Made by a program: the position numbers and the translations under genes. Positions 1-64,000 of a DNA stretch of 64,000 bases are shown here, piece by piece (within the stretch, counting starts at the first letter, position 1; each line of letters opens with the position of its first letter). The DNA comes from Caldifarciminota bacterium (GTDB taxonomy: Bacteria > Hydrothermota > Tepidihabitantia > Tepidihabitantales > Tepidihabitantaceae), in the NCBI GenBank assembly GCA_026418295.1, contig JAOABP010000006.1:65024-129023 (forward strand). The letters are read 5' to 3'. The notes under the pieces were generated by a model. That model did not search any database. It was not told the DNA's origin and worked only from the letters and a program-made list of their open reading frames with translations.

Positions 1-119
1 GTGAACATCGTGATCTGGAGACCGGCGGCCTGGAGACGCCGGACCGTCTCCACAAGCCAGGGTGTTATGATATCCTGTTCCGAGCGCGGGTAGGCGGTGG
101 CGATGTATAGTATCTTCAT
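1..119 (-). CDS. Glycosyltransferase (GT4-like), N-terminal fragment cut by window edge
   Basis: Only the first 39 codons lie in the window. The reverse strand reads MKILYIATAYPRSEQD then an IITPWL stretch and a helix ending at LQAAGLQITMF. A first beta strand, an A-Y-P-R-S-E turn, a W-L-V-E helix and a second strand are typical of the N-terminal Rossmann half of GT-B glycosyltransferases of family 4. The start ATG at 119 gives the recognisable reading; an ATG at 126 is in another frame. The upstream AGGG gives only a weak ribosome site. The product would transfer a sugar to a glycan or lipid at the cytoplasmic membrane face; the acceptor cannot be told. Confidence 0.7.
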   Translation of the reverse strand, partial: MKILYIATAYPRSEQDIITPWLVETVRRLQAAGLQITMF

Positions 120-164
120 CTGCCATCCCTGCCGCAAGCCGGAGTGCGGGCGCCTGTGAGCCGG

Positions 165-422
165 TTAACGGAGATAGGAGATCGCCTTCATCAGGCGCGA
201 CTTGAGCCGGCTGGCGGTATTCGGGTGAATGATGCGGTTCTTGGCAGAACGGTCAATTACCGACTGAGCGGTGATGAACGCCTTCAGCGCCTCCTCTTTC
301 GTCCGGGCAGAACGAACCGCTTTGATCGCCTTCTTCAGTGCCAGACGGCGGGTGCGGTTGAGCTGCCGGCGCCGCTCGTTTTTCCTTGCCTGTCTCAGAA
401 CCGAAACGCTTCTTTTTGCCAA
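165..422 (-). CDS. rpsT: 30S ribosomal protein bS20
   Basis: 85-residue basic protein, normal length for bS20, a primary 16S rRNA-binding protein of the small subunit. The sequence starts AKRSVSVLRQARKNERRR and holds the family's helices rich in Lys and Arg, with NRIIHPNTASRLKSRLMKAI near the C terminus, where the family carries its conserved H-x-N-x-A-x-R-x-K-S-R-L motif. The start is taken as TTG at 422 because GGAGG lies 4 nt upstream and the protein then begins with the family's normal (M)A-K-x-S. A longer in-frame reading to 482 would run into the tRNA gene. It lies 30 nt downstream of tRNA-Phe on the same strand and is probably cotranscribed with it. Confidence 0.95.
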   Translation of the reverse strand: MAKRSVSVLRQARKNERRRQLNRTRRLALKKAIKAVRSARTKEEALKAFITAQSVIDRSAKNRIIHPNTASRLKSRLMKAISYLR

Positions 423-452
423 ACAGCCTCCATTTGTGTTAAACAAAACTAA

Positions 453-525
453 TGCCGGGACACAGAATCGAACTGTGGACACCAGGATTTTCAGTCCTGT
501 GCTCTACCAACTGAGCTATCCCGGC
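453..525 (-). tRNA. tRNA-Phe (anticodon GAA)
   Basis: A 73-nt cloverleaf can be folded by eye on the reverse strand. The acceptor stem GCCGGGA pairs with TCCCGGC and the discriminator base is A. The D-arm region reads AGCTCAGTTGGTAGAGC, the anticodon stem-loop GGACTGAAAATCC carries GAA, and the T-arm holds GTTCGATTC. The CCA end is not encoded. rpsT follows 30 nt downstream. Confidence 0.95.
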
Positions 526-535
526 ACGCACTCAA

Positions 536-563
536 ATTTTAAGCATCAGAAACCGCTTGTCAA
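536..563 (-). promoter_or_regulatory. Promoter of tRNA-Phe/rpsT
   Basis: Reverse strand TTGACA (563-558), 16-bp spacer, TAAAAT (541-536). The predicted transcription start is about 4 nt before the mature tRNA 5' end. Confidence 0.75.
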
Positions 564-926
564 TTCCGGAGCCGGGGGCAGCAGAAATCAGGACCGGACG
601 GCAGAAGCCGGCAGTTGAGGATGAGGAACACCGGTGCCGGCGCTGGCAACTGCAGGGTCGGATGCGGTCGCCGAATGAGCACGGGGCAGGGACATAAAGG
701 CATATCGGGTATGAGAATCGGCAAAAGGGTGATAAATGTTATCCTGCCCAGCGTAAAGGATACGGTCAGGGGAACTGCCCCCGGGATAAGGGGAAAAGGG
801 GTAAAATTCTGTAACTATTTATAAAACAGTTGTTTAGATTATTGATGATAAAAATGTGTGTAAATTTTACTTTTTTCAGACTCTAATTTATATATTAAGG
901 GCTCCAGGATGGTGCGGTCTTAGCGC
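564..926. other. Intergenic region with no supported gene
   Basis: Region between the tRNA-Phe promoter and the promoter of the VTT-family gene. The first half is GC-rich and contains only a low-complexity Gly/Arg-rich reading frame (615-824) with no ribosome site or family resemblance. The second half, about 820-900, is strongly AT-rich with runs of T and A, and may act as an upstream promoter element or spacer. No RNA gene, repeat or terminator was recognised. Confidence 0.5.
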
Positions 927-954
927 TTGACTCCGGGCGGTAATAGACTATTTT
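927..954 (+). promoter_or_regulatory. Leaderless promoter of VTT-family gene
   Basis: TTGACT (927-932), 16 bp, TATTTT (949-954). The predicted start of transcription, 7 nt past the -10, coincides with the A of the ATG at 961. Confidence 0.7.
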
Positions 955-960
955 AAGCGG

Positions 961-1653
961 ATGAACGCTCGACAGCACAGAGCGGTCTTTCTGCTTTTAA
1001 GCGGGCTGGTGCTGGTGATTGCGATTCTGGTGCTGGTGTTGAGGCGCTGGGGTTATATTTTCAGCAGTCCGGAAGCGCTGCGCCGGCTGGTTCACTCCTG
1101 GGGGGTCTGGGCACCGCTGGGCACGATTCTGCTCCAGCTGGTGCAGATTGTGCTGGCACCGCTGCCGGGAAACCTGCTGGCGTTTGCTGCCGGTTATGCC
1201 CTTGGTTTCTGGCCCACGATTGTCTGGCTCATGATCGGAGTGCTGGGCGGTGCGACTCTCGCCTTTCTGCTCAGCCGGGCGCTGGGCAGAAGGCTGCTCA
1301 GGATTTTTGTGCCCGGACCGGCACTGGAACGGTTTGACCGCCAGGTGATTGAATGGGGCACATTTTACCTGTTTCTCCTCCTGCTGGTGCCGAATCCGAT
1401 CGGCGACTGGGTTTACTATCTTGCCGGGCTGACCCGTATTCCCCTGCCCTTTTTCCTTCTGCTGGTTCTGCTTGCCCGGTTGCCGAGTAATGTCATTGAG
1501 TGCGGGATCGGAGCCAGTGCAATCCGGTTCGGACTGAGGGAGTGGCTGATCTTTGGTCTGGTGGTTGTTCTGCTTACCGCCGGCTACCTGCTCAATCAGC
1601 ACCGGATTGAAAGTCTGCTTCTGCGGCTTGCCCGGTTCCGGGATGGTAATTGA
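961..1653 (+). CDS. VTT/TVP38-family (DedA-like) membrane protein
   Basis: 230-residue inner membrane protein with about five or six hydrophobic segments. The core shows the family signs: a re-entrant APLPGNLLAFAAGYALGF segment (about residues 72-89), then a G-x-x-x-G helix (VLGGATLAFLLSRALGRR, about 95-112), and a later P-N-P-I-G-D-W segment. Members are thought to act as lipid scramblases or phospholipid-recycling transporters, with the exact substrate unknown here. It is a single gene followed by its own promoter for accC overlapping its 3' end. The start is fixed by the promoter, which predicts transcription starting at the ATG itself. Confidence 0.85.
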   Translation: MNARQHRAVFLLLSGLVLVIAILVLVLRRWGYIFSSPEALRRLVHSWGVWAPLGTILLQLVQIVLAPLPGNLLAFAAGYALGFWPTIVWLMIGVLGGATLAFLLSRALGRRLLRIFVPGPALERFDRQVIEWGTFYLFLLLLVPNPIGDWVYYLAGLTRIPLPFFLLLVLLARLPSNVIECGIGASAIRFGLREWLIFGLVVVLLTAGYLLNQHRIESLLLRLARFRDGN

Positions 1654-1677
1654 CAGTGCTGTCAAAGCCGATATCCT
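1650..1677 (+). promoter_or_regulatory. Leaderless promoter of accC
   Basis: TTGACA (1650-1655) overlaps the stop of the preceding gene, then a 16-bp spacer and TATCCT (1672-1677). The predicted transcription start at 1684 leaves a 3-nt leader before the ATG at 1687. Confidence 0.65.
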
Positions 1678-1686
1678 GAATGAACA

Positions 1687-3024
1687 ATGCTGAAAAAGGT
1701 GCTGGTTGCCAACCGGGGTGAGATTGCCCTGCGGATCATCCGGGCGTGCCGGGATCTGGGGGTCAGGTCGGTTATCGCCTATTCGGAGGCGGACCGGGAT
1801 TCGCTGCCGGTGAAACTGGCAGATGAGCGGGTATGTATCGGTCCGGCGTCTTCCCAGCTTTCCTATCTCAATGTCTCGCGGGTAATCGCGGCAGCACTGG
1901 TGAAAGGGTGTGATGCGGTTCATCCGGGCTACGGGTTTCTCTCCGAGAATGCCGATTTTGCCGAGGCGGTAACTGAATCGGGGTTGATCTTCATCGGTCC
2001 GAAGCCGGAGACGATCCGGCTCTTGGGCGACAAGGTGACAGCCCGGGCGCGGATGCAGGCTGCCGGTGTGCCGGTGGTACCCGGGTCGGAGGGGGCAATT
2101 GACAATGTCAGGGATGCGGCAAAAATCGCCCGGGAGATCGGTTATCCGGTGATCCTGAAGGCGGCGGCTGGTGGCGGCGGCAAGGGGATGCGGGTGATCC
2201 GGGAGGAGGCGGAGCTGGAGGCCGGCTGGAACCTGTGTCAGGCTGAGGCGCACCGCTCGTTTGATGACAGCCGGCTCTATCTGGAAAAGTATCTTGCCGA
2301 TTCCCGGCACATCGAGGTCCAGATTCTGGCGGATTCCAAAGGCAGCTGCATCAGCCTGGGGGAACGGGACTGTTCAGCCCAGCGCCGGCATCAGAAGCTG
2401 CTGGAGGAGAGTCCGGCACCGGGGATAACCGCTGAGCTCCGTGCCCGGCTTTCGGATTGGGCAAAGGCGGCCGCCCGGGCAGCGGGTTATCTGAATGCCG
2501 GGACGGTGGAGTTCATCTGCGACCGGGAGGGCAACTGCTACTTCATGGAGATGAACGCAAGGCTGCAGGTTGAGCATCCGGTTACCGAACTGGTTACTGG
2601 GGTGGACATCGTCGGTGAGCAGCTGAAAATTGCTGGCGGTGACCGGCTGACGATCAGGGAAAATCCGGACTGGCCCCGGGGTCATGCCCTCGAATGCCGG
2701 ATCTATGCGGAGGACCCGGAAAATGATTTTCAGCCTTCACCGGGCGTGATTACTGATCTCTTCCTGCCTGCCGGTCAGGGGGTCAGGATTGACACCTACA
2801 TCTATCCCGGTTACCGGGTTCCGCCCAATTATGACCCGCTGATTGCCAAGCTGCTCACCTGGGGCAGAGACCGGGAGGAGGCAATTCGCCGGATGGAGCG
2901 GGCGCTGTATGAGACGACCATCGCCGGTATTGCGACCACGATTGACTTTCACCGCCGGCTGTTGTCCAGTCCCCGCTTCCGCCGTGCCGATCTGACCACT
3001 ACCCTGCTCGATGAGGTCTGGTAG
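1687..3024 (+). CDS. accC: Biotin carboxylase (acyl-/acetyl-CoA carboxylase subunit)
   Basis: 445 residues, usual size for AccC. It uses ATP and bicarbonate to carboxylate the biotin carried on a separate carrier protein. The biotin carboxylase N-domain opens KVLVANRGEIALRIIRACRD, and HPGYGFLSENADFAE follows. The ATP-grasp domain has the glycine-rich loop AAAGGGGKGMR near residue 160 and the catalytic region EMNARLQVEHPVTE near 290. The C-domain has ECRIYAEDPENDFQPSPG. No biotin carrier or carboxyltransferase gene is next to it, so it may serve acetyl-CoA carboxylase or another acyl-CoA carboxylase whose other subunits lie elsewhere. Monocistronic, with its own promoter. Confidence 0.95.
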   Translation: MLKKVLVANRGEIALRIIRACRDLGVRSVIAYSEADRDSLPVKLADERVCIGPASSQLSYLNVSRVIAAALVKGCDAVHPGYGFLSENADFAEAVTESGLIFIGPKPETIRLLGDKVTARARMQAAGVPVVPGSEGAIDNVRDAAKIAREIGYPVILKAAAGGGGKGMRVIREEAELEAGWNLCQAEAHRSFDDSRLYLEKYLADSRHIEVQILADSKGSCISLGERDCSAQRRHQKLLEESPAPGITAELRARLSDWAKAAARAAGYLNAGTVEFICDREGNCYFMEMNARLQVEHPVTELVTGVDIVGEQLKIAGGDRLTIRENPDWPRGHALECRIYAEDPENDFQPSPGVITDLFLPAGQGVRIDTYIYPGYRVPPNYDPLIAKLLTWGRDREEAIRRMERALYETTIAGIATTIDFHRRLLSSPRFRRADLTTTLLDEVW

Positions 3025-3067
3025 CGGGCGGGTTCGGGAACGGATTGACGGCACGCGGCTTTGGTTC

Positions 3068-3095
3068 TTGACCACCGGGATGCGATTTCTATAAT
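3068..3095 (+). promoter_or_regulatory. Leaderless promoter of the valS operon
   Basis: TTGACC (3068-3073), 16 bp, perfect TATAAT (3090-3095). The predicted transcription start at 3102 is 1 nt before the ATG of valS. Confidence 0.85.
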
Positions 3096-3102
3096 TTGAG
3101 CA

Positions 3103-5730
3103 ATGATTGAAAATTACCATTCCGATTTTCCTGCCCGTTATGACCCGAAGCCGGTTGAAGAGAAGTGGTACCGGTTCTGGGAGGAGAAGGGTTATCATAT
3201 TGCCAATCCGGAATCGCCCAAGCCGAAGTTTTCAATTGTAATCCCGCCGCCCAATGTCACCGGTTCACTCCACATGGGCCATGCGCTGGACAACACCCTG
3301 CCCGATATCATCATCCGGCGCAAGAAGATGCAGGGTTATGAGACGCTCTGGCTCCCCGGCACCGACCATGCGGGTATCGGCACGCAGGTGAAGGTGGAGC
3401 AGATGCTTGCCAAGGAGGGCAAGACCCGTTTTGACCTCGGCCGGGAGGGGTTTCTCAGACGGGCATGGGAGTGGAAGGAGAAATACGGGAATCAGATTGT
3501 GGGTCAGCTGCGCCGGCTCGGCTGTCTGCTGGACTGGAGCCGGTTCCGGTTCACGCTCGATGAGGTGTGTGCCCGGGCGGTGCGGGAGGCGTTTGTCCGG
3601 TATTACGAAGCCGGACTGATCTACCGCGGACTGCGGATTGTCAACTGGTGTCCGCGCTGCCGGACCGCACTTTCCGATCTGGAGGTGAAGGACCAGCCGG
3701 AGCGGTCCCATCTCTGGTATATCCGTTATCCGTTCGCCGATGAGCCCGAACAATATCTGGTGGTGGCGACCACCAGGCCCGAGACGATGCTTGGCGACAC
3801 CGCGGTGGCGGTCAATCCCGATGACGAGCGTTATCAGGGGCTGGTGGGCAGGATGCTGGAGTTGCCCCTGACCGGCAGAAGGATTCCGGTGATTGCCGAT
3901 GCAGTGGTGGAGATGGATTTCGGGACCGGAGCGGTGAAGGTGACACCGGCACATGACCCGGCCGACTTTGAGATCGGCGAACGGCACGGGCTGGAGCGGA
4001 TCAGGGTAATCGGTGAGGACGGAAGAATGACCGGTGCGGTGCCGGAGAAGTACCGGGGTCTGACCGTTGCCGAGTGCCGGCAGGCGGTGGTTGAGGATCT
4101 GAAGGCGCAGGGGCTGCTGGAGAAGATAGATGATTATGAACATGCGGTCGGGACCTGTGACCGGTGCGGGACGGTGATTGAACCGCTGGCAAGCGAGCAG
4201 TGGTTTGTGCGCATGAAGCCGCTGGCGGAGCCGGCGATCAAGGTGGTGGAGCAGGGCAAGGTGCGGTTCTTTCCCGAGCGCTGGAACAAGGTCTATCTGG
4301 AATGGATGCGGCAGGTCCGGGACTGGTGTATCTCGCGCCAGCTCTGGTGGGGGCACCGGATTCCGGTCTGGTACTGTGAATGCGGAGAGATTATCGTCAG
4401 CCGGCAGGACCCGGACCGCTGTCCGAAGTGCGGTTCAAACAGTCTGCGCCAGGATGAGGATGTGCTGGACACCTGGTTCTCCTCCGCCCTCTGGCCCTTT
4501 GCCACCATGGGCTGGCCTGAGGAGACGATCGACTACCGGACATTTTTCCCGACCAACTTCCTGACTACTGATCCGGACATCATCTTCCGCTGGGAGGCGC
4601 GGATGATTTTCTCCAGCATCTTCTTCACCGGCAGGATTCCGTTCCGGGATGTTTACATCCATTCCACTGTGCTCGACAAGACCGGTGCCCGGATGAGCCG
4701 GTCCAAGGGAATCGGCGTTGACCCGCTGGAGATTATCGAGCACTATGGGACCGATGCCTGCCGGTTTACAATCGCCTATCTGGAAAGCCAGTCGCAGAGC
4801 TACCGGCTCTGGAATGAGCGGTTTGAGCTGGGAAGGAATTTCTGCAACAAGCTCTGGAACGCCTGCCGGCTGGTGGCACCGCACATTTCCGGAGTTGGCG
4901 GTGAATTCCCGGCAACCGGTTTGACGCCGATGGACAACTGGATTGTTAGCCGTTTCAATCAGGCGCTGGAGCGGGTGAATCGTGGTATTGACGGCTACAA
5001 TTTTGCTGCGGCGGCACAGGCGGTCTATGAGTTCTTCTGGCATGACCTGTGTGACTGGTATCTGGAATTTGCCAAACCGCGGTTGAGGACCGGTGAACCG
5101 GGGGTGAAGACGGTGCTTTACCACCTGTTCCGTTGCACCCTGCAGCTGCTGCATCCGTTCATGCCGTTTATCACTGAGGAGCTCTGGCACCGGCTCGGAC
5201 TGGGCACCGGTTCGATTCTGGATTCGCGCTGGCCTGAATCACTGCCCTGCGATGCGACGGCGGTGGATCTGGTTGTGCGTTTGCAGGAGCTGGTGACCGG
5301 CATCCGTCAGGTCCGGGCAGAAATGCGGGTGCCGGCAAAGAGCCAGGTGGAATGTGTGGTCAATACCGGTGATGAGGAGTTTCGGCGATTTCTGACTGAA
5401 AATGAGGGGCTGGTTGCTGAGCTGGCAAAGGTTTCCCGGCTCAGCTTCAGCCCGGTCCGGCCGCCCGCTTCGTCGGTGGTGGTGCTCAGGGAGGGGGAGG
5501 CATTCATTCCGCTGGCAGGAATTGTTGATGTTCAGAAGGAGCTGGCACGGCTGAAGAAGGAGGCAATGGAACTGGAGCGGCTGATTGCGGAGATTGACCG
5601 GCGTCTGAACAGCCCTGACTTTCTTGAACGGGCAAAGCTGGAGGTGATTGAGCGGGAGCAGGGGCGACGGCAGGAGTTTCAATCCCGCCGGGAACGGATT
5701 CTGCGCCAGCTGGAGGCATATCAGGAATGA
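3103..5730 (+). CDS. valS: Valyl-tRNA synthetase
   Basis: 875 residues, normal for ValRS, a class Ia synthetase that charges tRNA-Val and edits mischarged Thr. The HIGH motif is HMGH (57-60) after PPPNVTGSL. The editing domain contains TTRPETMLGDTAVAVNP, and the zinc-like knuckles CPRC, CDRC and CPKC are present. The KMSKS loop reads RMSRSKG (530-536), so both the first Lys and the usually catalytic second Lys are Arg. The anticodon-binding domain and a C-terminal coiled coil (VDVQKELARLKKEAMELERL) complete the protein. It is the first gene of an operon; the next gene overlaps it by ATGA. Confidence 0.97.
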   Translation: MIENYHSDFPARYDPKPVEEKWYRFWEEKGYHIANPESPKPKFSIVIPPPNVTGSLHMGHALDNTLPDIIIRRKKMQGYETLWLPGTDHAGIGTQVKVEQMLAKEGKTRFDLGREGFLRRAWEWKEKYGNQIVGQLRRLGCLLDWSRFRFTLDEVCARAVREAFVRYYEAGLIYRGLRIVNWCPRCRTALSDLEVKDQPERSHLWYIRYPFADEPEQYLVVATTRPETMLGDTAVAVNPDDERYQGLVGRMLELPLTGRRIPVIADAVVEMDFGTGAVKVTPAHDPADFEIGERHGLERIRVIGEDGRMTGAVPEKYRGLTVAECRQAVVEDLKAQGLLEKIDDYEHAVGTCDRCGTVIEPLASEQWFVRMKPLAEPAIKVVEQGKVRFFPERWNKVYLEWMRQVRDWCISRQLWWGHRIPVWYCECGEIIVSRQDPDRCPKCGSNSLRQDEDVLDTWFSSALWPFATMGWPEETIDYRTFFPTNFLTTDPDIIFRWEARMIFSSIFFTGRIPFRDVYIHSTVLDKTGARMSRSKGIGVDPLEIIEHYGTDACRFTIAYLESQSQSYRLWNERFELGRNFCNKLWNACRLVAPHISGVGGEFPATGLTPMDNWIVSRFNQALERVNRGIDGYNFAAAAQAVYEFFWHDLCDWYLEFAKPRLRTGEPGVKTVLYHLFRCTLQLLHPFMPFITEELWHRLGLGTGSILDSRWPESLPCDATAVDLVVRLQELVTGIRQVRAEMRVPAKSQVECVVNTGDEEFRRFLTENEGLVAELAKVSRLSFSPVRPPASSVVVLREGEAFIPLAGIVDVQKELARLKKEAMELERLIAEIDRRLNSPDFLERAKLEVIEREQGRRQEFQSRRERILRQLEAYQE

Positions 5731-6269
5731 AGGGGTTTATCAGCAGTTTGGGCTGGATACTGTTTCTACTGGCAGTCGGTGGGGGGCTGGTGTTTTATAA
5801 TTTTGTCTATCTTCCGCTTGCCTCCCGGGCGTTCAGACTGGAAAGAGAAATCGGAATGTGGACCGCACGGGTGGATGAGCTGACGGACAGTCTGAAACTG
5901 TTTAAGAGTCAGGATACGCTCTTCAGTGTGAGTTACCGGTTTGATGAGCTGTTTGTGGCACCGGAGAGTCTGCGGCTTTCGACCGCCGGTGATAACATCC
6001 TGCGCACAATTGTGCCCCAGCTTGGTTCGGGTCCGGTGGTGGAGGTGATTGCGAGCTGCGACCGTCAGTTACCGAAAGGGGCATGGCAGAATCCGTGGGA
6101 GTATTCAGCCCTGGCAGGTGCTGCAGTCGCCCGCCGGCTTATCAGTCTGGGGGTCGCCGCAGAGAAGGTTCGCATTGTGTCGCTGGGCGATACCCGGACG
6201 CCCCAGCGGCGCGAAGCCGAGGCTGCGCTGCTGAACCGCCGGATTCAGATTGCGGTCCGCCCCAGATAA
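5727..6269 (+). CDS. OmpA/MotB-like C-terminal domain protein with N-terminal anchor
   Basis: 180 residues. A single hydrophobic helix (about 8-32) anchors the protein; a short coiled region with LEREIGMWTARVDELTDSL follows. The C-terminal half resembles the peptidoglycan-binding OmpA/MotB fold: WEYSALAGAAVARRLISLG, then a VRIVSLGDTRTP strand and LNRRIQIAVRPR, matching the usual N-R-R-[VI]-x-I ending. It may be an inner membrane or envelope protein that touches the cell wall. It overlaps valS by 4 nt and the next gene by 1 nt, so the three are translationally coupled. The assignment rests on the C-terminal pattern only. Confidence 0.65.
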   Translation: MKGFISSLGWILFLLAVGGGLVFYNFVYLPLASRAFRLEREIGMWTARVDELTDSLKLFKSQDTLFSVSYRFDELFVAPESLRLSTAGDNILRTIVPQLGSGPVVEVIASCDRQLPKGAWQNPWEYSALAGAAVARRLISLGVAAEKVRIVSLGDTRTPQRREAEAALLNRRIQIAVRPR

Positions 6270-6691
6270 TGGGTATTTTTATTCTTTTGGTTGGAGTAAG
6301 TGTGCTTCCGCCCGGTGGCGATTCCACCGTGCGACCTCTGCCAGTGAAATCGCCCGGCAGAGCGGTGCTCTTATCCCTGCTTTTTCCCGGCGGCGGACAG
6401 CTGTATACCGGACGTTACTGGAAGGCGGGAGTGATTGCCGGGGCAGAGCTCGGGCTCGGCTATCTGAGCTATCAGGAGCATCTGCGGGCAGAGCAGGCGC
6501 AGGCAGAGGCAGATACCGCAAAATACCGTTATTACCGGGACCGGCGCACAACCTTTCTCTGGTGGACCGCAGCCGCAGTGGTTTTTTCCATGGCAGACGC
6601 CTATGTCTCGGCGCAGATGTTCGGGTTTGAACAGGAGCTCCGGCTGGATGTGGGACCGGACCGGTTCGGCGTCAGGGTAGCAATCAGATAG
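6269..6691 (+). CDS. DUF5683-like small membrane protein
   Basis: 140 residues. After an N-terminal hydrophobic segment comes GRAVLLSLLFPGGGQLYTGR, the S-x-x-x-P-G-x-G-Q-x-Y-x-x-[RK] signature of DUF5683-type proteins common in the FCB group, followed by a helix, a charged EHLRAEQAQAEADTAKYRYY segment and a second membrane helix with a DAYVSAQ motif. Function unknown. The start ATG overlaps the stop of the preceding gene (TAATG), which rules out the longer in-frame reading from 6083. Same operon as valS. Confidence 0.7.
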   Translation: MGIFILLVGVSVLPPGGDSTVRPLPVKSPGRAVLLSLLFPGGGQLYTGRYWKAGVIAGAELGLGYLSYQEHLRAEQAQAEADTAKYRYYRDRRTTFLWWTAAAVVFSMADAYVSAQMFGFEQELRLDVGPDRFGVRVAIR

Positions 6692-6697
6692 CTTCTG

Positions 6698-7396
6698 ATG
6701 AGCAGATTTTTTGCTGCTGCCGGCAGGTTCAAGATGGAGTGGCTGCTGGCAGCAGCATTCGGAGACGGGGCAAGGCTGATTGAGGACCGGCAGCTCAGCG
6801 GTGAGTGGGGGCTGGGTTACTGTCATGGCAACCGGCTTGAGCTGGTGCGCTCACCCGGAAGGAAAACCGAGCCCGGTCTGCTCAAGGCGCTGCTGGAACT
6901 GAAGACCGATATGGCGGTTATCTATCAGCATGAGCTGTTACCCGAGTCCACTCCGGCAGGGCGTATTCCCCCCTATATCCGCTACGAGCAGGGGCGACAC
7001 TGGATGTTCTGTCATGCCGGCAGAGTTACCCGGGCCGAGGCACTTTTTGGCAGCTGGCAGCGCAGCTCCGGCGGGCTGACCACAGGTGAACTGCTGTTTG
7101 CCTATGTTTTTGACCGGTTCAATCCGGAGCAGCCGCAGGAGTCTCTGAACGGACTGCTTGCTCAGCTTGCCGGCGAACCGGAGCTGTCGTTCTGCCTGAT
7201 GTCGGCAGATGTTCTGGCGTTTGTCTGCCGGACCGATGACCGGGGGGACAATCCGGCGAGACTCTGGCTGGGGAGAGGCGAGCTGATCCGGGTAATCTGT
7301 TCCGGCAGGGTGATTAATCTGCCCGGGATCAGCTGGGAACCGATTCCTTCCGAACAGGTGATTTTTATCCGGCGTCAGCGCTGGGCAGTGGTTTAA
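6698..7396 (+). CDS. Class II glutamine amidotransferase-like protein lacking the catalytic Cys
   Basis: 232 residues. The layout follows YafJ/GATase_4-type class II amidotransferases: an N terminus MSRFFAAAG where the family has M-C-R-L-[FL]-A, a GEWGLGYCHGNRLELVRSP segment like the family's D-G-W-G-x-x-x ... R-S, a later AVIYQHELLPES strand where A-H-x-R-x-A-T would be expected, and HWMFCHAGRV in place of W-x-F-x-H-N-G. The nucleophilic Cys2 is Ser and other active-site positions are altered, so glutaminase activity is unlikely. It may have a structural or ligand-binding role. It starts 6 nt after the DUF5683 gene, at the end of the valS operon. Moderately sure of the fold, not of any function. 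Confidence 0.55.
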   Translation: MSRFFAAAGRFKMEWLLAAAFGDGARLIEDRQLSGEWGLGYCHGNRLELVRSPGRKTEPGLLKALLELKTDMAVIYQHELLPESTPAGRIPPYIRYEQGRHWMFCHAGRVTRAEALFGSWQRSSGGLTTGELLFAYVFDRFNPEQPQESLNGLLAQLAGEPELSFCLMSADVLAFVCRTDDRGDNPARLWLGRGELIRVICSGRVINLPGISWEPIPSEQVIFIRRQRWAVV

Positions 7397-7470
7397 CCGC
7401 TTCCGGAAAAAGATTCACCCTCAGGGAAATCTGAGCGTAACCCGAACCTCTGACTTTCCCCGCGGCTTTT

Positions 7471-8577
7471 TTAATGCCGCCGGACCTTACTGCCGAACTC
7501 CACCAGTTCGCGGAAGCCCTTCGGGTCGAACGCGGAAGCGATTGCGGTTTCGTAGGTAACCTTGCCCGCCCGATACAGCTCTGCCAGATAGGCATCAAAT
7601 GTAATACTGCCTTCTGAGGAGCCGGTCTGAATTGCGGAGTACAGGTGTTCAATTTTGCGTTCGCGGATCAGGTTGCGCACAGCGGGAGTGGCAATCATGA
7701 TTTCATAACAGCCGATTCTGCCCTTGCCTTCCGCCCGCAGGAGCAGACGCTGGGAGAAGACCGCCAGCAGCGAGATTGAGAACTGGATCCGGATCTGGTC
7801 ACGAATTTCCGGCGGGAAGATGTCGATGAAGCGGGTAACCGTTTCCGGGGCATTGGTGGTATGCAGAGTGCCGATCACCAGGTGCCCGGATTCCGCTGCC
7901 CAGATGGTGGCTTCAGCGGTTGCCAGATCACGGATCTCGGCAACGAGAATGACATTCGGGTTGGAACGCAACCCTTTCATAATCGCTTCACGGAAACTGG
8001 ATACATCAACGCCAACTTCGCGCTGGGTTACCAGTCCCTTTTTGTGGTCGTGGACGAATTCGATCGGGTCTTCGATCGTGAGCACATGGCGCGGGCTTTC
8101 CAGAATGTAATCAACAAAGGTTGCCTGCGTGGTGGTTTTACCCATTCCGGTCGGCCCGGTAACGAGGATCAGTCCGTGGGGCCGGTCGAGGAGTGATTTG
8201 ATCCGGGGGATAAGGTGGGTTGGAACAAAGAGCTCTTCAAAGGACAGAATACGGCGGGGGATGAGTCGCAGTGCCAGTCCGAAATAACCCTTCTGCTTGT
8301 AGACCGCAACCCGGAAGCGAGCCATGTTCTTGAAGTTGAGAGCGAAGTCGCCGCCACCGCCGTTGTCAATCTGGGCACGGAGGTGGCGCAAATCCTTGGT
8401 AGCGATGTTCTTGAAGCTCTCGGTTTTGTCCGGGGTCAGGACCGGGCAGTGTTCGATTGGCTGGAGTAACCCGTCGACGCGGAGGGTTGGCGGACGTCCG
8501 ACTGTTAAATGAAGGTCAGAGGCGTTGCGACGAATACACTCGGCCAAGAGTGACTCAAAATATTCTTCGTCAGACAT
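7471..8577 (-). CDS. pilT: Type IV pilus retraction ATPase (PilT/PilU family)
   Basis: 368 residues. PilT-type hexameric ATPase that powers pilus retraction at the inner membrane. The N domain has NASDLHLTVGRPPTLRVDG. Walker A is GPTGMGKTTT (141-150, with Met where Ser is usual), the Asp box TIEDPIEFVH follows, Walker B is NVILVAEIRD, and the His box is GHLVIGTLHTTNA. The C-terminal AVRNLIRERK matches the AIRNLIRE retraction motif of PilT, and the protein ends with TFDAYLAELYRAGKVTYE. It could also be PilU. No other pilus genes are in the window. It has its own leaderless promoter and converges with the valS operon. Confidence 0.9.
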   Translation of the reverse strand: MSDEEYFESLLAECIRRNASDLHLTVGRPPTLRVDGLLQPIEHCPVLTPDKTESFKNIATKDLRHLRAQIDNGGGGDFALNFKNMARFRVAVYKQKGYFGLALRLIPRRILSFEELFVPTHLIPRIKSLLDRPHGLILVTGPTGMGKTTTQATFVDYILESPRHVLTIEDPIEFVHDHKKGLVTQREVGVDVSSFREAIMKGLRSNPNVILVAEIRDLATAEATIWAAESGHLVIGTLHTTNAPETVTRFIDIFPPEIRDQIRIQFSISLLAVFSQRLLLRAEGKGRIGCYEIMIATPAVRNLIRERKIEHLYSAIQTGSSEGSITFDAYLAELYRAGKVTYETAIASAFDPKGFRELVEFGSKVRRH

Positions 8578-8585
8578 CAGTTTGT

Positions 8586-8613
8586 ATTATAACCCCCGGT
8601 TTTATGCTGTCAA
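8586..8613 (-). promoter_or_regulatory. Leaderless promoter of pilT
   Basis: Reverse strand TTGACA (8613-8608), 16 bp, TATAAT (8591-8586), both perfect consensus. The predicted transcription start at 8579 leaves a 2-nt leader before the ATG at 8577. Confidence 0.85.
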
Positions 8614-8638
8614 GCGGTTCAGGTCCTGATGTTGGGGT

Positions 8639-10762
8639 TCAGATGCCGGAAATCAGCCCGGTCAGTTTGAAGCCCAGTGACCAGCGGAAGGCAAGACGGT
8701 TTTCTCCGGGTTCAGGGGCGCTTTTCCAGAAGGGAAAGTCAGCATAGAGAGGTCCGAGTTTCAGCCTGATACCGGCATCAAAGACCGGTTTCAGTGACCG
8801 CAGCTGGAGTGTGTCGGCGACATTGCCGAAATCGATGAAGGGCTGAATTGCGGAAAGGGGAAAGCGCCATGCGGTCCGGGGCAGGAGGTGGATGTTCACA
8901 CCCCAGCCAAACCTGCCGGAGCGGTAAAGTCCATAATATCCCCGGCAGTTGGCATCACCGTCATAGTGCCAGTGTTCCTGGCCGGATGCCATACCTTCAT
9001 AAGCCCAGGAGACCGGTTCTTCCGGAGTGTAGCTCAGCCCGCCGGAGAGATAGAATTTTTCCTGCAGCGGAACCAAACCGGCAACAGCACCCGCAAAGAT
9101 GCGGATTGAAACGGGCAGAAGATTTGCCGGGGTGATGGTGATGTTTTCCACCAGACTCGCTCTGGTGTATGTGTATTGAGAAAGGAGCGGTTTCAGGCCC
9201 TGTGCGCATGTCAGTTCGTGCTGAACCGCAAGCACCGGCGTTTTGTGCGTGCGATAGAGCCGGGATCTGATTTCGGCAATCCGCGCCCGGTTCCAGGCAC
9301 GCGGGTCTCTGCCGGTGGTGTCCAGGAGCTCATAGAGACGATAGCCGAGTTGAATTTCGTTGCGGGGCAGGCGGAAGGGTCTGCTGAATTCCGATGTCAG
9401 GTAGAGCTTGATACCCCGATCGCGAAAGGAGTTGTCGCCCGCAAGGTAGAGCCGGAGCCGGACCGGATAAAACAAAAGCGGTGTCTGGTAGCTGATGCCG
9501 GTGTGCCAGTCCGATTTTTTCGAGGCGTAATTCTGAATCAGAGTCCAGTTATGGGCGCCCCGCACCGGACCGGCATCAATGAATCTGCGTCCCTGGAACC
9601 AGATACCGGGCTGAAACCCCCGGTAGTTGTCATACCAGAACCAGGGTCCGTAAAACAGCTGGTAGGCTTCAAAATCGGGCAGAGCAAAAAGGAATCCGGT
9701 TCTGAGCTGACGGGGACAGATGTTGTTCCAGCGGTCCGGTTCCAGAACTGATGTGTCCGGATCCAGAATCATCCGGCGGACTTTTTTTACAGCGGGAATT
9801 GAAATGGTTGCTGAGTGGTTCAGCAGGACGGTGTCAATCCGGACCGTCCGGTCGGTAAATTCCGTTTTTATCCGGACCGGCAGGTTCAGCGGATAGCGGG
9901 CAGAGAGGTCAATATGCAGGTTCTGCCCCTGATGGCGCAGACGGCAAATTTTCAGATCGTTTCTCCCGTCCTGTTTAAAGAGCGTATTGATCAGGACTTC
10001 CTGTTTCGGTCCCGCGATTGCGGTCAGACAGGCAAGAAAGGCGGGCAGTCCGGCAGAACCGGTATTATTCAAGTAACGCTGACGGAACTGACGGATGGTG
10101 GAATCCATCACAGCGGTGCCCAGCCTTTTTTCCAGTGCCTTCAAAAGCAGGGCGGTCTGAGCGCGGAGGACCGCATCGGTGAGAAACGGTCCCGTATCGG
10201 GCTGAGGTTCGGTAACAGGAAAGGTGAGGTTGTTGGTGGCGGCAAGGTAATAATAAACCCGGTGGAGGTAGTGTTCTGAGAGACCGGAGATAAAGGCAGA
10301 GACGCCGGGGAGGTCGATGAGATTGCTGGTTCCGTAGACCGTTTCCAGATAACGGTTTGTCGCATAGGCAGGAAGTCCGTATAAAAGCAGGGGGTCAGAG
10401 AATCGCCCGGCAGCAAACCAGTAACGGGCAATCTCCTGTGCCAGCTCACGTTCCAGGAGTCGGGTAAAGGGAACAGGCGGTGAATTAACAGCAATCTGGT
10501 GTCCGCCAGCGCCAGAAGAGTATTCCGGATTATCAGTGATGATAAGCGCGCCCGAAGAATCGGGGGGCGGACCGAACCAGGAGGAAAACAGGCTGCAGAT
10601 GTTCCGGACTTCAGAAGCAATTCTGGGTTCGTCGGGTTTGAGCCGGCTGGAAAGAATTATTTTTATCGGCGGGGCGCAGACAGCTGATGGAAATAACCGG
10701 CTGATGTTTAACCCGGCCAAGAAGATTATAATAACTGGGCGAATCGGGAACTGGTTCTTCAT
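8639..10762 (-). CDS. Outer-membrane barrel protein with inactive M1-peptidase-like domain
   Basis: 707 residues. A signal peptide (hydrophobic about 9-30) leads to an N-terminal domain with LAQEIARYWF (108-117) followed by DPLLLYGLPAYATNRYL. This lines up with the M1 aminopeptidase pattern H-E-x-x-H-x-W-F ... W-L-x-E-G-[FL]-A-x-Y, but both His ligands (Q109, R113) and the downstream Glu ligand are lost. From about residue 330 onward, alternating aromatic strands (FYGPWFWYDNYRGFQPGIWF, many Y/W/R) and a terminal strand LGFKLTGLISGI suggest a beta barrel of the surface-antigen type. The start overlaps the regulator upstream by 4 nt. Function unknown. Confidence 0.55.
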   Translation of the reverse strand: MKNQFPIRPVIIIFLAGLNISRLFPSAVCAPPIKIILSSRLKPDEPRIASEVRNICSLFSSWFGPPPDSSGALIITDNPEYSSGAGGHQIAVNSPPVPFTRLLERELAQEIARYWFAAGRFSDPLLLYGLPAYATNRYLETVYGTSNLIDLPGVSAFISGLSEHYLHRVYYYLAATNNLTFPVTEPQPDTGPFLTDAVLRAQTALLLKALEKRLGTAVMDSTIRQFRQRYLNNTGSAGLPAFLACLTAIAGPKQEVLINTLFKQDGRNDLKICRLRHQGQNLHIDLSARYPLNLPVRIKTEFTDRTVRIDTVLLNHSATISIPAVKKVRRMILDPDTSVLEPDRWNNICPRQLRTGFLFALPDFEAYQLFYGPWFWYDNYRGFQPGIWFQGRRFIDAGPVRGAHNWTLIQNYASKKSDWHTGISYQTPLLFYPVRLRLYLAGDNSFRDRGIKLYLTSEFSRPFRLPRNEIQLGYRLYELLDTTGRDPRAWNRARIAEIRSRLYRTHKTPVLAVQHELTCAQGLKPLLSQYTYTRASLVENITITPANLLPVSIRIFAGAVAGLVPLQEKFYLSGGLSYTPEEPVSWAYEGMASGQEHWHYDGDANCRGYYGLYRSGRFGWGVNIHLLPRTAWRFPLSAIQPFIDFGNVADTLQLRSLKPVFDAGIRLKLGPLYADFPFWKSAPEPGENRLAFRWSLGFKLTGLISGI

Positions 10763-11406
10763 TTACCGGCTTCAAATACCTCAAGGCAGATACTCAACAG
10801 ACGGCGCAGGAGTCCGGGTTCGAGACCCTGGCGGGCAGTGAGCTCTGTCAGATGTTCCAGCTGAGGGTTCGGTGATTCTTTCGGGAAATCTGTCATAATC
10901 AGATGACAGACTGAGCGGATATAGGTGAAGATGGCGCGCCAGCTGGCAGGAGAAATGTTTTGATTTATCAGCTGGTTGCGGGTCCGTTCAAGCGCCTGGT
11001 GCACGAGCTGCCAGAATTTTTCCCGGGAAAGGGCGGAGGCTGGTGTCAGAACTGACAGGGCAGGAGCAGGCACGATAACAGATTCAGAAGCTGAGGGTTT
11101 TGCGGTTAAGATCCTGCCTTCCTGCTGTTCCTCCTGGCCGCCACTTTCCAGCCTGATTTCAGTAATCACATCGGCAATATCCTGCCAGCCGGCATTGCAG
11201 GCATGGAGATATCCGGTTATCGTGCGGAGTGTGGGGTTGGGTACAAGTCCTTTTTCCAGCCTTAAGATATACTTATATCCGTGAGTGGGGTTGAGCCCGA
11301 GGATTTCCGCCAGTTTCATCTGGGAAATACCGGCAGCAAGGCGTAACTCCCTGAGCCTTGAGCCCAGCGCAGCAAGCCCTTCAAGGCGTGATTTTCTTTT
11401 AGCCAT
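10759..11406 (-). CDS. XRE-type helix-turn-helix regulator
   Basis: 215 residues. The N terminus (about 10-75) is a helix-turn-helix of the XRE class: LRELRLAAGISQMKLAEILG, then YKYILRLEKGLVPNPTLRTI, matching S-Q-x-x-L-A-x-x-x-G and the x-x-x-L-E-x-G-x-x-x-P-x-x-x-T-L pattern. The rest is helical with a Pro/Ala/Ser-rich linker near residues 95-125 and no recognised ligand domain. It probably controls itself and the barrel-protein gene that overlaps its stop by 4 nt. The leaderless promoter sits directly after the terminator of the C25-like gene. Confidence 0.8.
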   Translation of the reverse strand: MAKRKSRLEGLAALGSRLRELRLAAGISQMKLAEILGLNPTHGYKYILRLEKGLVPNPTLRTITGYLHACNAGWQDIADVITEIRLESGGQEEQQEGRILTAKPSASESVIVPAPALSVLTPASALSREKFWQLVHQALERTRNQLINQNISPASWRAIFTYIRSVCHLIMTDFPKESPNPQLEHLTELTARQGLEPGLLRRLLSICLEVFEAGK

Positions 11407-11416
11407 TATCTAATTA

Positions 11417-11444
11417 AGAATAGATATAACATGGATAAGGTCAA
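11417..11444 (-). promoter_or_regulatory. Leaderless promoter of the HTH regulator operon
   Basis: Reverse strand TTGACC (11444-11439), 16 bp, TATTCT (11422-11417). The predicted transcription start at 11410 leaves a 4-nt leader before the ATG at 11406. The -35 begins where the T-tract of the upstream terminator ends. Confidence 0.75.
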
Positions 11445-11472
11445 GAAAAAAGGGGTGTCAGCGACACCCCTT
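11445..11472 (-). terminator. Rho-independent terminator of the C25-like gene
   Basis: Reverse strand stem GGGGTGTC, loop GCT, stem GACACCCC, extended by two A-T pairs and followed by a T-run (TTTTTTCT). It sits 18 nt after the stop at 11490. Confidence 0.85.
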
Positions 11473-11489
11473 CAGATGTCGATGCAGTT

Positions 11490-13115
11490 TTATTTCAGTT
11501 TTAACAGTTTGATTGAGGTTCCGGGCGAGATGCTGAGTCGGCAGATGTAGATGCCTGCCGGGCACTTTCTGCCGTAGCGATCGGTGCCATCCCAGTTAAC
11601 TCCGCTGCGGGCATTGGAGATTTCGGTTACCGGCCTGCCGCTTGCGTCGTAGATCATGATTTCAGCGGGGATTTCTGCCGGAGTCCAGAAGAAGCTGGTA
11701 CCGTTGATAAAGGTTGGCGAAGTGGCAGTGAAATTGACGGTTTTTAAAACTGGTGGCTGCTCGGCTACAGCGGTGAGCCGGACCGGAATCAGCGTGTCAT
11801 AGGGATACAGGTTGTGTCCGGTAACCACCAGCCGCAGACTCCCGGTGTCGGGCGGGTTGATGTTGAATACTACCAGTCCGGAGTTGTCGGTGTAGCCGTA
11901 TTCATATACCGTTGTGTCCATTGAGACGCAGACCAGGGCGTTCCTGACCGGCTGACTGTTGAGATCGACCAGAACTGGAAGTTCCTGCTCGCCGGGCGGA
12001 ATCTCTGCCGGGTGCTCCACCTGTGGATGTCTCGGGGTGTCGGTCCAGATGTCCAGTGCCGGATCGCCCAGCAGATTAAAGCCGCGATATTCCGCCACAT
12101 CGGCAAAGGCACGGTAGAGTGAATCCTTTGCCCGGATCATCGCCTTGCCGAGAATGTAAGTGTTTTCCTGAAATACCGCTTTGAAAAATGCCCGTGCGAC
12201 CGCACTCCGTTTGAGCACAGTGATGGTGCTGGAGGCAAGGGAATGGGTGTTACCGAAAAAGGCGACCGCACCCTTCAGGCTGGTGGGTGTTCCTGCCTTA
12301 ATCCAGGCATCACCGACCATGGACTCGCCGGGTGCCAGCGTCATCGTCTCGCAGGTAATGGAAAGAATAATCGGCAGTTTGCTGCCATTGCTGGTCAATG
12401 CCGGATTGACAGCAAATGGTTCATACCAGTTACTGACTCCGGTACCCCGATAAAGCACCATGGCGGTGCCGTTAGTCACCGAATTGACCACATCATTGGC
12501 ATTATTTCCGCGTAAATAGGAGAGCGAGTCACAGCTGACAAAGTTGTTACTGCCGGCAAGGCTGGCAGCAATCCTAATGTCATTCCAGTAGATCGTATCA
12601 TCTGAATCCTGGTTTTCTCTGATGACGGTCGTTAATCTGCGCATCCACAGGCTGTCGGTCAGGTCCGGGTTTTTTTCGTAGGCAAGGGTCTTGAAAACCA
12701 TGACACTGCACTGCCGGGCAGACTTTGCGGGGAATCTGCCGACCGGAATCTCCATATAAAGGTCGCTGTTGATATCACCATAGATATTGTCAGAATAATA
12801 GCCCCACTGCTGCTGAACACGGTAATATCGGGCTGGCAGGGCGTTGGGCGAACCGACCAGAAGAACATATTCGGGCCGGACCGGCCAGTTGTTGTAGGCG
12901 TTGCGGATGTAATTTTTAATTGCATTCGTATCAGCGCCACCGATTTCTGACAGCTTCACCACTTTGCACTGCATTCCTGAGCAGTGCTTCCATTGCGCCA
13001 GTGGTTGAATAACCGGGGCAAGGGCATCAGTGGAAATAATCAGATACCTTGCTCCTTCATCGGCGAAAACCATGACAGCAAGGATCAGGTTGATAAAAAA
13101 CAGGCACTTTTTCAT
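11490..13115 (-). CDS. Exported C25 (gingipain-like) peptidase-fold protein with C-terminal sorting domain
   Basis: 541 residues. A signal peptide (about 1-19) is followed by a C25-type fold: YLIISTDALAPVIQPLAQWK, YVLLVGSPNALPARYY, and SDNIYGDINSDLYMEIPVGR with its D-x-x-Y pattern. The nucleophile region LSITCETMTL keeps the Cys (C255), but the strand that normally carries the catalytic Gly-His-Gly reads LYRGTG (T225 in the His place), so proteolysis is doubtful. The end (about 455-541) is an FlgD-like sorting domain: IMIYDASGRPV ... GVNWDGTDRYGRKCPAGIYICRL. It is likely secreted by a type IX-like route. AAAGGAG precedes the ATG, and its leader is about 31 nt, so it is not leaderless. A strong terminator follows. 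Confidence 0.8.
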   Translation of the reverse strand: MKKCLFFINLILAVMVFADEGARYLIISTDALAPVIQPLAQWKHCSGMQCKVVKLSEIGGADTNAIKNYIRNAYNNWPVRPEYVLLVGSPNALPARYYRVQQQWGYYSDNIYGDINSDLYMEIPVGRFPAKSARQCSVMVFKTLAYEKNPDLTDSLWMRRLTTVIRENQDSDDTIYWNDIRIAASLAGSNNFVSCDSLSYLRGNNANDVVNSVTNGTAMVLYRGTGVSNWYEPFAVNPALTSNGSKLPIILSITCETMTLAPGESMVGDAWIKAGTPTSLKGAVAFFGNTHSLASSTITVLKRSAVARAFFKAVFQENTYILGKAMIRAKDSLYRAFADVAEYRGFNLLGDPALDIWTDTPRHPQVEHPAEIPPGEQELPVLVDLNSQPVRNALVCVSMDTTVYEYGYTDNSGLVVFNINPPDTGSLRLVVTGHNLYPYDTLIPVRLTAVAEQPPVLKTVNFTATSPTFINGTSFFWTPAEIPAEIMIYDASGRPVTEISNARSGVNWDGTDRYGRKCPAGIYICRLSISPGTSIKLLKLK

Positions 13116-13152
13116 TTCGGAACTCCTTTCAACCGAGCCTTGAACATATCAA

Positions 13153-13181
13153 ATTATACTTTCTTGCAAAGCGGGTGTCAA
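13153..13181 (-). promoter_or_regulatory. Promoter of the C25-like gene
   Basis: Reverse strand TTGACA (13181-13176), 17 bp, TATAAT (13158-13153). Transcription should start near 13146, giving a 31-nt leader with an AAAGGAG ribosome site. It is interleaved with the divergent promoter of the DUF2520 operon. Confidence 0.75.
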
Positions 13182-13192
13182 ATCAGTATTAT
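13164..13192 (+). promoter_or_regulatory. Leaderless promoter of the DUF2520 operon
   Basis: TTGCAA (13164-13169), 17 bp, TATTAT (13187-13192). The predicted transcription start at 13199 leaves a 3-nt leader before the ATG at 13202. Because it overlaps the divergent C25 promoter, the two probably exclude each other. Confidence 0.55.
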
Positions 13193-13201
13193 CAGAAGAA
13201 T

Positions 13202-14074
13202 ATGCTGCAAAAGATTCCGGAACGGATGAAAGGTAAGGCCATCGGGTTTTTCGGTGCTGGCAGGGTCGGTGGTGCCCTGCTGTTTCACTGTCTGCGTTCC
13301 GGCTATCGCATCAGCGGTATCTATGATGTCAATCAGCGCCGGTTGCGGAATATTGCCCGGAAACTGAAGGTCAGGACTGCCCGGAAGCCTGAAGAAGTGG
13401 TTCTGGAAAGCGATGTGCTGTTTTTTACCGTTCCGGACCGGGAGATCACGCGGGTTTACCAGCAGGTGAAGAGTAAAATCAGGCCGGGCACAGTTCTGGT
13501 GCACTGTGCCGGTGCATTCGGCAGTGAGCTGTTTGCCGGTGCCGAGGAGCTGGGACTGGAAACCCTTGCTCTGCATCCGGTTCAGACCTTTGTCAGTGAT
13601 GAACAGGCGGTCCGGAGTCTGCCGGGCAGTTACTTTGCCCTGGATGGCAGCGCTGCGGGATTGCGGTTCGGACGAAGTCTGGTGCGGGCGCTGCGGGGCA
13701 GAGGGGTTGTAATTAAAGGGGAGTACCGGCCGCTGTATCATGCGCTGTGCGTATTCAGCTCAAATTTTCTCAATGCCCTTTTTTATGCTGCTGAACAGAT
13801 TGGCAGAAAGATTGATCTTGCCCCGGCAGACACCCGGCGGATTCTGAAACCGCTTGCCCGGGTGACGCTGGAGAATATCCTCAACTATGGTGCCTGTGCC
13901 AGTCTGACCGGACCGGTCCGTCGAGCCGATGAGCGCACAATCCGCATCCATCTCCGGATGCTGAAACGGCATCTGCCGGAAGCAGTTCCGGTATACCGGA
14001 CGCTGACCTCATGGCTCAGGCAGATGCTCAGAGCGGAGGAGGAGAAAAGGCGCGGTGAAAAAAAGGAGGGGTGA
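13202..14074 (+). CDS. Rossmann-fold DUF2520 oxidoreductase-like protein
   Basis: 290 residues from the chosen start. The N-terminal NAD(P)-binding fold shows IGFFGAGRVGGALLFHC (G-x-G-x-x-G), YDVNQRRLRNIARKL and DVLFFTVPDREI. It continues with LVHCAGAF and TLALHPVQTFVS, typical of the DUF2520/F420-NADP reductase-like family. The helical C-terminal half holds LYHALCVFSSNFLNALFYAA and the family's L-x-P-L-x-x-x-x-x-x-N pattern. The substrate is unknown; some relatives act near pantothenate or ketopantoate metabolism. The start ATG at 13202 is chosen because the promoter -10 ends at 13192; an in-frame start at 13175 lies upstream of it. It is the first gene of a four-gene operon. Confidence 0.8.
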   Translation: MLQKIPERMKGKAIGFFGAGRVGGALLFHCLRSGYRISGIYDVNQRRLRNIARKLKVRTARKPEEVVLESDVLFFTVPDREITRVYQQVKSKIRPGTVLVHCAGAFGSELFAGAEELGLETLALHPVQTFVSDEQAVRSLPGSYFALDGSAAGLRFGRSLVRALRGRGVVIKGEYRPLYHALCVFSSNFLNALFYAAEQIGRKIDLAPADTRRILKPLARVTLENILNYGACASLTGPVRRADERTIRIHLRMLKRHLPEAVPVYRTLTSWLRQMLRAEEEKRRGEKKEG

Positions 14075-14075
14075 A

Positions 14076-15044
14076 ATGAGAGGTTCTGTGGCTTTGGCAC
14101 TGCTGGTTGTGGTTACCTCAAACTGTGCGAAGAAGATGCTGCCGCCCAGTCCGGACCGGTTTCCACCCCGGCTGGTGGAGGTGGATGCAAGGAGCCGGGT
14201 GCAGGTGGAGCTGATTTTTGATGAGGATATTGACCCGGCACGGTTTCAGCCGGAAAGCATCAGTATTTCCGGGCTCAGGGTCAGAGGTGTGTCTGCTGGC
14301 AGACAGCGGTCCAGTGTGCTGGTCTGGACCGAACCCCAGCGGTCGGAAAATTATCTGCTCAGGGGTGTAATCTGGGATGCAGCGGGTAATCCATGCCGGT
14401 TCCGCGCCGGCTTCCGGGGGTCAAACCGGATTGACACCATTCCGCCACAGGTAGTTGCAGTTCAGCCGGTACCAGAATCAAAGGGGATGTTCCGGTCGGT
14501 CCGGATTGCGGTCCGGTTCAGCGAACCGGTCGATACTACCGCACCGGTAAATTATCTGATTGTGCCCCGGGTTGCAGAGACGCTGTTTGTCAAGTCATGG
14601 GAGCCGAGCTGGCAGGAGTTCCGGCTGGTCTGCCGGGAGTCGCTCCCCGGCACCGACTTTTATTTTCTGCTTCTGCCCGGAATTCCGGACCTGGAGAATA
14701 ATCCCTGCCGGATGTCAGCCTGGACGACCTGGACTGCAGAAACGGTATTTGCCGGTGTCAGGATTCGGGGGCGGGCATTTTTCAACGGTCAACCGGTCCG
14801 TTCCGGCGTGGTTTTTTTCAACCGGGAGGAGACGCGGGCACTGGCACCAATTCTCGCCGATGGTTCCTTTGCGGTGAGGCTTCGAGCGGGAATCTATTCG
14901 GTATTTGCTGCCGGTGATACCGATTATAACGGCAGGGCAGAGCTTATTTCCCCTGAAGTCCGGTTTAATGCTGAAGGCGAGAGTCTGGAACTGACGCTGT
15001 TGCCGGAAAGTCTGCCCCGGATGATCAATGAGTATCGCCGTTAG
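14076..15044 (+). CDS. Putative lipoprotein with Big_5 (SbsA-like Ig) domains
   Basis: 322 residues. The start ATG at 14076 follows AAGGAGG by 6 nt, which decides against an in-frame start 21 nt upstream. The signal peptide MRGSVALALLVVVTSNCAKK ends in a Cys but with Asn at -1, so lipidation is plausible rather than certain. PPRLVEVDARSRVQVELIFD and later TIPPQVVAVQPVPESKG with IAVRFSEPVDTT are two Ig-like domains of the Big_5 type, in which x-F-[SD]-E-x-[VI]-D is characteristic. A carboxypeptidase-regulatory-like beta domain (RGRAFFNGQPVRSGVVFF) closes the protein. It is probably an envelope protein of unknown role, in the same operon as the VWA protein, whose start overlaps it by 17 nt. Confidence 0.7.
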   Translation: MRGSVALALLVVVTSNCAKKMLPPSPDRFPPRLVEVDARSRVQVELIFDEDIDPARFQPESISISGLRVRGVSAGRQRSSVLVWTEPQRSENYLLRGVIWDAAGNPCRFRAGFRGSNRIDTIPPQVVAVQPVPESKGMFRSVRIAVRFSEPVDTTAPVNYLIVPRVAETLFVKSWEPSWQEFRLVCRESLPGTDFYFLLLPGIPDLENNPCRMSAWTTWTAETVFAGVRIRGRAFFNGQPVRSGVVFFNREETRALAPILADGSFAVRLRAGIYSVFAAGDTDYNGRAELISPEVRFNAEGESLELTLLPESLPRMINEYRR

Positions 15045-17001
15045 TATCATACTTCTGGTTCTGGTGCTGTTTGCCTATCGGGGGCTGCTGCATCCGAAGG
15101 GTGAGCCGGGGCTTTTTGTTTTACGGCTGGCAGTGCTGGTGATGTTTGTGCTGATGGCAACCGGTCAGATTGTCAGTTTTGCCTGGCAGGAGCGGCCGCA
15201 CCGGGTGGCGGTTCTGGTTGACCGTTCCCGGAGTATGGAGGCGGTCAGGGCAGACAGCCAGGCGCTGGAGCTTGCCCGCCAGATCGGTTCATTTCTGCCC
15301 CGGGGTCTGAAACCGCAGTTCTGGAGCTTTGGTGACAGTGTTTATTCCGGAATTGATGCCAGCAGGACATATGAGCAGACCAGGCTGGGACGGGCACTGG
15401 ATCTGGTCTTGAAGTCCGGGCCGGCGGCGGTAGTGTTGCTGAGTGACGGTCAGGACAACGGGGATATGAGTCCGGTTGGGGTAGTGGAACAGGCGCACGT
15501 GCCGGTTTATACAGTTGGTTTCGGTCAATATGCCGGTTATAATCTCCGTGTCCGGGAGCCGGAACTGCCGGGTCTGATTTATGCCGGGGATACGGTTCAG
15601 GTCCGGGTCTATCTGTCCGGTTACGGACTGCGGGAAAATCTGCCGGTGCGGGTGGCGGTTGCCGGACAGGAGCGGATAGTGATCGCCGGTGCCGGATTCT
15701 CGGAGCAGGAGATAGAGTTTCCGGTAGTTTTTACTCAGCCGGGGAAAAAGGTGGTCTCGGTCCGGGTGGAAAGTCTGCCCGGAGAGATAACCTTTGTTGA
15801 TAACCAGGCGCAGGCGCTGGCGCAGGTGCAGCCGGCACGAGTCCGGATGGTTTACTTTACAAACAACCCCGGACCCAATACCAGATTTATTCTTGCTCTG
15901 CTCCGGCAGAATCCCAGGGTAAGTCTGGAGCCGGTGATTTCCCTCACCGGCGGTTTTAATAGCAAAAAGGAGCTGGCAGGCGATGTTTATCTGCTTGACG
16001 GGGTCAGCGAAAATGAGCCGGACCGTGTCTGGTGGCAGTGGCTGGAATCACAGATAAGCGGCGGGGCAGGTCTTTTTTTTATCGCCGGGGTTGATAATAC
16101 TTTCGGACCGGTGCTGAACCGGTTGTTACCGCTATCGCAATGGAGGGTGCTGAAGGGTAGTTTCACCCCTGTGCCCACCGGTGATGCTGAGGCTGCCGGG
16201 ATTTTTGAGCCCGGCAGTGTTGATTTTAATCTCCTAGCGCCGTTCAGCAGTCTGATTACCGGTGTTCCGAAAGCCGGTGCGGTTGTCTGGTTTCAGGCGG
16301 GTGAAAACGGACAGCCGATTGCAGTCGCCGGGAATGCGGGTAAGGGGAGGGTGGTTTACTTCGGCGGTTATCCACTCTGGCGCTGGGGTTTTCTGCCGGA
16401 AATTCCCTTAGCCGGTGAGTCACCGCTGGCGGTATTTCTTGACCGGATGAGCCGTTATCTGGCTGAACAGGATACGAGCCGGTTTGTGCTGGAAACTGGC
16501 CGTTTGAGTTATCTGGCGGGCGAACCGGTGCGGTTGCAACTGCGGGCGCGGCGTCCGGGGGGAGACTGCTGGGAAGGGCTGGATGTGCGTGTCCGGGTTG
16601 ATACCGGGGACCTCTGGGTGCCGATGGTGGAGCGGGGTGCAGGGGTATACGAGGCAACGGTTTCCGGTTCTGCTCCGGGCAGTCATCATGCGGTTGCTGA
16701 GGTGCGTCAGGAGGGGGTGGTTCTGGGCAATGCCGGGATCGACTGGGTTGTTGATGAGCAGGGGGTGGAGTTTGTCCGGCTCGGTCTGAACCGCGGTCTG
16801 CTGGAGCGGCTCGCTCAGGCAGGGAACGGCTGGTTTGTTCCGGCGGAAAGTCTGCATCAGGAGCTGATAAGAGGGATCAAGACCCGGGGTTATCAGCGCC
16901 GGCTGGTGCTGGATCCGAGAGGCATGCCCTGGTGGTTCGGGCTGATGGCGGTGCTGTTCGGCGTTGAACTTTTATTAAGGCGCAGAAAGGGGTTGTATTA
17001 G
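15028..17001 (+). CDS. VWA-domain membrane protein (BatA/GATase1-like)
   Basis: 657 residues. Two N-terminal membrane helices precede a von Willebrand A domain with the metal site VLVDRSRSME (D-x-S-x-S, about residue 64) and a VVLLSDGQDNGD strand. Beta-rich domains follow, then a glutamine-amidotransferase-I-like fold without an obvious nucleophile (VYLLDGVSEN, GGAGLFFIAG, GRVVYFGGYPLWRW), and a last membrane helix near 636-650 with an RRRKG end. This is the layout of large BatA-like or DUF-VWA proteins seen in the FCB group, thought to act in the periplasm. It overlaps the lipoprotein gene by 17 nt and abuts the next gene. Confidence 0.75.
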   Translation: MSIAVSIILLVLVLFAYRGLLHPKGEPGLFVLRLAVLVMFVLMATGQIVSFAWQERPHRVAVLVDRSRSMEAVRADSQALELARQIGSFLPRGLKPQFWSFGDSVYSGIDASRTYEQTRLGRALDLVLKSGPAAVVLLSDGQDNGDMSPVGVVEQAHVPVYTVGFGQYAGYNLRVREPELPGLIYAGDTVQVRVYLSGYGLRENLPVRVAVAGQERIVIAGAGFSEQEIEFPVVFTQPGKKVVSVRVESLPGEITFVDNQAQALAQVQPARVRMVYFTNNPGPNTRFILALLRQNPRVSLEPVISLTGGFNSKKELAGDVYLLDGVSENEPDRVWWQWLESQISGGAGLFFIAGVDNTFGPVLNRLLPLSQWRVLKGSFTPVPTGDAEAAGIFEPGSVDFNLLAPFSSLITGVPKAGAVVWFQAGENGQPIAVAGNAGKGRVVYFGGYPLWRWGFLPEIPLAGESPLAVFLDRMSRYLAEQDTSRFVLETGRLSYLAGEPVRLQLRARRPGGDCWEGLDVRVRVDTGDLWVPMVERGAGVYEATVSGSAPGSHHAVAEVRQEGVVLGNAGIDWVVDEQGVEFVRLGLNRGLLERLAQAGNGWFVPAESLHQELIRGIKTRGYQRRLVLDPRGMPWWFGLMAVLFGVELLLRRRKGLY

Positions 17002-17691
17002 ATGAGCATGGTTCAGGGGTTGAAGAGCGGACCGGAGCGGAAAACGGGGTGCAGGAGACTGTTTTGGGTTCTGCTTCTGATGGCTGTTCCGGCGCTGGTT
17101 TATGCCGGCAGTGGAGAGCGGATTGCGGAGTGGCTGGGAGCGCGGGGGTTGAGTCCCCAGCTGGTGGTGCTGCTGGTTTCAATGCTGCCCGTAGTGGAGC
17201 TGCGGGGGGCGGTGCCGATTGGCAACAACCTTTTCGGACTGCCGTTGTGGCAGACACTCCTGCTGGCAATCGGCGGCAATATGCTGCCGATTTTTCTGGT
17301 AGTGCTTCTGCTGGAAAAGGCGGTGGAGTGGCTCGGGCATATTGCTGTTTTCCGGCGGTTCTTTGACTGGCTGTTTCAGCGGACGCGAAAGAGGAGCGGA
17401 GTGATTGAGCGGTTTGAGTTCTGGGGGCTGGTGATCTTTGTGGGCATACCTCTACCGATGACCGGTGCCTGGACCGGTTCGGTTGCAGCGGTGCTGCTCG
17501 GAATGTCCTATTTCCGGGCACTGCTGGGTATCTTTCTCGGGGTGCTGATGGCAGCGGTCATCGTAACCGCGCTGTCTCTGCTCAAATGGTGGGGTGTGGC
17601 GATTGCAGTGGTATTGATTTCCATAATCTTTTTTCAGCAGTTTATTTCCGCACGCCGCCGGTCAGGAAAGTTCAGGACCGGAGCTCAGTAG
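17002..17691 (+). CDS. COG2426-type small multidrug-export membrane protein
   Basis: 229 residues with four to five hydrophobic segments. VSMLPVVELRGAVPIGNNLF and GLVIFVGIPLPMTGAWTGSV are the two conserved re-entrant motifs of the COG2426 family (putative small multi-drug exporters). A cytoplasmic basic stretch (RTRKRSG) lies between them. The substrate is unknown. The ATG follows immediately after the stop of the VWA gene, so it is the last gene of that operon, and its 3' end overlaps the convergent DUF2723 gene by 7 nt. Confidence 0.8.
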   Translation: MSMVQGLKSGPERKTGCRRLFWVLLLMAVPALVYAGSGERIAEWLGARGLSPQLVVLLVSMLPVVELRGAVPIGNNLFGLPLWQTLLLAIGGNMLPIFLVVLLLEKAVEWLGHIAVFRRFFDWLFQRTRKRSGVIERFEFWGLVIFVGIPLPMTGAWTGSVAAVLLGMSYFRALLGIFLGVLMAAVIVTALSLLKWWGVAIAVVLISIIFFQQFISARRRSGKFRTGAQ

Positions 17692-19625
17692 CTGCCGAGC
17701 CGGCTGAGGATCAGTTTCACCTTTTCTCTTTCCGGAGAGTCCGGTTCCAGTTCGAGAAAACGGCGGAGATAGTGGCGGGCGCTGTCCGGTTTGCCCTCAA
17801 AGGCAAACACCAGACCCTTGTTCTCAATTGCTGAAGGGTATTCCGGATAATACTGAAGGCTCCGGTTGAAATCGGCAATTGCACCGCTGGCATCACCCCG
17901 GGCATATTTCAGCATTCCCCGGCGGTTGACTGTGGCAGCAAAGCGCCGGCAGAGATCAACGGTTAACGGGTCGTAAAACCGGGAGGTCTGATACCGCTCC
18001 GGTCCGGGCAGGTGCAGTGATTCCGGTGGTGCGGGGAGAGTGTCAGTTGGGGACACAAGTTCGTAGGTCATGCCGTTAAACTTGCATTGCCAGCCCTGCC
18101 AGTTTTCCAGGAGGGTGGTGAAGTTCTGAGGGAAGAAAAATGCCCTTTTCCCCCTGAGACTTGAGATGATGGTTGCCATGATTTCCTCAGTGCGCCGGCG
18201 GGCAAGTTCACCGAACCGGATATCGCTGGTCCGGACCGGAGTGTTCCAGAGACTTTCAGCGGTCGCAAGCGCTGCCTCCGGGACAGGCAGATTCCGCCCA
18301 AGCTGTCGGAGATACCAGGGCAGGGTCAGATGATACTGGCTGATGACTGTGAGCCGGTCTTCAGGTCTGGAGTGGATGTTGAGCCAGTTGATAGCTTGAA
18401 AAAGGCTGTAGTCATCAGTGAACAGGACCGCATTCTCGGGCAGTTCCGCATTAACCGCTTGAGTAAGATCGGAGAGGCTGGTGAGGTGCGAGCGGTCCTG
18501 GCGCGGGTAGAAGTAAACCGTCTGGAGAACGGTCAGGATTGCGATGGCAATAGTGACCGGGGTTCGTTTTATCCGGGAGAGATAGTGGATGCCGGAGCCG
18601 ATGAACAGAGCGCAGATCAACCAGACCGGCAGAAAGTAACCCTCCTTGTCCGGAATGTTGTAAAGCAGGACCGCAGGTCCGGCAGTCAGAACTCCGGTAA
18701 AAAAGCCCCAGCACAGACGCCGGTGGGATTTGAGCATACCGATGACGCCCGGAATGAGCAGAAGCCAGAAGATGGTGAACTGCTGGAAGAGTATTTTCGG
18801 CAGATCCCGGAATTGAGTGGCAAGGTAACCTGTGCCACCGGCAAGAAACCGGTAGCGGTAAATCCGGGCGGTAACATAACCCAGCAGGTCGCTGAGGCTG
18901 TTGACTCCTGCCCACCCGGGCGGGTCCTGAGAACGGAAGAGCAGGCTGAAATAGAGGAGCGGACCGAGCAGCAGGAGTGCAATACCCGCAGGAAGGGAGC
19001 GGAGGAGCGGACGTTTGGGACCGGTAAGGGCGATGACCATCAGGCTCGGAATCCAGAAGATGATGAAGAGGTGGTGGGCGATGCCCAGCCCGAGAAGGAA
19101 AAAGATTAAAAGCAGACTCCGCATTGAACCGGTTTCGGCATGGATGGTTGCAACAAGTAAAAGCAGGGCAACGAGCACAGTGTGGAGGCTGTAGACCTCA
19201 ATTGCGGTTGCCTGCTGCCACAGCTCCCAGGATACCGCCCAGACCAGTGCGCCGAGCAGGGAAGCGACAGGATTCCGGGTCAGCCGGTCCAGCAACAGAA
19301 AAAGGACAAGGCAGGAGCCGGCAGCAAACAGGCTGGAGACCAGATTGAGGCGGAAGGGCAGGGACAGAAACGGCACGAGTCCAGCAGCTTTTAATACCCA
19401 CAAAAGTAATGGATACCCGGGTGGATGTGCCAGACCGTTGACTGCGGTTACGACCGCAAACTCGGCTGAATCCAGCCAGAAGATGTCCCGGGCAGTGGTG
19501 GCAAAATACAGCGCAAAGGGCAGAAGGAAGGCAGAAAGGGGCAGAAGATAACGGCGGACTGGGAGGCCGATCTTCAGCACAAGGAAGTTTATCCGGGTGG
19601 CGGCTGATGTCAACGGGAAGGTCAT
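17685..19625 (-). CDS. DUF2723 membrane protein with C-terminal TPR repeats
   Basis: About 646 residues. The N-terminal region has many membrane helices, with TTARDIFWLDSAEFAVV and NGLAHPPGYPLL, the D-[SA]-x-E-[FL] and G-x-A-H-P-P-G-[YF]-P motifs of DUF2723, a GT-C-like family related to mannosyltransferases. The C-terminal ~100 residues hold tetratricopeptide-like helices (ADFNRSLQYYPEYPSAIENK). It may glycosylate exported proteins or lipids from a polyprenyl donor. The start is uncertain: ATG at 19625 or an upstream GTG at 19682, neither with a good ribosome site or a leaderless promoter. It converges with the COG2426 gene. Confidence 0.8.
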   Translation of the reverse strand: MTFPLTSAATRINFLVLKIGLPVRRYLLPLSAFLLPFALYFATTARDIFWLDSAEFAVVTAVNGLAHPPGYPLLLWVLKAAGLVPFLSLPFRLNLVSSLFAAGSCLVLFLLLDRLTRNPVASLLGALVWAVSWELWQQATAIEVYSLHTVLVALLLLVATIHAETGSMRSLLLIFFLLGLGIAHHLFIIFWIPSLMVIALTGPKRPLLRSLPAGIALLLLGPLLYFSLLFRSQDPPGWAGVNSLSDLLGYVTARIYRYRFLAGGTGYLATQFRDLPKILFQQFTIFWLLLIPGVIGMLKSHRRLCWGFFTGVLTAGPAVLLYNIPDKEGYFLPVWLICALFIGSGIHYLSRIKRTPVTIAIAILTVLQTVYFYPRQDRSHLTSLSDLTQAVNAELPENAVLFTDDYSLFQAINWLNIHSRPEDRLTVISQYHLTLPWYLRQLGRNLPVPEAALATAESLWNTPVRTSDIRFGELARRRTEEIMATIISSLRGKRAFFFPQNFTTLLENWQGWQCKFNGMTYELVSPTDTLPAPPESLHLPGPERYQTSRFYDPLTVDLCRRFAATVNRRGMLKYARGDASGAIADFNRSLQYYPEYPSAIENKGLVFAFEGKPDSARHYLRRFLELEPDSPEREKVKLILSRLGSY

Positions 19626-19711
19626 ACGGACAGGCAGGTCCTGGGCAGGAGACAATCCGGGCGGAGGTTCGCACACCGACACTGACCTGACAGCAGTACC
19701 TCCCCCTGCCC

Positions 19712-19723
19712 GGGGCTAGCCCC
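19712..19723. repeat. 12-bp perfect palindrome
   Basis: GGGGCTAGCCCC lies in the 217-bp gap between the divergent DUF2723 and GT-C genes. It could be an operator; nothing else recognisable lies here apart from the promoter at 19843-19870. Confidence 0.4.
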
Positions 19724-19842
19724 CCTTGACTGGAGTGGAAGCATAACTGATTGATAATTAGAAAGATATGAAATTGACCCTGTTGGACACCGCTAAAACA
19801 AAGCAGATGCAGAACAGGTTTACTGGTTTGGCAGTATTATCC

Positions 19843-19870
19843 TTGACATCGGGGGAAAAACGGATATAAG
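19843..19870 (+). promoter_or_regulatory. Leaderless promoter of the glycan operon
   Basis: TTGACA (19843-19848), 16 bp, TATAAG (19865-19870). The predicted transcription start at 19877 leaves a 4-nt leader before the TTG at 19881. Confidence 0.8.
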
Positions 19871-19880
19871 GTGATATATA

Positions 19881-21179
19881 TTGAAGGTTAATCCCGAAAT
19901 CAGGCTTTTGCTTTTGATCGCTGGTGTGGCTCTGTTTATCCGGTTGCTTGTGGGGCTGGGGTATAAGAACCGGATGACGCCGGGAGAGCCGGTCCAGAAG
20001 GCAAGGTCCGAAGCGGAGTATCTCCGGGAGCCGTATCTGGAGCTGGGTGATTCCCAGCAGTACCTGCTGCTGGCAGAAAACCTCCGGGCGCGCGGAAGGT
20101 TCAGCTGGAATGGAGGACCGGTGACATTCCGGCTGCCGGGTTATCCGCTGCTGCTGGCATTAATTAATAATAACCTTATTGTGATGACGGTCCTGCAGGC
20201 GGTACTTTCCGCTTTGAGTGTGCTGTTTGCCGGGCGGGCAGGAATGAGGGTCTTTGGTCCGGCTGCCGGGCTGGCGGGTGCCGGGTTACTGGCGGTTGAC
20301 ATTCCCAATATCACCCATTGTGGAATGGTGATGAGTGAACCGCTGTTTGTTTTTCTGGTTACCGGCGCACTGCTGGCGTTGAGTTACCGTCAGGAGTGGC
20401 TCTGTGGAACAATGCTCGGCATGGCGGCAATGACCAGACCGGTCGGGGTTTTTCTCTTTCTGCCGGTGGCAGTTTTTCTCGTCCTGAAAAGGGTGCGGTG
20501 GCAGCGGGTGGTGGTGTTTCTCGTGTGTTTCGGTCTTCTGCCCGGGTGCTGGGTAGTCCGGAACTGGCGGGTTTGGGGCAGGCCCGGGTTCAGTTCCAAT
20601 GGTGGCTACAATCTGTTTTATGCCGGTGCCGCGGAGGTGGTGGCGGATAAACTTCAGGTGCCGCTTGCTCAAGCCCGGGTTTATCTGGTGGAGCGGTACC
20701 GGCAGGAGCTGGAGGATGATAATCCCCTTGAGCTCGGCAAACGGCTGGGCAGAATCGGGACAAGGGTTATTGTTCAGGAGCCGGTGCGGTTTCTGAAAGT
20801 CTATCTGCGGAGTGTGGGGAAGATTATTTTCGGGACCAAGGCGGATGACCTGGTGCTGAGGCTGGTGGCACCTGAGCTGCGGCTGGCAAGACTGGGCGCA
20901 CTGCCGGATGTGCTGCCGGTTAGGGTCAGAACGGTGATTTTTCTTCTAAGCGGACTGGAGCTGGTGCTGATGTGCGTAACCATCTTTTTTCTTATCCGGG
21001 CGCTGCTGCGGGCTCAGCCGCGTTCATGGGTCTGGCTGTTGCTGGCGCTGGGAGTTTATTTTATCCTGCTTGCGGCACCGCTCGGCGACGGCCGGTTCCG
21101 GGTGCCGGCGATGCCTTTCTTTACCACACTGGCGGGTGCAGGCTGGTCAGGTCTGCTGGCGAAGCGCAGGGGTGGTTAA
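19881..21179 (+). CDS. GT-C/ArnT-like membrane glycosyltransferase
   Basis: 432 residues with about ten hydrophobic helices. After the first helix comes YLELGDSQQYLLLAENL, matching the D-x-x-x-Y first-loop motif of GT-C enzymes such as ArnT and PMT-like proteins, then VTFRLPGYPLLLALI with the R-x-P-x-Y-P motif. AAMTRPVGVFLFLPVAVF and VVRNWRVWGRPGFSSNGGYN are also typical of the family. It would move a sugar from a polyprenyl carrier to an envelope target. The TTG start is dictated by the promoter; starting at the next ATG (19974) would remove the first helix. First gene of a three-gene surface-glycan operon. Confidence 0.8.
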   Translation: MKVNPEIRLLLLIAGVALFIRLLVGLGYKNRMTPGEPVQKARSEAEYLREPYLELGDSQQYLLLAENLRARGRFSWNGGPVTFRLPGYPLLLALINNNLIVMTVLQAVLSALSVLFAGRAGMRVFGPAAGLAGAGLLAVDIPNITHCGMVMSEPLFVFLVTGALLALSYRQEWLCGTMLGMAAMTRPVGVFLFLPVAVFLVLKRVRWQRVVVFLVCFGLLPGCWVVRNWRVWGRPGFSSNGGYNLFYAGAAEVVADKLQVPLAQARVYLVERYRQELEDDNPLELGKRLGRIGTRVIVQEPVRFLKVYLRSVGKIIFGTKADDLVLRLVAPELRLARLGALPDVLPVRVRTVIFLLSGLELVLMCVTIFFLIRALLRAQPRSWVWLLLALGVYFILLAAPLGDGRFRVPAMPFFTTLAGAGWSGLLAKRRGG

Positions 21180-22114
21180 TGGAAGAACCGGAGCTGGCGC
21201 TGGTATTTGTCAATTACGATTCTGCCCGGTGGCTGAGAACCGCGCTGGCAACTGCGAAGCAGGCAACGGGAAATCTGAATGTGGAGCTGGTGGTCGTGGA
21301 CAACTTCAGTCCGGGTGAAAAGGAGCGGGAGTGGTTGCGGGAGGTTGGCGCGGAATTTGGCGCCCGCATTCTGCTCCTCGGGAAAAATCTCGGTTATGGT
21401 GCGGCTGCCAATCGGGGAGTTGCCCATACCCGGGCTGAGCTGGTGGCGGTGTGCAATCCGGATGTCCGGTTTACTGCCCGGAGTCTGAGCCGGCTGACGG
21501 AGTTCATCAGGTCCCAGCCCGATGCCGGGGTGGTCTCACCCCAGCTTTACTATCCGGACGGAACCCCTCAGCCTTCCTGTCGGCGGTTACCAAGACTGCG
21601 CTATCTGTTCTGGGGAAGACGCTCACCGTTTGTCCGGATGTTTCCCCGGCAGGCACCGGCACGGGAGTTTCTCTATCTGGATGTGTGGCAGAGCACGCAA
21701 CCGGTGGAGGTGGAGGCGGTGATCGGCACAGTGATGGTATTCCGGCGCAGCGCCTTTGCCGCAGTCGCCGGTTTTGATGAAGGGTATTTTATGTTTGCTG
21801 AGGATCTGGATATCTGCGACCGGCTGCGGCGGCAGGGGTGGCGGGTGTTTCTTGAACCGCGGGCAAGGGTGATTCATTATTACGGGGCGGTGCGCCGCCG
21901 CTGGCGCCGCTGGACCGAGTATCAGCGGGTGCGGGGGCTGCACCGGTTCTTTATTCAGCGCAGCAGGGTGCCGGGTTCACTGCTTTTGTCAGCCCTGTTT
22001 GCCGGCTATTACTTCGGACTGGAGGCACTGGCGGTTGCGGGTCTGGGGGAGTTTGAGTATTCCTGGCAGAAGGCGGGGCGAGCGAAGGGAGGAGGCAGAA
22101 TTGCGCCGGCTTAA
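21179..22114 (+). CDS. Family 2 glycosyltransferase (rhamnosyltransferase-like)
   Basis: 311 residues. GT-A fold: LALVFVNYDSARWLRTAL, then VELVVVDNFSPG, LGKNLGYGAAANRGV and CNPDVRFTARSLSRL (the D-x-D-like N-P-D). Further on, GTVMVFRRSAFAAVAGFDEG and MFAEDLDICDRLRRQG hold the E-D-x-D catalytic-base motif, with HYYGAV after it. This is the arrangement of WbbL/RfbF-like rhamnosyltransferases. It likely extends a surface polysaccharide at the cytoplasmic membrane. The ATG overlaps the stop of the preceding gene (TAATG), so the two are coupled. Confidence 0.92.
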   Translation: MEEPELALVFVNYDSARWLRTALATAKQATGNLNVELVVVDNFSPGEKEREWLREVGAEFGARILLLGKNLGYGAAANRGVAHTRAELVAVCNPDVRFTARSLSRLTEFIRSQPDAGVVSPQLYYPDGTPQPSCRRLPRLRYLFWGRRSPFVRMFPRQAPAREFLYLDVWQSTQPVEVEAVIGTVMVFRRSAFAAVAGFDEGYFMFAEDLDICDRLRRQGWRVFLEPRARVIHYYGAVRRRWRRWTEYQRVRGLHRFFIQRSRVPGSLLLSALFAGYYFGLEALAVAGLGEFEYSWQKAGRAKGGGRIAPA

Positions 22115-23468
22115 GGGGCTGGCAGTTATCGCGCTGCTGGTCGCCGGGGATCTGGCCGGAGTGCTGTTGAGCTATATTCTGGGCTATTTTGTCCGTTCGT
22201 GGTGGTCCGGGGGTGAAACCTTCACCAGCAGCCTGCTGAACCGGGCATACCTGCTGCTCGTCTTTCCGTTTGTGTTCGCCTATGAGGGGTTGTACACGCG
22301 AAGGCTCACCGAGTGGGAGGAAAGACGCCGGTGTGTGCGCGGGGTAGTGATCGGCAGTGCACTGCTGACAATTCTGCTGTTCATGGTGCGGTTGTGGATT
22401 GTGTCACGGCTGGTGGTGGTGCTGAGTGCGCTGTTCAGTGCGGTGCTCGTGCCTTCCATTCGCACATTGCTGAAGCGGTTGCTGGTGCGGTTACAGCTGC
22501 TGGATCAGCCGCTGGTGATCTTCGGTTATGGCAGTGCCGCCCGGCTTTTTGAGGCGGAGCTGAATAAGCACCGGACCATGGGTTACCGGGTCGTAGCGCG
22601 GATTGAGCGGCCGGCAGACAGTGAGCCGCTGAGCGCGCTGGTTTCCCGGGCAGAAATTCCCCCCGGGTCGCTGGTGGTGGTACTTGCAGACTGTTTCCGC
22701 GAACCGGAGCTGAAGGAGATCTTTGAGTATGCGGAGCAGAGTTTCGCCGAGATGATGATTCTGCCCAATCTCAGCCTCCTGACCACCTCCACCGCTGCGG
22801 TCGAGCAGATCGGGAGTCTGCTGGTTCTGAAATACCGTTATAATCTGCTCCGGCCGATGAACCTCTGGACAAAGCAGGTGCTGGAGTTTGTGCTGAGTCT
22901 GGTGCTGACGATTGTACTGCTGCCGGTGTTTGCGGTGCTGGCGCTGCTGGTGAAACTGTCTTCCCCCGGGCCGGTGTTTTTCCGGCAGCCGCGCATCGGC
23001 CGGGGCGGGAAGGTGTTTACCTGTCTGAAGTTCCGGACAATGTATCAGGATGCGGAAGCCCGGCTTGAGGAGATTCTGAAACGGGACCCGGCGGTGCGGG
23101 CGGAGTGGGAAAGGTATGCCCGGATTACCGGTGATCCGCGGGTGACCCGGATCGGCCGGTGGCTGCGCCGGTTCAGTCTGGATGAACTGCCCCAGCTGTT
23201 AAATGTGCTCAGGGGCGAGATGGCACTGGTCGGTCCCAGGCCTTATCTGGTGAGTGAACTGGAGCGGGTGGGAAAATATCTGAAGACAATTGTGCGCGTC
23301 CGTCCCGGACTTACCGGTCTGTGGCAGGTTTCCGGTCGTGCGGAACTGCCGTTTGAGGAGAGGATGCTGCTGGATGAGTATTATATCCGGAACTGGTCGC
23401 TGTGGCTGGATTTTTCCATCCTGGTGCGCACCATCAGGGCGGTGCTGACCGGTCGCGGCGCTTATTGA
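22101..23468 (+). CDS. Polyprenyl-phosphate sugar phosphotransferase (WbaP/EpsE-like)
   Basis: 455 residues from the chosen TTG. Four N-terminal membrane helices, then a CoA-binding-like domain (LVIFGYGSAARLFEAELNKH) and NLSLLTTS, then the bacterial sugar transferase domain. That domain has a membrane segment, SSPGPVFFRQPRIGRGGKVF, CLKFRTMYQDAE, DPRVTRIGRWLRRFSLDELP and QLLNVLRGEMALVGPRPYL, with RPGLTGLWQVSGR near the end. It starts glycan assembly by moving a sugar-1-phosphate onto undecaprenyl phosphate. The start TTG at 22101 follows GGAGG by 5 nt and overlaps the previous gene by 14 nt. Confidence 0.93.
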   Translation: MRRLKGLAVIALLVAGDLAGVLLSYILGYFVRSWWSGGETFTSSLLNRAYLLLVFPFVFAYEGLYTRRLTEWEERRRCVRGVVIGSALLTILLFMVRLWIVSRLVVVLSALFSAVLVPSIRTLLKRLLVRLQLLDQPLVIFGYGSAARLFEAELNKHRTMGYRVVARIERPADSEPLSALVSRAEIPPGSLVVVLADCFREPELKEIFEYAEQSFAEMMILPNLSLLTTSTAAVEQIGSLLVLKYRYNLLRPMNLWTKQVLEFVLSLVLTIVLLPVFAVLALLVKLSSPGPVFFRQPRIGRGGKVFTCLKFRTMYQDAEARLEEILKRDPAVRAEWERYARITGDPRVTRIGRWLRRFSLDELPQLLNVLRGEMALVGPRPYLVSELERVGKYLKTIVRVRPGLTGLWQVSGRAELPFEERMLLDEYYIRNWSLWLDFSILVRTIRAVLTGRGAY

Positions 23469-23484
23469 TTCCCGAGAGGCAGGG

Positions 23485-23512
23485 TTGATTTTCACTTCAT
23501 TTTCTTTATTAT
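23485..23512 (+). promoter_or_regulatory. Leaderless promoter of the propeller gene
   Basis: TTGATT (23485-23490), 16 bp, TATTAT (23507-23512). The predicted transcription start at 23519 is 1 nt before the second of two tandem ATG codons. Confidence 0.7.
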
Positions 23513-23519
23513 CAGCATG

Positions 23520-25637
23520 ATGAGTCTGGCGATTCTGTTTCTGCTGTCGGCTGCGCCTGGTGGCTGGCAGACATTCACCAACAGTAATTTTATCGCTGAT
23601 CTGTGCGGTGACGATTCGGTACTGAATGCAGCAACCCTGGGCGGGGTGGTGATTCTGGAGACGAAACCGGAGATCAGGGTCCGGCACCATTTCTACCATA
23701 CAGACGGGCTGGGGGTGAATCGCTGTCTCGGTATTGCCCGGGATCCGGAGGGTAATCTCTGGGTCGGAACCGATGGTGCCGGACTGGCAGTCATCCCCGC
23801 TGATTCGGTCCGTGCCCGGCTGTATCGCGCCGGCGAACTGCCACTGCGCATCCGGGCGGTGGCGGTTGATTCCGGGCGGGTTCTGCTCGGCACTGAGCAG
23901 GGCGTGTATGTTGTTGAGCTACGGGGTTCACCGTTGAATTTTGATGACGACCGGGTTGAGCATTACAGTTTTGCCCGGGTGCGGGAGCTTTTGAGTGACC
24001 GGGTGCTGGCGATTGCTGCCGGTCCAGCCGGTTACTGGATCGGAACTAATCAGGGATTGACGCAGGTTGATCAGGAGTTCAGCCGCTGGCGCGCCTTTCG
24101 CCGGCCCTTGGGGGATTCGGTGAGTGCAATTGCCCTGCTGTCCGATGGCCGGATTGTTGCCGGTACCGAGCTGGGGCTGGTGGTTGGAGATACCGGCGGA
24201 CTGGTGCCGATAGTGACATTCGCGCAGGCAAAGGCGGTCCGGGACTTGGCAGTAACGGGCAGCAGTATCTATCTTGCAACCGCGGATACGCTGTTTCAGG
24301 TTGACAGCTCCGGGACGATGGTACCGCTGCTGCTGGGTGACATTCGTTCTCTGTGTGCCGGGGCGGTTTTGTGGGCCGGGCTGGGAGGAAATGATGAGTG
24401 GGGGCTGGGGTTGCGTTATCTGCGGAGCGGTCAGTCCTGGGAAAGTTACTATTTTAACGGCGTTGCTTCAGGAATGGTGAGTGACTGTGCCCTGGGGAAA
24501 GACGGAAGTATCTATGTCGGGCACCACAGTTCCTACATCTCCCGGATTAAGCCGGACAGTGCGGTGCAGCTTATCGTTTCCCCCCTGAGCTGGGCGGTGC
24601 AGGTGCGATGCGATTCGCGGGGAAGGCTCTGGTTCAGCCATTTCTATCCGGGCGGGTTGAGTGTTTATGATCCGGATGCTGATACCTGGGGGAGTCGGCA
24701 GCTGGGATCCGGAGACCGGAATGTGGTTCAGGCGTTCGGGCTGGACCGGCATGATACCAAATGGGTATTTAACAAAAGCGGTTCGGTTGTCGCAATTGAT
24801 TCGCTGGGCAGAGAGGCGGAATTTTATCTGCCGGAGCTGGTGCCGCCCCCCGGGGGAAATTATGAGTTTGCCTTTGATTCCCGGGATCGGGTGTGGGTCG
24901 GATTGACTAACGGCCTTGAGGAGTTTGACTATAATGGGACGCTCTTTTATCCCGGAGATGACCGGCATGCCCTGCACAGCGAAGGATTGCCGGCAAGTGA
25001 GGTGCGGTCAGTTGCGGTTGATCCTCAGGACCGGGTATGGGTGGCAACACCGCAGGGGGGAGCGATGTGGGACGGGAGCAGGTTTCAGGTTTATACCACA
25101 AGTAACAGCCGGTTGTTGTCCAATAACCTTTACCGGGTGCGGGTTGACGGCGGGGGCCGGGTGTGGTTTCTTTCTGACCTGGGACTGTCAATCTTTGATG
25201 TTGCAACCGGGAGCTGGACAAATTATACCGCCCAGAACAGCGGTCTGATACCCAACTCCCAGAGTCTGACCGGCTTTTATACCGCACTTGCCCTTGATGA
25301 CCAGCAGGGGGTTGCGGTGATCGGGACCGCCCGGGGTGTCTCAGTTTTTTCTTATGCCCCGGAACCGGACTCAGGTGTCAGTGGACTGAAGATTTTTCCG
25401 AATCCGTTTGTTTTCGGGGTTCACCGGGGGGTGGTAGTTGCCAATCTGCCGAGTGATGCCCGGGTAAGGGTTTACACCTTGAGCGGCATGCCGGTAGCGG
25501 AACTGCCGGTGAGTCCGGGGCTGGGCAGAGCATACTGGGTCCCGGATAAGACAGGAAGCGGTATTTATCTGGTAGTGGCAAGCAGCCGGCAGGGAATCAT
25601 TACCGAGCGGCTGGCACTGGTGAACCGGGGTCAGTAG
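23520..25637 (+). CDS. Exported two-component-regulator-propeller protein with sorting domain
   Basis: 705 residues. A short signal peptide (LAILFLLSAAPGG) is followed by repeated propeller blades of the Reg_prop type, for example DPEGNLWVGTDGAGLAVI, SRGRLWFSHFYPGGLSVYD, SRDRVWVGLTNGLEEFDYNG, PQDRVWVATPQGGAMWDG and GGRVWFLSDLGLSIFD. The last ~85 residues are a type A sorting domain: LKIFPNPF, VRVYTLSGMPVAELP, GSGIYLVVAS. There is no kinase part, so it is a stand-alone surface or secreted propeller. The second of two tandem ATGs is chosen because transcription is predicted to start at 23519. It forms its own unit after the glycan operon. Confidence 0.85.
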   Translation: MSLAILFLLSAAPGGWQTFTNSNFIADLCGDDSVLNAATLGGVVILETKPEIRVRHHFYHTDGLGVNRCLGIARDPEGNLWVGTDGAGLAVIPADSVRARLYRAGELPLRIRAVAVDSGRVLLGTEQGVYVVELRGSPLNFDDDRVEHYSFARVRELLSDRVLAIAAGPAGYWIGTNQGLTQVDQEFSRWRAFRRPLGDSVSAIALLSDGRIVAGTELGLVVGDTGGLVPIVTFAQAKAVRDLAVTGSSIYLATADTLFQVDSSGTMVPLLLGDIRSLCAGAVLWAGLGGNDEWGLGLRYLRSGQSWESYYFNGVASGMVSDCALGKDGSIYVGHHSSYISRIKPDSAVQLIVSPLSWAVQVRCDSRGRLWFSHFYPGGLSVYDPDADTWGSRQLGSGDRNVVQAFGLDRHDTKWVFNKSGSVVAIDSLGREAEFYLPELVPPPGGNYEFAFDSRDRVWVGLTNGLEEFDYNGTLFYPGDDRHALHSEGLPASEVRSVAVDPQDRVWVATPQGGAMWDGSRFQVYTTSNSRLLSNNLYRVRVDGGGRVWFLSDLGLSIFDVATGSWTNYTAQNSGLIPNSQSLTGFYTALALDDQQGVAVIGTARGVSVFSYAPEPDSGVSGLKIFPNPFVFGVHRGVVVANLPSDARVRVYTLSGMPVAELPVSPGLGRAYWVPDKTGSGIYLVVASSRQGIITERLALVNRGQ

Positions 25638-25645
25638 CGAGCCGG

Positions 25646-25810
25646 CTATTTTGCAGGGCGGCGGTTAGCCGGACGACGCTGACGGCTGTCACCCGGGTCC
25701 GGTTCTTCCATACAGGAGTCAAAATACTGGCACTGGGGACAGCAGTCGTCATCCTTTACCCTGCCTCGGGTACGGCAGATTTCATAGCCGGCACAGGCAC
25801 GACAGCACAT
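25646..25810 (-). CDS. Small Cys-rich protein with duplicated CC-x2-C-x5-C motif
   Basis: 54 residues. It has eight Cys in two identical spacings: C2 C3 x2 C6 x5 C12 and C23 C24 x2 C27 x5 C33 (CCRACAGYEIC and CCPQCQYFDSC). This looks like a metal-binding (zinc or iron-sulfur) module with twofold internal symmetry, followed by a basic, Pro/Arg-rich tail (SRQRRPANRRPAK) that could touch nucleic acid. GGAGG lies 9 nt before the ATG. It starts 23 nt after the agmatinase stop and is probably cotranscribed. No family name can be given with certainty. Confidence 0.75.
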   Translation of the reverse strand: MCCRACAGYEICRTRGRVKDDDCCPQCQYFDSCMEEPDPGDSRQRRPANRRPAK

Positions 25811-25833
25811 AAAAATGAGCCTCCGAAGCTGTT

Positions 25834-26673
25834 TTACACCTTGGTTTCAATGCTGAGCAGCAGAATAAGTTCCCGAATCAGTTCGGCGACGGTGGCAGCG
25901 GCAGCGGTAGCGGTGTGGTTCCGCGGGCAGAACTCCACCAGGTCGGCACCGATGATGTTGCGACCCTGGAGTCCGGCGAGGGCGCGGACCAGTTCCGAAT
26001 AGGAGCAGCCGCCAGGCTGGGGGGTCTGGACTTCAGGCATGACCCCGGTGTCCAGGACATCGATATCCAGGGTGATGTAAAGGGGGCGTGAGCCGATTTT
26101 TTCCCGCACCGTGGCGATCGGCGCCAGGACTTCAAACGGAAAGAGATTGGAGAGCCCCAGTTCATCCGGATGGGAGAAGGAGCGGATTCCGAGCTGAAAC
26201 AGGTTTTCCCGGGGAATGTAATCCAGGACCCGTTTCATGGCGGTTGCATGGCTGTTCGGTTCGCCCAAGAATTCATCTCTGAGATCGGAATGAGCGTCAA
26301 ATTGCAGGACGCACAGGTCGGGAAACCGCTGGGACAGGTCAGCGATGATGAACGGAGTGATGGAATGTTCACCACCGATTGCCAGCTGTTTCTTTCCCGC
26401 GCGGTAGGTCGCCGCAGTGTTTTTCCGGATGAGTGCCTCCGGAGCGGCGGGTTCTTCAAATGTAAACTCCAGGTCTCCCGCATCAAACACGCGGACCGCG
26501 CTGACATCCCGGCGCAGATAAGGGCTGAAGGATTCGATGTTGGCGGTACCGAGACGGGCGACCGCGGGACCGAATCGGGTACCGGGGATGTAGGAACTGG
26601 TGCGGTCAAGCGGCATGCCGATGACCACCACCTGGGCATCCGGGAGCGAGGAGCTGGCAAAAAAGTTTGCCAT
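25834..26673 (-). CDS. speB: Agmatinase / ureohydrolase family enzyme
   Basis: 279 residues, usual for the arginase/agmatinase family. It hydrolyses agmatine to putrescine and urea with a dinuclear Mn site. The metal ligands are visible in IGGEHSIT, LQFDAHSDLRDE and YITLDIDVLDTG; a GTRFGPAVAR motif is near the N terminus and the EVQTPQPGG segment follows the last ligand set. SHATAMKRVL matches the H-[AG]-T substrate loop of agmatinases. Relatives act on guanidinobutyrate or other guanidines, so the substrate is probable rather than fixed. It is leaderless and followed by the Cys-rich small gene. Confidence 0.88.
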   Translation of the reverse strand: MANFFASSSLPDAQVVVIGMPLDRTSSYIPGTRFGPAVARLGTANIESFSPYLRRDVSAVRVFDAGDLEFTFEEPAAPEALIRKNTAATYRAGKKQLAIGGEHSITPFIIADLSQRFPDLCVLQFDAHSDLRDEFLGEPNSHATAMKRVLDYIPRENLFQLGIRSFSHPDELGLSNLFPFEVLAPIATVREKIGSRPLYITLDIDVLDTGVMPEVQTPQPGGCSYSELVRALAGLQGRNIIGADLVEFCPRNHTATAAAATVAELIRELILLLSIETKV

Positions 26674-26684
26674 CAGCGGTTATT

Positions 26685-26712
26685 AGCATAAGGATTAGAT
26701 GTTGGCTGTCAA
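26685..26712 (-). promoter_or_regulatory. Leaderless promoter of agmatinase
   Basis: Reverse strand TTGACA (26712-26707), 16 bp, TATGCT (26690-26685). The predicted transcription start at 26678 leaves a 5-nt leader before the ATG at 26673. Confidence 0.75.
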
Positions 26713-26757
26713 TAATTGCGCAAGCCGGTGCCGGGTTGGAAATTATGGAGGCTTGGC

Positions 26758-26785
26758 TTGACATCAGGGCACTGATGATTAAACT
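26758..26785 (+). promoter_or_regulatory. Promoter of the exported 700-residue protein (leadered)
   Basis: TTGACA (26758-26763), 16 bp, TAAACT (26780-26785). The predicted transcription start at about 26792 gives a 54-nt leader with AAGGAGG before the ATG at 26846, unlike the leaderless genes. Confidence 0.65.
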
Positions 26786-26845
26786 CAAACTGTCGCTCAG
26801 AAGAGAGTAAATGTTGACGGTTAAAAACCAAAGAAGGAGGTAATT

Positions 26846-28948
26846 ATGAAGCTGTTGTCGGTCGTCACCAGTCTGGCAGTAGTTACTGCACTTGCCTGGG
26901 GTGCGCTGCCGGCGACGCCGGCCGGGCCGGGTTCGCTTCTGAGCCGGTCGGAGGAGGTGCTGACACCGGCGGTTAGTGACAACGGATTGCCAGCGGTTGA
27001 CTTCTTTGCTGATGAAACGCTGCATTTCGACGGTGTCCCTTATACCGGCGTAGGGCTGACCAGTGGCGGCACGTTCTATTCAGCGGCGCGGTTTACCCCG
27101 ACGAGTGCCTGCACGCTGAAGGCGATTCTCTTCTATCAGTGGCACAACTCAAGCAACGATTACGCATATGTTTTTGGTGAAGGTAATGACACTACCCCCG
27201 GGGCAGTGCTGGAGTCGGTTCCCTACAGTGGTGCGGATTCGATGCGCTGGAAGCGGATTGATCTCAATCCGCCGCTGGTACTGCCGGCAGGAAGCGATTT
27301 CTGGGCCTGTGTGCGGTTGACGCATACCGCAGGAAGATATCCGATCGGTTGCGATGCCGGACCGATGGTGCGCAACCGGGGCGGATTCCTCTCCAATAAT
27401 CGCACATCCTGGCGACAGCTGGCAGACCAGGGGTTGGATTACAACTGGAATATCCGGGCGGTGATCAGCCGGATTCCCGGGCTGGCGCATGATGTGGGTG
27501 TGTCAAGAATTCTGGTGCCGGAGCCGAATGTTGGTCCCGGAAATTATCAGCCAGTTGCCCGGGTGGTTAATTACGGCACGAATGCGGAAAGTAATTTTCA
27601 GGTTTACTGCTGGATCGATTCCGGGGCGGTGCGGGTGTACAATCAGAGTGTGACCGTAACGAGTGCAGTTCAGCCCGGTTCCCGGACCGATGTAACTTTT
27701 CCGGTGTGGCATACCGGTCCCGGAGGTGCAAGTTATACCGTCACGATGTTTACTGATCTGAGTGGTGATCTCAACCGGGCGAATGATACCGCACGGCAGA
27801 CGACGAGTATTGCCAATGTGTTTGCGCTGATGGATCATGATACCGGTTACTGCCGGCTGACCGTGTCCTGTTTCGGTCCGGTGGGGTATGATGCACCGGC
27901 TGATGCCGGTTCGGGGTTCCGCTATCCGAAGACGGCCGCCAGCGCCCTCTATTACGGCTCATTTGTGATGGGGACCGATACCGGCTATGTTGCCGACCGG
28001 TATTATGGCCGGCCGGCAAGCCAGATCAATTCGGATCTGGTGGCGGTGGAGTCGCTGCGGGCGATTGTTCCGCCGGGTATCGGTGATGAGCATTTTTACG
28101 CCAGTTTCTCTGATGCGGCTCATCCCCGTCCCAAGAGCCTGCGGGTGGTGCAGCACAGTTATATGAGTGCCGACCCGTCCTATGATGACTTTATTGTCAT
28201 TGTCTATGACATTCAGAATCAGGGTTCCAGTGCGGTTAACGGGTTGTATGCCGGTCTGTTTATGGATTTTGATATCGGTTCCTCTCCCACCACCAATCAG
28301 GGTACCTCCGACACCGTGCGCCGGCTGGTGTATATGCGCCAGGCATCAGGCGCCAATCCGACAGTGGGGGTGCGAATTCTGGAGCCTGCCGGTTTCCGGA
28401 ATCTGAGTCTGGTGGATCATGCGATTTATGTCTATCCGGATACCGCGATGACCGAAAATATGAAGTGGCGCTTTTTGAACGGCACAATCGTGCAGCGCAG
28501 TTCCAACCGGCCTTATGACTGGTCAATCGTTGCCTCTGCCGGACCGTTTGATATCAATCCCGGAGGAACTGCCCGGCTGGCGGTGGCGGTGGTAGGCGGC
28601 AGTGATGAGAACGGATTGCGGGCAAATGCGGATGCGGCGCAGGTGTGGTATAATACCAATGTGGGGTTGGCGGAGGCACCGGCGGTAGTTAAGCCGGTGA
28701 AGTTCCGGGTGTCTCCCAATCCGTTTGGACGCCGGACCCGGGTATATTATCATGCGGGGGCTGCAGGCAGGATCAGGCTTGAGGCTTTTGACGCAGCCGG
28801 CCGGCGGGTTGAGCAGGTGGAGTTTGATGTTGCACCGGGAAGCGGCAGTTATCTGTGGCAGCCCCAGGGTTTGAACCGTGGTGTGTATTTTCTGAAGGTT
28901 TCCACTCCGGATGGCATGGCTGAAACGAAGGTTCTGCGGCTGAATTAG
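26846..28948 (+). CDS. Exported protein with CARDB-like region and C-terminal sorting domain
   Basis: 700 residues. A signal peptide MKLLSVVTSLAVVTALAWGA is followed by a beta-rich domain (ETLHFDGVPYTGVG, then TLKAILFYQWHNSS) resembling the jelly-roll domains of exported FCB proteins. A CARDB-like segment begins at HDVGVSRILVPEPNVG (about residue 215) and continues FPVWHTGPGGASYTVTMFTD. The last ~80 residues are a type A sorting domain: FRVSPNPFGRRTRVYYHAGA, EAFDAAGRRVEQ, LNRGVYFLKV. No catalytic motif is seen; it is probably a surface or secreted structural or binding protein. AAGGAGG lies 6 nt before the ATG and a clear terminator follows. Confidence 0.8.
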   Translation: MKLLSVVTSLAVVTALAWGALPATPAGPGSLLSRSEEVLTPAVSDNGLPAVDFFADETLHFDGVPYTGVGLTSGGTFYSAARFTPTSACTLKAILFYQWHNSSNDYAYVFGEGNDTTPGAVLESVPYSGADSMRWKRIDLNPPLVLPAGSDFWACVRLTHTAGRYPIGCDAGPMVRNRGGFLSNNRTSWRQLADQGLDYNWNIRAVISRIPGLAHDVGVSRILVPEPNVGPGNYQPVARVVNYGTNAESNFQVYCWIDSGAVRVYNQSVTVTSAVQPGSRTDVTFPVWHTGPGGASYTVTMFTDLSGDLNRANDTARQTTSIANVFALMDHDTGYCRLTVSCFGPVGYDAPADAGSGFRYPKTAASALYYGSFVMGTDTGYVADRYYGRPASQINSDLVAVESLRAIVPPGIGDEHFYASFSDAAHPRPKSLRVVQHSYMSADPSYDDFIVIVYDIQNQGSSAVNGLYAGLFMDFDIGSSPTTNQGTSDTVRRLVYMRQASGANPTVGVRILEPAGFRNLSLVDHAIYVYPDTAMTENMKWRFLNGTIVQRSSNRPYDWSIVASAGPFDINPGGTARLAVAVVGGSDENGLRANADAAQVWYNTNVGLAEAPAVVKPVKFRVSPNPFGRRTRVYYHAGAAGRIRLEAFDAAGRRVEQVEFDVAPGSGSYLWQPQGLNRGVYFLKVSTPDGMAETKVLRLN

Positions 28949-28966
28949 GAGCGGGAGTTAAGGGGC

Positions 28967-28999
28967 GGGGCGTCCGGTTTTACGGGCGCCCCGTTTTTT
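28967..28999 (+). terminator. Rho-independent terminator
   Basis: Stem GGGGCGTCCG, loop GTTTTA, stem CGGGCGCCCC (one G-T pair), then G and a run of six T. It ends the exported-protein gene upstream. Confidence 0.9.
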
Positions 29000-29016
29000 A
29001 TGAGGATGGGCTCCGG

Positions 29017-29044
29017 TTGACAGGCAGGCGGTTTTGAGTAGAAG
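29017..29044 (+). promoter_or_regulatory. Promoter of the fmdB-cvpA-mutase operon
   Basis: TTGACA (29017-29022), 16 bp, TAGAAG (29039-29044). It gives a leader of about 23 nt containing AAAGGAGG before the ATG at 29074. The -10 match is moderate. Confidence 0.55.
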
Positions 29045-29073
29045 TATTATTAAGATTAAAGGAGGTCAGGTTT

Positions 29074-29370
29074 ATGCCTGTTTATGAGTTCTGTTGTGAT
29101 GAGTGCGAGAAGAAGTTTGATATTGTTGCAACGCTGCAGGAGAAGGAGGCCGGGCTGAAGCCGGTATGTCCCCACTGCGGGAGCAGCAGTGTGCATCAGG
29201 TGTTCGGCCGGTTTACAGTGATTGGCGGTTCCAAGGATGATACCGATATTGATCTGCCGGATGTGGATGAGGATTACGGTGCGGGCGCAGATGAGGAGTT
29301 CGGAGATGAGGGAATGGAAGGGATGGACGATCTGGATGAGGGGCTGGATGAGGATGTGGATCTGGATTAG
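29074..29370 (+). CDS. FmdB-type zinc ribbon protein with acidic tail
   Basis: 98 residues. The first 50 form an FmdB/CxxC_CXXC_SSSS zinc ribbon: MPVYEFCCDECEKKFDIVAT, then VCPHCGSSSVHQVFGRFTV, giving two C-x2-C knuckles. The second half is extremely acidic (Asp, Glu, Gly and Met, ending DLDEDVDLD), a common feature of these proteins. The FmdB family was named from formamidase operons and is thought to be regulatory, but no role is proven. AAAGGAGG lies before the ATG. It is the first gene of a six-gene operon leading to the acyl-CoA mutase. Confidence 0.85.
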   Translation: MPVYEFCCDECEKKFDIVATLQEKEAGLKPVCPHCGSSSVHQVFGRFTVIGGSKDDTDIDLPDVDEDYGAGADEEFGDEGMEGMDDLDEGLDEDVDLD

Positions 29371-29381
29371 AAGGAGCAGAG

Positions 29382-29888
29382 ATGTTCTGGTTTGACTGGA
29401 TGAGTCTGGGTATTGTAGTGGTGGTGGCGATCATTCAGACCGTCCGGACAAGCAAAGCCGGGGGAATGGGGCTGACCCTGTTTGAGGCGGCGGGGCTGGT
29501 GGCAGCAGCGGTGGGTGCCAACAGTTTGGCAGGCAGTCTGGCTCAGGCAATCGGGGTGCAGCCGGTGGTGTCGCTGATTGTGATTTTTCTCATCTTTGCG
29601 GTTCTGGCTTTTATCTTCGCCCACTGGCTTTTCGGTGTTACCGGCTGGTCGTTTGAGTCGCTCGACGGGCTGCTGGGATTTTTCTGGGGGGTGGTTGCGG
29701 GCTGGGTGATCGCCCATATGGTACTCCGGATTATCATCATGTCGCAGGGTGAGAACGGAGCGGTTGCCGAAGTAATGGCAAATGCCCCGATCGCCCGTGA
29801 GGTTTATTCCTTCCGGACCTGGAATGCGCTGATGGCGCTGCTGTTCAAAGCCAGACTGGGACCGGAGTTCAATCCGGATGTAAATTAG
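29382..29888 (+). CDS. CvpA-family membrane protein
   Basis: 168 residues. Four membrane segments with the CvpA pattern: an N-terminal FDWMSLGIVVVVAI, an alanine/glycine-rich second helix (FEAAGLVAAAVGANSLAG), a third helix VSLIVIFLIFAVLAFIF, and LDGLLGFFWGVVAGWVIAH matching the family's D-x-x-x-G-x-x-x-G-x-x-x-G segment. CvpA relatives are linked to colicin V production and envelope homeostasis, but the molecular activity is unknown. It starts 11 nt after fmdB and ends 2 nt before the adenosyltransferase gene, so it is clearly in the operon; why it sits with cobalamin genes is unclear. Confidence 0.8.
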   Translation: MFWFDWMSLGIVVVVAIIQTVRTSKAGGMGLTLFEAAGLVAAAVGANSLAGSLAQAIGVQPVVSLIVIFLIFAVLAFIFAHWLFGVTGWSFESLDGLLGFFWGVVAGWVIAHMVLRIIIMSQGENGAVAEVMANAPIAREVYSFRTWNALMALLFKARLGPEFNPDVN

Positions 29889-29890
29889 CG

Positions 29891-30400
29891 ATGATACAGG
29901 TTTACACGGGCGATGGCAAGGGTAAGACGACCGCGGCGTTCGGGCTGGCAATGCGCGCCCTTGGTCATGGCTGGCGGGTGCTGGTGGTGCAGTTTATGAA
30001 GGGGGATGATCAGTATGGTGAGGTCCGGACAGCACAGCGATTAGCCAATCTGGAGGTGCGGCAGTTCGGGCTTAAGACCTTTGTTCAGCGGGGTAATCCG
30101 GGTGCGGATGATGTCCGGCTTGCCCAAAATGGACTTGAGTTCGCCCGGAAGGCGATCCAGTCTGGGAACTACCAGCTGGTGATTCTGGATGAGCTCAACT
30201 GTGCGGTGGATTACGGACTGGTGGCGTTGACCGAGGTAATCAGATTGGTTCAGGAGTGTCCAGCCGGGGTAGAGCTGGTGATTACCGGCAGGAATGCGAA
30301 GCCGGAGCTGATTGAGCTGGCAGATCTGGTGAGCGAGGTCAGGGAGATCAAACACCCGTATCAGAAGGGTATTGTCAATCGTGTTGGAATCGACCGTTGA
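29891..30400 (+). CDS. cobA: Cob(I)alamin adenosyltransferase (CobA/BtuR type)
   Basis: 169 residues. MIQVYTGDGKGKTTAAFGLA contains the P-loop variant G-D-G-K-G-K-T-T of CobA/CobO enzymes, which make adenosylcobalamin from cob(I)alamin and ATP. Further motifs are MRALGHGWRVLVVQFMKG, YQLVILDELNCAVDYGLV and ELVITGRNAKPELIELADLV, all in family order. Its place directly before a MeaB GTPase and a B12-dependent mutase shows its job: supplying or repairing the cofactor of that mutase. It ends inside the start region of the meaB-like gene (29-nt overlap if the TTG at 30372 is used). Confidence 0.93.
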   Translation: MIQVYTGDGKGKTTAAFGLAMRALGHGWRVLVVQFMKGDDQYGEVRTAQRLANLEVRQFGLKTFVQRGNPGADDVRLAQNGLEFARKAIQSGNYQLVILDELNCAVDYGLVALTEVIRLVQECPAGVELVITGRNAKPELIELADLVSEVREIKHPYQKGIVNRVGIDR

Positions 30401-31343
30401 GGAGTTACTGAGGCGATTTGCCCGGGGTGACCGGCGTGCCTGCGGTCAGGTAATTTCTCTGGTCGAGGATGAGGCTGCAGAGGCAAAGCCGATTTTGAAT
30501 AAACTCTATCCGCTGATGGGCAGGGCGTATCGGGTGGGGGTTACCGGTCCGCCCGGAGCGGGTAAGAGTACGCTGGTAGAGAAGCTTGCCAGGCATTTGC
30601 GAGAGTATGATTACCGGGTGGGAATTGTGGCAGTTGATCCGAGTTCTCCATTTTCCGGCGGTGCGGTTCTGGGGGACCGGGTGCGGATGGCGGCACTCTT
30701 TACCGATCCCGGAGTGTATATCCGTTCAATGGCAACCCGGGGCAGTCTGGGCGGACTGGCTCGACGCACGCGGGAGGTGTGCGATATTCTGGATGCGTTC
30801 GGCTGTGACTATATCCTGATTGAAACCGTAGGGGTAGGGCAGATGGAGCTGGATATTGCGGAAGCTGCAGATTCTACGGTTGTGGTGCTGGTGCCCGAAT
30901 CCGGGGATTCAATTCAGGCGCTGAAGGCAGGATTGATGGAGATCGGGGAGATTTTCTGCGTCAACAAGTGTGACCGGGAGGGGGCGGACCGGATGGTGCT
31001 TGAGATTCAGACGATGCTGGAGCTGCGACCGAAAAATGATTCCTGGATACCGCCGGTGGTGAAAACTGCTGCCATTTCGGGGCTGGGGATTGAGGAACTT
31101 TATGAAAGAATTTCTGCTCACCGCCGGTATCTGGAAACCAGCAGTATCCTTGAGGAGCGACGGCGCCGGGCGGTCAGAACGGAGATCGAACGCCGGCTCA
31201 GCGAGAAGCTCCAGAGCTGGCTCTGGCGCCGGGACGGTTTTAAGGAACGGGTGGAGGAACTGGTGGAGGCGGTGATGACCCGTCGGGTTTCGCCCTATGA
31301 GGCGGTGGACCTGCTGTTTAAGGAAAGGGGGTTTGATGAGTGA
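30372..31343 (+). CDS. meaB: MeaB-type G-protein chaperone of B12-dependent acyl-CoA mutase
   Basis: 323 residues from TTG at 30372; GTG 30381 or TTG 30384 are alternatives, since no start has an ideal ribosome site. GTPase of the G3E/MeaB family, which gates cofactor delivery to acyl-CoA mutases. Walker A is [18 protein letters not shown], then [20 protein letters not shown], the switch region [29 protein letters not shown], and the guanine-binding N-K-C-D near residue 198. A C-terminal helical dimerisation arm follows. It overlaps the mutase large subunit by 8 nt. If the mutase is an isobutyryl-CoA mutase, this is its MeaI-like partner. Confidence 0.93.
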
Positions 31344-32988
31344 ACTGGAGCGGATTCAGAAGGAACGGGAAAGGTGGGAAGGGTGTGTGAACAAGGGGGA
31401 ACCGGAGCGGTTTGTGACCGTTTCCGGTCTGCCTGTGGATATCATCTATACACCAGCCGACCTGCCGGGGTTTGATTATCTGCGGGATCTGGGTTTTCCC
31501 GGCGAGTATCCGTTTACCCGTGGTATCCGGCACAACATGTACCGGGGTCGGCTCTGGACAATGCGTCAGTTTTCCGGATTCGGCACCGCCCGGGATACCA
31601 ATGCCCGCTACAAGTTTCTGCTCGCCCATGGCGAGACCGGGCTTTCAGTGGCATTTGATTTTCCCACGCTCTACGGACGGGATTCGGATGATCCGATGGC
31701 GCGGGGTGAGGTGGGAAAATGCGGAGTGGCGGTGTCTTCGCTTGAGGATATGGAGACGCTTTTTGACGGTATTCCGCTGGGCGAGGTGTCGACATCAATG
31801 ACAATCAACGGCCCGGCAGCGGTGCTGTGGGCGTTCTATATCGTTACCGCAGAGAAGCAGGGGGTATCAAGCGAGAAACTGCGGGGGACGATTCAGAATG
31901 ACATTCTAAAGGAGTATATTGCCCAGAAGTCCTGGCTGTTTCCGCCCGAGCCGTCGATGCGGATTATTACCGATATCATGGCGTTCGGTGCCCGACATGT
32001 GCCGAAATGGAATACGATTTCCATCTCCGGATATCACATCCGTGAGGCTGGTTCCACTGCAGCGCAGGAGCTGGCGTTCACCCTGAAGGACGGAATGACC
32101 TATGTTGAGGCGGGGATCAGGGCAGGACTGGATGTGGATGAGTTCGCACCCCGGCTCTCATTTTTCTTTAATTCCCACCTTGATTTCTTTGAGGAGATCG
32201 CCAAGTTCCGGGCGGCAAGGAGAATCTGGGCCCGGGAGATGCGGGAAACATTCAAGGCGAAAAAACCGGAGTCCTGGCTCTTGCGCTTCCATACTCAGAC
32301 TGCGGGTTGCACCCTGACCGCACAGCAGCCGGAGAATAATATCGTCCGGACCGCATTCCAGGCGCTGGCAGCAGTACTGGGCGGAACCCAGAGCCTGCAT
32401 ACCAATTCAATGGATGAAACCTGGGCACTGCCGACCGAGAAGGCGGTGCTGATTGCACTCCGCACCCAGCAGCTGATTGCTGAGGAGACCGGGGTGATCA
32501 ATGTCATTGATCCGCTGGGAGGCTCTTACTATGTGGAGGCGCTGACCAACCGGCTGGAAGAGCAGGCATACGAATATTTTGCGAAAATTGACGCCCTGGG
32601 CGGTATGATCAAGGCGATTGAGCACGGTTATCCACAGCGCGAGATCGCTGAGGCGGCTTATCGTTATCAGAAGGCGGTTGACGAAGGAAGAAGAACGGTT
32701 GTCGGGGTGAACAAGTATGTGCTGGAAGGGGAACGGCTCGAGATTCCGATTCTCAAGATCGACCCCCGGGTGGAGCAGGAGCAGTGTGAAAGGCTGAGGC
32801 GGTTGCGACAGCGCCGGGATAATGCGAAGGTACGGCGCACCCTTGATGATCTGAAAGCCGCCTGTGCGGGTAAAGATAATGTGATGTATCCGATTCTGGA
32901 GGCGGTGCGCGCCTATGCCACACTCGGGGAAATCTGTGGAGCAATGAAGGAGGTCTTCGGCACCTATGCCGAACCACCGATGTTTTAG
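31336..32988 (+). CDS. icmA: B12-dependent acyl-CoA mutase large subunit, isobutyryl-CoA mutase-like
   Basis: 550 residues, a TIM-barrel substrate-binding subunit without its own B12 domain. Family motifs include [68 protein letters not shown] and [11 protein letters not shown]. At the two positions that set substrate choice in Propionibacterium methylmalonyl-CoA mutase, Tyr89 and Arg207, this protein has Phe79 and Gln197. These are the residues reported for isobutyryl-CoA mutase (Phe80, Gln198), so isobutyryl/n-butyryl-CoA is a better guess than methylmalonyl-CoA. The ATG overlaps meaB by 8 nt after AAGGGGG; the B12 subunit follows 9 nt later. A general annotation would be methylmalonyl-CoA mutase family. 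Confidence 0.85.
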
Positions 32989-32997
32989 GAGGAGAAA

Positions 32998-33396
32998 ATG
33001 AAGAAACTGAGAATTCTCATTGCCAAGCCCGGGCTGGATGGTCATGACCGGGGCGCAAAAGTGGTTGCCCGGGCGCTGCGTGATGCCGGGTTTGAGGTGA
33101 TCTATACCGGATTGCACCAGACACCGGAGATGATTGCGGAGACGGCAATTCAGGAGGATGTGGATGCAGTCGGACTTTCAATTCTCTCCGGCGCCCATAT
33201 GACGCTGATTCCGGAGGTGATGCGGTTGCTGAAGGAAAAGGGTGCAGGCGATATTCTCGTTTTCGGCGGGGGCATAATTCCCAGGGAGGATATGGAGGAG
33301 CTCTACAGGATGGGCTGTGGCCGGCTGTTCGGCCCCGGGACGCCGACCCAGGAGATTGTTGATTATCTGAAGGAGAAATTTCCGGATCGGGTGTAA
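32998..33396 (+). CDS. icmB: B12-binding small subunit of acyl-CoA mutase
   Basis: 132 residues. A stand-alone cobalamin-binding Rossmann-like domain: [20 protein letters not shown] carries the D-x-H-x-x-G motif whose His replaces the lower ligand of the cofactor. [14 protein letters not shown] gives S-x-L and [13 protein letters not shown] the G-G motif. The length is like IcmB (about 136). GGAG precedes the ATG at good distance, and it follows the large subunit by 9 nt. The two subunits should form a heterotetramer that isomerises acyl-CoA carbon skeletons. It is the last gene of the operon; no terminator hairpin is evident before the next promoter. Confidence 0.93.
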
Positions 33397-33406
33397 CCAG
33401 CTGTGC

Positions 33407-33434
33407 TTGACAAGAGCCAGCTGAAGATTATTTT
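33407..33434 (+). promoter_or_regulatory. Leaderless promoter of AICAR formyltransferase gene
   Basis: TTGACA (33407-33412), 16 bp, TATTTT (33429-33434). The predicted transcription start is exactly the T of the TTG start codon at 33441. A TATAAT at 33434-33439 would need a 21-bp spacer and is a worse fit. Confidence 0.7.
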
Positions 33435-33440
33435 ATAATC

Positions 33441-34610
33441 TTGGACGAAATCCGTCTGCGCTACGGGACCAATCCTCATCAGAAGCATGCCCGGGTTTAT
33501 GTGCCGGAGGGCAGACTGCCGATCGAGGTGCTTAATGGGATGCCCGGATATATCAACCTGGTGGATGCATTGAACTCCTGGCAGCTGGTGAAGGAGTTGC
33601 GCGCGCTTTCCGGGATGCCGGCGGCTGCCAGCTTCAAACACACCAGTCCGGCAGGAGCGGCGATCGGCCGGGAGCTGGATGATAAGCTGAAAAAGTCACT
33701 GTTTGTGCCCGAGGGCGAGCTTTCCCCGCTTGCCTGTGCCTATGCTCGTGCCCGGGGTGCGGACCGGATGGCAACATTTGGTGACTGGGCAGCATTTTCT
33801 GATACGGTTGACGAAGCCACGGCGCGTCTTTTGTCCCGGGAGATCTCCGACGGCTGCATTGCTCCGGGATATGAGCCCGTGGCGCTGGAAATTCTTAAAA
33901 CCAAGAAGAATGGGACCTATCCGGTTCTCCGAATTGACCCGGAATGGGCTCCGCCTCCGATAGAAGTCCGGCAGCTGTTCGGTCTGTTTCTCGAGCAGGA
34001 GCGTAATGACGCCCGGATTGACTACAAGCTGCTGGAGAATGTGGTTACGGTTAAAAAGGTGATACCAGAGAGTGTGAAGCTGGATCTCCTGCTTGCCTAT
34101 CTGACATTGAAATACACCCAGTCCAATTCGGTATGTCTGGCATATGATGGACAGGTGATCGGTGTGGGGGCTGGCCAGCAGTCCCGGATTCACTGCACCA
34201 GGCTTGCATGTACAAAGGCAGATAAGTGGTTCCTGCGTCTGCATCCCAAGGTCTTGGGATTGAAGTTCAAGAAGGGTGTCAGCCGGGGGGAGAAGGCAAC
34301 TGCAATTGATATTTTTCTGGAAGAGAACGCTACACCTGAGGAGGCTCATACCTGGTCCAGACTGTTTGCGGAGGCACCAGCACCGCTGACGCGGGAGGAG
34401 CGATGGGAGTGGATTGCTCAGTTTAACGGTATCTGTCTTGCCTCCGATGGGTTTATTCCTTTCCGGGACAATCTTGACCGGGCAGCCCGGACCAATGTTC
34501 AATTTGTGATTCAGCCTGGCGGTTCAACCCGGGATGAGGGGATTATCCGTGCTGCCGATGAATATGGCATGGTGATGGTGTTTACCGGGCTGCGGTTGTT
34601 TTATCATTAA
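33441..34610 (+). CDS. purH: AICAR formyltransferase, stand-alone (PurH C-terminal domain only)
   Basis: 389 residues. It carries the formyltransferase half of PurH, which formylates AICAR with 10-formyl-tetrahydrofolate in purine synthesis. Motifs in order: LRYGTNPHQKHARVY, the catalytic SFKHTSPAGAAIGREL, KYTQSNSVCLAYDGQVIGVG, AGQQSRIHCTRLACTKAD, and SDGFIPFRDNLDRAARTNV then GGSTRDEGIIRAADEYG. The N-terminal IMP cyclohydrolase domain (about 200 residues) of bifunctional PurH is absent, so ring closure must be done by another protein. The start is TTG at 33441, set by the promoter. Monocistronic with a terminator shared with the convergent selenoprotein gene. Confidence 0.9.
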   Translation: MDEIRLRYGTNPHQKHARVYVPEGRLPIEVLNGMPGYINLVDALNSWQLVKELRALSGMPAAASFKHTSPAGAAIGRELDDKLKKSLFVPEGELSPLACAYARARGADRMATFGDWAAFSDTVDEATARLLSREISDGCIAPGYEPVALEILKTKKNGTYPVLRIDPEWAPPPIEVRQLFGLFLEQERNDARIDYKLLENVVTVKKVIPESVKLDLLLAYLTLKYTQSNSVCLAYDGQVIGVGAGQQSRIHCTRLACTKADKWFLRLHPKVLGLKFKKGVSRGEKATAIDIFLEENATPEEAHTWSRLFAEAPAPLTREERWEWIAQFNGICLASDGFIPFRDNLDRAARTNVQFVIQPGGSTRDEGIIRAADEYGMVMVFTGLRLFYH

Positions 34611-34618
34611 AAAGAAGA

Positions 34619-34643
34619 GCGGGGCGACTTTCAATCGCCCCGC
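34619..34643. terminator. Bidirectional terminator
   Basis: Stem GCGGGGCGA, 7-nt loop, stem TCGCCCCGC. T-rich flanks occur on both strands (GGTTTTCTT on plus; CTTCTTTTTA on minus). It lies between the AICAR formyltransferase gene and the convergent UGA-containing gene. Confidence 0.8.
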
Positions 34644-34658
34644 CCGGTTTTCTTGTTA

Positions 34659-35681
34659 TTAATCGGTGACTATCAGTTTTCCGTTGAACTCAGCTCCGTT
34701 AACCTTAAGCCGGTAGAGGTAGATGCCGCGGGGGAGCCGGCTGCTGACCGCAATCCGGCTGTCACCTGCTGTTGTGCCATTTTGAGTATGGGATATCCGG
34801 CCGTCAACAGTATAGATGAAAAGCTGATATTCCGCTCCAGTGTGGGCGGTGACGGCAAAAACGGGCCGGCCTGAAGCCGGATTGACAAGAGGCCGTACCT
34901 GTGCCGGCTCACCGTCAGCCGGTTTTCCTTCCCGAATGCCGACGAGGTCCAGAATCGCAACTTCTGCTCCCTGGTATGCAGGATAGGAGGAGTCGGATGG
35001 TACCATGGTGGTACTCTGAGCATAAACCACAATTTTGCAGCGCTGTTCATTCCAGGTGCTGGCAATCGTAAATGGTTGAATTACCGAATCAATACCACCT
35101 GCAGGAACGGTAATTACGGTTCCGGACTGGTTCGGGATGTAATCCCGGCAGACATGGTTGTGCCACTGGTCACCGTTAGGAGCGGAGTAGTAAATTGAGT
35201 CTTCGGTGATTACCACCGAGACGCGCATCGTCAGGTCAGCAGTAGAGTCGTTCTGGATCAGCGCCTTGATAGTTCCGGTGCGGGTAGACTGGTTGTAATC
35301 GCCGGTCAGGGTGATCTGAACCGGGGTCGGAATGCCGATCTGCGCCGCAACATAGCTTGCCCAGAGGTTGTAGTTGTAACCGCGCTGCCGGCCGTCTACC
35401 CAGAGCCAGGGAGTCGCATAAGAACCGCTGTAGGGTCCGGGGTACATGAACCATTTACCGCGGCCTTCGGCAGAGTAAAGCGGATATGAGGATGATACAT
35501 GCCACTCGACCGCGACAACATAACCGGCATAATCGTAGGTGATCTGGTCAACTGCCCGACTGGCAGGTGCGCAGCTGGCTCAACCTTCCTGGTAGGCTTC
35601 TTCCAGGACGACGATTCGCTGGTAACCCACTGCAAGAGTTGCAGTGAGCACCAGGGAAAGGACGATCAGGTGCTTGAACAC
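34659..35681 (-). CDS. Putative selenoprotein: exported Omp28/thioredoxin-like protein (UxxC) with sorting domain
   Basis: 340 residues if UGA at 35582-35580 (residue 34) is read as selenocysteine. GTG at 35681 lies 5 nt after AAAGGAGG and opens a signal peptide (MFKHLIVLSLVLTATLAVG). Next come RIVVLEEAYQEG, Sec, then ASCAPASRAVDQ: the VxLEEF...WCxxC-like region of Omp28-type thioredoxin-fold proteins with Sec in the first Cys place (U-A-S-C). The fold continues VVAVEWHVSS and a YATPWLWVDG strand; then a CARDB-like domain and a C-terminal sorting domain (LFIYTVDGRISH, LPRGIYLYRLKV). A hairpin follows the UGA. Without recoding the product would stop after 33 residues. It has a consensus promoter. 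Confidence 0.82.
35552..35566 (-). promoter_or_regulatory. Candidate bacterial SECIS hairpin (UASC gene)
   Basis: Stem CTGCC, loop AGTCG, stem GGCAG, inside the coding region. The stem starts 14 nt and the loop 19 nt after the UGA, with G as second loop base, as expected of bacterial SECIS elements. Read by eye; no folding was run. Confidence 0.6.
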
Positions 35682-35699
35682 GATTGCCTCCTTTTTTAT

Positions 35700-35727
35700 A
35701 TTATAGCTGTCGCCTTTAAGGTGTCAA
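35700..35727 (-). promoter_or_regulatory. Consensus promoter of the exported selenoprotein gene
   Basis: Reverse strand TTGACA (35727-35722), 16 bp, TATAAT (35705-35700), both perfect. Transcription should start near 35693, giving a 12-nt leader that is almost only the AAGGAGG ribosome site. The -35 overlaps the end of the MFS gene. Confidence 0.85.
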
Positions 35728-37091
35728 TCCTGATTTCTGATGCCCAGTGCCTGCAGCAGGACATCCTTGCCGGCATTCAGGCGCCACAGTGCCAGATTGG
35801 TCAGTTCTCGAATTGTATGCCGCACCGGCTTGCTGCCCGGTTCCCGGACCTTCAGCAGTAGTGGCAGGCAGGCAAACCGGGCGATGCCGGCAGCAAGGAA
35901 CATGACGTCGTAATTGTAAAAATCGATGCCGAGGATCTTCAGATGGAAGCTGGAAATCAGCTGGGCGACGGTCCCGGCAACCAGGGAGGCAATAAAGGCA
36001 CCGAGACCGGTGACGACACTGTAGATCGCAAAGTAGCTTTCCTTGCGGGCAGGGTTATCGGCAAGGTCCAGCAGCAGGTTCCAGAGTCCGAGGCTGGCTC
36101 CGGTCCAGACCACACCGTTGAGGACGCCATCAATCCAGATTGGCAGGCGGAAGCGGGGAGTGGCGAAGAGCCAGAGAAAAGGCATTATTCCCACGAGGGC
36201 GAAGTTGAGGACAGTAACCGGTCGGGAGCCGAATCGGTCGATCGCCCGGCCCCAGAATAGTTGGAACAGTACGCCGATCACTCCGCCAATCATGGAATAG
36301 ATTGCAACTTCGGTAAAGCTGAAACGGAGATTTTTCAGGAGATGAACGAGGTAAAATGGTGAAGCGAGCGTGCCGGTGAGAAACCAGATTGCGAGGAAGA
36401 TTGTCAGCCGCCGGAACTGCGGTTCCTGAAGCGGTCCGAAAAGAATTTCCCGGAATGCAGGCGCCGGCAGGAGTTTCGGTTCGGGTTCCGGCTGCCGGCG
36501 CAGGAGCAGTGTTGAGACCATGCCGAACAGTACTGCGAGTGTAAATGCCAGCAGGTAACCGGTGGTTTCATAACCCCGGGCTTTCAGATAGTCCATGCCC
36601 CGGCCCGCTCCAAATGCAACCAGCACACCGCTGACATTGAGAATTGCGTTCCGGACACCGAAAAAACGACCGCGGCGTTCCTCTGGCACAAGGTCACTGA
36701 TCCAGGATGTCCAGACCGTGCCGGCGATTGCCATCAGCACGGCGGAGACGCCGACAATCACCAGAAAGAGTTCAATCCGCAGCCGGAAGCGGAGCAGCAG
36801 GGTGAGGACGATCAGTACATAGACTGACCGGCCGGTACCTGCGGTCCAGAGAACCAGCGGTTTTCGGGCACCGACCCAGCGCACCAAGTAGCCGGCGAGA
36901 AAGCTGAAACCACTGACCAGCGCCGGGATGGCTGACAGAAGCGCAATCTGAAATGAATTTGCTCCGAGGTGCAGTGCCAAGCCGGCTAAAAACATGCCGC
37001 CGGCAAGGGTTGTATAGAGAGTGGCAAAGGTGCCTTCAACGATCGAGATTTTCAGCCCTTTTTCGATTTCGCAGGTGGAGAGCCGGGTCAA
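35724..37091 (-). CDS. MFS-family transporter
   Basis: 455 residues with about twelve hydrophobic helices in two halves. The first half has the MFS A-like loop GARKPLVLWTAGTGR and a SWISDLVPEERRGRFFGVRN segment (D-x-x-P-x-x-x-R-G-x-x-x-G) typical of this superfamily. The second half repeats it as LFWGRAIDRFGSRPVTVLNF. The substrate is unknown. Its ATG overlaps lipA by 4 nt (ATGA), so the two are translationally coupled. It is the last gene of the minus-strand redox operon before the separate selenoprotein unit. Confidence 0.85.
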   Translation of the reverse strand: MTRLSTCEIEKGLKISIVEGTFATLYTTLAGGMFLAGLALHLGANSFQIALLSAIPALVSGFSFLAGYLVRWVGARKPLVLWTAGTGRSVYVLIVLTLLLRFRLRIELFLVIVGVSAVLMAIAGTVWTSWISDLVPEERRGRFFGVRNAILNVSGVLVAFGAGRGMDYLKARGYETTGYLLAFTLAVLFGMVSTLLLRRQPEPEPKLLPAPAFREILFGPLQEPQFRRLTIFLAIWFLTGTLASPFYLVHLLKNLRFSFTEVAIYSMIGGVIGVLFQLFWGRAIDRFGSRPVTVLNFALVGIMPFLWLFATPRFRLPIWIDGVLNGVVWTGASLGLWNLLLDLADNPARKESYFAIYSVVTGLGAFIASLVAGTVAQLISSFHLKILGIDFYNYDVMFLAAGIARFACLPLLLKVREPGSKPVRHTIRELTNLALWRLNAGKDVLLQALGIRNQD

Positions 37092-37966
37092 ATCTGTGGA
37101 GGGACAGGGTTGATATCTGTTTTGAGCAGTTCCTCAGCGAGATATGAGCTTCGGACCAGCGGGGCAGCAATGGTTCGCGGGATGCCGATGGTGCGGGCAT
37201 GCGCTGACAGTTTCTGAAGTTCCTCTCTGGTGTAGTAACGAGCGACCGGCAGACAGCGCCGGTCCGGCTGGAGATACTGACCAATGGTCACAATATCACA
37301 TCCTGCTGATTTCAGGTCAGTGAGCGTCTGAATGACTTCCTCCTCGGTTTCTCCCAGTCCGACCATCAGCCCGCTTTTGGTTCTGATTGCCGGTGCCAGC
37401 CTTTTTGCCAGCTGGAGAGCCGAAAGCGAAAGGCGGTAATCTGCCCGGCGGTCGCGGACAGCAGGGGTCAGCCGTTCCACGGTTTCAAGGTTGTGGGCAA
37501 ACACATCCGGACCGGCATCAAGCACCTGCTGAATCAGCTCTCTTTTCCCCTGAAAATCCGGGACCAGCACTTCAACAGCAATTCCCGGATTTGATTTTTT
37601 CAGCAGCTGCACGGTGCGGGTAAAGATACCGGCACCAAGGTCAGGCAGGTCATCACGATCTACCGAAGTCAGGACGACATATTTAAGACCCAGCTCCAGA
37701 ATTGCGTCTGCCACCCGTTCGGGTTCAGAATTATCTACCTGACCGTGAGGGTTGCCGGTGGTAACGGCACAGAAGCGGCAGTGCCGGGTGCAGGTGTTAC
37801 CGAGAAGCAAAACTGTTGCCGTTCCCCGGTTCCAGCATTCAGCAAGGTTCGGACAGCGGGCCGAACTGCAGACCGTATTCAAGTTATATTTCCGGAGGAC
37901 CTGATTTACCCGGATAAATTCCGGTCCGGCGGGCAGCCGGAATCTGAGCCATTCGGGTTTACGCAC
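37088..37966 (-). CDS. lipA: Lipoyl synthase
   Basis: 292 residues, normal for LipA, a radical SAM enzyme that inserts two sulfurs into octanoyl groups on lipoyl domains. The auxiliary cluster motif CSSARCPNLAECW (C-x4-C-x5-C) is present, then NTCTRHCRFCAV (C-x3-C-x2-C) for the SAM cluster. VVLTSVDRDDLPDLGAG, NLETVERLTPAVRD, KSGLMVGLGET and the C-terminal R-S-S-Y are all family marks. It lies 1 nt after the stop of the NapH-like gene in the same operon. Its link with the thiol-redox genes may be through sulfur chemistry or only through operon economy. Confidence 0.96.
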   Translation of the reverse strand: MRKPEWLRFRLPAGPEFIRVNQVLRKYNLNTVCSSARCPNLAECWNRGTATVLLLGNTCTRHCRFCAVTTGNPHGQVDNSEPERVADAILELGLKYVVLTSVDRDDLPDLGAGIFTRTVQLLKKSNPGIAVEVLVPDFQGKRELIQQVLDAGPDVFAHNLETVERLTPAVRDRRADYRLSLSALQLAKRLAPAIRTKSGLMVGLGETEEEVIQTLTDLKSAGCDIVTIGQYLQPDRRCLPVARYYTREELQKLSAHARTIGIPRTIAAPLVRSSYLAEELLKTDINPVPPQI

Positions 37967-37967
37967 T

Positions 37968-39248
37968 TCAGAGAGTGATTTTCAACGATTTTGGCGGACA
38001 GTTCCAGACACACTCAAAACAGCGGATACATTCTGCCTGATTCGGGTCCTGAAACGGTTCGATGTCCACGGGACAGACCCGGCGGCAGGCTCCGCACTTG
38101 CTGCAGGTCTGTCCGTTCAGCTGCATCCGCATCATACTGGCTTTGTTAAACAGGGCATAAATCGCACCGATCGGACAGACCATGCGGCAGAAGGGGCGTT
38201 TAACCGTGATTGATGCCCAGAGGACGAATAAAAGGATGGCAACTTTCAGATAAAAGAGCCAGCCGACAAGTGCCCGCAGACCTTGGACCGGGTCCCAGAG
38301 CACAAGCGGGATACCCGCTTCCAGGGTGCCCTGAGGGCAAAGTTTGCAGAACCAGGGTTCGGCAGTGAAGTAGGCAGCGACGCCGGCAACGATGACCAGA
38401 AAGGCATATTTTAGGGCAGTCGCAGGAAAGTAAAGTTTAAGCCTGCCCTCCAGGAGCAGGACGGTTAAAACCGCAATCAGAATAAATAGGAGGCCGATTT
38501 CACCTCCGGCAAATGGGCCGAGTGTTGCCGATTTGCCGGTAAGGCTGATGATAAATCCGGCTGGGATGACGATGAACAGAGACCTTTTCCCACCGAGCAG
38601 GCTGAAGACAGCCATGCTGACTACGCCGGTTGCGATGCCGACGCTGGCTTCATGTTTGAATATGATTAGCAGACCCAGAACAATTCCCAGCAGCATGCCG
38701 GCCACCGAGAATCGCTGGGGCGGTGCGAGTTTTCCTCTGATCGTACCGTAGAGCAGCAATGCCATAAACGGCAGCCACCCGAATAACAGTCCTTTCCAGA
38801 TTGAAATTTTGATGAATGCGGCAAGCAGGATTACAGTCAGTATGCCGATTCCGGCAATAGTCAGAAAGGTAACCCAGCGGTTCAGTTTTGCCCGCGGTCC
38901 GATTTTAATCTTGTAAAGCAGGTCCTGCCACAGACCGAAAGGGCATATCCAGCCGCACGCCGCCCGGCCGACAAATGCGCCGATTATCATGAACAGTCCC
39001 AGAATCACCCAGGGCACATTCTGCCACCAGGCAACTCCTTTCATGCCGATGATCTGTTGAAATGAACCAAGCGGGCAGGCAAATACCGAAAGGGGACCAC
39101 CGTAACAGTTGAGTACGGGTTCAGGTACTGATTTGAGTATTCCGGAGTAAAGAACCTTATTCTGAAGATAGGCAAGAATATAACCGTTCAGGAGCACGGT
39201 GCCGATTATCTGACCGATGCGGTGCGGGGCAATGCGCCGTTTCACCAT
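37968..39248 (-). CDS. NapH/YccM-like membrane 4Fe-4S ferredoxin protein
   Basis: 426 residues. Several membrane helices are interleaved with Cys motifs on the cytoplasmic side: ACGWICPFGLWQDLLYK, WFCKLCPQGTLEAGIP and RPFCRMVCPIGAIYALF. At the C terminus are two ferredoxin-like clusters, CSKCGACRRVCPVDIEPF and CIRCFECVWNCPPKSL. This NapH-like layout passes electrons between the cytoplasm and the quinone pool or periplasmic thiols. An extra block of about six helices (about 130-270) is unusual. It starts 9 nt after the tiny ULGC selenoprotein gene, suggesting that it feeds electrons to that protein. lipA follows. Confidence 0.85.
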   Translation of the reverse strand: MVKRRIAPHRIGQIIGTVLLNGYILAYLQNKVLYSGILKSVPEPVLNCYGGPLSVFACPLGSFQQIIGMKGVAWWQNVPWVILGLFMIIGAFVGRAACGWICPFGLWQDLLYKIKIGPRAKLNRWVTFLTIAGIGILTVILLAAFIKISIWKGLLFGWLPFMALLLYGTIRGKLAPPQRFSVAGMLLGIVLGLLIIFKHEASVGIATGVVSMAVFSLLGGKRSLFIVIPAGFIISLTGKSATLGPFAGGEIGLLFILIAVLTVLLLEGRLKLYFPATALKYAFLVIVAGVAAYFTAEPWFCKLCPQGTLEAGIPLVLWDPVQGLRALVGWLFYLKVAILLFVLWASITVKRPFCRMVCPIGAIYALFNKASMMRMQLNGQTCSKCGACRRVCPVDIEPFQDPNQAECIRCFECVWNCPPKSLKITL

Positions 39249-39253
39249 TTTAC

Positions 39254-39270
39254 AGGTCTACCCGAGACCC
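39254..39270 (-). promoter_or_regulatory. Candidate bacterial SECIS hairpin (ULGC gene)
   Basis: Stem GGTCT, loop CGGGT, stem AGACC, with a further G-T pair outside. The loop starts 18 nt after the UGA and its second base is G. The hairpin spans the true TAG stop. Read by eye. Confidence 0.6.
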
Positions 39271-39395
39271 ATACAGCCAAGTCATATCTGGGAAGCAAAG
39301 CCGTGAATGATTGAGAGCATGCCCAGTCCGATGCCCAGCGCTGCGAGTGCGGTTCCGCAGATTGCCAGCAGGACAAAGATCAGTTTCCGCCTCAT
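39258..39395 (-). CDS. Putative selenoprotein: 45-residue membrane protein ending ULGCMGLG
   Basis: 45 residues with UGA at 39284-39282 (residue 38) read as selenocysteine, ending at TAG. One membrane helix (LIFVLLAICGTALAALGIG) is followed by HGFASQI, Sec, then LGCMGLG. It resembles the small CD1871A-family CXXC proteins as I recall them: one helix and a C-terminal I-C-x-x-C-x-G-x-G, next to NapH-like and TlpA-like genes. Here Sec takes the place of the first Cys. The ATG overlaps the stop of the outer membrane protein gene (ATGA), and the NapH-like gene starts 9 nt after the TAG. A hairpin follows the UGA. Without recoding a 37-residue peptide lacking the redox motif would result. Confidence 0.75.
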
Positions 39396-40852
39396 ATCCG
39401 GCTGATCAGTTGCAGTTTCATACCCCGGAATGGGGCTTCATACCGGCACACACCACCGGAGCAGGTATAACCACCTTTTTCTGCCCCGATGCGCAGCCGC
39501 AGAACATTCCGTTCATTGATATTATAGACAGTTTCAAACACAGGCCAGGAGGTCTGGTTGTCGTAGCGCTTGAGTGAATCTTTGTCCACACCCTGCCAGC
39601 CGATGGTAAAAAGCCATTTTTCTCCCAGTCCGTAACTTACAGAAATCAGCGGTTCGTGATAACGCCAGTTACTGCCATGAGTGGTATCAGTGGGCAGTTC
39701 GGTTACCCAGCCCAGTTCCGCCTCGAGAGTAAAGGTGTGGGGTCCGGTGAGGTAGTTCAGCAGGATTGCTGGACGGTCGGTGATCCGTTCGTAAGTTCCC
39801 AGTTCGATGTTTTTCTGAAGCATATGGTTGAATTTGAGTTCAAATGTCCAGTTCGTTCCCAGTGATTGCCGGGTTTTAAATTCTCCCTCAAGCACACCGG
39901 CGCTGGTATCATCATGGACAAAAAGACGGGCCAAATCGGCTTCAATGTAGAGTCCGTTAGGTATCGTTCCTGAGGCCTGAACTCCGAATCCCTGTTCATC
40001 CACGCCCCGGTTAATTGAGACACCGGATTTAATCGGAGTGGGGGGATCGTTGTAGTGATAAGTGCCCGGAGGAAAACCCAGCCGGAGGTAGTTTACATAC
40101 TGTGCGAGGATGGAAAAACCGGCAAGTGCGGTGCTCAGATTCAGGATGTACCCTGTGCCGGTTTCCCGGCCGCCGATTCCCGGTTTTGTTCCCAGCCGCC
40201 AGGCAAATTCCGCTCCGGCAGAGACAGGTCCGATATCCAGCCGGCAGTCACCTCCAAAGAGCTCGGTGAAAGCCCGTGCGGTCGGATCGACCTCCCGGTT
40301 AATGCGGACATAACGGGTGCCCAGACCGAAAAACTGGATCGGTCGAATGGTCAGATCAGCACCCAGTACCTGGTCAGTGGTATCCAGTTCGTTCATTATC
40401 TTGTAGGTGTTTTCCTGAAAAAAGACATCCCGGAGCCTGCCGCCGAGTAGTGTTACCTCACTGCTCAGTGGCAGTTTAAGTCTGCCGAACAGGCCGTGGA
40501 GACTCTTGTAATGCCGGAAGTCATCATCGGCACCACTGCTTAATGTCAGCCCCTGGCCAAAGGTGGTATAGAATCTTCCAAGCCGGACTTCAAGTTCTTC
40601 CGGATTATAACCGATTGCGTAGTCCAGCAGATGAAGTGGTTTGCGCACTGACGGTCCGTGCTTGGACGGTTCAAACCACAGCACGCCCAGTTCGGCATCG
40701 AAATCGCTATAACGGGCACTGAGCTCGAGCTTATCTTCATAATGGGTTGCCCAGTCCTGCTGGTAAGCCCAGAATTCTGCCCGGTTGACTCCCTGGATTG
40801 TCAGGCTGGCACCGAAGACCGAGCTCAGAACCAATAAACTGCCTATGCCCAC
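39392..40852 (-). CDS. DUF6029-like outer membrane beta-barrel protein
   Basis: 486 residues. A short signal peptide (GIGSLLVLSSVFGASL) leads to LTIQGVNRAEFWAYQ and then a long run of amphipathic strands with periodic aromatic and charged residues. Examples are VRLGRFYTTFGQGLTLSSG, FGLGTRYVRINRE, FSILAQYVNYLRLGF and WTFELKFNHMLQKN. The pattern, with a short G-R-F-Y-x-x-F-G-x-G-L motif, fits DUF6029 family proteins of the FCB group. Near the C terminus a TCSGGVCRYE pair of Cys may form a disulfide. GTG at 40852 is 10 nt after the TlpA gene stop. In the operon it may act as the outer membrane partner of the exported redox proteins; that is inference. Confidence 0.7.
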   Translation of the reverse strand: MGIGSLLVLSSVFGASLTIQGVNRAEFWAYQQDWATHYEDKLELSARYSDFDAELGVLWFEPSKHGPSVRKPLHLLDYAIGYNPEELEVRLGRFYTTFGQGLTLSSGADDDFRHYKSLHGLFGRLKLPLSSEVTLLGGRLRDVFFQENTYKIMNELDTTDQVLGADLTIRPIQFFGLGTRYVRINREVDPTARAFTELFGGDCRLDIGPVSAGAEFAWRLGTKPGIGGRETGTGYILNLSTALAGFSILAQYVNYLRLGFPPGTYHYNDPPTPIKSGVSINRGVDEQGFGVQASGTIPNGLYIEADLARLFVHDDTSAGVLEGEFKTRQSLGTNWTFELKFNHMLQKNIELGTYERITDRPAILLNYLTGPHTFTLEAELGWVTELPTDTTHGSNWRYHEPLISVSYGLGEKWLFTIGWQGVDKDSLKRYDNQTSWPVFETVYNINERNVLRLRIGAEKGGYTCSGGVCRYEAPFRGMKLQLISRI

Positions 40853-40862
40853 TTTTACCCGC

Positions 40863-41399
40863 CTATTTTTCCTGAGGCGGTTGCTCAGGCGGAACCGAGT
40901 CCCGGGGCGGCAGCCATTTTACCATTTCCTCGGCAATCCGTTTTTCGTCGCCCTTCTTATAGCCGATGTGGGTGTAGACAATTTCGCCGTTCATGTTGAT
41001 GAGGTAGGCGGTGGGCTTGATGATGATGTTGTATGCCTTTTTTACCCTCTGCTGCTGATCGAGCAGGACGATATAGGGCCATTTCTTGGCGCGAACAAAT
41101 GCCCGGACCCGGTTTTCGTCTGCCGGCTTGTCCACTGAGAGGGCGACAATCTGCAGTCCCCGGTCTTTCAATGAATCATATACGGGCAGCAGGGCGTCGA
41201 GTTCGGCAATGCAGTTGACACAGGGAAGATCCCAGCATTCGAGATAAACCGGGCCATGTTTCAGGAGATCGTGCAGTGTTACTTCATTGCCATTGACATC
41301 TCTGAGAGTGAAATCCGGTGCCGGTTCGTACTTTTTCCCGGCACCGAAGGCGGCAGCAAAGAACAGAAAGGCAACTACCAAAAGAAGGGCTTTTTTCAT
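40863..41399 (-). CDS. TlpA/redoxin-family thioredoxin-like protein
   Basis: 178 residues. Signal peptide MKKALLLVVAFLFFAAAFGAG, then a thioredoxin fold of TlpA/AhpC-TSA type: APDFTLRDVNGNEVTLHDLL, VYLECWDLPCVNCIAELDAL with the C-x2-C redox site (C-V-N-C), LQIVALSVDKPADENRV and KPTAYLINMNGEIVYTHIGY. A Pro-rich tail closes the protein. It probably reduces or exchanges disulfides in the periplasm. The ATG at 41399 follows AGGAGG and overlaps the stop of the UAYC lipoprotein gene (TGATG). Unlike its neighbour it keeps Cys in both redox positions. Confidence 0.9.
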   Translation of the reverse strand: MKKALLLVVAFLFFAAAFGAGKKYEPAPDFTLRDVNGNEVTLHDLLKHGPVYLECWDLPCVNCIAELDALLPVYDSLKDRGLQIVALSVDKPADENRVRAFVRAKKWPYIVLLDQQQRVKKAYNIIIKPTAYLINMNGEIVYTHIGYKKGDEKRIAEEMVKWLPPRDSVPPEQPPQEK

Positions 41400-42184
41400 C
41401 AATCCTCCTGGTTTATCCGCCATTTGACAGCGGTTTGAAGCACAGCGCGGCTGCCAAAATTCTGGACCGTTACCGCAATGCCGGTGCGGTTCGGGTTCCA
41501 GTCCGGAACCGGTGTGCTGAGAACGGTATCATAATCCTGCCCGAACCGGAGACGGAGCGGGATACCGAAGCTGTCACCAATGACGGTGCGGACGGTCATT
41601 GGGGAATAGAAGGTATCGGCTCTCAGAATGGAATAATATGGTATACTGTCTTCAAAGACGATTGCCACCAGACGCAGAGTTGTAATCGTGTCGGCGGAGG
41701 AATCGGTGGGAGTGATTACGAGTCGCACTGTGAGCCGGGAGGAGTCGATGGCGGCGCTGTCAATTCTCATTTCCAGCATCGTTTTTCTTGTCCGGGCAGC
41801 GTCAATCATATCCCGGTAAACCGGATAAAAGGAGTCGGGCAGTGTAATCTGAGGCGAGCGGCTGGTGCCGTCAAAAAATGCCAGGGGGCGTTCCCCACCC
41901 GCACCGTACCACTCAGCCCGTGCCTTGCCTGCCGGTGAGGAAAGTTGAGGCAGAAGCTCCGAATCGTAGTAAATCACAAAAGCCATTGAATCGCCATAGA
42001 TTTCTCTGAGGCTGTCCAGCGCCCGCGCCGCGGACGCACAGTAGGCTCATTCATCGAGTGGAGTAGAAAACAGTTCCACGAGCACAACCCGGTTTGCCTC
42101 ACGCTCAATCAGGGGCGCATCGGAGCAGGATAAAAGCAGACCGCCGGCAGCCAGCACGGTGAATATCATAAGCGAGCGCTTCAT
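41399..42184 (-). CDS. Putative selenoprotein: Omp28/thioredoxin-like lipoprotein (UxxC)
   Basis: 261 residues with UGA at 42049-42047 (residue 46) read as selenocysteine. The signal peptide MKRSLMIFTVLAAGGLLLSC has a clear lipobox (L-L-S-C, Cys20). Then NRVVLVELFSTPLDE, Sec, AYCASAARALDSL gives U-A-Y-C at the place of W-C-x-x-C in Omp28-like proteins; MAFVIYYDSELL and RPLAFFDGTS continue the fold. A CARDB-like domain follows (VTVQNFGSRAVLQTAVKWR). A hairpin follows the UGA. The second of two tandem ATGs is chosen because transcription should start at 42185. First gene of the redox operon, coupled to the TlpA gene. The visible UGA-free frame (41986-41399) would otherwise look like an orphan without start signals. 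Confidence 0.82.
42014..42035 (-). promoter_or_regulatory. Candidate bacterial SECIS hairpin (UAYC gene)
   Basis: Stem GTCC-GCG, loop GCGCGGG, stem CGC-(T)-GGAC with a single bulged T. The loop starts 19 nt after the UGA and begins with G. It is GC-rich and less canonical than the other two, lacking U in the loop. Read by eye. Confidence 0.5.
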
Positions 42185-42191
42185 CATATCA

Positions 42192-42219
42192 ATTTTAGAA
42201 AGTCGATATTACCAGTCAA
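42192..42219 (-). promoter_or_regulatory. Leaderless promoter of the selenoprotein/thiol-redox operon
   Basis: Reverse strand TTGACT (42219-42214), 16 bp, TAAAAT (42197-42192). The predicted transcription start at 42185 is 1 nt before the second of two tandem ATG codons. It lies just after rimO. Confidence 0.8.
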
Positions 42220-42223
42220 TTTT

Positions 42224-43504
42224 TTACTTTAGGGGTTCGGAAGCAGCTCGCAGGGCATAAAGATCATGGGTACCCGTTTTCGTCACCAGACAGCGGTAGA
42301 ACCTGCCTGGTATAAGCGGAGTGGACAATTTTACTACACCATCAATTTCCGGTGCGTCCCATTCGGTCCTGCCCTGCCGGGGAAAATCAGTAATGATGGT
42401 CAGCTCCCGATTTGCAAGCCGGCGCAGTTTGCCTCGGGAGATTGCCGCCTGAATCCGCATGATGGTTTTGAGCCGCTGGCGGGCGGTTGCGGTTCGGACC
42501 AGCGGTTTCATGGCTGCCGCCGGTGTGCCGGGTTCAGGTGAGAAGATATAGCCTGCCAGTCGGTCAAATTCAGCAGACCGGATGAAGTTCATCAGTTCCA
42601 GAAACTCCTTGCGGGTTTCGCCCGGGAAGCCGGTAATGACCGTGGTCCGGATGCACATGTCCGGTATCTGTTTCAGTCGTTCAAGCAACCTTACAACATC
42701 ATTCCGGGAATAATGGCGGTTCATCAGCTTAAGCAGCCGGTCACTGATGTGCTGTATTGGCAAATCGATATAGCGGCAGAGCTTAGGATTGGTGCCGAAC
42801 TGCTCAATGACATCTTCGGACAGGTGTGCCGGATGGGCATACATCAACCGTAACCAGGTGATGCCTTTTATCCGGCTCAGCCGGTCGAGGAGCCGGGCAA
42901 GTGCGGGTTTTCCGTAGATGTCAGTTCCATAGGCAGTGGTGTCCTGGGCAACGAGAATCAGTTCCCGGACACCCAGGTCAGCCAGCCGTTCTGCCTCCTG
43001 GACAATTTCGTTCAGCGGGCGGGAACGCAGCGGGCCGCGGATTTTGGGAATCAGGCAGTAACTGCAGTGGTTGTTGCAACCGTCGGCAATTTTGAGATAG
43101 GCATAATGTGATGGTGTGGAAATCAGCCGGCAGCCAGGTCCGGGTTTTCTGCCAAGCAGTTCGGGGATGGAGGTCAGCTGGTTCATTTTTATCCAGTGAT
43201 CAACCGCAGGGAATTTCCGGTTCAGAGTGCTGCCAAACCGTTCGACCAGACAGCCGGCGACAAGCAGTTTCATGCCCGGATGCTGATTCTTGAGTCGGCT
43301 GAGTTTCCGGATCAGCGCAAATGATTCTTCGACCGCCGGTCTGATAAAGGCACAGGTGGTCAGAATGACAGTATCCGCTGCTTCCGGTTCTGCGATCAGC
43401 TCATATCCGGCTTCAGCCAGTGCACCAAGCAGGTATTCGGAGTCCACCCGGTTTTTCGGACAGCCGAGCGCAATGACCGCTGCCCGTTCGGGTTTGACTT
43501 TCAA
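42224..43504 (-). CDS. rimO: Ribosomal protein uS12 methylthiotransferase
   Basis: 426 residues, usual for RimO, which methylthiolates an Asp of ribosomal protein uS12. The N-terminal MTTase domain has ALGCPKNRVDSEYLLGAL, VILTTCAFIRPAVEESF and LLVAGCLVERF for one cluster. The radical SAM motif is DGCNNHCSYCLIPKIRG (C-x3-C-x2-C), followed by ILVAQDTTAYGTDIYG, YIDLPIQHISDRLLKLMNR and VITGFPGET. A TRAM-like C-terminal domain closes it. MiaB is the alternative, but C-P-K-N-R-V-D-S-E favours RimO. It overlaps the thioesterase-like gene by 4 nt, third in a lolA-thioesterase-rimO operon. Confidence 0.95.
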   Translation of the reverse strand: MKVKPERAAVIALGCPKNRVDSEYLLGALAEAGYELIAEPEAADTVILTTCAFIRPAVEESFALIRKLSRLKNQHPGMKLLVAGCLVERFGSTLNRKFPAVDHWIKMNQLTSIPELLGRKPGPGCRLISTPSHYAYLKIADGCNNHCSYCLIPKIRGPLRSRPLNEIVQEAERLADLGVRELILVAQDTTAYGTDIYGKPALARLLDRLSRIKGITWLRLMYAHPAHLSEDVIEQFGTNPKLCRYIDLPIQHISDRLLKLMNRHYSRNDVVRLLERLKQIPDMCIRTTVITGFPGETRKEFLELMNFIRSAEFDRLAGYIFSPEPGTPAAAMKPLVRTATARQRLKTIMRIQAAISRGKLRRLANRELTIITDFPRQGRTEWDAPEIDGVVKLSTPLIPGRFYRCLVTKTGTHDLYALRAASEPLK

Positions 43505-43920
43505 TGCCGTTCTGAGACTTTCCAGAGTTTGCCGGTCGCCTCAGCAAGAACTGTACCTGCGGGGTCGGTCAGCCGGCTGGCAGCGAGCACCAGTCTGCCC
43601 TGTTCTGCGGTTATCCAGCCCTGGCCGTAAATCTTCCGCCCAACCGGCACCGGTTTGCGGAACCGGACATTCATTTCGGCTGTGACTGTGCTGTAGCCGC
43701 GGGTTTTTGTTGACCATGCCATCAGTTCGTCAAGCAGTGTGGCAACAATACCGCCATGAGCGATGCCGTGCCAGCCCTGATAATGTTCAGGAATAACATA
43801 TTCAAAGTGGGCGCCCTGGTCGTCAGCCACAATTGGCAGCCTGAGTCCGGAAGGGTTGGATCTGCCACAGACAAAGCAGGTGTCTTTGTCCTGCAGGTCG
43901 AGCTTGTTACTGGAACTCAA
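43501..43920 (-). CDS. Hotdog-fold (PaaI-like) thioesterase
   Basis: 139 residues. Hotdog fold of the PaaI/YiiD type: YQGWHGIAHGGIVATLLDELM holds the H-G-G-x-x-x-x-x-x-D-E motif, and TAEMNVRFRKPVPVG is the following strand. An N-terminal CFVCGRSNPSGLRLP segment is typical of a subgroup of small acyl-CoA thioesterases. It would hydrolyse an acyl-CoA; the chain is unknown. The start overlaps lolA by 14 nt, and the stop overlaps rimO by 4 nt. Confidence 0.88.
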   Translation of the reverse strand: MSSSNKLDLQDKDTCFVCGRSNPSGLRLPIVADDQGAHFEYVIPEHYQGWHGIAHGGIVATLLDELMAWSTKTRGYSTVTAEMNVRFRKPVPVGRKIYGQGWITAEQGRLVLAASRLTDPAGTVLAEATGKLWKVSERH

Positions 43921-44521
43921 CGGTTACCCCCCTCGGCGGAGTGAACCGGAAATTTTTCCGGCTGACCGGTGGATTCCAGCGCTGACGGTTGAGCAGAAAC
44001 CGGCACTGGTTGCCCAGTTCGTCGGTAAAGGTAAGTCCGGTAACGGTTGTGCCGGTGGGATCCAGTTCCAGACGCAGAGGGGAAAGGAAACTGTTGTCAT
44101 TTTCAATCAGAATTATTCCGGTTCCCTCCTCCGTAATCCGGCTGCTGGTATCCAGCAGCGGTTCCACGAAGGCAAGCAGTGGCACAGGCTGATTTCTCTG
44201 CTGGCGTACTGCCCGTTGCTCGTCTGGGAAATAAAACCAGACTACCGAATCATTACCGACGATGGTCTGACGCACCGGTTCCTGCACCTCAAGCCGGAAG
44301 TTGTGGGGGAGCTGAAAGAGAAAACTGCCTTTGAAGATCAGAGGTTCCTGTCCGGTGTTCTCAGCCGGTTTGATTGTCTCGGTAAAGCTGCCGGCAAGCG
44401 ACTTGAGCCCCAGATACCGGTTGCGCAATGTCTGCCACCGGTCCGCTGGTGAGCCCAATCCGAGCGCAGCAGCAAGAATGATCAGCAGAACGGTTTGTCG
44501 GAAAAATGCGGTATACCTCAT
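43907..44521 (-). CDS. lolA: LolA-like outer-membrane lipoprotein carrier
   Basis: 204 residues from the ATG at 44521. A signal peptide (FFRQTVLLIILAAALGLG) is followed by RWQTLRNRYLGLKSLAGSFTE, then IFKGSFLFQLPHNFRLEVQE, QTIVGNDSVVWFYFPDEQRA and a LSPLRLELDPTG strand. This is the LolA/outer membrane lipoprotein-sorting fold, which carries lipoproteins through the periplasm. The longer in-frame reading to 44632 is rejected because it contains the promoter. First gene of the lolA-thioesterase-rimO operon. Confidence 0.85.
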   Translation of the reverse strand: MRYTAFFRQTVLLIILAAALGLGSPADRWQTLRNRYLGLKSLAGSFTETIKPAENTGQEPLIFKGSFLFQLPHNFRLEVQEPVRQTIVGNDSVVWFYFPDEQRAVRQQRNQPVPLLAFVEPLLDTSSRITEEGTGIILIENDNSFLSPLRLELDPTGTTVTGLTFTDELGNQCRFLLNRQRWNPPVSRKNFRFTPPRGVTVEFQ

Positions 44522-44532
44522 TATAATAATCA

Positions 44533-44560
44533 AGTTTAGCAACTTCCGTGATGCTGTCAA
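44533..44560 (-). promoter_or_regulatory. Leaderless promoter of the lolA operon
   Basis: Reverse strand TTGACA (44560-44555), 16 bp, TAAACT (44538-44533). The predicted transcription start at 44526 leaves a 5-nt leader. Confidence 0.75.
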
Positions 44561-44890
44561 ATGAACATATGGCGTAATGCTGTCGTAGACACGCTTGTGA
44601 TGGCATAGTGAAAGTAGCAAGGATGAAAACAACAGGTTAGAACGAGCCGGTTCACCATGCCTGCAATTTGCTTCGGGTATATCGTTGTCAGGTTAAATGG
44701 CATGCGGCTTTCCTTACAGTTAGAGTTCGATTCAGAGGGAAATTAACATCAGACTGCGGTGAAATTTGGCTGTTTTTGTTAACTTACATGCAGGCAATCA
44801 GTTACAGGTCTGACGCCAGGTAAAGATTAAATTAAAGGGGTTCACACCGGGGTGAGTACCGGGGGCAGAGAGTGTTCGGGAGGTCTAAAC
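44561..44890. other. Intergenic region between lolA and the first pst operon
   Basis: About 330 bp without a supported gene between two divergent promoters. It is AT-richer than its surroundings, with scattered TTAAC and TTACA words (for example near 44780-44815) that are not spaced at 11 bp, so a Pho box cannot be claimed here. No hairpin terminator or RNA gene was recognised. Confidence 0.5.
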
Positions 44891-44918
44891 TTGCAAAGTG
44901 TTAAAATATGATTAATAT
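44891..44918 (+). promoter_or_regulatory. Possible leaderless promoter of the first pst operon
   Basis: TTGCAA (44891-44896), 16 bp, TAATAT (44913-44918). Transcription would start at about 44925, 4 nt before a GTG at 44929. It overlaps the alternative ATG at 44908. Confidence 0.5.
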
Positions 44919-44928
44919 TTTGCACCCG

Positions 44929-45729
44929 GTGTCTGAGGAAATTTTTCGAGTAATCATTCTTCTGTGTTCAGTTCTATTTCTGTTGCCCGGCTGCCGGAGC
45001 AGTAGCAAGAAGGCACTCGTGCTTGCCGGTTCTACTTCAGTCCAGCCGTTTGCCGAACTTCTGGCGGAACTTTATCAGCAACGGCATCCCGGAGTGGAAA
45101 TTAATGTTCAGGGCGGTGGTTCAACCGCCGGAGTCAGAGCGGTGCAGGACCGTATATGTGATATCGGGATGTGTTCCCGGCATCTCAATGCGGCTGAATC
45201 CGGATTGACCGCAATTCCGATTGCAGTTGATGGCATTGTCTTGGTGGTCCATACGACTAATCCGGTAGTGAGTCTGACCCGTGAGCAGGTCCGGGCGATT
45301 TTTTCCGGAACGGTCCGGAACTGGCGGGAGTTTGGGGGGGCAAATCTGAGGATTACCGTAATTACCAGAGAGGAGGGTTCGGGGACGCGAACCAGTTTTG
45401 AGGAGAAGGTAATGGAGGGAGCGCATTTTGCCTCCGATGCTCTGGTTCAGGATTCCAATGGGGCGGTGCGGGAGATCGTTGCCAATGATCCGGGCGCAAT
45501 CGGATACATTTCGTTCGGACTGGTGGATGAACGGGTGAAGACTTTGGCAATTGATGGTGTCCAGCCAACCGAGGAGACCATACGGACCCATCAGTATCCG
45601 CTGGCACGGGATTTTCTGTTTGTTGTCGCCGGCGACAGTAATCCGCTTGCCCAGTCATTTATCGATTTCGTGCTGAGTCCGGAGGGTCAGGCGGCACTGG
45701 CCGAAGAGGGGTTAATCCGGGTGCGCTGA
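44929..45729 (+). CDS. pstS: Phosphate-binding lipoprotein PstS (system 1)
   Basis: 266 residues from GTG at 44929; an ATG at 44908 adds seven residues. The signal peptide VIILLCSVLFLLPGC ends in a lipobox Cys. The PBP_like fold shows LAGSTSVQPFAELLAE, INVQGGGSTAGVRAV, DIGMCSRHLN, IAVDGIVLVVHTTNPV, ITREEGSGTRTSFEE and GAIGYISFGLV, which carry the phosphate-binding Ser, Arg and Asp positions of the family. It captures phosphate in the periplasm for PstCA. It is the first gene of pstS-pstC-pstA-pstB-pstB; pstC begins in its stop codon (TGATG). The start choice follows the leaderless promoter and is moderately sure. Confidence 0.9.
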   Translation: MSEEIFRVIILLCSVLFLLPGCRSSSKKALVLAGSTSVQPFAELLAELYQQRHPGVEINVQGGGSTAGVRAVQDRICDIGMCSRHLNAAESGLTAIPIAVDGIVLVVHTTNPVVSLTREQVRAIFSGTVRNWREFGGANLRITVITREEGSGTRTSFEEKVMEGAHFASDALVQDSNGAVREIVANDPGAIGYISFGLVDERVKTLAIDGVQPTEETIRTHQYPLARDFLFVVAGDSNPLAQSFIDFVLSPEGQAALAEEGLIRVR

Positions 45730-46568
45730 TGAAAGAAAAGCTGATTGAGAAGGGACTGCTGATAGTTGCCCTGTCCGCACTCGGTTCACTGCTGCTGATT
45801 GCGCTGTTCATCTTCATCGAGGGAATGCCACTGATTGTCAAGGTTGGTCTGAAGGATTTCATTGCCTCGACGCACTGGGCACCAACCCGGGGCAGTTTCG
45901 GAATTTTGCCCATGATCCTCGGTTCACTGGCAGTGACTTTACTGGCACTGATTTTCGGTGGAGGGCTCGGGCTCGCGGGCACGATGTTTCTTGCGGAGTT
46001 TGCTCCCCGGTGGAGTGTCCGAATCCTGAAGCCGCTGATTGAGCTGCTTGCCGGGATTCCTTCGGTGGTTTACGGTTTCATGGGTGTGGTGGTGCTTGTG
46101 CCCTGGATTCGCCAGACATTTGGCGGTCCCGGCTTCTCGGTGCTTGCTGCCGGGATTATCCTGGGGATTATGATTCTGCCTACAGTGATTGCCATTTCGC
46201 TCGATGCGCTGAATGCGGTACCCCTGAGTTACAAGGAGGGTTCGCTCGCACTTGGCGCGACCCGCTGGCAGACACTTTACCGGGTACAGTTCCGGGCGGC
46301 AAGGAGCGGAATTATCGCCAGTCTGATTCTGGCAATGGGCCGGGCGGTTGGCGAAACAATGGCGGTGATTATGGTTGCGGGTAATGCACTGCTGATTCCG
46401 ACTTCACCGCTGGCGCCGGTGCGGACACTGACTTCCAACATCGCTCTGGAGATGGGTTATGCAGCCGGAGACCACCAGCGTGCCCTGTTTGCGACCGGCG
46501 TAGTGCTGTTTGTGATTATCGCGGTGTTGAATACAATTGCACTGCTGACGATGCGGGAGCGGAAGTGA
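45729..46568 (+). CDS. pstC: Phosphate ABC transporter permease PstC (system 1)
   Basis: 279 residues, six membrane helices. PstC-type permease with HWAPTRGSFGILPMILGSL, FLAEFAPRWSVRILKPLIE and LLAGIPSVVYGFMGVVVL. The EAA-like coupling loop with the ATPase is SYKEGSLALGATRWQTLYRV, and the later segment MGRAVGETMAVIMVAGN is diagnostic for PstC. With PstA it forms the inner membrane channel. Its start overlaps pstS and its end overlaps pstA by 4 nt (GTGA). Confidence 0.95.
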   Translation: MKEKLIEKGLLIVALSALGSLLLIALFIFIEGMPLIVKVGLKDFIASTHWAPTRGSFGILPMILGSLAVTLLALIFGGGLGLAGTMFLAEFAPRWSVRILKPLIELLAGIPSVVYGFMGVVVLVPWIRQTFGGPGFSVLAAGIILGIMILPTVIAISLDALNAVPLSYKEGSLALGATRWQTLYRVQFRAARSGIIASLILAMGRAVGETMAVIMVAGNALLIPTSPLAPVRTLTSNIALEMGYAAGDHQRALFATGVVLFVIIAVLNTIALLTMRERK

Positions 46569-47401
46569 TTTCCCGGCCTCTGGTTGTTCAGCGGGTGGTC
46601 TGGCTGGTTCTGGCAGTGCTGACTCTGTTTACGCTGGCAATTCTCATCTTCATTCTTGCTTTCATCAGTGCCCGGGGTGCAAGAGTGATTACTCCGGAAT
46701 TCCTCTTTTCTCTGCCGGAACGGATGGGGAAGGAGGGCGGGATTCTGCCGACGCTGATTGCGACAATTTATATTGCGGTCGTGGCAATAGTGGTGGCAAC
46801 ACCGTTCGGAGTGGGGACGGCGGTTTATCTGACCGAATATACCCGGGAGTCCGCTCTTACCCGGATTATCCGGTTCGGAGCAGATGCGCTGGCAGGAGTG
46901 CCGTCAATTATCTTCGGACTGTTCGGTTTTATTCTGTTTGTCATCCGGCTGAAGATGGGCTGGTCAATCCTTGCCGGCGGGTTGACGCTGGCGGTGATGA
47001 TACTGCCGACGATTATCCGGACGAGCGAGGAGGCGATCCGGGCAATTCCTTATCAGCTGCGGGAGGTAAGTTATTCGCTGGGCGGAACCAGATCCCAGAC
47101 CATTATGCGGGTGGTGCTGCCCAATGCCCTGCCCGGAATTCTTACCGGGGTGATTCTCGGGCTGGGCAGAAGTGTTGCTGAGACTGCAGCGGTCATTTTT
47201 ACTGCCGGTTCATCGCTCAGGATACCGCGGACGATTCTGGATCCAGGCCGGACTATGGCGGTGCACTTTTACATTCTGGCGCGGGAGGGGTTGTCAATGG
47301 AACGGGCATACGGGACGGCGTTTCTGCTGATTGTGGTAATTCTGCTGATTAACACTGTTGCCTATCTTTTAATGTTCCGGCTGACGAGGAGGCTGAAGTG
47401 A
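46565..47401 (+). CDS. pstA: Phosphate ABC transporter permease PstA (system 1)
   Basis: 278 residues, six membrane helices, GTG start overlapping pstC. PstA marks are GGILPTLIATIYIAVVAIVV, VGTAVYLTEYTRESALTR, ALAGVPSIIFGLFGFILF, the coupling loop QLREVSYSLGGTRSQTIMRV, and GLGRSVAETAAVIFTAGSS. It pairs with PstC. It is followed by two ATPase genes rather than one; the first ATPase ATG overlaps its TGA. Confidence 0.95.
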   Translation: MISRPLVVQRVVWLVLAVLTLFTLAILIFILAFISARGARVITPEFLFSLPERMGKEGGILPTLIATIYIAVVAIVVATPFGVGTAVYLTEYTRESALTRIIRFGADALAGVPSIIFGLFGFILFVIRLKMGWSILAGGLTLAVMILPTIIRTSEEAIRAIPYQLREVSYSLGGTRSQTIMRVVLPNALPGILTGVILGLGRSVAETAAVIFTAGSSLRIPRTILDPGRTMAVHFYILAREGLSMERAYGTAFLLIVVILLINTVAYLLMFRLTRRLK

Positions 47402-48150
47402 TGCCGGAGAAGATCAGCGCCCGGGGTCTGAATGTTGCAGTTCATGGCAGTCCGGTGCTCCGCGATATCAGTCTGAGTGTGATGGCAAATGAGATTCTGG
47501 CGATTATCGGTCCGGCACATTCCGGTAAGACTACCTTTCTGCGCTGCATTAATCGGCTGATTGAAAATCAGCCCGGTTTTGTCCGAACCGGCGAACTGCT
47601 CTTGGACAACCGGGATGTCCGGCAGTGGGATATTGATACTCTGAGGCGCCGGGTCGGGATGATTTTTGCTACGCCGATACCCCTGCCCGGAACGATTTTT
47701 GACAATGTGGCATACGGTCCGCGCCTGAAGGGAGTCAGGAATATGCGCCGACTCGCAGAAATTGTGGAAAAGAGCCTGCGTGCCGCTTTTCTCTGGGATG
47801 AGGTGAAAGACCGGCTGTTCAGTTCGGCACTGCGGCTTTCCGGCGGGCAGCAACAGCGCCTCTGCATAGCCCGGACGCTGGCGGTGGAACCGGAGGTGGT
47901 GATGATGGATGAGCCCTGTTCCGGACTGGATCCGATTTCTACCGCTCAGATTGAACAGGCAATGCGCGAACTGAAGCAAAGCTATACATTTATTCTGGTG
48001 ACCAACAATGTGAAACAGGCGGCACGGGTTTCGGACCGGACCGCCTTCTTTCTGAGCGGAGAACTCGTTGAACTGGGACCGACCGCCCAGATTTTCACCG
48101 CTCCCAGGGACAAAAGGACGGATGACTATGTCTCCGGAAGGATCGGTTAA
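47401..48150 (+). CDS. pstB: PstB-like ATPase, degenerate at Q-loop and switch His
   Basis: 249 residues, PstB size. Walker A GPAHSGKT (37-44), signature LSGGQ (146-150) and Walker B VVMMDEP (with catalytic Glu171) are intact. The Q-loop reads VGMIFATPIP with Ala90 where Gln is expected, and the switch region reads LVTNNVKQAARVSD with Asn202 instead of His. So its own nucleotide site should not hydrolyse normally. It is directly followed, with overlap, by a second PstB-like gene with the opposite defect. The ATG at 47401 overlaps the pstA stop, with GAGGAGG upstream. Likely half of a heterodimeric ATPase for PstCA system 1. Confidence 0.9.
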   Translation: MPEKISARGLNVAVHGSPVLRDISLSVMANEILAIIGPAHSGKTTFLRCINRLIENQPGFVRTGELLLDNRDVRQWDIDTLRRRVGMIFATPIPLPGTIFDNVAYGPRLKGVRNMRRLAEIVEKSLRAAFLWDEVKDRLFSSALRLSGGQQQRLCIARTLAVEPEVVMMDEPCSGLDPISTAQIEQAMRELKQSYTFILVTNNVKQAARVSDRTAFFLSGELVELGPTAQIFTAPRDKRTDDYVSGRIG

Positions 48151-48901
48151 CTCTCCGGCGAAGCTGGCAACGAAAAATCTCAGTGTATTTTATGGCAGTT
48201 TTCAGGCGGTAATTGATGTCGGTATCGAATTTCCTGCCTGTGCAATTACGGCGATCATCGGTCCTTCCGGGTGCGGTAAATCTACGCTGCTGCGGAGTCT
48301 CAACCGGATGAATGAGCTGATTGAGGGAGCCAAAATCCGAGGAGAGATTCTCCTTGACGGTAAAAACATCTATCAGCTTAATGTGCTGGAGCTGCGCAAG
48401 CGGGTCGGGATGGTTTTTCAACGGCCGAATGCGTTTCCCCTTTCCGTGTTTGACAATATTGCCTATGGACCTAGGGTGCACGGAATTAACCGGCGGCAGA
48501 AGCTGACCGAGATTGTGGAGCGGAGCTTGAAGGCGGTCCGGCTCTGGGACGAACTTAAGGACCGGCTGGACCAGAATGCGCTCGGTCTCACTGATGAACA
48601 GCGCCAGCGGCTGTGTATTGCCCGCATGCTGGCGGTGGAGCCGGAGGTACTGCTGCTTGATGAACCCTGCTCAGCACTGGATCCGATTGCCACGCTCCAT
48701 ATTGAAGATCTGCTCCGGCAGCTGAAGGAAAAATACACGATTGTAATCGTCACTCACAACATGCAGCAGGCGGCCCGGGTTTCTGACTTTACCGGTTTCA
48801 TGCTTCTGGGAAAACTGATTGAATTTGGAACTACATCCCAGATTTTTACCCGCCCCCAGCATCCGGAAACTGAGAACTATATCTCGGGCCGGTTTGGTTA
48901 A
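48122..48901 (+). CDS. pstB: PstB-like ATPase, degenerate ABC signature
   Basis: 259 residues (ATG 48122; ATG 48128 is nearly as good). Walker [10 protein letters not shown] (47-55), the Q-loop MVFQRPNAFP (Gln100), Walker B VLLLDEP (Glu181) and the switch His [13 protein letters not shown] (His212) are all normal. The ABC signature, LSGGQ in PstB, is LTDEQ (156-160). It overlaps the preceding ATPase gene by 29 nt, so the two are made together. In the predicted heterodimer its Walker site meets the intact LSGGQ of the partner, giving one working site, while its LTDEQ meets the partner's crippled site. It ends the first pst operon. Confidence 0.9.
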   Translation: MTMSPEGSVNSPAKLATKNLSVFYGSFQAVIDVGIEFPACAITAIIGPSGCGKSTLLRSLNRMNELIEGAKIRGEILLDGKNIYQLNVLELRKRVGMVFQRPNAFPLSVFDNIAYGPRVHGINRRQKLTEIVERSLKAVRLWDELKDRLDQNALGLTDEQRQRLCIARMLAVEPEVLLLDEPCSALDPIATLHIEDLLRQLKEKYTIVIVTHNMQQAARVSDFTGFMLLGKLIEFGTTSQIFTRPQHPETENYISGRFG

Positions 48902-48950
48902 TTCCTTTATAGATATACAGTTAAATAATTAAGCCCTGTCTGCGGTTCTG

Positions 48951-49004
48951 TTAACCAGAATTTAACAGTTAATTTATCAGGCATTTATTTTAGCAATTTA
49001 TGAT
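48951..49004 (+). promoter_or_regulatory. Pho box and promoter of the porin-pst2-pho operon
   Basis: Four direct repeats at an exact 11-bp period: TTAACC (48951), TTAACA (48962), TTTATC (48973), TTTATT (48984). They end 9 nt before a TATGAT -10 (48999-49004). This is the arrangement of PhoB/PhoP-activated promoters, where the repeats replace the -35. The predicted transcription start at 49011 leaves a 2-nt leader. Confidence 0.75.
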
Positions 49005-49012
49005 CTTTCCGC

Positions 49013-50233
49013 ATGGTTAGGCAAAAACAAAAGAAAGGAGCTGTCTTGGGTCGCAAAAAGCTGGTTCTGATCCTGGCGTTAATCGCCGTCGTCGGTCTCG
49101 CACTGGAGCCGGGTGAGACCGAATTTGAGCATAATGGCTGGTTCCGCTATACCAATCAGTCAACCGCCTTCAAGATCGCTGAGCCGAGTGTAAGCCGGTT
49201 AAGTCTGGAACGGGGCTATATCCGGCTTTCTCATCAGTGGGCACCACCATTTTTTACCAAGATGACGGTTGATATCTTTTCATCGGATAAATACCCGGAG
49301 GGAGCGACGGTGCGTTTGAAGGAGGCATATGCGGATCTGGCGGTACCGTTCCTTCGTGACTTCAATATCACCGCCGGACTCCAGAAGCATTACTTCGGGC
49401 TGATTTACTCCTGGGATTATACTCATCCGGAAAAGGAGCTGGCAGATGAACAGGGAGTTTGTGCCTCAGCCGATTACGGTGTTACCTTGAACGGATTTCT
49501 GCCGGCAGGTCTGGGTGAGTTGCAGCTCGGGGTTTACAATGGTGAAGGTTACAAGTATGCGGGCAAGTATGTAAACACTTCACCGGAATTTCTGGGTAAT
49601 TTAAGGATTACCACCATTCCCGGGATTACGCTCGGCGCCTCGATATTTACCAACAGTGCCGACATGTCCCCTTACAAGAATGACCGCAAGGGCAGAGTTA
49701 CTGAAGGCGGCAATATCTATTTTATGAATGCCGATACCGCCAACATTAGTCGTCTGGCTTATGCCCCGATGTTCAAGCTGGCGTTCGGACCGTTTTCTCT
49801 ACTGGGTGAGTATCTGGGTTACAGCTATACGAGGAAGTTCAGCTATTACCAGATCAATCGGGATACGCTCGGTAACATCATTGACTCAACTCTGGTGGAG
49901 AAAGAGAAGGATTACCGGATGAATGGGCTGGACCTAGTTCCGGTGGTGACACTGCCCGGCAGAGCGGTGGAAATTTTGGGCCGGTTTTCAATCTGGGACC
50001 GGCGGGAGCAGAGTGGTGATTCCATGCCGCTGAACCGGGATAAGAGCTTCATCCGTTATGGTGCCGGATTCAATTATCATTTCATCCGTCGGGAAAAGGG
50101 CAAGCCGGGGCTTGAGTTTCAGTTTGTTTGGACCAGGACTCAGCCGAAAAACAGCGCGCTGAAGCCGACCGATGTGTTCCTGGCGCAGGTGCGGTTTGAG
50201 TGGAGCGCACTTGTCCCCAAACCGCAGATGTAA
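49013..50233 (+). CDS. Outer-membrane porin-like protein of the Pho regulon
   Basis: 406 residues from the ATG at 49013, which the promoter makes leaderless. An in-frame TTG at 49046 with AAAGGAG 5 nt upstream is a serious alternative giving 395 residues. The signal peptide is KKLVLILALIAVVGLA. The body is a beta barrel with an initial strand EHNGWFRYTNQST, RLSLERGYIRLSHQW, AYADLAVPFLRDFNITAGLQ and later FSLLGEYLGYSYTRKFSYYQ and HFIRREKGKPGLEFQFVWTR. It resembles phosphate-selective porins in layout. The Pho box upstream and the pst genes downstream suggest that it brings phosphate or organophosphate across the outer membrane. Confidence 0.75.
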   Translation: MVRQKQKKGAVLGRKKLVLILALIAVVGLALEPGETEFEHNGWFRYTNQSTAFKIAEPSVSRLSLERGYIRLSHQWAPPFFTKMTVDIFSSDKYPEGATVRLKEAYADLAVPFLRDFNITAGLQKHYFGLIYSWDYTHPEKELADEQGVCASADYGVTLNGFLPAGLGELQLGVYNGEGYKYAGKYVNTSPEFLGNLRITTIPGITLGASIFTNSADMSPYKNDRKGRVTEGGNIYFMNADTANISRLAYAPMFKLAFGPFSLLGEYLGYSYTRKFSYYQINRDTLGNIIDSTLVEKEKDYRMNGLDLVPVVTLPGRAVEILGRFSIWDRREQSGDSMPLNRDKSFIRYGAGFNYHFIRREKGKPGLEFQFVWTRTQPKNSALKPTDVFLAQVRFEWSALVPKPQM

Positions 50234-50263
50234 GATAAGCGTTGAAGAATAAAGGAGGATATA

Positions 50264-51118
50264 ATGAAAAAGTTATTTACCGTGGCAACCCTGATCAGCA
50301 CCATGCTCTTTGGCGCTGAGATCATTGTCAAGGGTTCTGATACGATGCTGAACCTGACTCAGCGTCTGGCCGAGGCTTTTTCCGCAGTCCGACCGGATGT
50401 GACTGTTTCCATCACCGGTGGTGGTTCGGGAGTGGGGATCAATGCGATCATCAACCGCGAGGTTGATATCGCCAATGCCTCAAGAAAGATCAAGTCCAAG
50501 GAAATATCATCGGCGCGTTCTAACGGTGTCAATCCGGTTGAGATTGTGATTGCACTTGACGGATTGTCGGTGATCGTGAACAGCAGGAATCCGGTCAGTC
50601 AGCTCACGGTTGAGCAGATTGGCGCCATCTACCGTGGTGAGATCACCAACTGGAATCAACTCGGCGGACCGAACAAAAAGATCGTGCTTTACGGCCGTCA
50701 GCCCAATTCCGGTACCTTTGTTTTCTTCCGCGAAGAGGTGGTAAAGGGAGAGTATTCACCGGCGATGCGGCAGATGAATGGTAATGCCCAGATTGTAGAA
50801 GGGGTCAAGGCAGATGAGGGCGGTATCGGCTATGTCGGTCTTGGTTACATCAAGGGGATAGAGGGGATCAAGCCGCTGGCAGTGGCAAGGAAGGCCCGGG
50901 AGGACTATATTTCCCCTGCCGATGAATCCAAGGTGCGCAGTGGGGCATATCCCTTGACCCGGCCACTTTATCAGTACACCAACGGACGGCCCAAGGGCAT
51001 TGTCCGCGACTTCATTCTTTTTGAGCTGAGCCCTCAGGGGCAGAAGATTGTTGAGGAAGAGGGTTTTGTGCCGGTAACTCAGAATTACAGCGAACGCAAT
51101 AATCAGATTCTGCAGTAA
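50264..51118 (+). CDS. pstS: Phosphate-binding protein PstS (system 2)
   Basis: 284 residues. A normal cleavable signal peptide (MKKLFTVATLISTMLFGA) rather than a lipobox, unlike PstS of system 1. Binding-fold motifs are IIVKGSDTMLNLTQRLAEAF, SITGGGSGVGINAIINREVD, ALDGLSVIVNSRNPVSQLT, YRGEITNWNQLGG, RQPNSGTFVFFRE and EGGIGYVGLGYI. AAGGAGG lies before the ATG, 30 nt after the porin gene. It serves pstC and pstA that follow and probably collects phosphate entering by the porin. Confidence 0.95.
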   Translation: MKKLFTVATLISTMLFGAEIIVKGSDTMLNLTQRLAEAFSAVRPDVTVSITGGGSGVGINAIINREVDIANASRKIKSKEISSARSNGVNPVEIVIALDGLSVIVNSRNPVSQLTVEQIGAIYRGEITNWNQLGGPNKKIVLYGRQPNSGTFVFFREEVVKGEYSPAMRQMNGNAQIVEGVKADEGGIGYVGLGYIKGIEGIKPLAVARKAREDYISPADESKVRSGAYPLTRPLYQYTNGRPKGIVRDFILFELSPQGQKIVEEEGFVPVTQNYSERNNQILQ

Positions 51119-51146
51119 ATAGCGGTGTGCGTGGCAGGCTGATCAT

Positions 51147-52073
51147 ATGAAGCGACGTAGAATCGCCGACAGAGGCGTCCGGGTTCTGTTTTCGGTCAAT
51201 GCGGTGCTGGCAGCGGCAGTCCTGCTCGGAATCCTGATTTTTCTGCTTGCCTACGGCATTCGGGCATTCATCCCGGCCGGTGCGGTTGACCCCGAGGATC
51301 CGAGCACGCAGCCATTGACGCTGGGCGGTTTCCTGTTCGGTGCCTCTTGGAATCCGGACGCCTATGGTCAGCCTGAGTACGGAATTGTGCCCCTGCTGCT
51401 GGGCAGTCTGATCACTACCGTGCTGGCACTGCTGATCGCCATCCCCATGGGAATTGCCGGTGCGGTTTTTATTGCGGAACGGCTGAGGGGCGGTGTGCGG
51501 GTGGCGGTGAAAATGGCGGTTGAGCTTTTCGCCGGTTTTCCTTCGGTGGTTATCGGTTTCTTCGGCTTGCTCGTTCTCGGACCTGCTCTTGCCCGGGTTT
51601 TTAATGTTCCCTCAGGGCTCAATGTGCTCAACGCCTCGGTGCTGCTGGCGCTGATGTCACTGCCCACGATTATTTCGGTTTCGGATGACGCGCTCCGGGT
51701 TGTCCCTCATTCCTACCGCGAGGCGGCTTATGCGCTCGGGGCATCACCCTGGACGACCGCCATCCGGGTGATTCTCCCCGCTGCCCGTTCCGGTATCTTG
51801 GCGGCGGTGATGCTCGGCTTTGGCCGGGCGGTTGGCGAGACCATGGCGGTACTGATGGTAGCAGGGAATGCGCCGATCATACCCCGTTCACTTTTTGACC
51901 CGGTACGGACCATCACTACTACGATTGCAATTGAACTCGGGGAGTCTGCGTTCAATTCAATTCACTTTTTTGCGTTATTTGCACTGGGTTTCATTCTCTT
52001 TCTGATTGCACTGTTTACCAATCTGATTGCTGAAGCACTGATTCGAAGAGAGAAACGGAGTTTTACACTATGA
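51147..52073 (+). CDS. pstC: Phosphate ABC transporter permease PstC (system 2)
   Basis: 308 residues with six helices. PstC marks: YGIVPLLLGSLITTVLALLI, VFIAERLRGGVRVAVK, LFAGFPSVVIGFFGLLVLGP, the coupling loop SYREAAYALGASPWTTAIRV and FGRAVGETMAVLMVAGNAPI. It has a longer periplasmic loop after the first helix (DPEDPSTQPLTLGGFLFGAS) than the system 1 protein. It starts 28 nt after pstS and overlaps pstA by 4 nt. Confidence 0.95.
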   Translation: MKRRRIADRGVRVLFSVNAVLAAAVLLGILIFLLAYGIRAFIPAGAVDPEDPSTQPLTLGGFLFGASWNPDAYGQPEYGIVPLLLGSLITTVLALLIAIPMGIAGAVFIAERLRGGVRVAVKMAVELFAGFPSVVIGFFGLLVLGPALARVFNVPSGLNVLNASVLLALMSLPTIISVSDDALRVVPHSYREAAYALGASPWTTAIRVILPAARSGILAAVMLGFGRAVGETMAVLMVAGNAPIIPRSLFDPVRTITTTIAIELGESAFNSIHFFALFALGFILFLIALFTNLIAEALIRREKRSFTL

Positions 52074-52954
52074 ACTCCTTGCCTGCCGACAGACGGCGCA
52101 GAAAGTACTTTCTGAGTAATGTTTACTTTTTATTTCTGGCGGTTCCGGTGATAATCTTCCTCGTTTTCGTTGCCTATATGGTTTTTTATCTTTTCCGCAA
52201 CGGTATCAATGTCATCTCCTGGGAGTTTATTACCCGTCCGCCGGAGCGGGGTATGACTGCCGGCGGTATCCTGCCCTGTATTGTCGGCACCCTTTATGTG
52301 ACTCTGGTATCACTGATTTTTTCGATTCCGATCGGCGTTTTCGCTGCCATTTATCTGGCAGAATATGCTCCTAATAATCTGCTGACCCGGATGATCCGTT
52401 CGGCGGTCCGTTCGCTTGCCGGTATTCCCTCAATTGTCTACGGTCTTTTCGGTGTTGCCCTGTTTGTCCGGGGGGTTCACCTCGGCCTGTCGGTTCTGGC
52501 TTCGGGTTTGACGCTCGGGTTGATGAACCTGCCCTGGATTATTGCCACTGCTGAGGAGGCGCTCAGTTCCATTCCCGGCTCGTTCCGCGAAGGGGCACTG
52601 GCGGTCGGGGCAACGAAATGGGAAGCGATCCGGCACAATGTCCTGCCATTCGCCTTTCCCGGGATCCTAACCGGAATTCTGCTGGCGCTCGCCCGGACAA
52701 TGGGAGAGACCGCTCCGATCCTTTTTACCGGTGTCACCTATTTTACCCGGGAACTACCACGTTCACCACTGCAGAAGTTCATGGCTTTGCCCTATCATCT
52801 TTTTGCACTTGCAACTCAGCACGATCAGCTGATGAAAGCCCGGCCGATTGCCTTCGGAACCGCTGCGGTGCTGCTGATCCTGGTATTGATGTTTGATGGT
52901 GTTGCTTTCTTGCTCCGGATGCGGATTGCAACTGCCAACAAGTGGCAGGTTTGA
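52070..52954 (+). CDS. pstA: Phosphate ABC transporter permease PstA (system 2)
   Basis: 294 residues, six helices. Motifs [57 protein letters not shown], the coupling loop [20 protein letters not shown] and [19 protein letters not shown] are those of PstA. Its start overlaps pstC (ATGA) and pstB follows 14 nt after its stop. Confidence 0.95.
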
Positions 52955-52968
52955 TTGACAGGAGGAAT

Positions 52969-53727
52969 ATGGAAAAAGGTAGAATAGAGATTCAGCAGTT
53001 AAATCTCTGGTTTGGAACGAATCATGTGCTCCGGGATATTTCGCTCAGCATTCCGGCGCGGTCGGTAACCGCAATCATGGGACCTTCAGGGTGCGGTAAG
53101 TCAACGCTCCTGCGGTGCATAAACCGGATGAATGACCTGATCAGTGATACCAGAATTACGGGACGGATTCTGATTGATGGGCGGGATATTTTCAGTCCGG
53201 AAACCGATGTGATTGAGCTGCGCAAGCGGGTAGGAATGGTATTTCAGAAGCCGAATCCCTTTCCCAAGTCAATTTTTGAAAATATCGCCTTCGGCATCAG
53301 AATTCACCGGCTGGCGCACGGCCGCGAACTCAAGGAACGGGTAGAAAGGGCACTCCGCCAGGCAAATCTCTGGGAAGAGGTCAAGGACCGCCTGCATGAC
53401 AATGCCTTCTCCCTCTCCGGGGGGCAGCAGCAGCGGCTCTGTCTTGCCCGCTGCCTGGCGGTTGAGCCGGAGATCATCCTGCTTGATGAACCGGCATCGG
53501 CACTTGATCCTCATTCGACCGCCCGGCTTGAGGAGTTGATCATTCAATTGAAAAATGAATACACGATTGTTATTGTGACCCACAACATGCAGCAGGCAGC
53601 ACGCGTTTCCGATTACTGCGCCTTCGTGATGCTCGGAGAATTGGTGGAGTTTAACCGGACGGAGAAGGTCTTTACTAATCCCAATGATCGCAGAACCGAA
53701 GATTTCCTCGGAGGCAAGTTTGGTTGA
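52969..53727 (+). CDS. pstB: Phosphate ABC transporter ATPase PstB (system 2, canonical)
   Basis: 252 residues. All ATPase motifs are normal: Walker [11 protein letters not shown]-loop [10 protein letters not shown], signature LSGGQQQR, Walker [14 protein letters not shown] and switch His [14 protein letters not shown]. It should work as a homodimer, in contrast with the two half-degenerate ATPases of system 1. The ATG at 52969 follows GGAGG by 3 nt and is preferred to an in-frame start at 52942 that lies inside pstA. phoU follows with its own possible promoter. Confidence 0.96.
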
Positions 53728-53752
53728 CGCTTGTCAATGATTTTGTTATTAT
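53724..53752 (+). promoter_or_regulatory. Possible internal promoter before phoU
   Basis: TTGACG (53724-53729, overlapping the pstB stop), 17 bp, TATTAT (53747-53752). Transcription would start near 53759 with an 11-nt leader that contains GGAG. Confidence 0.5.
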
Positions 53753-53769
53753 AAATTAAAGGAGTTGCC

Positions 53770-54438
53770 ATGACAATTCTGGAACAGAAGGTCAGTGAGT
53801 TGAAGGAAAAGCTGCTGGCAATGGCAGGCAGGGTTGAGGAGATGGTGGGGGCGAGTATTCAGGCACTGGTCAAAAGGGACACCACCGCCGCGGAGCGGGT
53901 GATTCAGGAACTCGAAGAACAGGTCAACAGTTCAGAAATTGAAATTGAGGATCTGGCAATTAATCTCGTTGCCCTTTATCAGCCTGAAGCCTCCAATCTC
54001 CGGACGATTACCATGGTGATCAAGATTAACAACGATCTGGAACGGATCGGCGACCACGCGGTTAATATTGCCGAAGCGGCGCTGTTTCTCATTCCCCGCC
54101 CGCCGGTGAAGCCCCTGATTGACCTGCCCCGCATGGCAGAGGCGGCGGTCAACATGCTTCACGACAGTCTTGATGCCTTCACGCGCAGTGATGCCGAGCT
54201 GGCACGCGCTGTCTGTGCCCGAGATTCAATCGTGGATTCGCTTAAGGATCAGATTAACCGGGAACTGATTACCTATATGACCTCTGATGCCAGCACAATT
54301 GACCGGGCACTGAAGCTGATGCTGATTTCACTCAATCTGGAACGGATCGCAGACCTCGCCACGAATATTTCAGAAGATGTTATCTATGCGGTTAAGGGCG
54401 AGGTCATCAAACATGGCAAGTGCGAGTCAGCCGGCTGA
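53770..54438 (+). CDS. phoU: Phosphate-signalling regulator PhoU
   Basis: 222 residues, normal for PhoU. Two repeats of a three-helix bundle, each with an E/D-rich motif: INNDLERIGDHAVNIAEAAL in the first and LNLERIADLATNISEDVIYA in the second. These bind metal clusters in known PhoU structures. PhoU links the Pst transporter with the histidine kinase and keeps the Pho regulon off when phosphate is plentiful. AGGAG precedes the ATG. Its 3' end overlaps the response regulator by 26 nt, so the two are coupled. Confidence 0.96.
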   Translation: MTILEQKVSELKEKLLAMAGRVEEMVGASIQALVKRDTTAAERVIQELEEQVNSSEIEIEDLAINLVALYQPEASNLRTITMVIKINNDLERIGDHAVNIAEAALFLIPRPPVKPLIDLPRMAEAAVNMLHDSLDAFTRSDAELARAVCARDSIVDSLKDQINRELITYMTSDASTIDRALKLMLISLNLERIADLATNISEDVIYAVKGEVIKHGKCESAG

Positions 54439-55123
54439 ATTCCGGCAGCGGCTCATCGCTGTCGTTGATGATGAACCCGACATTCTGGAACTGGTATCGC
54501 TTCATCTTAACCGCACCGGCTTTCAGACTGAAACCTTTGTCACCGCCGCCAGTTTTTACGAGTTTCTAAAGAGGCGCATTCCGGATCTGATTATACTTGA
54601 TCTGATGCTGCCGGATGTGGATGGGGTTGATGTCTGCCGTTTTCTGAAAAGTCAGCCTGATTATTCAAGAATTCCGGTAATCATGCTTACGGCACGGACC
54701 GACGAGGCGGACCGGGTGCTGGGTTTGGAGCTCGGTGCTGATGATTACATCACCAAGCCGTTTTCACCCCGGGAGCTGGTAGCAAGGGTACGTTCGGTGC
54801 TCCGTCGGGGCGAAATCAGCAGTGATGAAGAACAGATCACAGTGGGCGGGATTCTTGCCATTCATCCCCGGCGTCACGAGGTGGTGGTCGATGGGAGGAA
54901 GGTTCCGCTGACGGGCACTGAATTCCGGTTGCTCCAGGCACTGGCAAAAAGGCCGGGCTGGGTATTCAGCCGGGACCAGCTTCTTAACGAAATCTGGGGG
55001 GAGGAGAAGGCGGTAATTGACCGGACGATTGATGTTCACATCCGTCATCTGCGGGTAAAGCTCGGGCAGGCAGGCGAGCTGATCAAAAATGTCCGGGGCG
55101 TGGGCTACAAAATTGAAGCTTAA
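54413..55123 (+). CDS. phoB: PhoB/PhoP-type response regulator (OmpR family)
   Basis: 236 residues from ATG 54413. The receiver domain has IAVVDDEPDILELV, the phospho-acceptor in LIILDLMLPDVDGVDV, the Thr in VIMLTARTDEAD and Lys in DDYITKPFSPREL. The OmpR winged helix shows HEVVVDGRKVPLTGTEFRLL, SRDQLLNEIWG and RTIDVHIRHLRVKLG then IKNVRGVGYKIE. It likely binds the Pho box at 48951-48989. An in-frame start at 54377 would lie deeper in phoU and is less likely. The kinase gene follows. Confidence 0.93.
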   Translation: MASASQPAEFRQRLIAVVDDEPDILELVSLHLNRTGFQTETFVTAASFYEFLKRRIPDLIILDLMLPDVDGVDVCRFLKSQPDYSRIPVIMLTARTDEADRVLGLELGADDYITKPFSPRELVARVRSVLRRGEISSDEEQITVGGILAIHPRRHEVVVDGRKVPLTGTEFRLLQALAKRPGWVFSRDQLLNEIWGEEKAVIDRTIDVHIRHLRVKLGQAGELIKNVRGVGYKIEA

Positions 55124-56486
55124 GCTGCCGATGCCGGATTTGCGGCGGACCGTATACCGCTCAGTGGTTCAGCTGCTGGTGGTGGGAATTGTGCTAGGCA
55201 TTTCTACTTATGCGTTGCTGGTTGCCTACCGACCGCCGGAGGAATTTTCCGACTATGTCCTTTGGGGGCTGATTGCCCTTGCTGCCGGACTGTTCCCAGC
55301 CGGACTGCTTAACTGGATGCTGTATCGTTCACTGCGGCGTTCCTTTGATGAGATCGTCCTTGCCTGCCGGCAAATTGTCAATGGAACTTATCAGTTTCGA
55401 TTTACCCCGAGCAGATTTGATGAGTTTAACCGTCTGTTTGTCGCCATCGGGGAACTGGGGGAGACGATCCGGGTTAATTCTCGGGAACTCCGGCAGAAGC
55501 AGAGCTGGCTGGAGGCGGTCCTGAATTCAATTCAGGACGGACTGATAGTACTCGATGACCGCGGAATGATTCTGATTGCCAACCGCAGTTTCGGGCAGAT
55601 TGCAGGAGGAGGGGATTTTGCAGGAAGATATTACTGGCAGGCGATCCGGCATCCGGTATTAAGTGAGATTGTTACGGTTCTGAAAGATGAAAGCGGGCCG
55701 GTGAGCCAGCGGATTGATCTTGCTGACCGGCATTTTCTGATTAATGCCGCCCGTTCAGCAACAGGGGAAAAGGTGATTACATTCAGTGATATTTCGGAGA
55801 TAATCCGGACGGCAGAGATGAAGCGTGATTTTATCCAGAATGTCTCCCATGAACTGCGGACTCCCCTTACCGCGATCAAGGGGTATGTTGAGACACTGAG
55901 CGAGACGGTTACCGGTCAGGAGCAGACCTATCTGAATATCATAAAACGGCATACAGACCGGCTGATCCGGATCGTTCAGGACCTTATGACCCTTTCCCGG
56001 CTGGAAACGGACCAGCTGGTACTTGAAAAGGAGAAGACAAGCGTTCGAGAGCTGATAACCGATGCGGTTACCGCCTGCAGACCGCTGCTGGAAAGGAAAA
56101 GGCTGGAACTGAAGCTTGACCTGCCGGAACCGGATGTCAGCATTTGGGGTGATCGGCTGTATCTGGAACAGGCGCTGGTTAATCTGCTCGAAAATGCGGT
56201 GCGGTATACCGAAAAGGGGTGGATTAAGGTCAGCGGCCGGTTTGAAAATAATGATCTGTATCTGACAGTTGAGGATACCGGGATCGGGATACCGGCTGAA
56301 CACCTGCCGAGAATTTTTGAACGTTTCTATGTTGTGGACCGGGGACGGTCACGGCAGAGCGGCGGAACCGGGCTGGGGCTGGCAATTGTCAAGCATATTG
56401 TCAGCCTGCATAACGGTGAGATCAGGGTAGAAAGCACTCCGGGCGTGGGGTCAAAATTCACACTGATACTGCCGGTTGTTAGATGA
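55113..56486 (+). CDS. phoR: PhoR-type sensor histidine kinase
   Basis: 457 residues from TTG 55113, overlapping the regulator by 11 nt; ATG 55131 is an alternative, and the ribosome site is weak for both. Two N-terminal membrane helices with a very short periplasmic loop (about 38-52), a HAMP-like linker, a PAS domain (SWLEAVLNSIQDGLIVLDD), the HisKA box FIQNVSHELRTPLTAIKGYV and the ATPase domain with NLLENAVRYTE, VEDTGIGIPAEHLPRIFERF and GGTGLGLAIVKHIV. The short sensor loop fits PhoR, which senses phosphate through PstB and PhoU rather than directly. It overlaps the phosphoesterase gene by 4 nt. Confidence 0.92.
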   Translation: MKLKLPMPDLRRTVYRSVVQLLVVGIVLGISTYALLVAYRPPEEFSDYVLWGLIALAAGLFPAGLLNWMLYRSLRRSFDEIVLACRQIVNGTYQFRFTPSRFDEFNRLFVAIGELGETIRVNSRELRQKQSWLEAVLNSIQDGLIVLDDRGMILIANRSFGQIAGGGDFAGRYYWQAIRHPVLSEIVTVLKDESGPVSQRIDLADRHFLINAARSATGEKVITFSDISEIIRTAEMKRDFIQNVSHELRTPLTAIKGYVETLSETVTGQEQTYLNIIKRHTDRLIRIVQDLMTLSRLETDQLVLEKEKTSVRELITDAVTACRPLLERKRLELKLDLPEPDVSIWGDRLYLEQALVNLLENAVRYTEKGWIKVSGRFENNDLYLTVEDTGIGIPAEHLPRIFERFYVVDRGRSRQSGGTGLGLAIVKHIVSLHNGEIRVESTPGVGSKFTLILPVVR

Positions 56487-57220
56487 AAAAGGTTTTCCAG
56501 CTGGTTCACATTTCGGATCTGCATCTGGGAGGAGGTTATTTTGTCCCTGACTGGGGAGGGCGGGTTGTGGAGATCACCAATGCGCTGACGCCGGATCTGC
56601 TGGTTATCACCGGCGATCTGACAACCGAAGGACATGTGCACGAATATGATCAGGTGGTTGAGTATCTGAAAAATTTTTCAGTTGCCCGCAGGCTGATTGT
56701 ACCCGGAAATCACGATGCGCGCAATGAGGGGTATATGATTTTTGAGGAACTGTTCGGTACGCGGTATCCGGTTTTTGAGGATGGGAAAATTACTGTTCTG
56801 GGGCTCGATTCCAGTCAGCCGGATATTGATGACGGCCACATCGGCCGGTCCAACTACCCGATGATTGCCCACCGGTTTCAGGACAGGTCAGGGCTGAAAA
56901 TTGTCTGCCTTCATCATCATCTGGTGCCCATTCCCGGGACCGGCCGGGAACGGCACATCCCCACCGATGCCGGCGATGTGCTGAAACTGCTGGTTGAGCT
57001 CGATGTCAGAATCGCCCTTTCCGGTCATAAGCATCTGCCCTGGGTCTGGCATATTGAAAACACCTGGCTTATTACCGGCGGAACTGCGACATCCCGGAGG
57101 TTGAAAGGGAGAAGTTATCCCTCGTTCAATTTGCTGACAATTGGAGAGAGGGAGTTTGAGCTGGTGGAGGTTAATGTGGCTACCGGTAAACACATCCGGA
57201 AACTGGTGGCGCCGGTTTAA
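56483..57220 (+). CDS. Calcineurin-like metallophosphoesterase
   Basis: 245 residues. All five metallophosphoesterase blocks are visible: HISDLHLGGG, LLVITGDLTTEG, LIVPGNHDARN, VCLHHHLVP and IALSGHKHLPW. It binds two metals and hydrolyses phosphomono- or diesters. It resembles CpdA/Icc-like cAMP phosphodiesterases in size. There is no signal peptide, so it acts in the cytoplasm. It ends the Pho operon, overlapping phoR (ATGA), and so probably releases phosphate from an internal organophosphate under starvation; substrate unknown. It converges with the large Kelch protein gene. Confidence 0.9.
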   Translation: MKKVFQLVHISDLHLGGGYFVPDWGGRVVEITNALTPDLLVITGDLTTEGHVHEYDQVVEYLKNFSVARRLIVPGNHDARNEGYMIFEELFGTRYPVFEDGKITVLGLDSSQPDIDDGHIGRSNYPMIAHRFQDRSGLKIVCLHHHLVPIPGTGRERHIPTDAGDVLKLLVELDVRIALSGHKHLPWVWHIENTWLITGGTATSRRLKGRSYPSFNLLTIGEREFELVEVNVATGKHIRKLVAPV

Positions 57221-57222
57221 GA

Positions 57223-60200
57223 TTATTTGATCGTGATGATTTTATGCGTCACCGGTTTCCCTTTTTGGTCGGCACTGATGATGAAATAAACGCCACACTG
57301 GCGGTGCCGGTTTCGGACGATCCGTCCGCTTGGATCATAAATTAGTGGCTGGTTAAGAACCAGCTTCTGTCCGGAATTTAAAGCCGGAGTGGGACTGTCA
57401 CGCCTGGTGAGCTGTTCGGTAGAAACAGAAAGAGGGATGCGCTTCGGACAAATGGCAGCGGCAGTTTCATAACACCAGAATTCTCTGGTGCCTCCGCCCT
57501 TGAAGGCATAAATTAGGCCATTGAGAAAGGCGAGTGCACCACCTGGTCCGACCCGGCGCCATCGGGTGCCCAGCGGGATGTCCTGAAGCCGTTCCCAGCT
57601 GTCCAGGACCGCATCATAGCGCCAGAATTCGGTTGTTTTCCCGCCCTTGAAGGCGTAAATGTAACGGTGGTTGTCGCTGGTCAAAGCGGTGCCGCTGCGG
57701 CACTTTTTCAATGTGCCGGCGGAAGTTAGGGGCAGGGCAGAGCAGGCACGCCAGCTGTCGCGTTCAGTAATGTATTCGTAGAGCTCGTTTGTTACACCCT
57801 TGAGCACAAACACCCTTTTACCCAGCCCGGTCATCGCACTGCCGGACCTTACCGGTTTATCGAACGGGCCCCGGGGAACAGGGCGACGGGCATGCCATTC
57901 CCGCTGTTTTACCCAGTAGACAAGAAATTCATTGGTGTTGCTGCCCTTCAGACAGTAAAGTTTACCGGTATCCTGCGGTGGAACATACGCCAGACCGGAA
58001 CCGAACCGGACACCAGGGGTGAAGTCCGGCAGGGCGGGAAGGGAAAGCCAGGTGTCATCCGGGATGTAATAATACCAGAATTCGCGGGTGCTGTTCCCCT
58101 TCAATGCGTAAATCCGGCTTCCACCATCCCAGCACAGTGCCGAGCCGTTCCGGATTTTCCGGCCGCGTTCCCCGTCGGGCAGTGATGCTCTTTGCATCCA
58201 GGAGCGGCTGGACGGATTATACTCCCAGAATTCATTACTCCCGCCGCCCTTAAAGGCAAAAAGCCTTGTGTCCGTTGCCACCAGTGAACCGCCTGCCCGT
58301 ACCGGTTTATTATGCGGTCCGGGCGGAATTGACAGCAGCTCGCGCCAGTGCCGGGTTGAGACCGAGTCAACAAAACATATTAAACCGGTGCTGTCATTGG
58401 CCGGGTTTTCATCTCCTTCCAGCCTGACCCGGGCAAGCACAAGATAAGAGCCGGGTTCAGCCTGCCACTGATTGAAGTCAAGCCGGGCAGAGTCCCCGTT
58501 TGCCAGCCGGACCGGAAGAGATTCGGCGTAGACCAGGGTGGTATCAGGCAAAGAGAAGATATAAAGAGAGGAGTGAAAGTTCACCGTTTCTTCTCCGGGG
58601 TTGTGAGCAACAATCGCCGGTGTTACCGCCTCAGCCAGTATTGTTTCCGCCGGCGCGGCAATTCTGAGCACCGCAACATCCCGGCGGGCGATACGGAATA
58701 ACCTGGTCAGGGTATCATTTGCCGGCTGCATGTCAGCAGCAAGACCGGTCCGGGCCAATGCCCGGTAACTGCCACCGGCTGCCTGCCAGAGGGAAAAGCA
58801 AAGCAGTGATTCCTGTTCCGGTTCAAGTCCCTCAAGTAACAGGGAATCGGCATATATCCGGCTGCCGGCACTGTCATAGATTGAGAGATAAACCGGCAGG
58901 TTTGACTCCCGGTTGCCGAAGTTCCTGACCTGAATCTGAGGAACAATTTCCTGCCGGCTGTTTATTGATTCAGGTTTCAGTATCGCCACCACCCCGGCAT
59001 CAAGCACCTGCACGAACAGACTGGTGCTCGTGGTGTCATTGGTGGGGTTCCGGTCACCAGGGCATGATAATGAACAGAATACCGTCTGATGGTTCCGTGC
59101 CCTTGCCTGCCAGATGTTAAACCGGGTTATTACCGAATCTCCTGATGCAACGGCAATAAAAGCGCTGTCCTGATAGGTGTTACCAATAATAATCTTGGCT
59201 TTGACCGTTGCGGTATCATCGCCGTAATTTTTAATCAGTACCTGCGGCGGTGCGGCGGTTCCTGAGTCAACTATGCCGGTGGGCCAGAGGATTGCGCTGA
59301 CCCCGGCATCCCGGTTAACGACACGGAAACAGCGGCTGGCGGTATCGTTTTCCGGATGGAGATCACCGCTCAGATTCATCCGGAAGCGCACATAGTAATT
59401 ACCGGTGTCAGTTTCCCAGACCGGGAAGGCGGTGTCGCGGCTGACTCCCCGTCCCAGTCTTAAATTCATCATGCTATTGTAAACCAGCTGCTGGCGGGCA
59501 AGGCTGAAGATTGAACAGCAGGCGGTGAAACCGGCGTCGACATTTCCGGCATTCCAGATCCGGATCCGAGGCTGAACCGTGAAATCGTAAATCCGGTTCA
59601 GAGGTGCGATGATACTTTCCAGGACAATGTCCTGCACCCGGACAAAGATGTTTTTCCAGACGGAATTGTTGTTACGAATGGCATCATTCCGGAAAAAGGT
59701 TGAGCAGACCGCGGTTGCATTTCCCCGGGTGTGGACCGGCAGGCTTTCAAATACCACAACAGTTGACTCATTGACACCCAGTTGGTCAATGAACGAGCTG
59801 CGGCTGGAATCGGCGAGATGGAAAAATACGAGTATTGATTCTGCAGCCAGCTCACCGGTGTTTCTGATGACCGCCATCGGCGTGATCGCTGCCGCCGAAT
59901 CGATCGTATCACCGGGGTGAATAATCCTTAAAATCGCAACATCACTCAGTTGTTCGTAACGGAGGAGCCGGACCCCGGACCGGTACGGTTGCTGAGTTAT
60001 GATGTCGGTCCAGGCAATCTGAACCGTGCCCTGCCGGGCAGAGATGGACAGGCGTTCCCGGTCCATATTTGCATTAGGCGGTGTTAAAATCTGGATTGTA
60101 TCCCAGACACCGGCAGCGGTGCGTTTGCGGTAACAGATCTGTCTTGTTCGATTGACCGGTTCCTCGTCAATCCAGACGCAGTACAGATTGCCCGAATCGT

Positions 60201-61083
60201 CGCAGATTATTGATGGTTCTGATTTGCCCCTGTCCCAAAGGTTCAGACGGCAGGTGTCACCCCAGCCATTCTCACCCCGGGCGCGGTACAGGACAGACTG
60301 GTTTTGAGAACCGCTGACCCAGATGACATAGAATGAGTCGGCACCGGCACAGACCGCTGGTGAACAACTGGTCTGGTAACTGTAAACAGTTTCAATTTCT
60401 GCCCAGCCGGTGGCAAGCCGGCACCGGGCAAAAATTTTTAGCGGGCTGGTAACCGGTTGAGACCAGACCGCCATCAGTCTGCCATCAGCGGTGGCAGCGA
60501 TTGCCGGTCTTATCTCTTCGGTAGCCAGTAAAACCGCCACCGTTTCCGGATTGCTCCAGCCGGTTAAATTTTGATGGAAGACATAGCCGATGTATTTATT
60601 ACTGCCGGAAAGACCGGTCCAGAGCAGATGCTGGCGGGCTTGCCGGTCAATTGCCAGTGAGACAATCGAATCCAGGGCATTGCCCAGGAGCGAATCCGCA
60701 GGTTCCCATTCGCCGGTGCCGTGATGCCGGCGCTTCAGTTTGAGCAGTCCGTTTGCAATCCAGGTGACATAGATATTACCTTCAGAATCGGCGGCGAGCG
60801 CCGGGTTATGAACGCTGCGGTTTCCTTCAGAGATGACGGTATCTCGGCTCCATTCCCGCAAATCCCGGTTCCAGCAGGAATACCAGACCTGAAATGTGTC
60901 TGGTGCCTTTCCGTGCCAGACAATGTGGATATTGCCTGCCGGATCTGCGACCACCGCCCGGGCGTTGTTATGGCAGGTCCGGTCAACGCTGTTCCGGGTG
61001 GTAATTGAGTCCAGAAGCCAGCCGGCTGAAGAGGTGCCCGCGGTCATCAGGACAAAGATCAGCGGGGATAACCGTTTGCTCAC
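57223..61083 (-). CDS. Large exported protein: propeller, CARDB repeats, Kelch-like propeller, sorting tail
   Basis: 1286 residues. GTG start with transcription predicted at that very base. Signal peptide (LSPLIFVLMTAGTSSAG), then an N-terminal sialidase-like propeller (about 40-370; VADPAGNIHIVWHGKA, ADSEGNIYVTWIANG, DDSGNLYCVWIDE). About five CARDB-like domains follow (370-900; DVAILRIIHPGD, DAGVSAILWPTG, DAGVVAILKPES, DVAVLRIAAPAE). A C-terminal six-blade Kelch-like propeller comes next, with repeats such as LFAFKGGGSNEFWEY, IYALKGNSTREFWYY, LYCLKGSNTNEFLVY and IYAFKGGKTTEFWRY. The end (IYDPSGRIVRN ... CGVYFIIS ... KIITIK) is a sorting domain. It is probably a surface adhesin or glycan-binding protein. 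Confidence 0.82.
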   Translation of the reverse strand: MSKRLSPLIFVLMTAGTSSAGWLLDSITTRNSVDRTCHNNARAVVADPAGNIHIVWHGKAPDTFQVWYSCWNRDLREWSRDTVISEGNRSVHNPALAADSEGNIYVTWIANGLLKLKRRHHGTGEWEPADSLLGNALDSIVSLAIDRQARQHLLWTGLSGSNKYIGYVFHQNLTGWSNPETVAVLLATEEIRPAIAATADGRLMAVWSQPVTSPLKIFARCRLATGWAEIETVYSYQTSCSPAVCAGADSFYVIWVSGSQNQSVLYRARGENGWGDTCRLNLWDRGKSEPSIICDDSGNLYCVWIDEEPVNRTRQICYRKRTAAGVWDTIQILTPPNANMDRERLSISARQGTVQIAWTDIITQQPYRSGVRLLRYEQLSDVAILRIIHPGDTIDSAAAITPMAVIRNTGELAAESILVFFHLADSSRSSFIDQLGVNESTVVVFESLPVHTRGNATAVCSTFFRNDAIRNNNSVWKNIFVRVQDIVLESIIAPLNRIYDFTVQPRIRIWNAGNVDAGFTACCSIFSLARQQLVYNSMMNLRLGRGVSRDTAFPVWETDTGNYYVRFRMNLSGDLHPENDTASRCFRVVNRDAGVSAILWPTGIVDSGTAAPPQVLIKNYGDDTATVKAKIIIGNTYQDSAFIAVASGDSVITRFNIWQARARNHQTVFCSLSCPGDRNPTNDTTSTSLFVQVLDAGVVAILKPESINSRQEIVPQIQVRNFGNRESNLPVYLSIYDSAGSRIYADSLLLEGLEPEQESLLCFSLWQAAGGSYRALARTGLAADMQPANDTLTRLFRIARRDVAVLRIAAPAETILAEAVTPAIVAHNPGEETVNFHSSLYIFSLPDTTLVYAESLPVRLANGDSARLDFNQWQAEPGSYLVLARVRLEGDENPANDSTGLICFVDSVSTRHWRELLSIPPGPHNKPVRAGGSLVATDTRLFAFKGGGSNEFWEYNPSSRSWMQRASLPDGERGRKIRNGSALCWDGGSRIYALKGNSTREFWYYYIPDDTWLSLPALPDFTPGVRFGSGLAYVPPQDTGKLYCLKGSNTNEFLVYWVKQREWHARRPVPRGPFDKPVRSGSAMTGLGKRVFVLKGVTNELYEYITERDSWRACSALPLTSAGTLKKCRSGTALTSDNHRYIYAFKGGKTTEFWRYDAVLDSWERLQDIPLGTRWRRVGPGGALAFLNGLIYAFKGGGTREFWCYETAAAICPKRIPLSVSTEQLTRRDSPTPALNSGQKLVLNQPLIYDPSGRIVRNRHRQCGVYFIISADQKGKPVTHKIITIK

Positions 61084-61089
61084 AGATTA

Positions 61090-61117
61090 CATATAGGGAA
61101 CAGTGGTTGCCGGTCAA
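61090..61117 (-). promoter_or_regulatory. Leaderless promoter of the large Kelch/CARDB gene
   Basis: Reverse strand TTGACC (61117-61112), 16 bp, TATATG (61095-61090). The predicted transcription start is the G of the GTG at 61083. Confidence 0.75.
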
Positions 61118-61148
61118 TATTTCCGGATGGGATTGTGCTGGTCATAAT

Positions 61149-61177
61149 TTGACAGTACCGGTGTAAAATATTAAACT
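61149..61177 (+). promoter_or_regulatory. Possible promoter of the PAS kinase operon
   Basis: TTGACA (61149-61154), 17 bp, TAAACT (61172-61177). It would give a leader of about 75 nt, unlike most genes here. Confidence 0.5.
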
Positions 61178-61231
61178 ATATATAAAATTTATCGGAAGTT
61201 GAACCGGGCTTATGCCTTTAGTCTTTTAATG

Positions 61232-61244
61232 AGGGCAGAGCCCT
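61232..61244 (+). promoter_or_regulatory. Small hairpin in the kinase leader
   Basis: AGGGC-AGA-GCCCT, a perfect 5-bp stem with 3-nt loop, ending 10 nt before the TTG at 61255 and 16 nt before the ATG at 61261. It covers the only purine-rich stretch that could act as ribosome site, so it may hide or replace it. Confidence 0.4.
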
Positions 61245-61260
61245 GACCAGAAAATTGATA

Positions 61261-62715
61261 ATGAAAAGCAAATCCATTGAGCAACTGTTGGATGCCGGTT
61301 TTCTTGATGAATTACAGGAAGGCATCTGGATTGCCGACTGGGAGCACCGGCTGGTCTTTACCAACCGGGTGCTGGTCCGACTGCTGGCATATGAAACTGA
61401 ACAGCAGCTGTTGGGGCGGAGCTGGCGGGAGCTGCTTCCACCGGGTGATGTGACGCAGGTGATGCGCACACTGGAAACCGGCAGTAACAGCTGCAGTCTG
61501 CCTTATACCCGTCTTTTGGGAAACAATGGCCGGACGGTTCCGGTGAGAATGGTTGTTAATCGCCGATCAACAGAAAAGGGAAGCTGGCTGGTGGGGATGG
61601 TGGTAGAATCGCCGCTGGCGGGAATTAACCGTGATATCGACATCTGGGTAAGCGGTCAGGTGATGGAGAATGCGCCTGATGGTATCTGTATCATTGAGAA
61701 CGGGCAGATTATCTATGTCAATCACCGGTTTGAGGAGCTGACCGGCTACAGTTCGCTCCAGCTGGGCAGAATGACGCTGGACCGGCTGCTGGCTCCGGCT
61801 TACCGGAAAAGCGTAACCCAGTTCATTGAGGACCAGCACCGGCTGCTGACGCCCGCGCATCAGGAGGTAAAAATTCAGCACCGGACCGGCCGGGAGGTGG
61901 ATTGTGAACTGCGGGTGGTGCCGCTGGAGCACGCCAACCGGCATCTCCTGCTCTGCTATCTGCACGATATTTCAGAACTGCGGCAGGCAGAACGGATGCG
62001 GACCGAATTTGTGGCGATGGTTTCCCATGATCTGAGGGCACCACTGGCAGCGATCCGGGAGGCGATTGCGCTCCTCGCCGATACCGCGGCGCAGCGTCTG
62101 GAGGAAAAACAGCGCCGGTTTCTGATGATCGCCCAGGAGGAGGTGGACCGGCTCAACCGGATGATTGATAACCTGATTGAGGTTTCCCGGATGGAAGCCG
62201 GCAAGGTTGAACTCAATCTGAGGGCGGTGGACCTGAATGATATCATTAATATTTCGCTGAAAAGTCTGGCGCTGCTGATTAACAAGAAGAATCTCAAGGT
62301 GGTGCGGCGGATACCGCCCCGGCTGCCGCCGGTAGCGGGCGATCCGGACCGGCTGCTGCGGGTGTTCACCAACCTGCTGGACAATGCGATTAAGTACTCC
62401 CCGGACTCCGGGACAATTCAGATTGAGATTGATTTCGTGGACCCGGAGGCACCGGTGCTTTCTGAACCCGGAATTCTGGCAAATACCCGTTACCTGAAAG
62501 TGACAATTACCGATCAGGGTCCGGGAATTCCGACTGAGTTTCTCGACCGGATATTTGGCAAGTTTGAGCGGGTGGAGCCGCACGGTTCCGGCAGCGGTCT
62601 GGGACTGGCGATTGTCCATTCGATTGTGGAACTGCATCATGGCAAGGTCTGGGCACGTTCCACCATCGGTGAAGGGGCAAGTTTCAGTTTCATCCTGCCG
62701 GTGAAGGAGATCTGA
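61261..62715 (+). CDS. Cytoplasmic PAS-PAS sensor histidine kinase
   Basis: 484 residues from ATG 61261 (TTG 61255 adds two residues). There is no membrane helix. Two PAS domains: FLDELQEGIWIADWEHRLVF and VMENAPDGICIIENGQIIYV with the following FEELTGYSSLQLGR. The HisKA box is FVAMVSHDLRAPLAAIREAI. The ATPase domain has NLLDNAIKYSPDSG, ITDQGPGIPTEFLDRIFGKF and GSGLGLAIVHSIV. It probably senses a cytoplasmic or redox signal and phosphorylates the receiver protein encoded next, whose start overlaps its stop (TGATG). The leader contains a small hairpin. Confidence 0.9.
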   Translation: MKSKSIEQLLDAGFLDELQEGIWIADWEHRLVFTNRVLVRLLAYETEQQLLGRSWRELLPPGDVTQVMRTLETGSNSCSLPYTRLLGNNGRTVPVRMVVNRRSTEKGSWLVGMVVESPLAGINRDIDIWVSGQVMENAPDGICIIENGQIIYVNHRFEELTGYSSLQLGRMTLDRLLAPAYRKSVTQFIEDQHRLLTPAHQEVKIQHRTGREVDCELRVVPLEHANRHLLLCYLHDISELRQAERMRTEFVAMVSHDLRAPLAAIREAIALLADTAAQRLEEKQRRFLMIAQEEVDRLNRMIDNLIEVSRMEAGKVELNLRAVDLNDIINISLKSLALLINKKNLKVVRRIPPRLPPVAGDPDRLLRVFTNLLDNAIKYSPDSGTIQIEIDFVDPEAPVLSEPGILANTRYLKVTITDQGPGIPTEFLDRIFGKFERVEPHGSGSGLGLAIVHSIVELHHGKVWARSTIGEGASFSFILPVKEI

Positions 62716-63218
62716 TGAGTGAAAAAAAGAAAATTCTGATAGTTGAGGATGAGGTCAATCTCCGGGAGCTGGTGAAGGCACGGCTCGAGGAGAACAATTA
62801 TGAGGTTATTACCGTTGCTGACGGGTTCAATGCAATTATTCAGTCCCGGAAGGTCAAGCCGGATCTGATCATCCTTGATCTGATGATTCCCCACATCGAC
62901 GGGTATGCGGTCTGCCGGGTGCTGAAGTCCACTCCGGAGCTGAGCGGTATCCCGGTGATCATGTTCACCGCCCGCACTTCGATGGATGACATGCGCCGGG
63001 GGATGGAGATGGGTGCGGATGCCTATCTTATGAAGCCGTTCAAGCCTGAAGAGATGCTGGCGAAGATCCGGGAGCTGCTGGAACGCAAGGAGTCACCGCC
63101 GGAAGCGGCACCGGCAGCCACTCAGGGCGCGCCGGCGAGCGGCGGGTCTCCGGAGCAGGGTGGTCAGACATCGGCGGAGAACCCGGCGGGAAACGGTGCA
63201 GGTCCGGCTGCAAGATGA
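62715..63218 (+). CDS. CheY-like response regulator with disordered tail
   Basis: 167 residues. The receiver domain (1-120) has KILIVEDEVNLRELVKARLE, the phospho-acceptor in DLIILDLMIPHIDGYAV, VIMFTARTSMDDMRRG and DAYLMKPFKPEEML. No DNA-binding or enzymatic output domain follows. Instead there are about 45 residues rich in Pro, Ala, Gly, Glu and Gln (SPPEAAPAATQGAPASGG), likely disordered. It may act through protein-protein contact, as a single-domain regulator does. It is translationally coupled to the kinase before it. Confidence 0.92.
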   Translation: MSEKKKILIVEDEVNLRELVKARLEENNYEVITVADGFNAIIQSRKVKPDLIILDLMIPHIDGYAVCRVLKSTPELSGIPVIMFTARTSMDDMRRGMEMGADAYLMKPFKPEEMLAKIRELLERKESPPEAAPAATQGAPASGGSPEQGGQTSAENPAGNGAGPAAR

Positions 63219-63227
63219 ATTTGACAG

Positions 63228-63255
63228 TTGACAGCTGGCAGGATTGTTCTGATTT
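63228..63255 (+). promoter_or_regulatory. Possible promoter of nadC
   Basis: TTGACA (63228-63233), 16 bp, TGATTT (63250-63255), a weak -10. Another TTGACA lies at 63221. The leader would be about 60 nt and includes AGGAG before the ATG at 63323. Confidence 0.4.
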
Positions 63256-63322
63256 ACCAGTGATTGATGATGGAAAGTAAGATGAATTTTGAGAGGTCGG
63301 TTTAATTAACAGGAGTGTGTAT

Positions 63323-64000
63323 ATGAACCTTGAACAGCTGATTAAAGCCGCACTGGCAGAAGATATCGGTTCAGGCGACATCACCAGTCGCCTGCTCATT
63401 CCGGAAAATCAGAAGGGAGTTGCTCATATTATTGCCAATGGCACCGGCATCCTCGCCGGAATTAAAATCTGCGGGCAGGTTTTCAAGGCGGTGGACCGCC
63501 GGATCCAGTACGAGCCCTTTTACCGGGACAGCAGCCGGTTCCGGCGCGGGGCGATTCTTGCCCGGGTTGCCGGTCCGGCACGCTCAATTCTGACCGCAGA
63601 GCGCACCGCGCTCAATTTCCTGTGCCGGCTGTCCGGAATTGCCACGCTGACCGCCAAGTTTGTTTCCCGGATCAAGGGTTCCCGGGCGATTATCCTTGAT
63701 ACCCGGAAAACCACACCCGGCTGGCGGGAACTGGAGAAATATGCGGTCCGGTGTGGAGGTGGCAGAAACCACCGGATGGGGCTCTATGATATGGTGCTGA
63801 TCAAGGATAATCACCTGACCCTGGTCGGTTCGGTGACCGAGGCGCTCAACCGGGCTAAGGGGGCAAAGGTGCCGGTGATGATTGAGGTCAAGACGATCGA
63901 CCAGCTGCGTGAGGCGCTGGCAGCCGGTGCCAAGCGGATCATGCTCGACAACATGACCGTGCCGCAGCTGCGCCGGGCGGTCCAGATCAATGCCGGGCAG
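63323..64000 (+). CDS. nadC: Nicotinate-nucleotide pyrophosphorylase (quinolinate PRTase), cut by window end
   Basis: The first 226 codons of a protein usually about 280 residues long. It converts quinolinate and PRPP to nicotinate mononucleotide in NAD synthesis. MNLEQLIKAALAEDIGSGDI is the family start (E-D-x-G-x-G-D-x-T), with RTALNFLCRLSGIAT, ILDTRKTTPGWRELEKYAV, GGGRNHRMGLYDMVLIKDNH, MIEVKTIDQLREALAAG and MLDNMTVPQL in order. AGGAG lies 7 nt before the ATG. There is no overlap with the kinase operon; it is separated from it by 104 nt with a weak promoter. Confidence 0.96.
   Translation, partial: MNLEQLIKAALAEDIGSGDITSRLLIPENQKGVAHIIANGTGILAGIKICGQVFKAVDRRIQYEPFYRDSSRFRRGAILARVAGPARSILTAERTALNFLCRLSGIATLTAKFVSRIKGSRAIILDTRKTTPGWRELEKYAVRCGGGRNHRMGLYDMVLIKDNHLTLVGSVTEALNRAKGAKVPVMIEVKTIDQLREALAAGAKRIMLDNMTVPQLRRAVQINAGQ

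Follow-up and report, generated by a model that had tools for sequence, protein, structure and literature searches.

A conserved gene array of Stahlbacteria with three predicted selenoproteins and a putative extracytoplasmic thiol-redox pathway

Do genes interrupted by UGA within a few kilobases of one another encode a set of selenoproteins, and if so, what could such proteins do together? The question is raised by a stretch of 64,000 nucleotides from a Caldifarciminota bacterium (hereafter the window), in which three in-frame UGAs, all on the minus strand and each opening a UxxC motif, lie within 7.5 kb. The initial annotation had reported three same-strand UxxC genes in this region, and all three UGAs are confirmed by coordinates and translation. 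The features are the following (evidence in brackets):

41399..42187, minus strand: Omp28a, predicted exported lipoprotein-like thioredoxin-fold selenoprotein, 262 aa, Sec47 in UAYC (translation, alignment, AlphaFold2, Foldseek)
42017..42049, minus strand: Omp28a Sec UGA (42049-42047) with SECIS stem-loop (covariation in alignment A5, RNAalifold)
40863..41423, minus strand: TlpA/ResA-like exported thioredoxin, CVNC (Pfam, ResA model, ResA structures, operon conservation)
39392..40861, minus strand: DUF6029 outer-membrane-barrel-like protein (PF19494, 58 bits; kept between TlpA and the small gene)
39258..39395, minus strand: small membrane selenoprotein, 45 aa, ULGC (UGA/Cys column, CD1871A relatives before NapH)
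39254..39284, minus strand: small-gene Sec UGA (39284-39282) with SECIS stem-loop (covariation in alignment A4)
37968..39248, minus strand: NapH-like membrane polyferredoxin (Pfam Fer4_5, TIGR02163, relatives, invariant Cys)
37088..37966, minus strand: LipA lipoyl synthase (TIGR00510, 360 bits; adjacency mainly in family f1)
35724..37091, minus strand: MFS transporter (PF07690, 117 bits)
34659..35681, minus strand: Omp28b, exported Omp28-family selenoprotein, 340 aa, UASC, Por secretion tail (PF11551, Por_Secre_tail)
35544..35582, minus strand: Omp28b Sec UGA (35582-35580) with probable SECIS (alignment A6)

These eight genes lie head to tail on one strand in the order Omp28a, TlpA, DUF6029, small gene, NapH, LipA, MFS and Omp28b, mostly overlapping or nearly abutting: Omp28a and TlpA overlap, DUF6029 and the small gene share an ATGA, the small-gene stop is followed by NapH after 9 nt, and 42 nt separate MFS from Omp28b, which starts with a GTG at 35681, preceded by a ribosome-binding site, and stops at 34659. 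The operon proposed at the outset (two UGA genes with TlpA, the barrel and NapH, followed by lipA and MFS) stands, but Omp28b, which had been set apart from it, is because of this compact arrangement probably the last gene of the same array. The set Omp28a, TlpA/ResA, DUF6029, small UxxC protein and NapH-like polyferredoxin is kept across the class (candidate phylum WOR-3/Stahlbacteria); the TlpA neighbour is kept in the operon, and the adjacency of LipA is found mainly within family f1. No CcdA-type membrane domain occurs among the genes of the array, and when regions outside ordinary ORFs were scanned for additional UxxC read-through genes, the small gene alone was credible. Elsewhere in the window (29891-33396, plus strand), ORF translations show cobalamin adenosyltransferase-like, MeaB-like and methylmalonyl-CoA mutase-like large and B12-binding subunit genes in a row.

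As the initial annotation held, UGA is a normal stop elsewhere: TGA ends 23 of the 47 ordinary ORFs of the window and is their commonest stop, so the codon is not reassigned. Omp28a itself holds both a Sec UGA and an ordinary terminal UGA (41401-41399), a strong hairpin following the Sec UGA only. The source genome (1.80 Mb, 96.7% complete), searched family by family, contains SelB, a tRNA-Sec (74 bits against a gathering cut-off of 47; reported by ARAGORN as tRNA-SeC with anticodon TCA), SelA (492 bits) and SelD (334 bits), the latter with an in-frame UGA of its own in the motif CAGUASK. All four components are thus present, including selB and tRNA-Sec, the pair whose absence had been regarded as fatal to the Sec reading. 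A further SelD-like match on contig 15 (L011), considered as a SelD beside a second small gene, was rejected; it looks ThiL-like. Within the class, SelB was found in 46 of 61 genomes; G013 and G015 carry UGA without a SelB match, but their assemblies are fragmented (90% complete in 360 contigs and 88% complete in 760 contigs, respectively). Homologues show Cys or UGA at the UGA columns and nothing else was seen there, as the Sec reading predicts. The chance that the UGAs are instead reassigned codons, sequencing errors or marks of decayed genes is negligible: besides the stop usage given above, the complete Sec machinery, a UGA held at one column over tens of genomes and covarying SECIS elements speak against such origins, which are refuted as far as sequence can refute them. 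That all three UGAs are selenocysteine codons is, on this comparative evidence, near certain.

More care is needed with the hairpins that had been described after each UGA. The description holds for the small gene and Omp28a, where the loop begins 18 nt after the UGA and has G among its first two bases, but the hairpin described for Omp28b is not the minimum-energy fold of the source sequence. Folded singly, none of the three sequences did better than its shuffled versions (z of +0.3 for the small gene, -0.6 for Omp28a and +0.4 for Omp28b), so that a hairpin alone would not be evidence, in contrast to comparative covariation. For the small gene, all cells (100%) of stem columns 15-20/26-31 are paired over 14 distinct sequences (A4), and column pair 18/28 appears as G-C seven times, C-G four times and U-A three times, with a covariation score reached by none of 500 shuffles. 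The 3' arm of this stem takes in two bases from the UAG stop together with the next four bases. Column 18 falls on the silent third position of a Gly codon, and its partner, column 28, directly follows the UAG, so that a constraint at the protein level cannot explain the covariation. The Omp28a element (stem columns 13-20/24-31, loop GGC; A5) is paired in 96.4% of cells with compensatory changes in five of eight pairs; here, too, 0 of 500 shuffles reach the covariation score, and RNAalifold recovers the same stem unprompted. The stem-loop of Omp28b (A6) is 87% paired with two of six pairs compensatory, one slid control equals its covariation score, and its register is shifted in the source copy, whose hairpin CUGCC/GGCAG has its loop 19 nt after the UGA. 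Judged from these alignments, the SECIS stems of Omp28a and the small gene have been kept through compensatory change, and the weaker Omp28b element is a probable SECIS.

The small protein (45 aa; MRRKLIFVLLAICGTALAALGIGLGMLSIIHGFASQIULGCMGLG) was found in 113 of 147 genomes of the phylum, and credible matches hold either no stop or a single TGA, with UGA or Cys at the same column; an alternation of these two at one column over 113 genomes is more than chance. In nearly every class locus read with enough flank, its gene lies directly upstream of NapH. Within the source organism's own family (18 genomes), UGA stands in 16 and Cys in the others; of the two non-UGA genomes, G008 has Cys and G007 has its only match on a contig other than that of its truncated NapH. 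A sister pair within one genus shows Cys in the member without a SelB match (G008) and UGA in the member with SelB (G012), and a second UGA group is formed by family f32 (G132-G134). Against NF040920, the CD1871A family, the source protein scores 12.7 bits, below the cut-off of 32; same-family orthologues score up to 27.0, a Sec form from Poribacteria 32.8 and Clostridia 60-63 bits. Because those orthologues reach 27.0 and the synteny is identical, we treat the source protein as a divergent CD1871A relative. The position directly before a NapH-like gene is common to the small protein and CD1871A members, this synteny coming from the present analysis and not from the NF040920 model. The TsoA model gave no match to the small protein.

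Every operon copy of Omp28a that was read has UGA, and Cys stands at this column in paralogues of the same family (RCVYCPY, L111-L114); positions C47/C50 are invariant in 15 aligned sequences (A2). The protein has no Pfam match and scores 17.9 bits against NF045500, short of the cut-off of 200. Its AlphaFold2 model (pLDDT 87) suggests a thioredoxin fold nearest to HBP35 of P. gingivalis, the best Foldseek match (5y1a; TMq 0.71, E 2.5e-10, 253 alignment columns), and also matches the Omp28 domain 2r2c. HBP35 has reported thioredoxin activity (PMC2907840) and is a substrate of the Por system (PMC2907840, PMC3120885). Omp28b matches PF11551 (Omp28) with 48.1 bits, above the gathering cut-off of 34.9, and NF045500 with 43.3 bits, below the curated cut-off of 200. 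One TGA is held by its matches in about 55 genomes; among the rows listed, genomes at least 90% complete and without a SelB match show no TGA, G013 excepted. For both Omp28 proteins Cys paralogues are known among the loci read; as with the small protein, the recurrence of UGA in Omp28a copies and of the single TGA in Omp28b matches is more than chance. The source genome also encodes a SprA-like type IX translocon homologue (contig C9:275860-281244, L221-L225; 478 bits summed in frame), and secretion of Omp28b to the surface therefore may be possible. This homologue lies in a phylum outside Bacteroidetes; many Omp28-type proteins here have Por secretion tails. Omp28-like proteins are expanded throughout the phylum, with at least 14 matches in the source genome, many with one in-frame TGA and including forms of about 600 residues; Stahlbacteria may have an unusually large exported selenoproteome.

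The NapH-like protein, a Pfam Fer4_5 match, carries Cys motifs in its membrane part and two C-terminal 4Fe-4S motifs. Its score against TIGR02163 (NapH/MauN) is 56.8 bits, with the cut-off of 213 not reached, and a fold search of its model against the PDB gave nothing significant. Relatives occur in 60 of 61 class genomes, and Cys 48, 58, 98, 102, 304, 354 and 358 together with the eight ferredoxin Cys are invariant across 28 homologues. The TlpA neighbour has a CxxC and an N-terminal hydrophobic export segment; it matches AhpC-TSA with 75 bits (Pfam), the ResA model with 82 bits (subfamily cut-off of 170 not reached) and ResA structures with E 1e-13.

The pair of small protein and NapH is found throughout WOR-3/Stahlbacteria. 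For a wider scan of named genomes NapH served as the query, the small-protein alignment (A7) being too diverse for contig scans; it reached Clostridia, Treponema and other Spirochaetes, Synergistia, Acidobacteria, Poribacteria, Aminicenantes and others. In about 56 of 80 loci, which come from many phyla, the gene immediately preceding NapH encodes a short protein with a CLxC(I/V)G(I/L)G-like end, a count that the filter may keep too low; 39 of the 80 have a TlpA-like thioredoxin gene no more than 2.5 kb away. The clostridial small proteins are CD1871A members by the curated cut-off. In the Poribacteria copy, UGA replaces the first Cys in a genome with SelB; this is an independent Sec form outside the source family. 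The same genome (G147; L229, L232) has both Sec and Cys copies of the CD1871A-like protein. Many small-NapH loci lack TlpA, DUF6029 and Omp28 proteins, which may therefore represent just one output among several. In the loci surveyed, MsrA/MsrB genes are not consistent neighbours. In L116 (G126, about 7500-11000), TrxB-like, Trx-like, TlpA, small CxxC and NapH genes follow in a row with no Omp28 or DUF6029 there. Relatives also have a second, all-Cys locus (L112 6879-12713, L114 6466-12300, L111 in part) with genes for a SAM methyltransferase-like protein, a CLSC small protein, Omp28-Cys (627 aa), Omp28a-Cys and an unknown secreted protein, as well as a SelD-like paralogue (GCAGKACQ) and a corrinoid-protein-like gene. 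In L112 and L114 the Cys small protein stands beside Omp28-Cys with no NapH near, and the locus suggests that it also works apart from NapH, perhaps in selenium/methyl metabolism.

Comparative genomics, then, shows that the UGAs encode Sec, that the genome has the means to make it, and that the genes are conserved as a set and linked. The locus probably encodes an extracytoplasmic thiol-redox pathway with three Sec proteins, in which an Fe-S transmembrane thiol-reducing relay serves exported thioredoxin-fold proteins; direction and partners of the electrons we infer. Cytoplasmic ferredoxin or the quinone pool would feed the [4Fe-4S] clusters of the NapH-like membrane protein, and from these, electrons would pass to the C-terminal UxxC pair of the one-helix small protein, a thiol/selenol exchange site that would convert them to thiol chemistry at the outer face. 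Recipients would be the TlpA/ResA protein and the two Omp28 proteins, Omp28a located at the outer membrane and Omp28b there or farther out; the TlpA and Omp28 proteins would in turn reduce disulfides in proteins of the envelope and surface or rearrange them, with Sec at the exchange sites speeding exchange or resisting over-oxidation. The extracytoplasmic thiol-redox reading, already put forward from the initial annotation, gains strength from the thioredoxin fold resembling Omp28/HBP35, from the kinship of the neighbour with ResA/TlpA, and from the persistence across phyla of the pair of small protein and NapH, often with a TlpA next to it.

Flow could also be opposite or different, the NapH-small pair taking electrons from exported thiols (DsbB-like oxidising or quinone-reducing) and thereby making disulfides. 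NapH of the nitrate reductase system is a quinol dehydrogenase subunit (this also is the name of NF007013), so that a quinone linkage is possible in either direction, and Omp28/thioredoxin folds can serve as oxidases or isomerases; TlpA/ResA/StoA relatives, however, are established reductants, the carriers are mostly anaerobes, and one relative has TrxB-like and Trx-like genes alongside, all of which makes such a flow quite improbable. It is likewise unlikely that the small U/CxxC protein is a structural Fe-S-cluster ligand subunit or an assembly/metal-delivery factor of NapH, with the exported thioredoxins being separate: its very short length and the tight pairing with NapH even without an adjacent thioredoxin gene would suit this role, but the ready Sec/Cys exchange, a CxxC spacing typical of thiol redox sites and the Cys form beside Omp28-Cys genes away from NapH do not.

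Compared with known systems, the proposed reducing relay shares with DsbD/CcdA/ScsB the transfer of reducing equivalents across the membrane to TlpA/ResA-type thioredoxins, but here an Fe-S polyferredoxin and a one-helix UxxC subunit replace the CcdA-type helices. As in NapH/MauN (TIGR02163), there are membrane CxxxCP motifs and two C-terminal 4Fe-4S motifs, whereas the source protein has the extra Cys motifs NCYxCP..CP and FCKxCP and no napA/napG neighbours were seen. HBP35/Omp28 of P. gingivalis likewise have a thioredoxin domain followed by a beta domain, but are Cys forms, and we know of no NapH partner for them. The prediction of Omp28-type Sec proteins dates from 2008, when they were named GOS_C (PMC2398784); the family is now NF045500 (PMC13188914 Table 1). 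The exported thioredoxin-like fold with UxxC and the Sec/Cys pairs are common to that family and the present proteins; here, in contrast, two divergent members stand in one array with a membrane electron-transfer pair, and no description of an operon for GOS_C was found in the literature. The CD1871A family (NF040920) resembles the small protein in length (about 45 aa), in one N-terminal hydrophobic helix, in the C-terminal CLxCxG(I/L) and, in Clostridia, in the gene position directly before NapH-like; it is named for CXXC, whereas the source copy has Sec for the first Cys. Neither a CD1871A-like Sec protein nor such an operon is in the 2026 catalogue of 119 families (PMC13188914). Tso and SAO operons also have three or more selenoprotein genes per operon, but of different families (PMC13188914). 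Open-access literature yielded no description of WOR-3 selenoproteins or of CD1871A or the combinations Omp28 + selenoprotein and NapH + TlpA, and no paper describing the TlpA-CD1871A-NapH module. The initial claim that no such system has been described was too strong, in that catalogues already contain GOS_C/NF045500 as well as the small protein in its Cys form (CD1871A); the protein families at the locus are known ones, one of them in a new Sec form, and their conserved association is new. What appears new is the CD1871A-like protein with Sec and the array of three Sec genes, and the proposed Fe-S route for electrons across the membrane, common in anaerobes, seems undescribed.

It should also be noted that gene calling with UGA as stop will truncate Omp28a, the small gene and Omp28b, and that Omp28-type selenoproteins (GOS_C) can share one array with a putative membrane electron source. 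More tentatively, and with somewhat less than even confidence, TlpA-CD1871A-NapH could be regarded as one more kind of transmembrane thiol reductase, so far unrecognised, that is Fe-S driven and occurs widely among anaerobes; Stahlbacteria would then have Sec at three successive stations (the membrane relay, the periplasmic/outer-membrane Omp28a, and Omp28b, possibly type IX-secreted to the cell surface), giving an extracellular selenium-based redox chain. The relay idea is testable now, since the small protein-NapH pair also occurs in cultured Clostridia and Treponema. If the proposed reading is true, a 45-residue membrane protein joins the list of selenoproteins, with Sec forms outside the source lineage too, and the means by which anaerobes might supply reductant beyond the membrane independently of the textbook system would become accessible to genetics.
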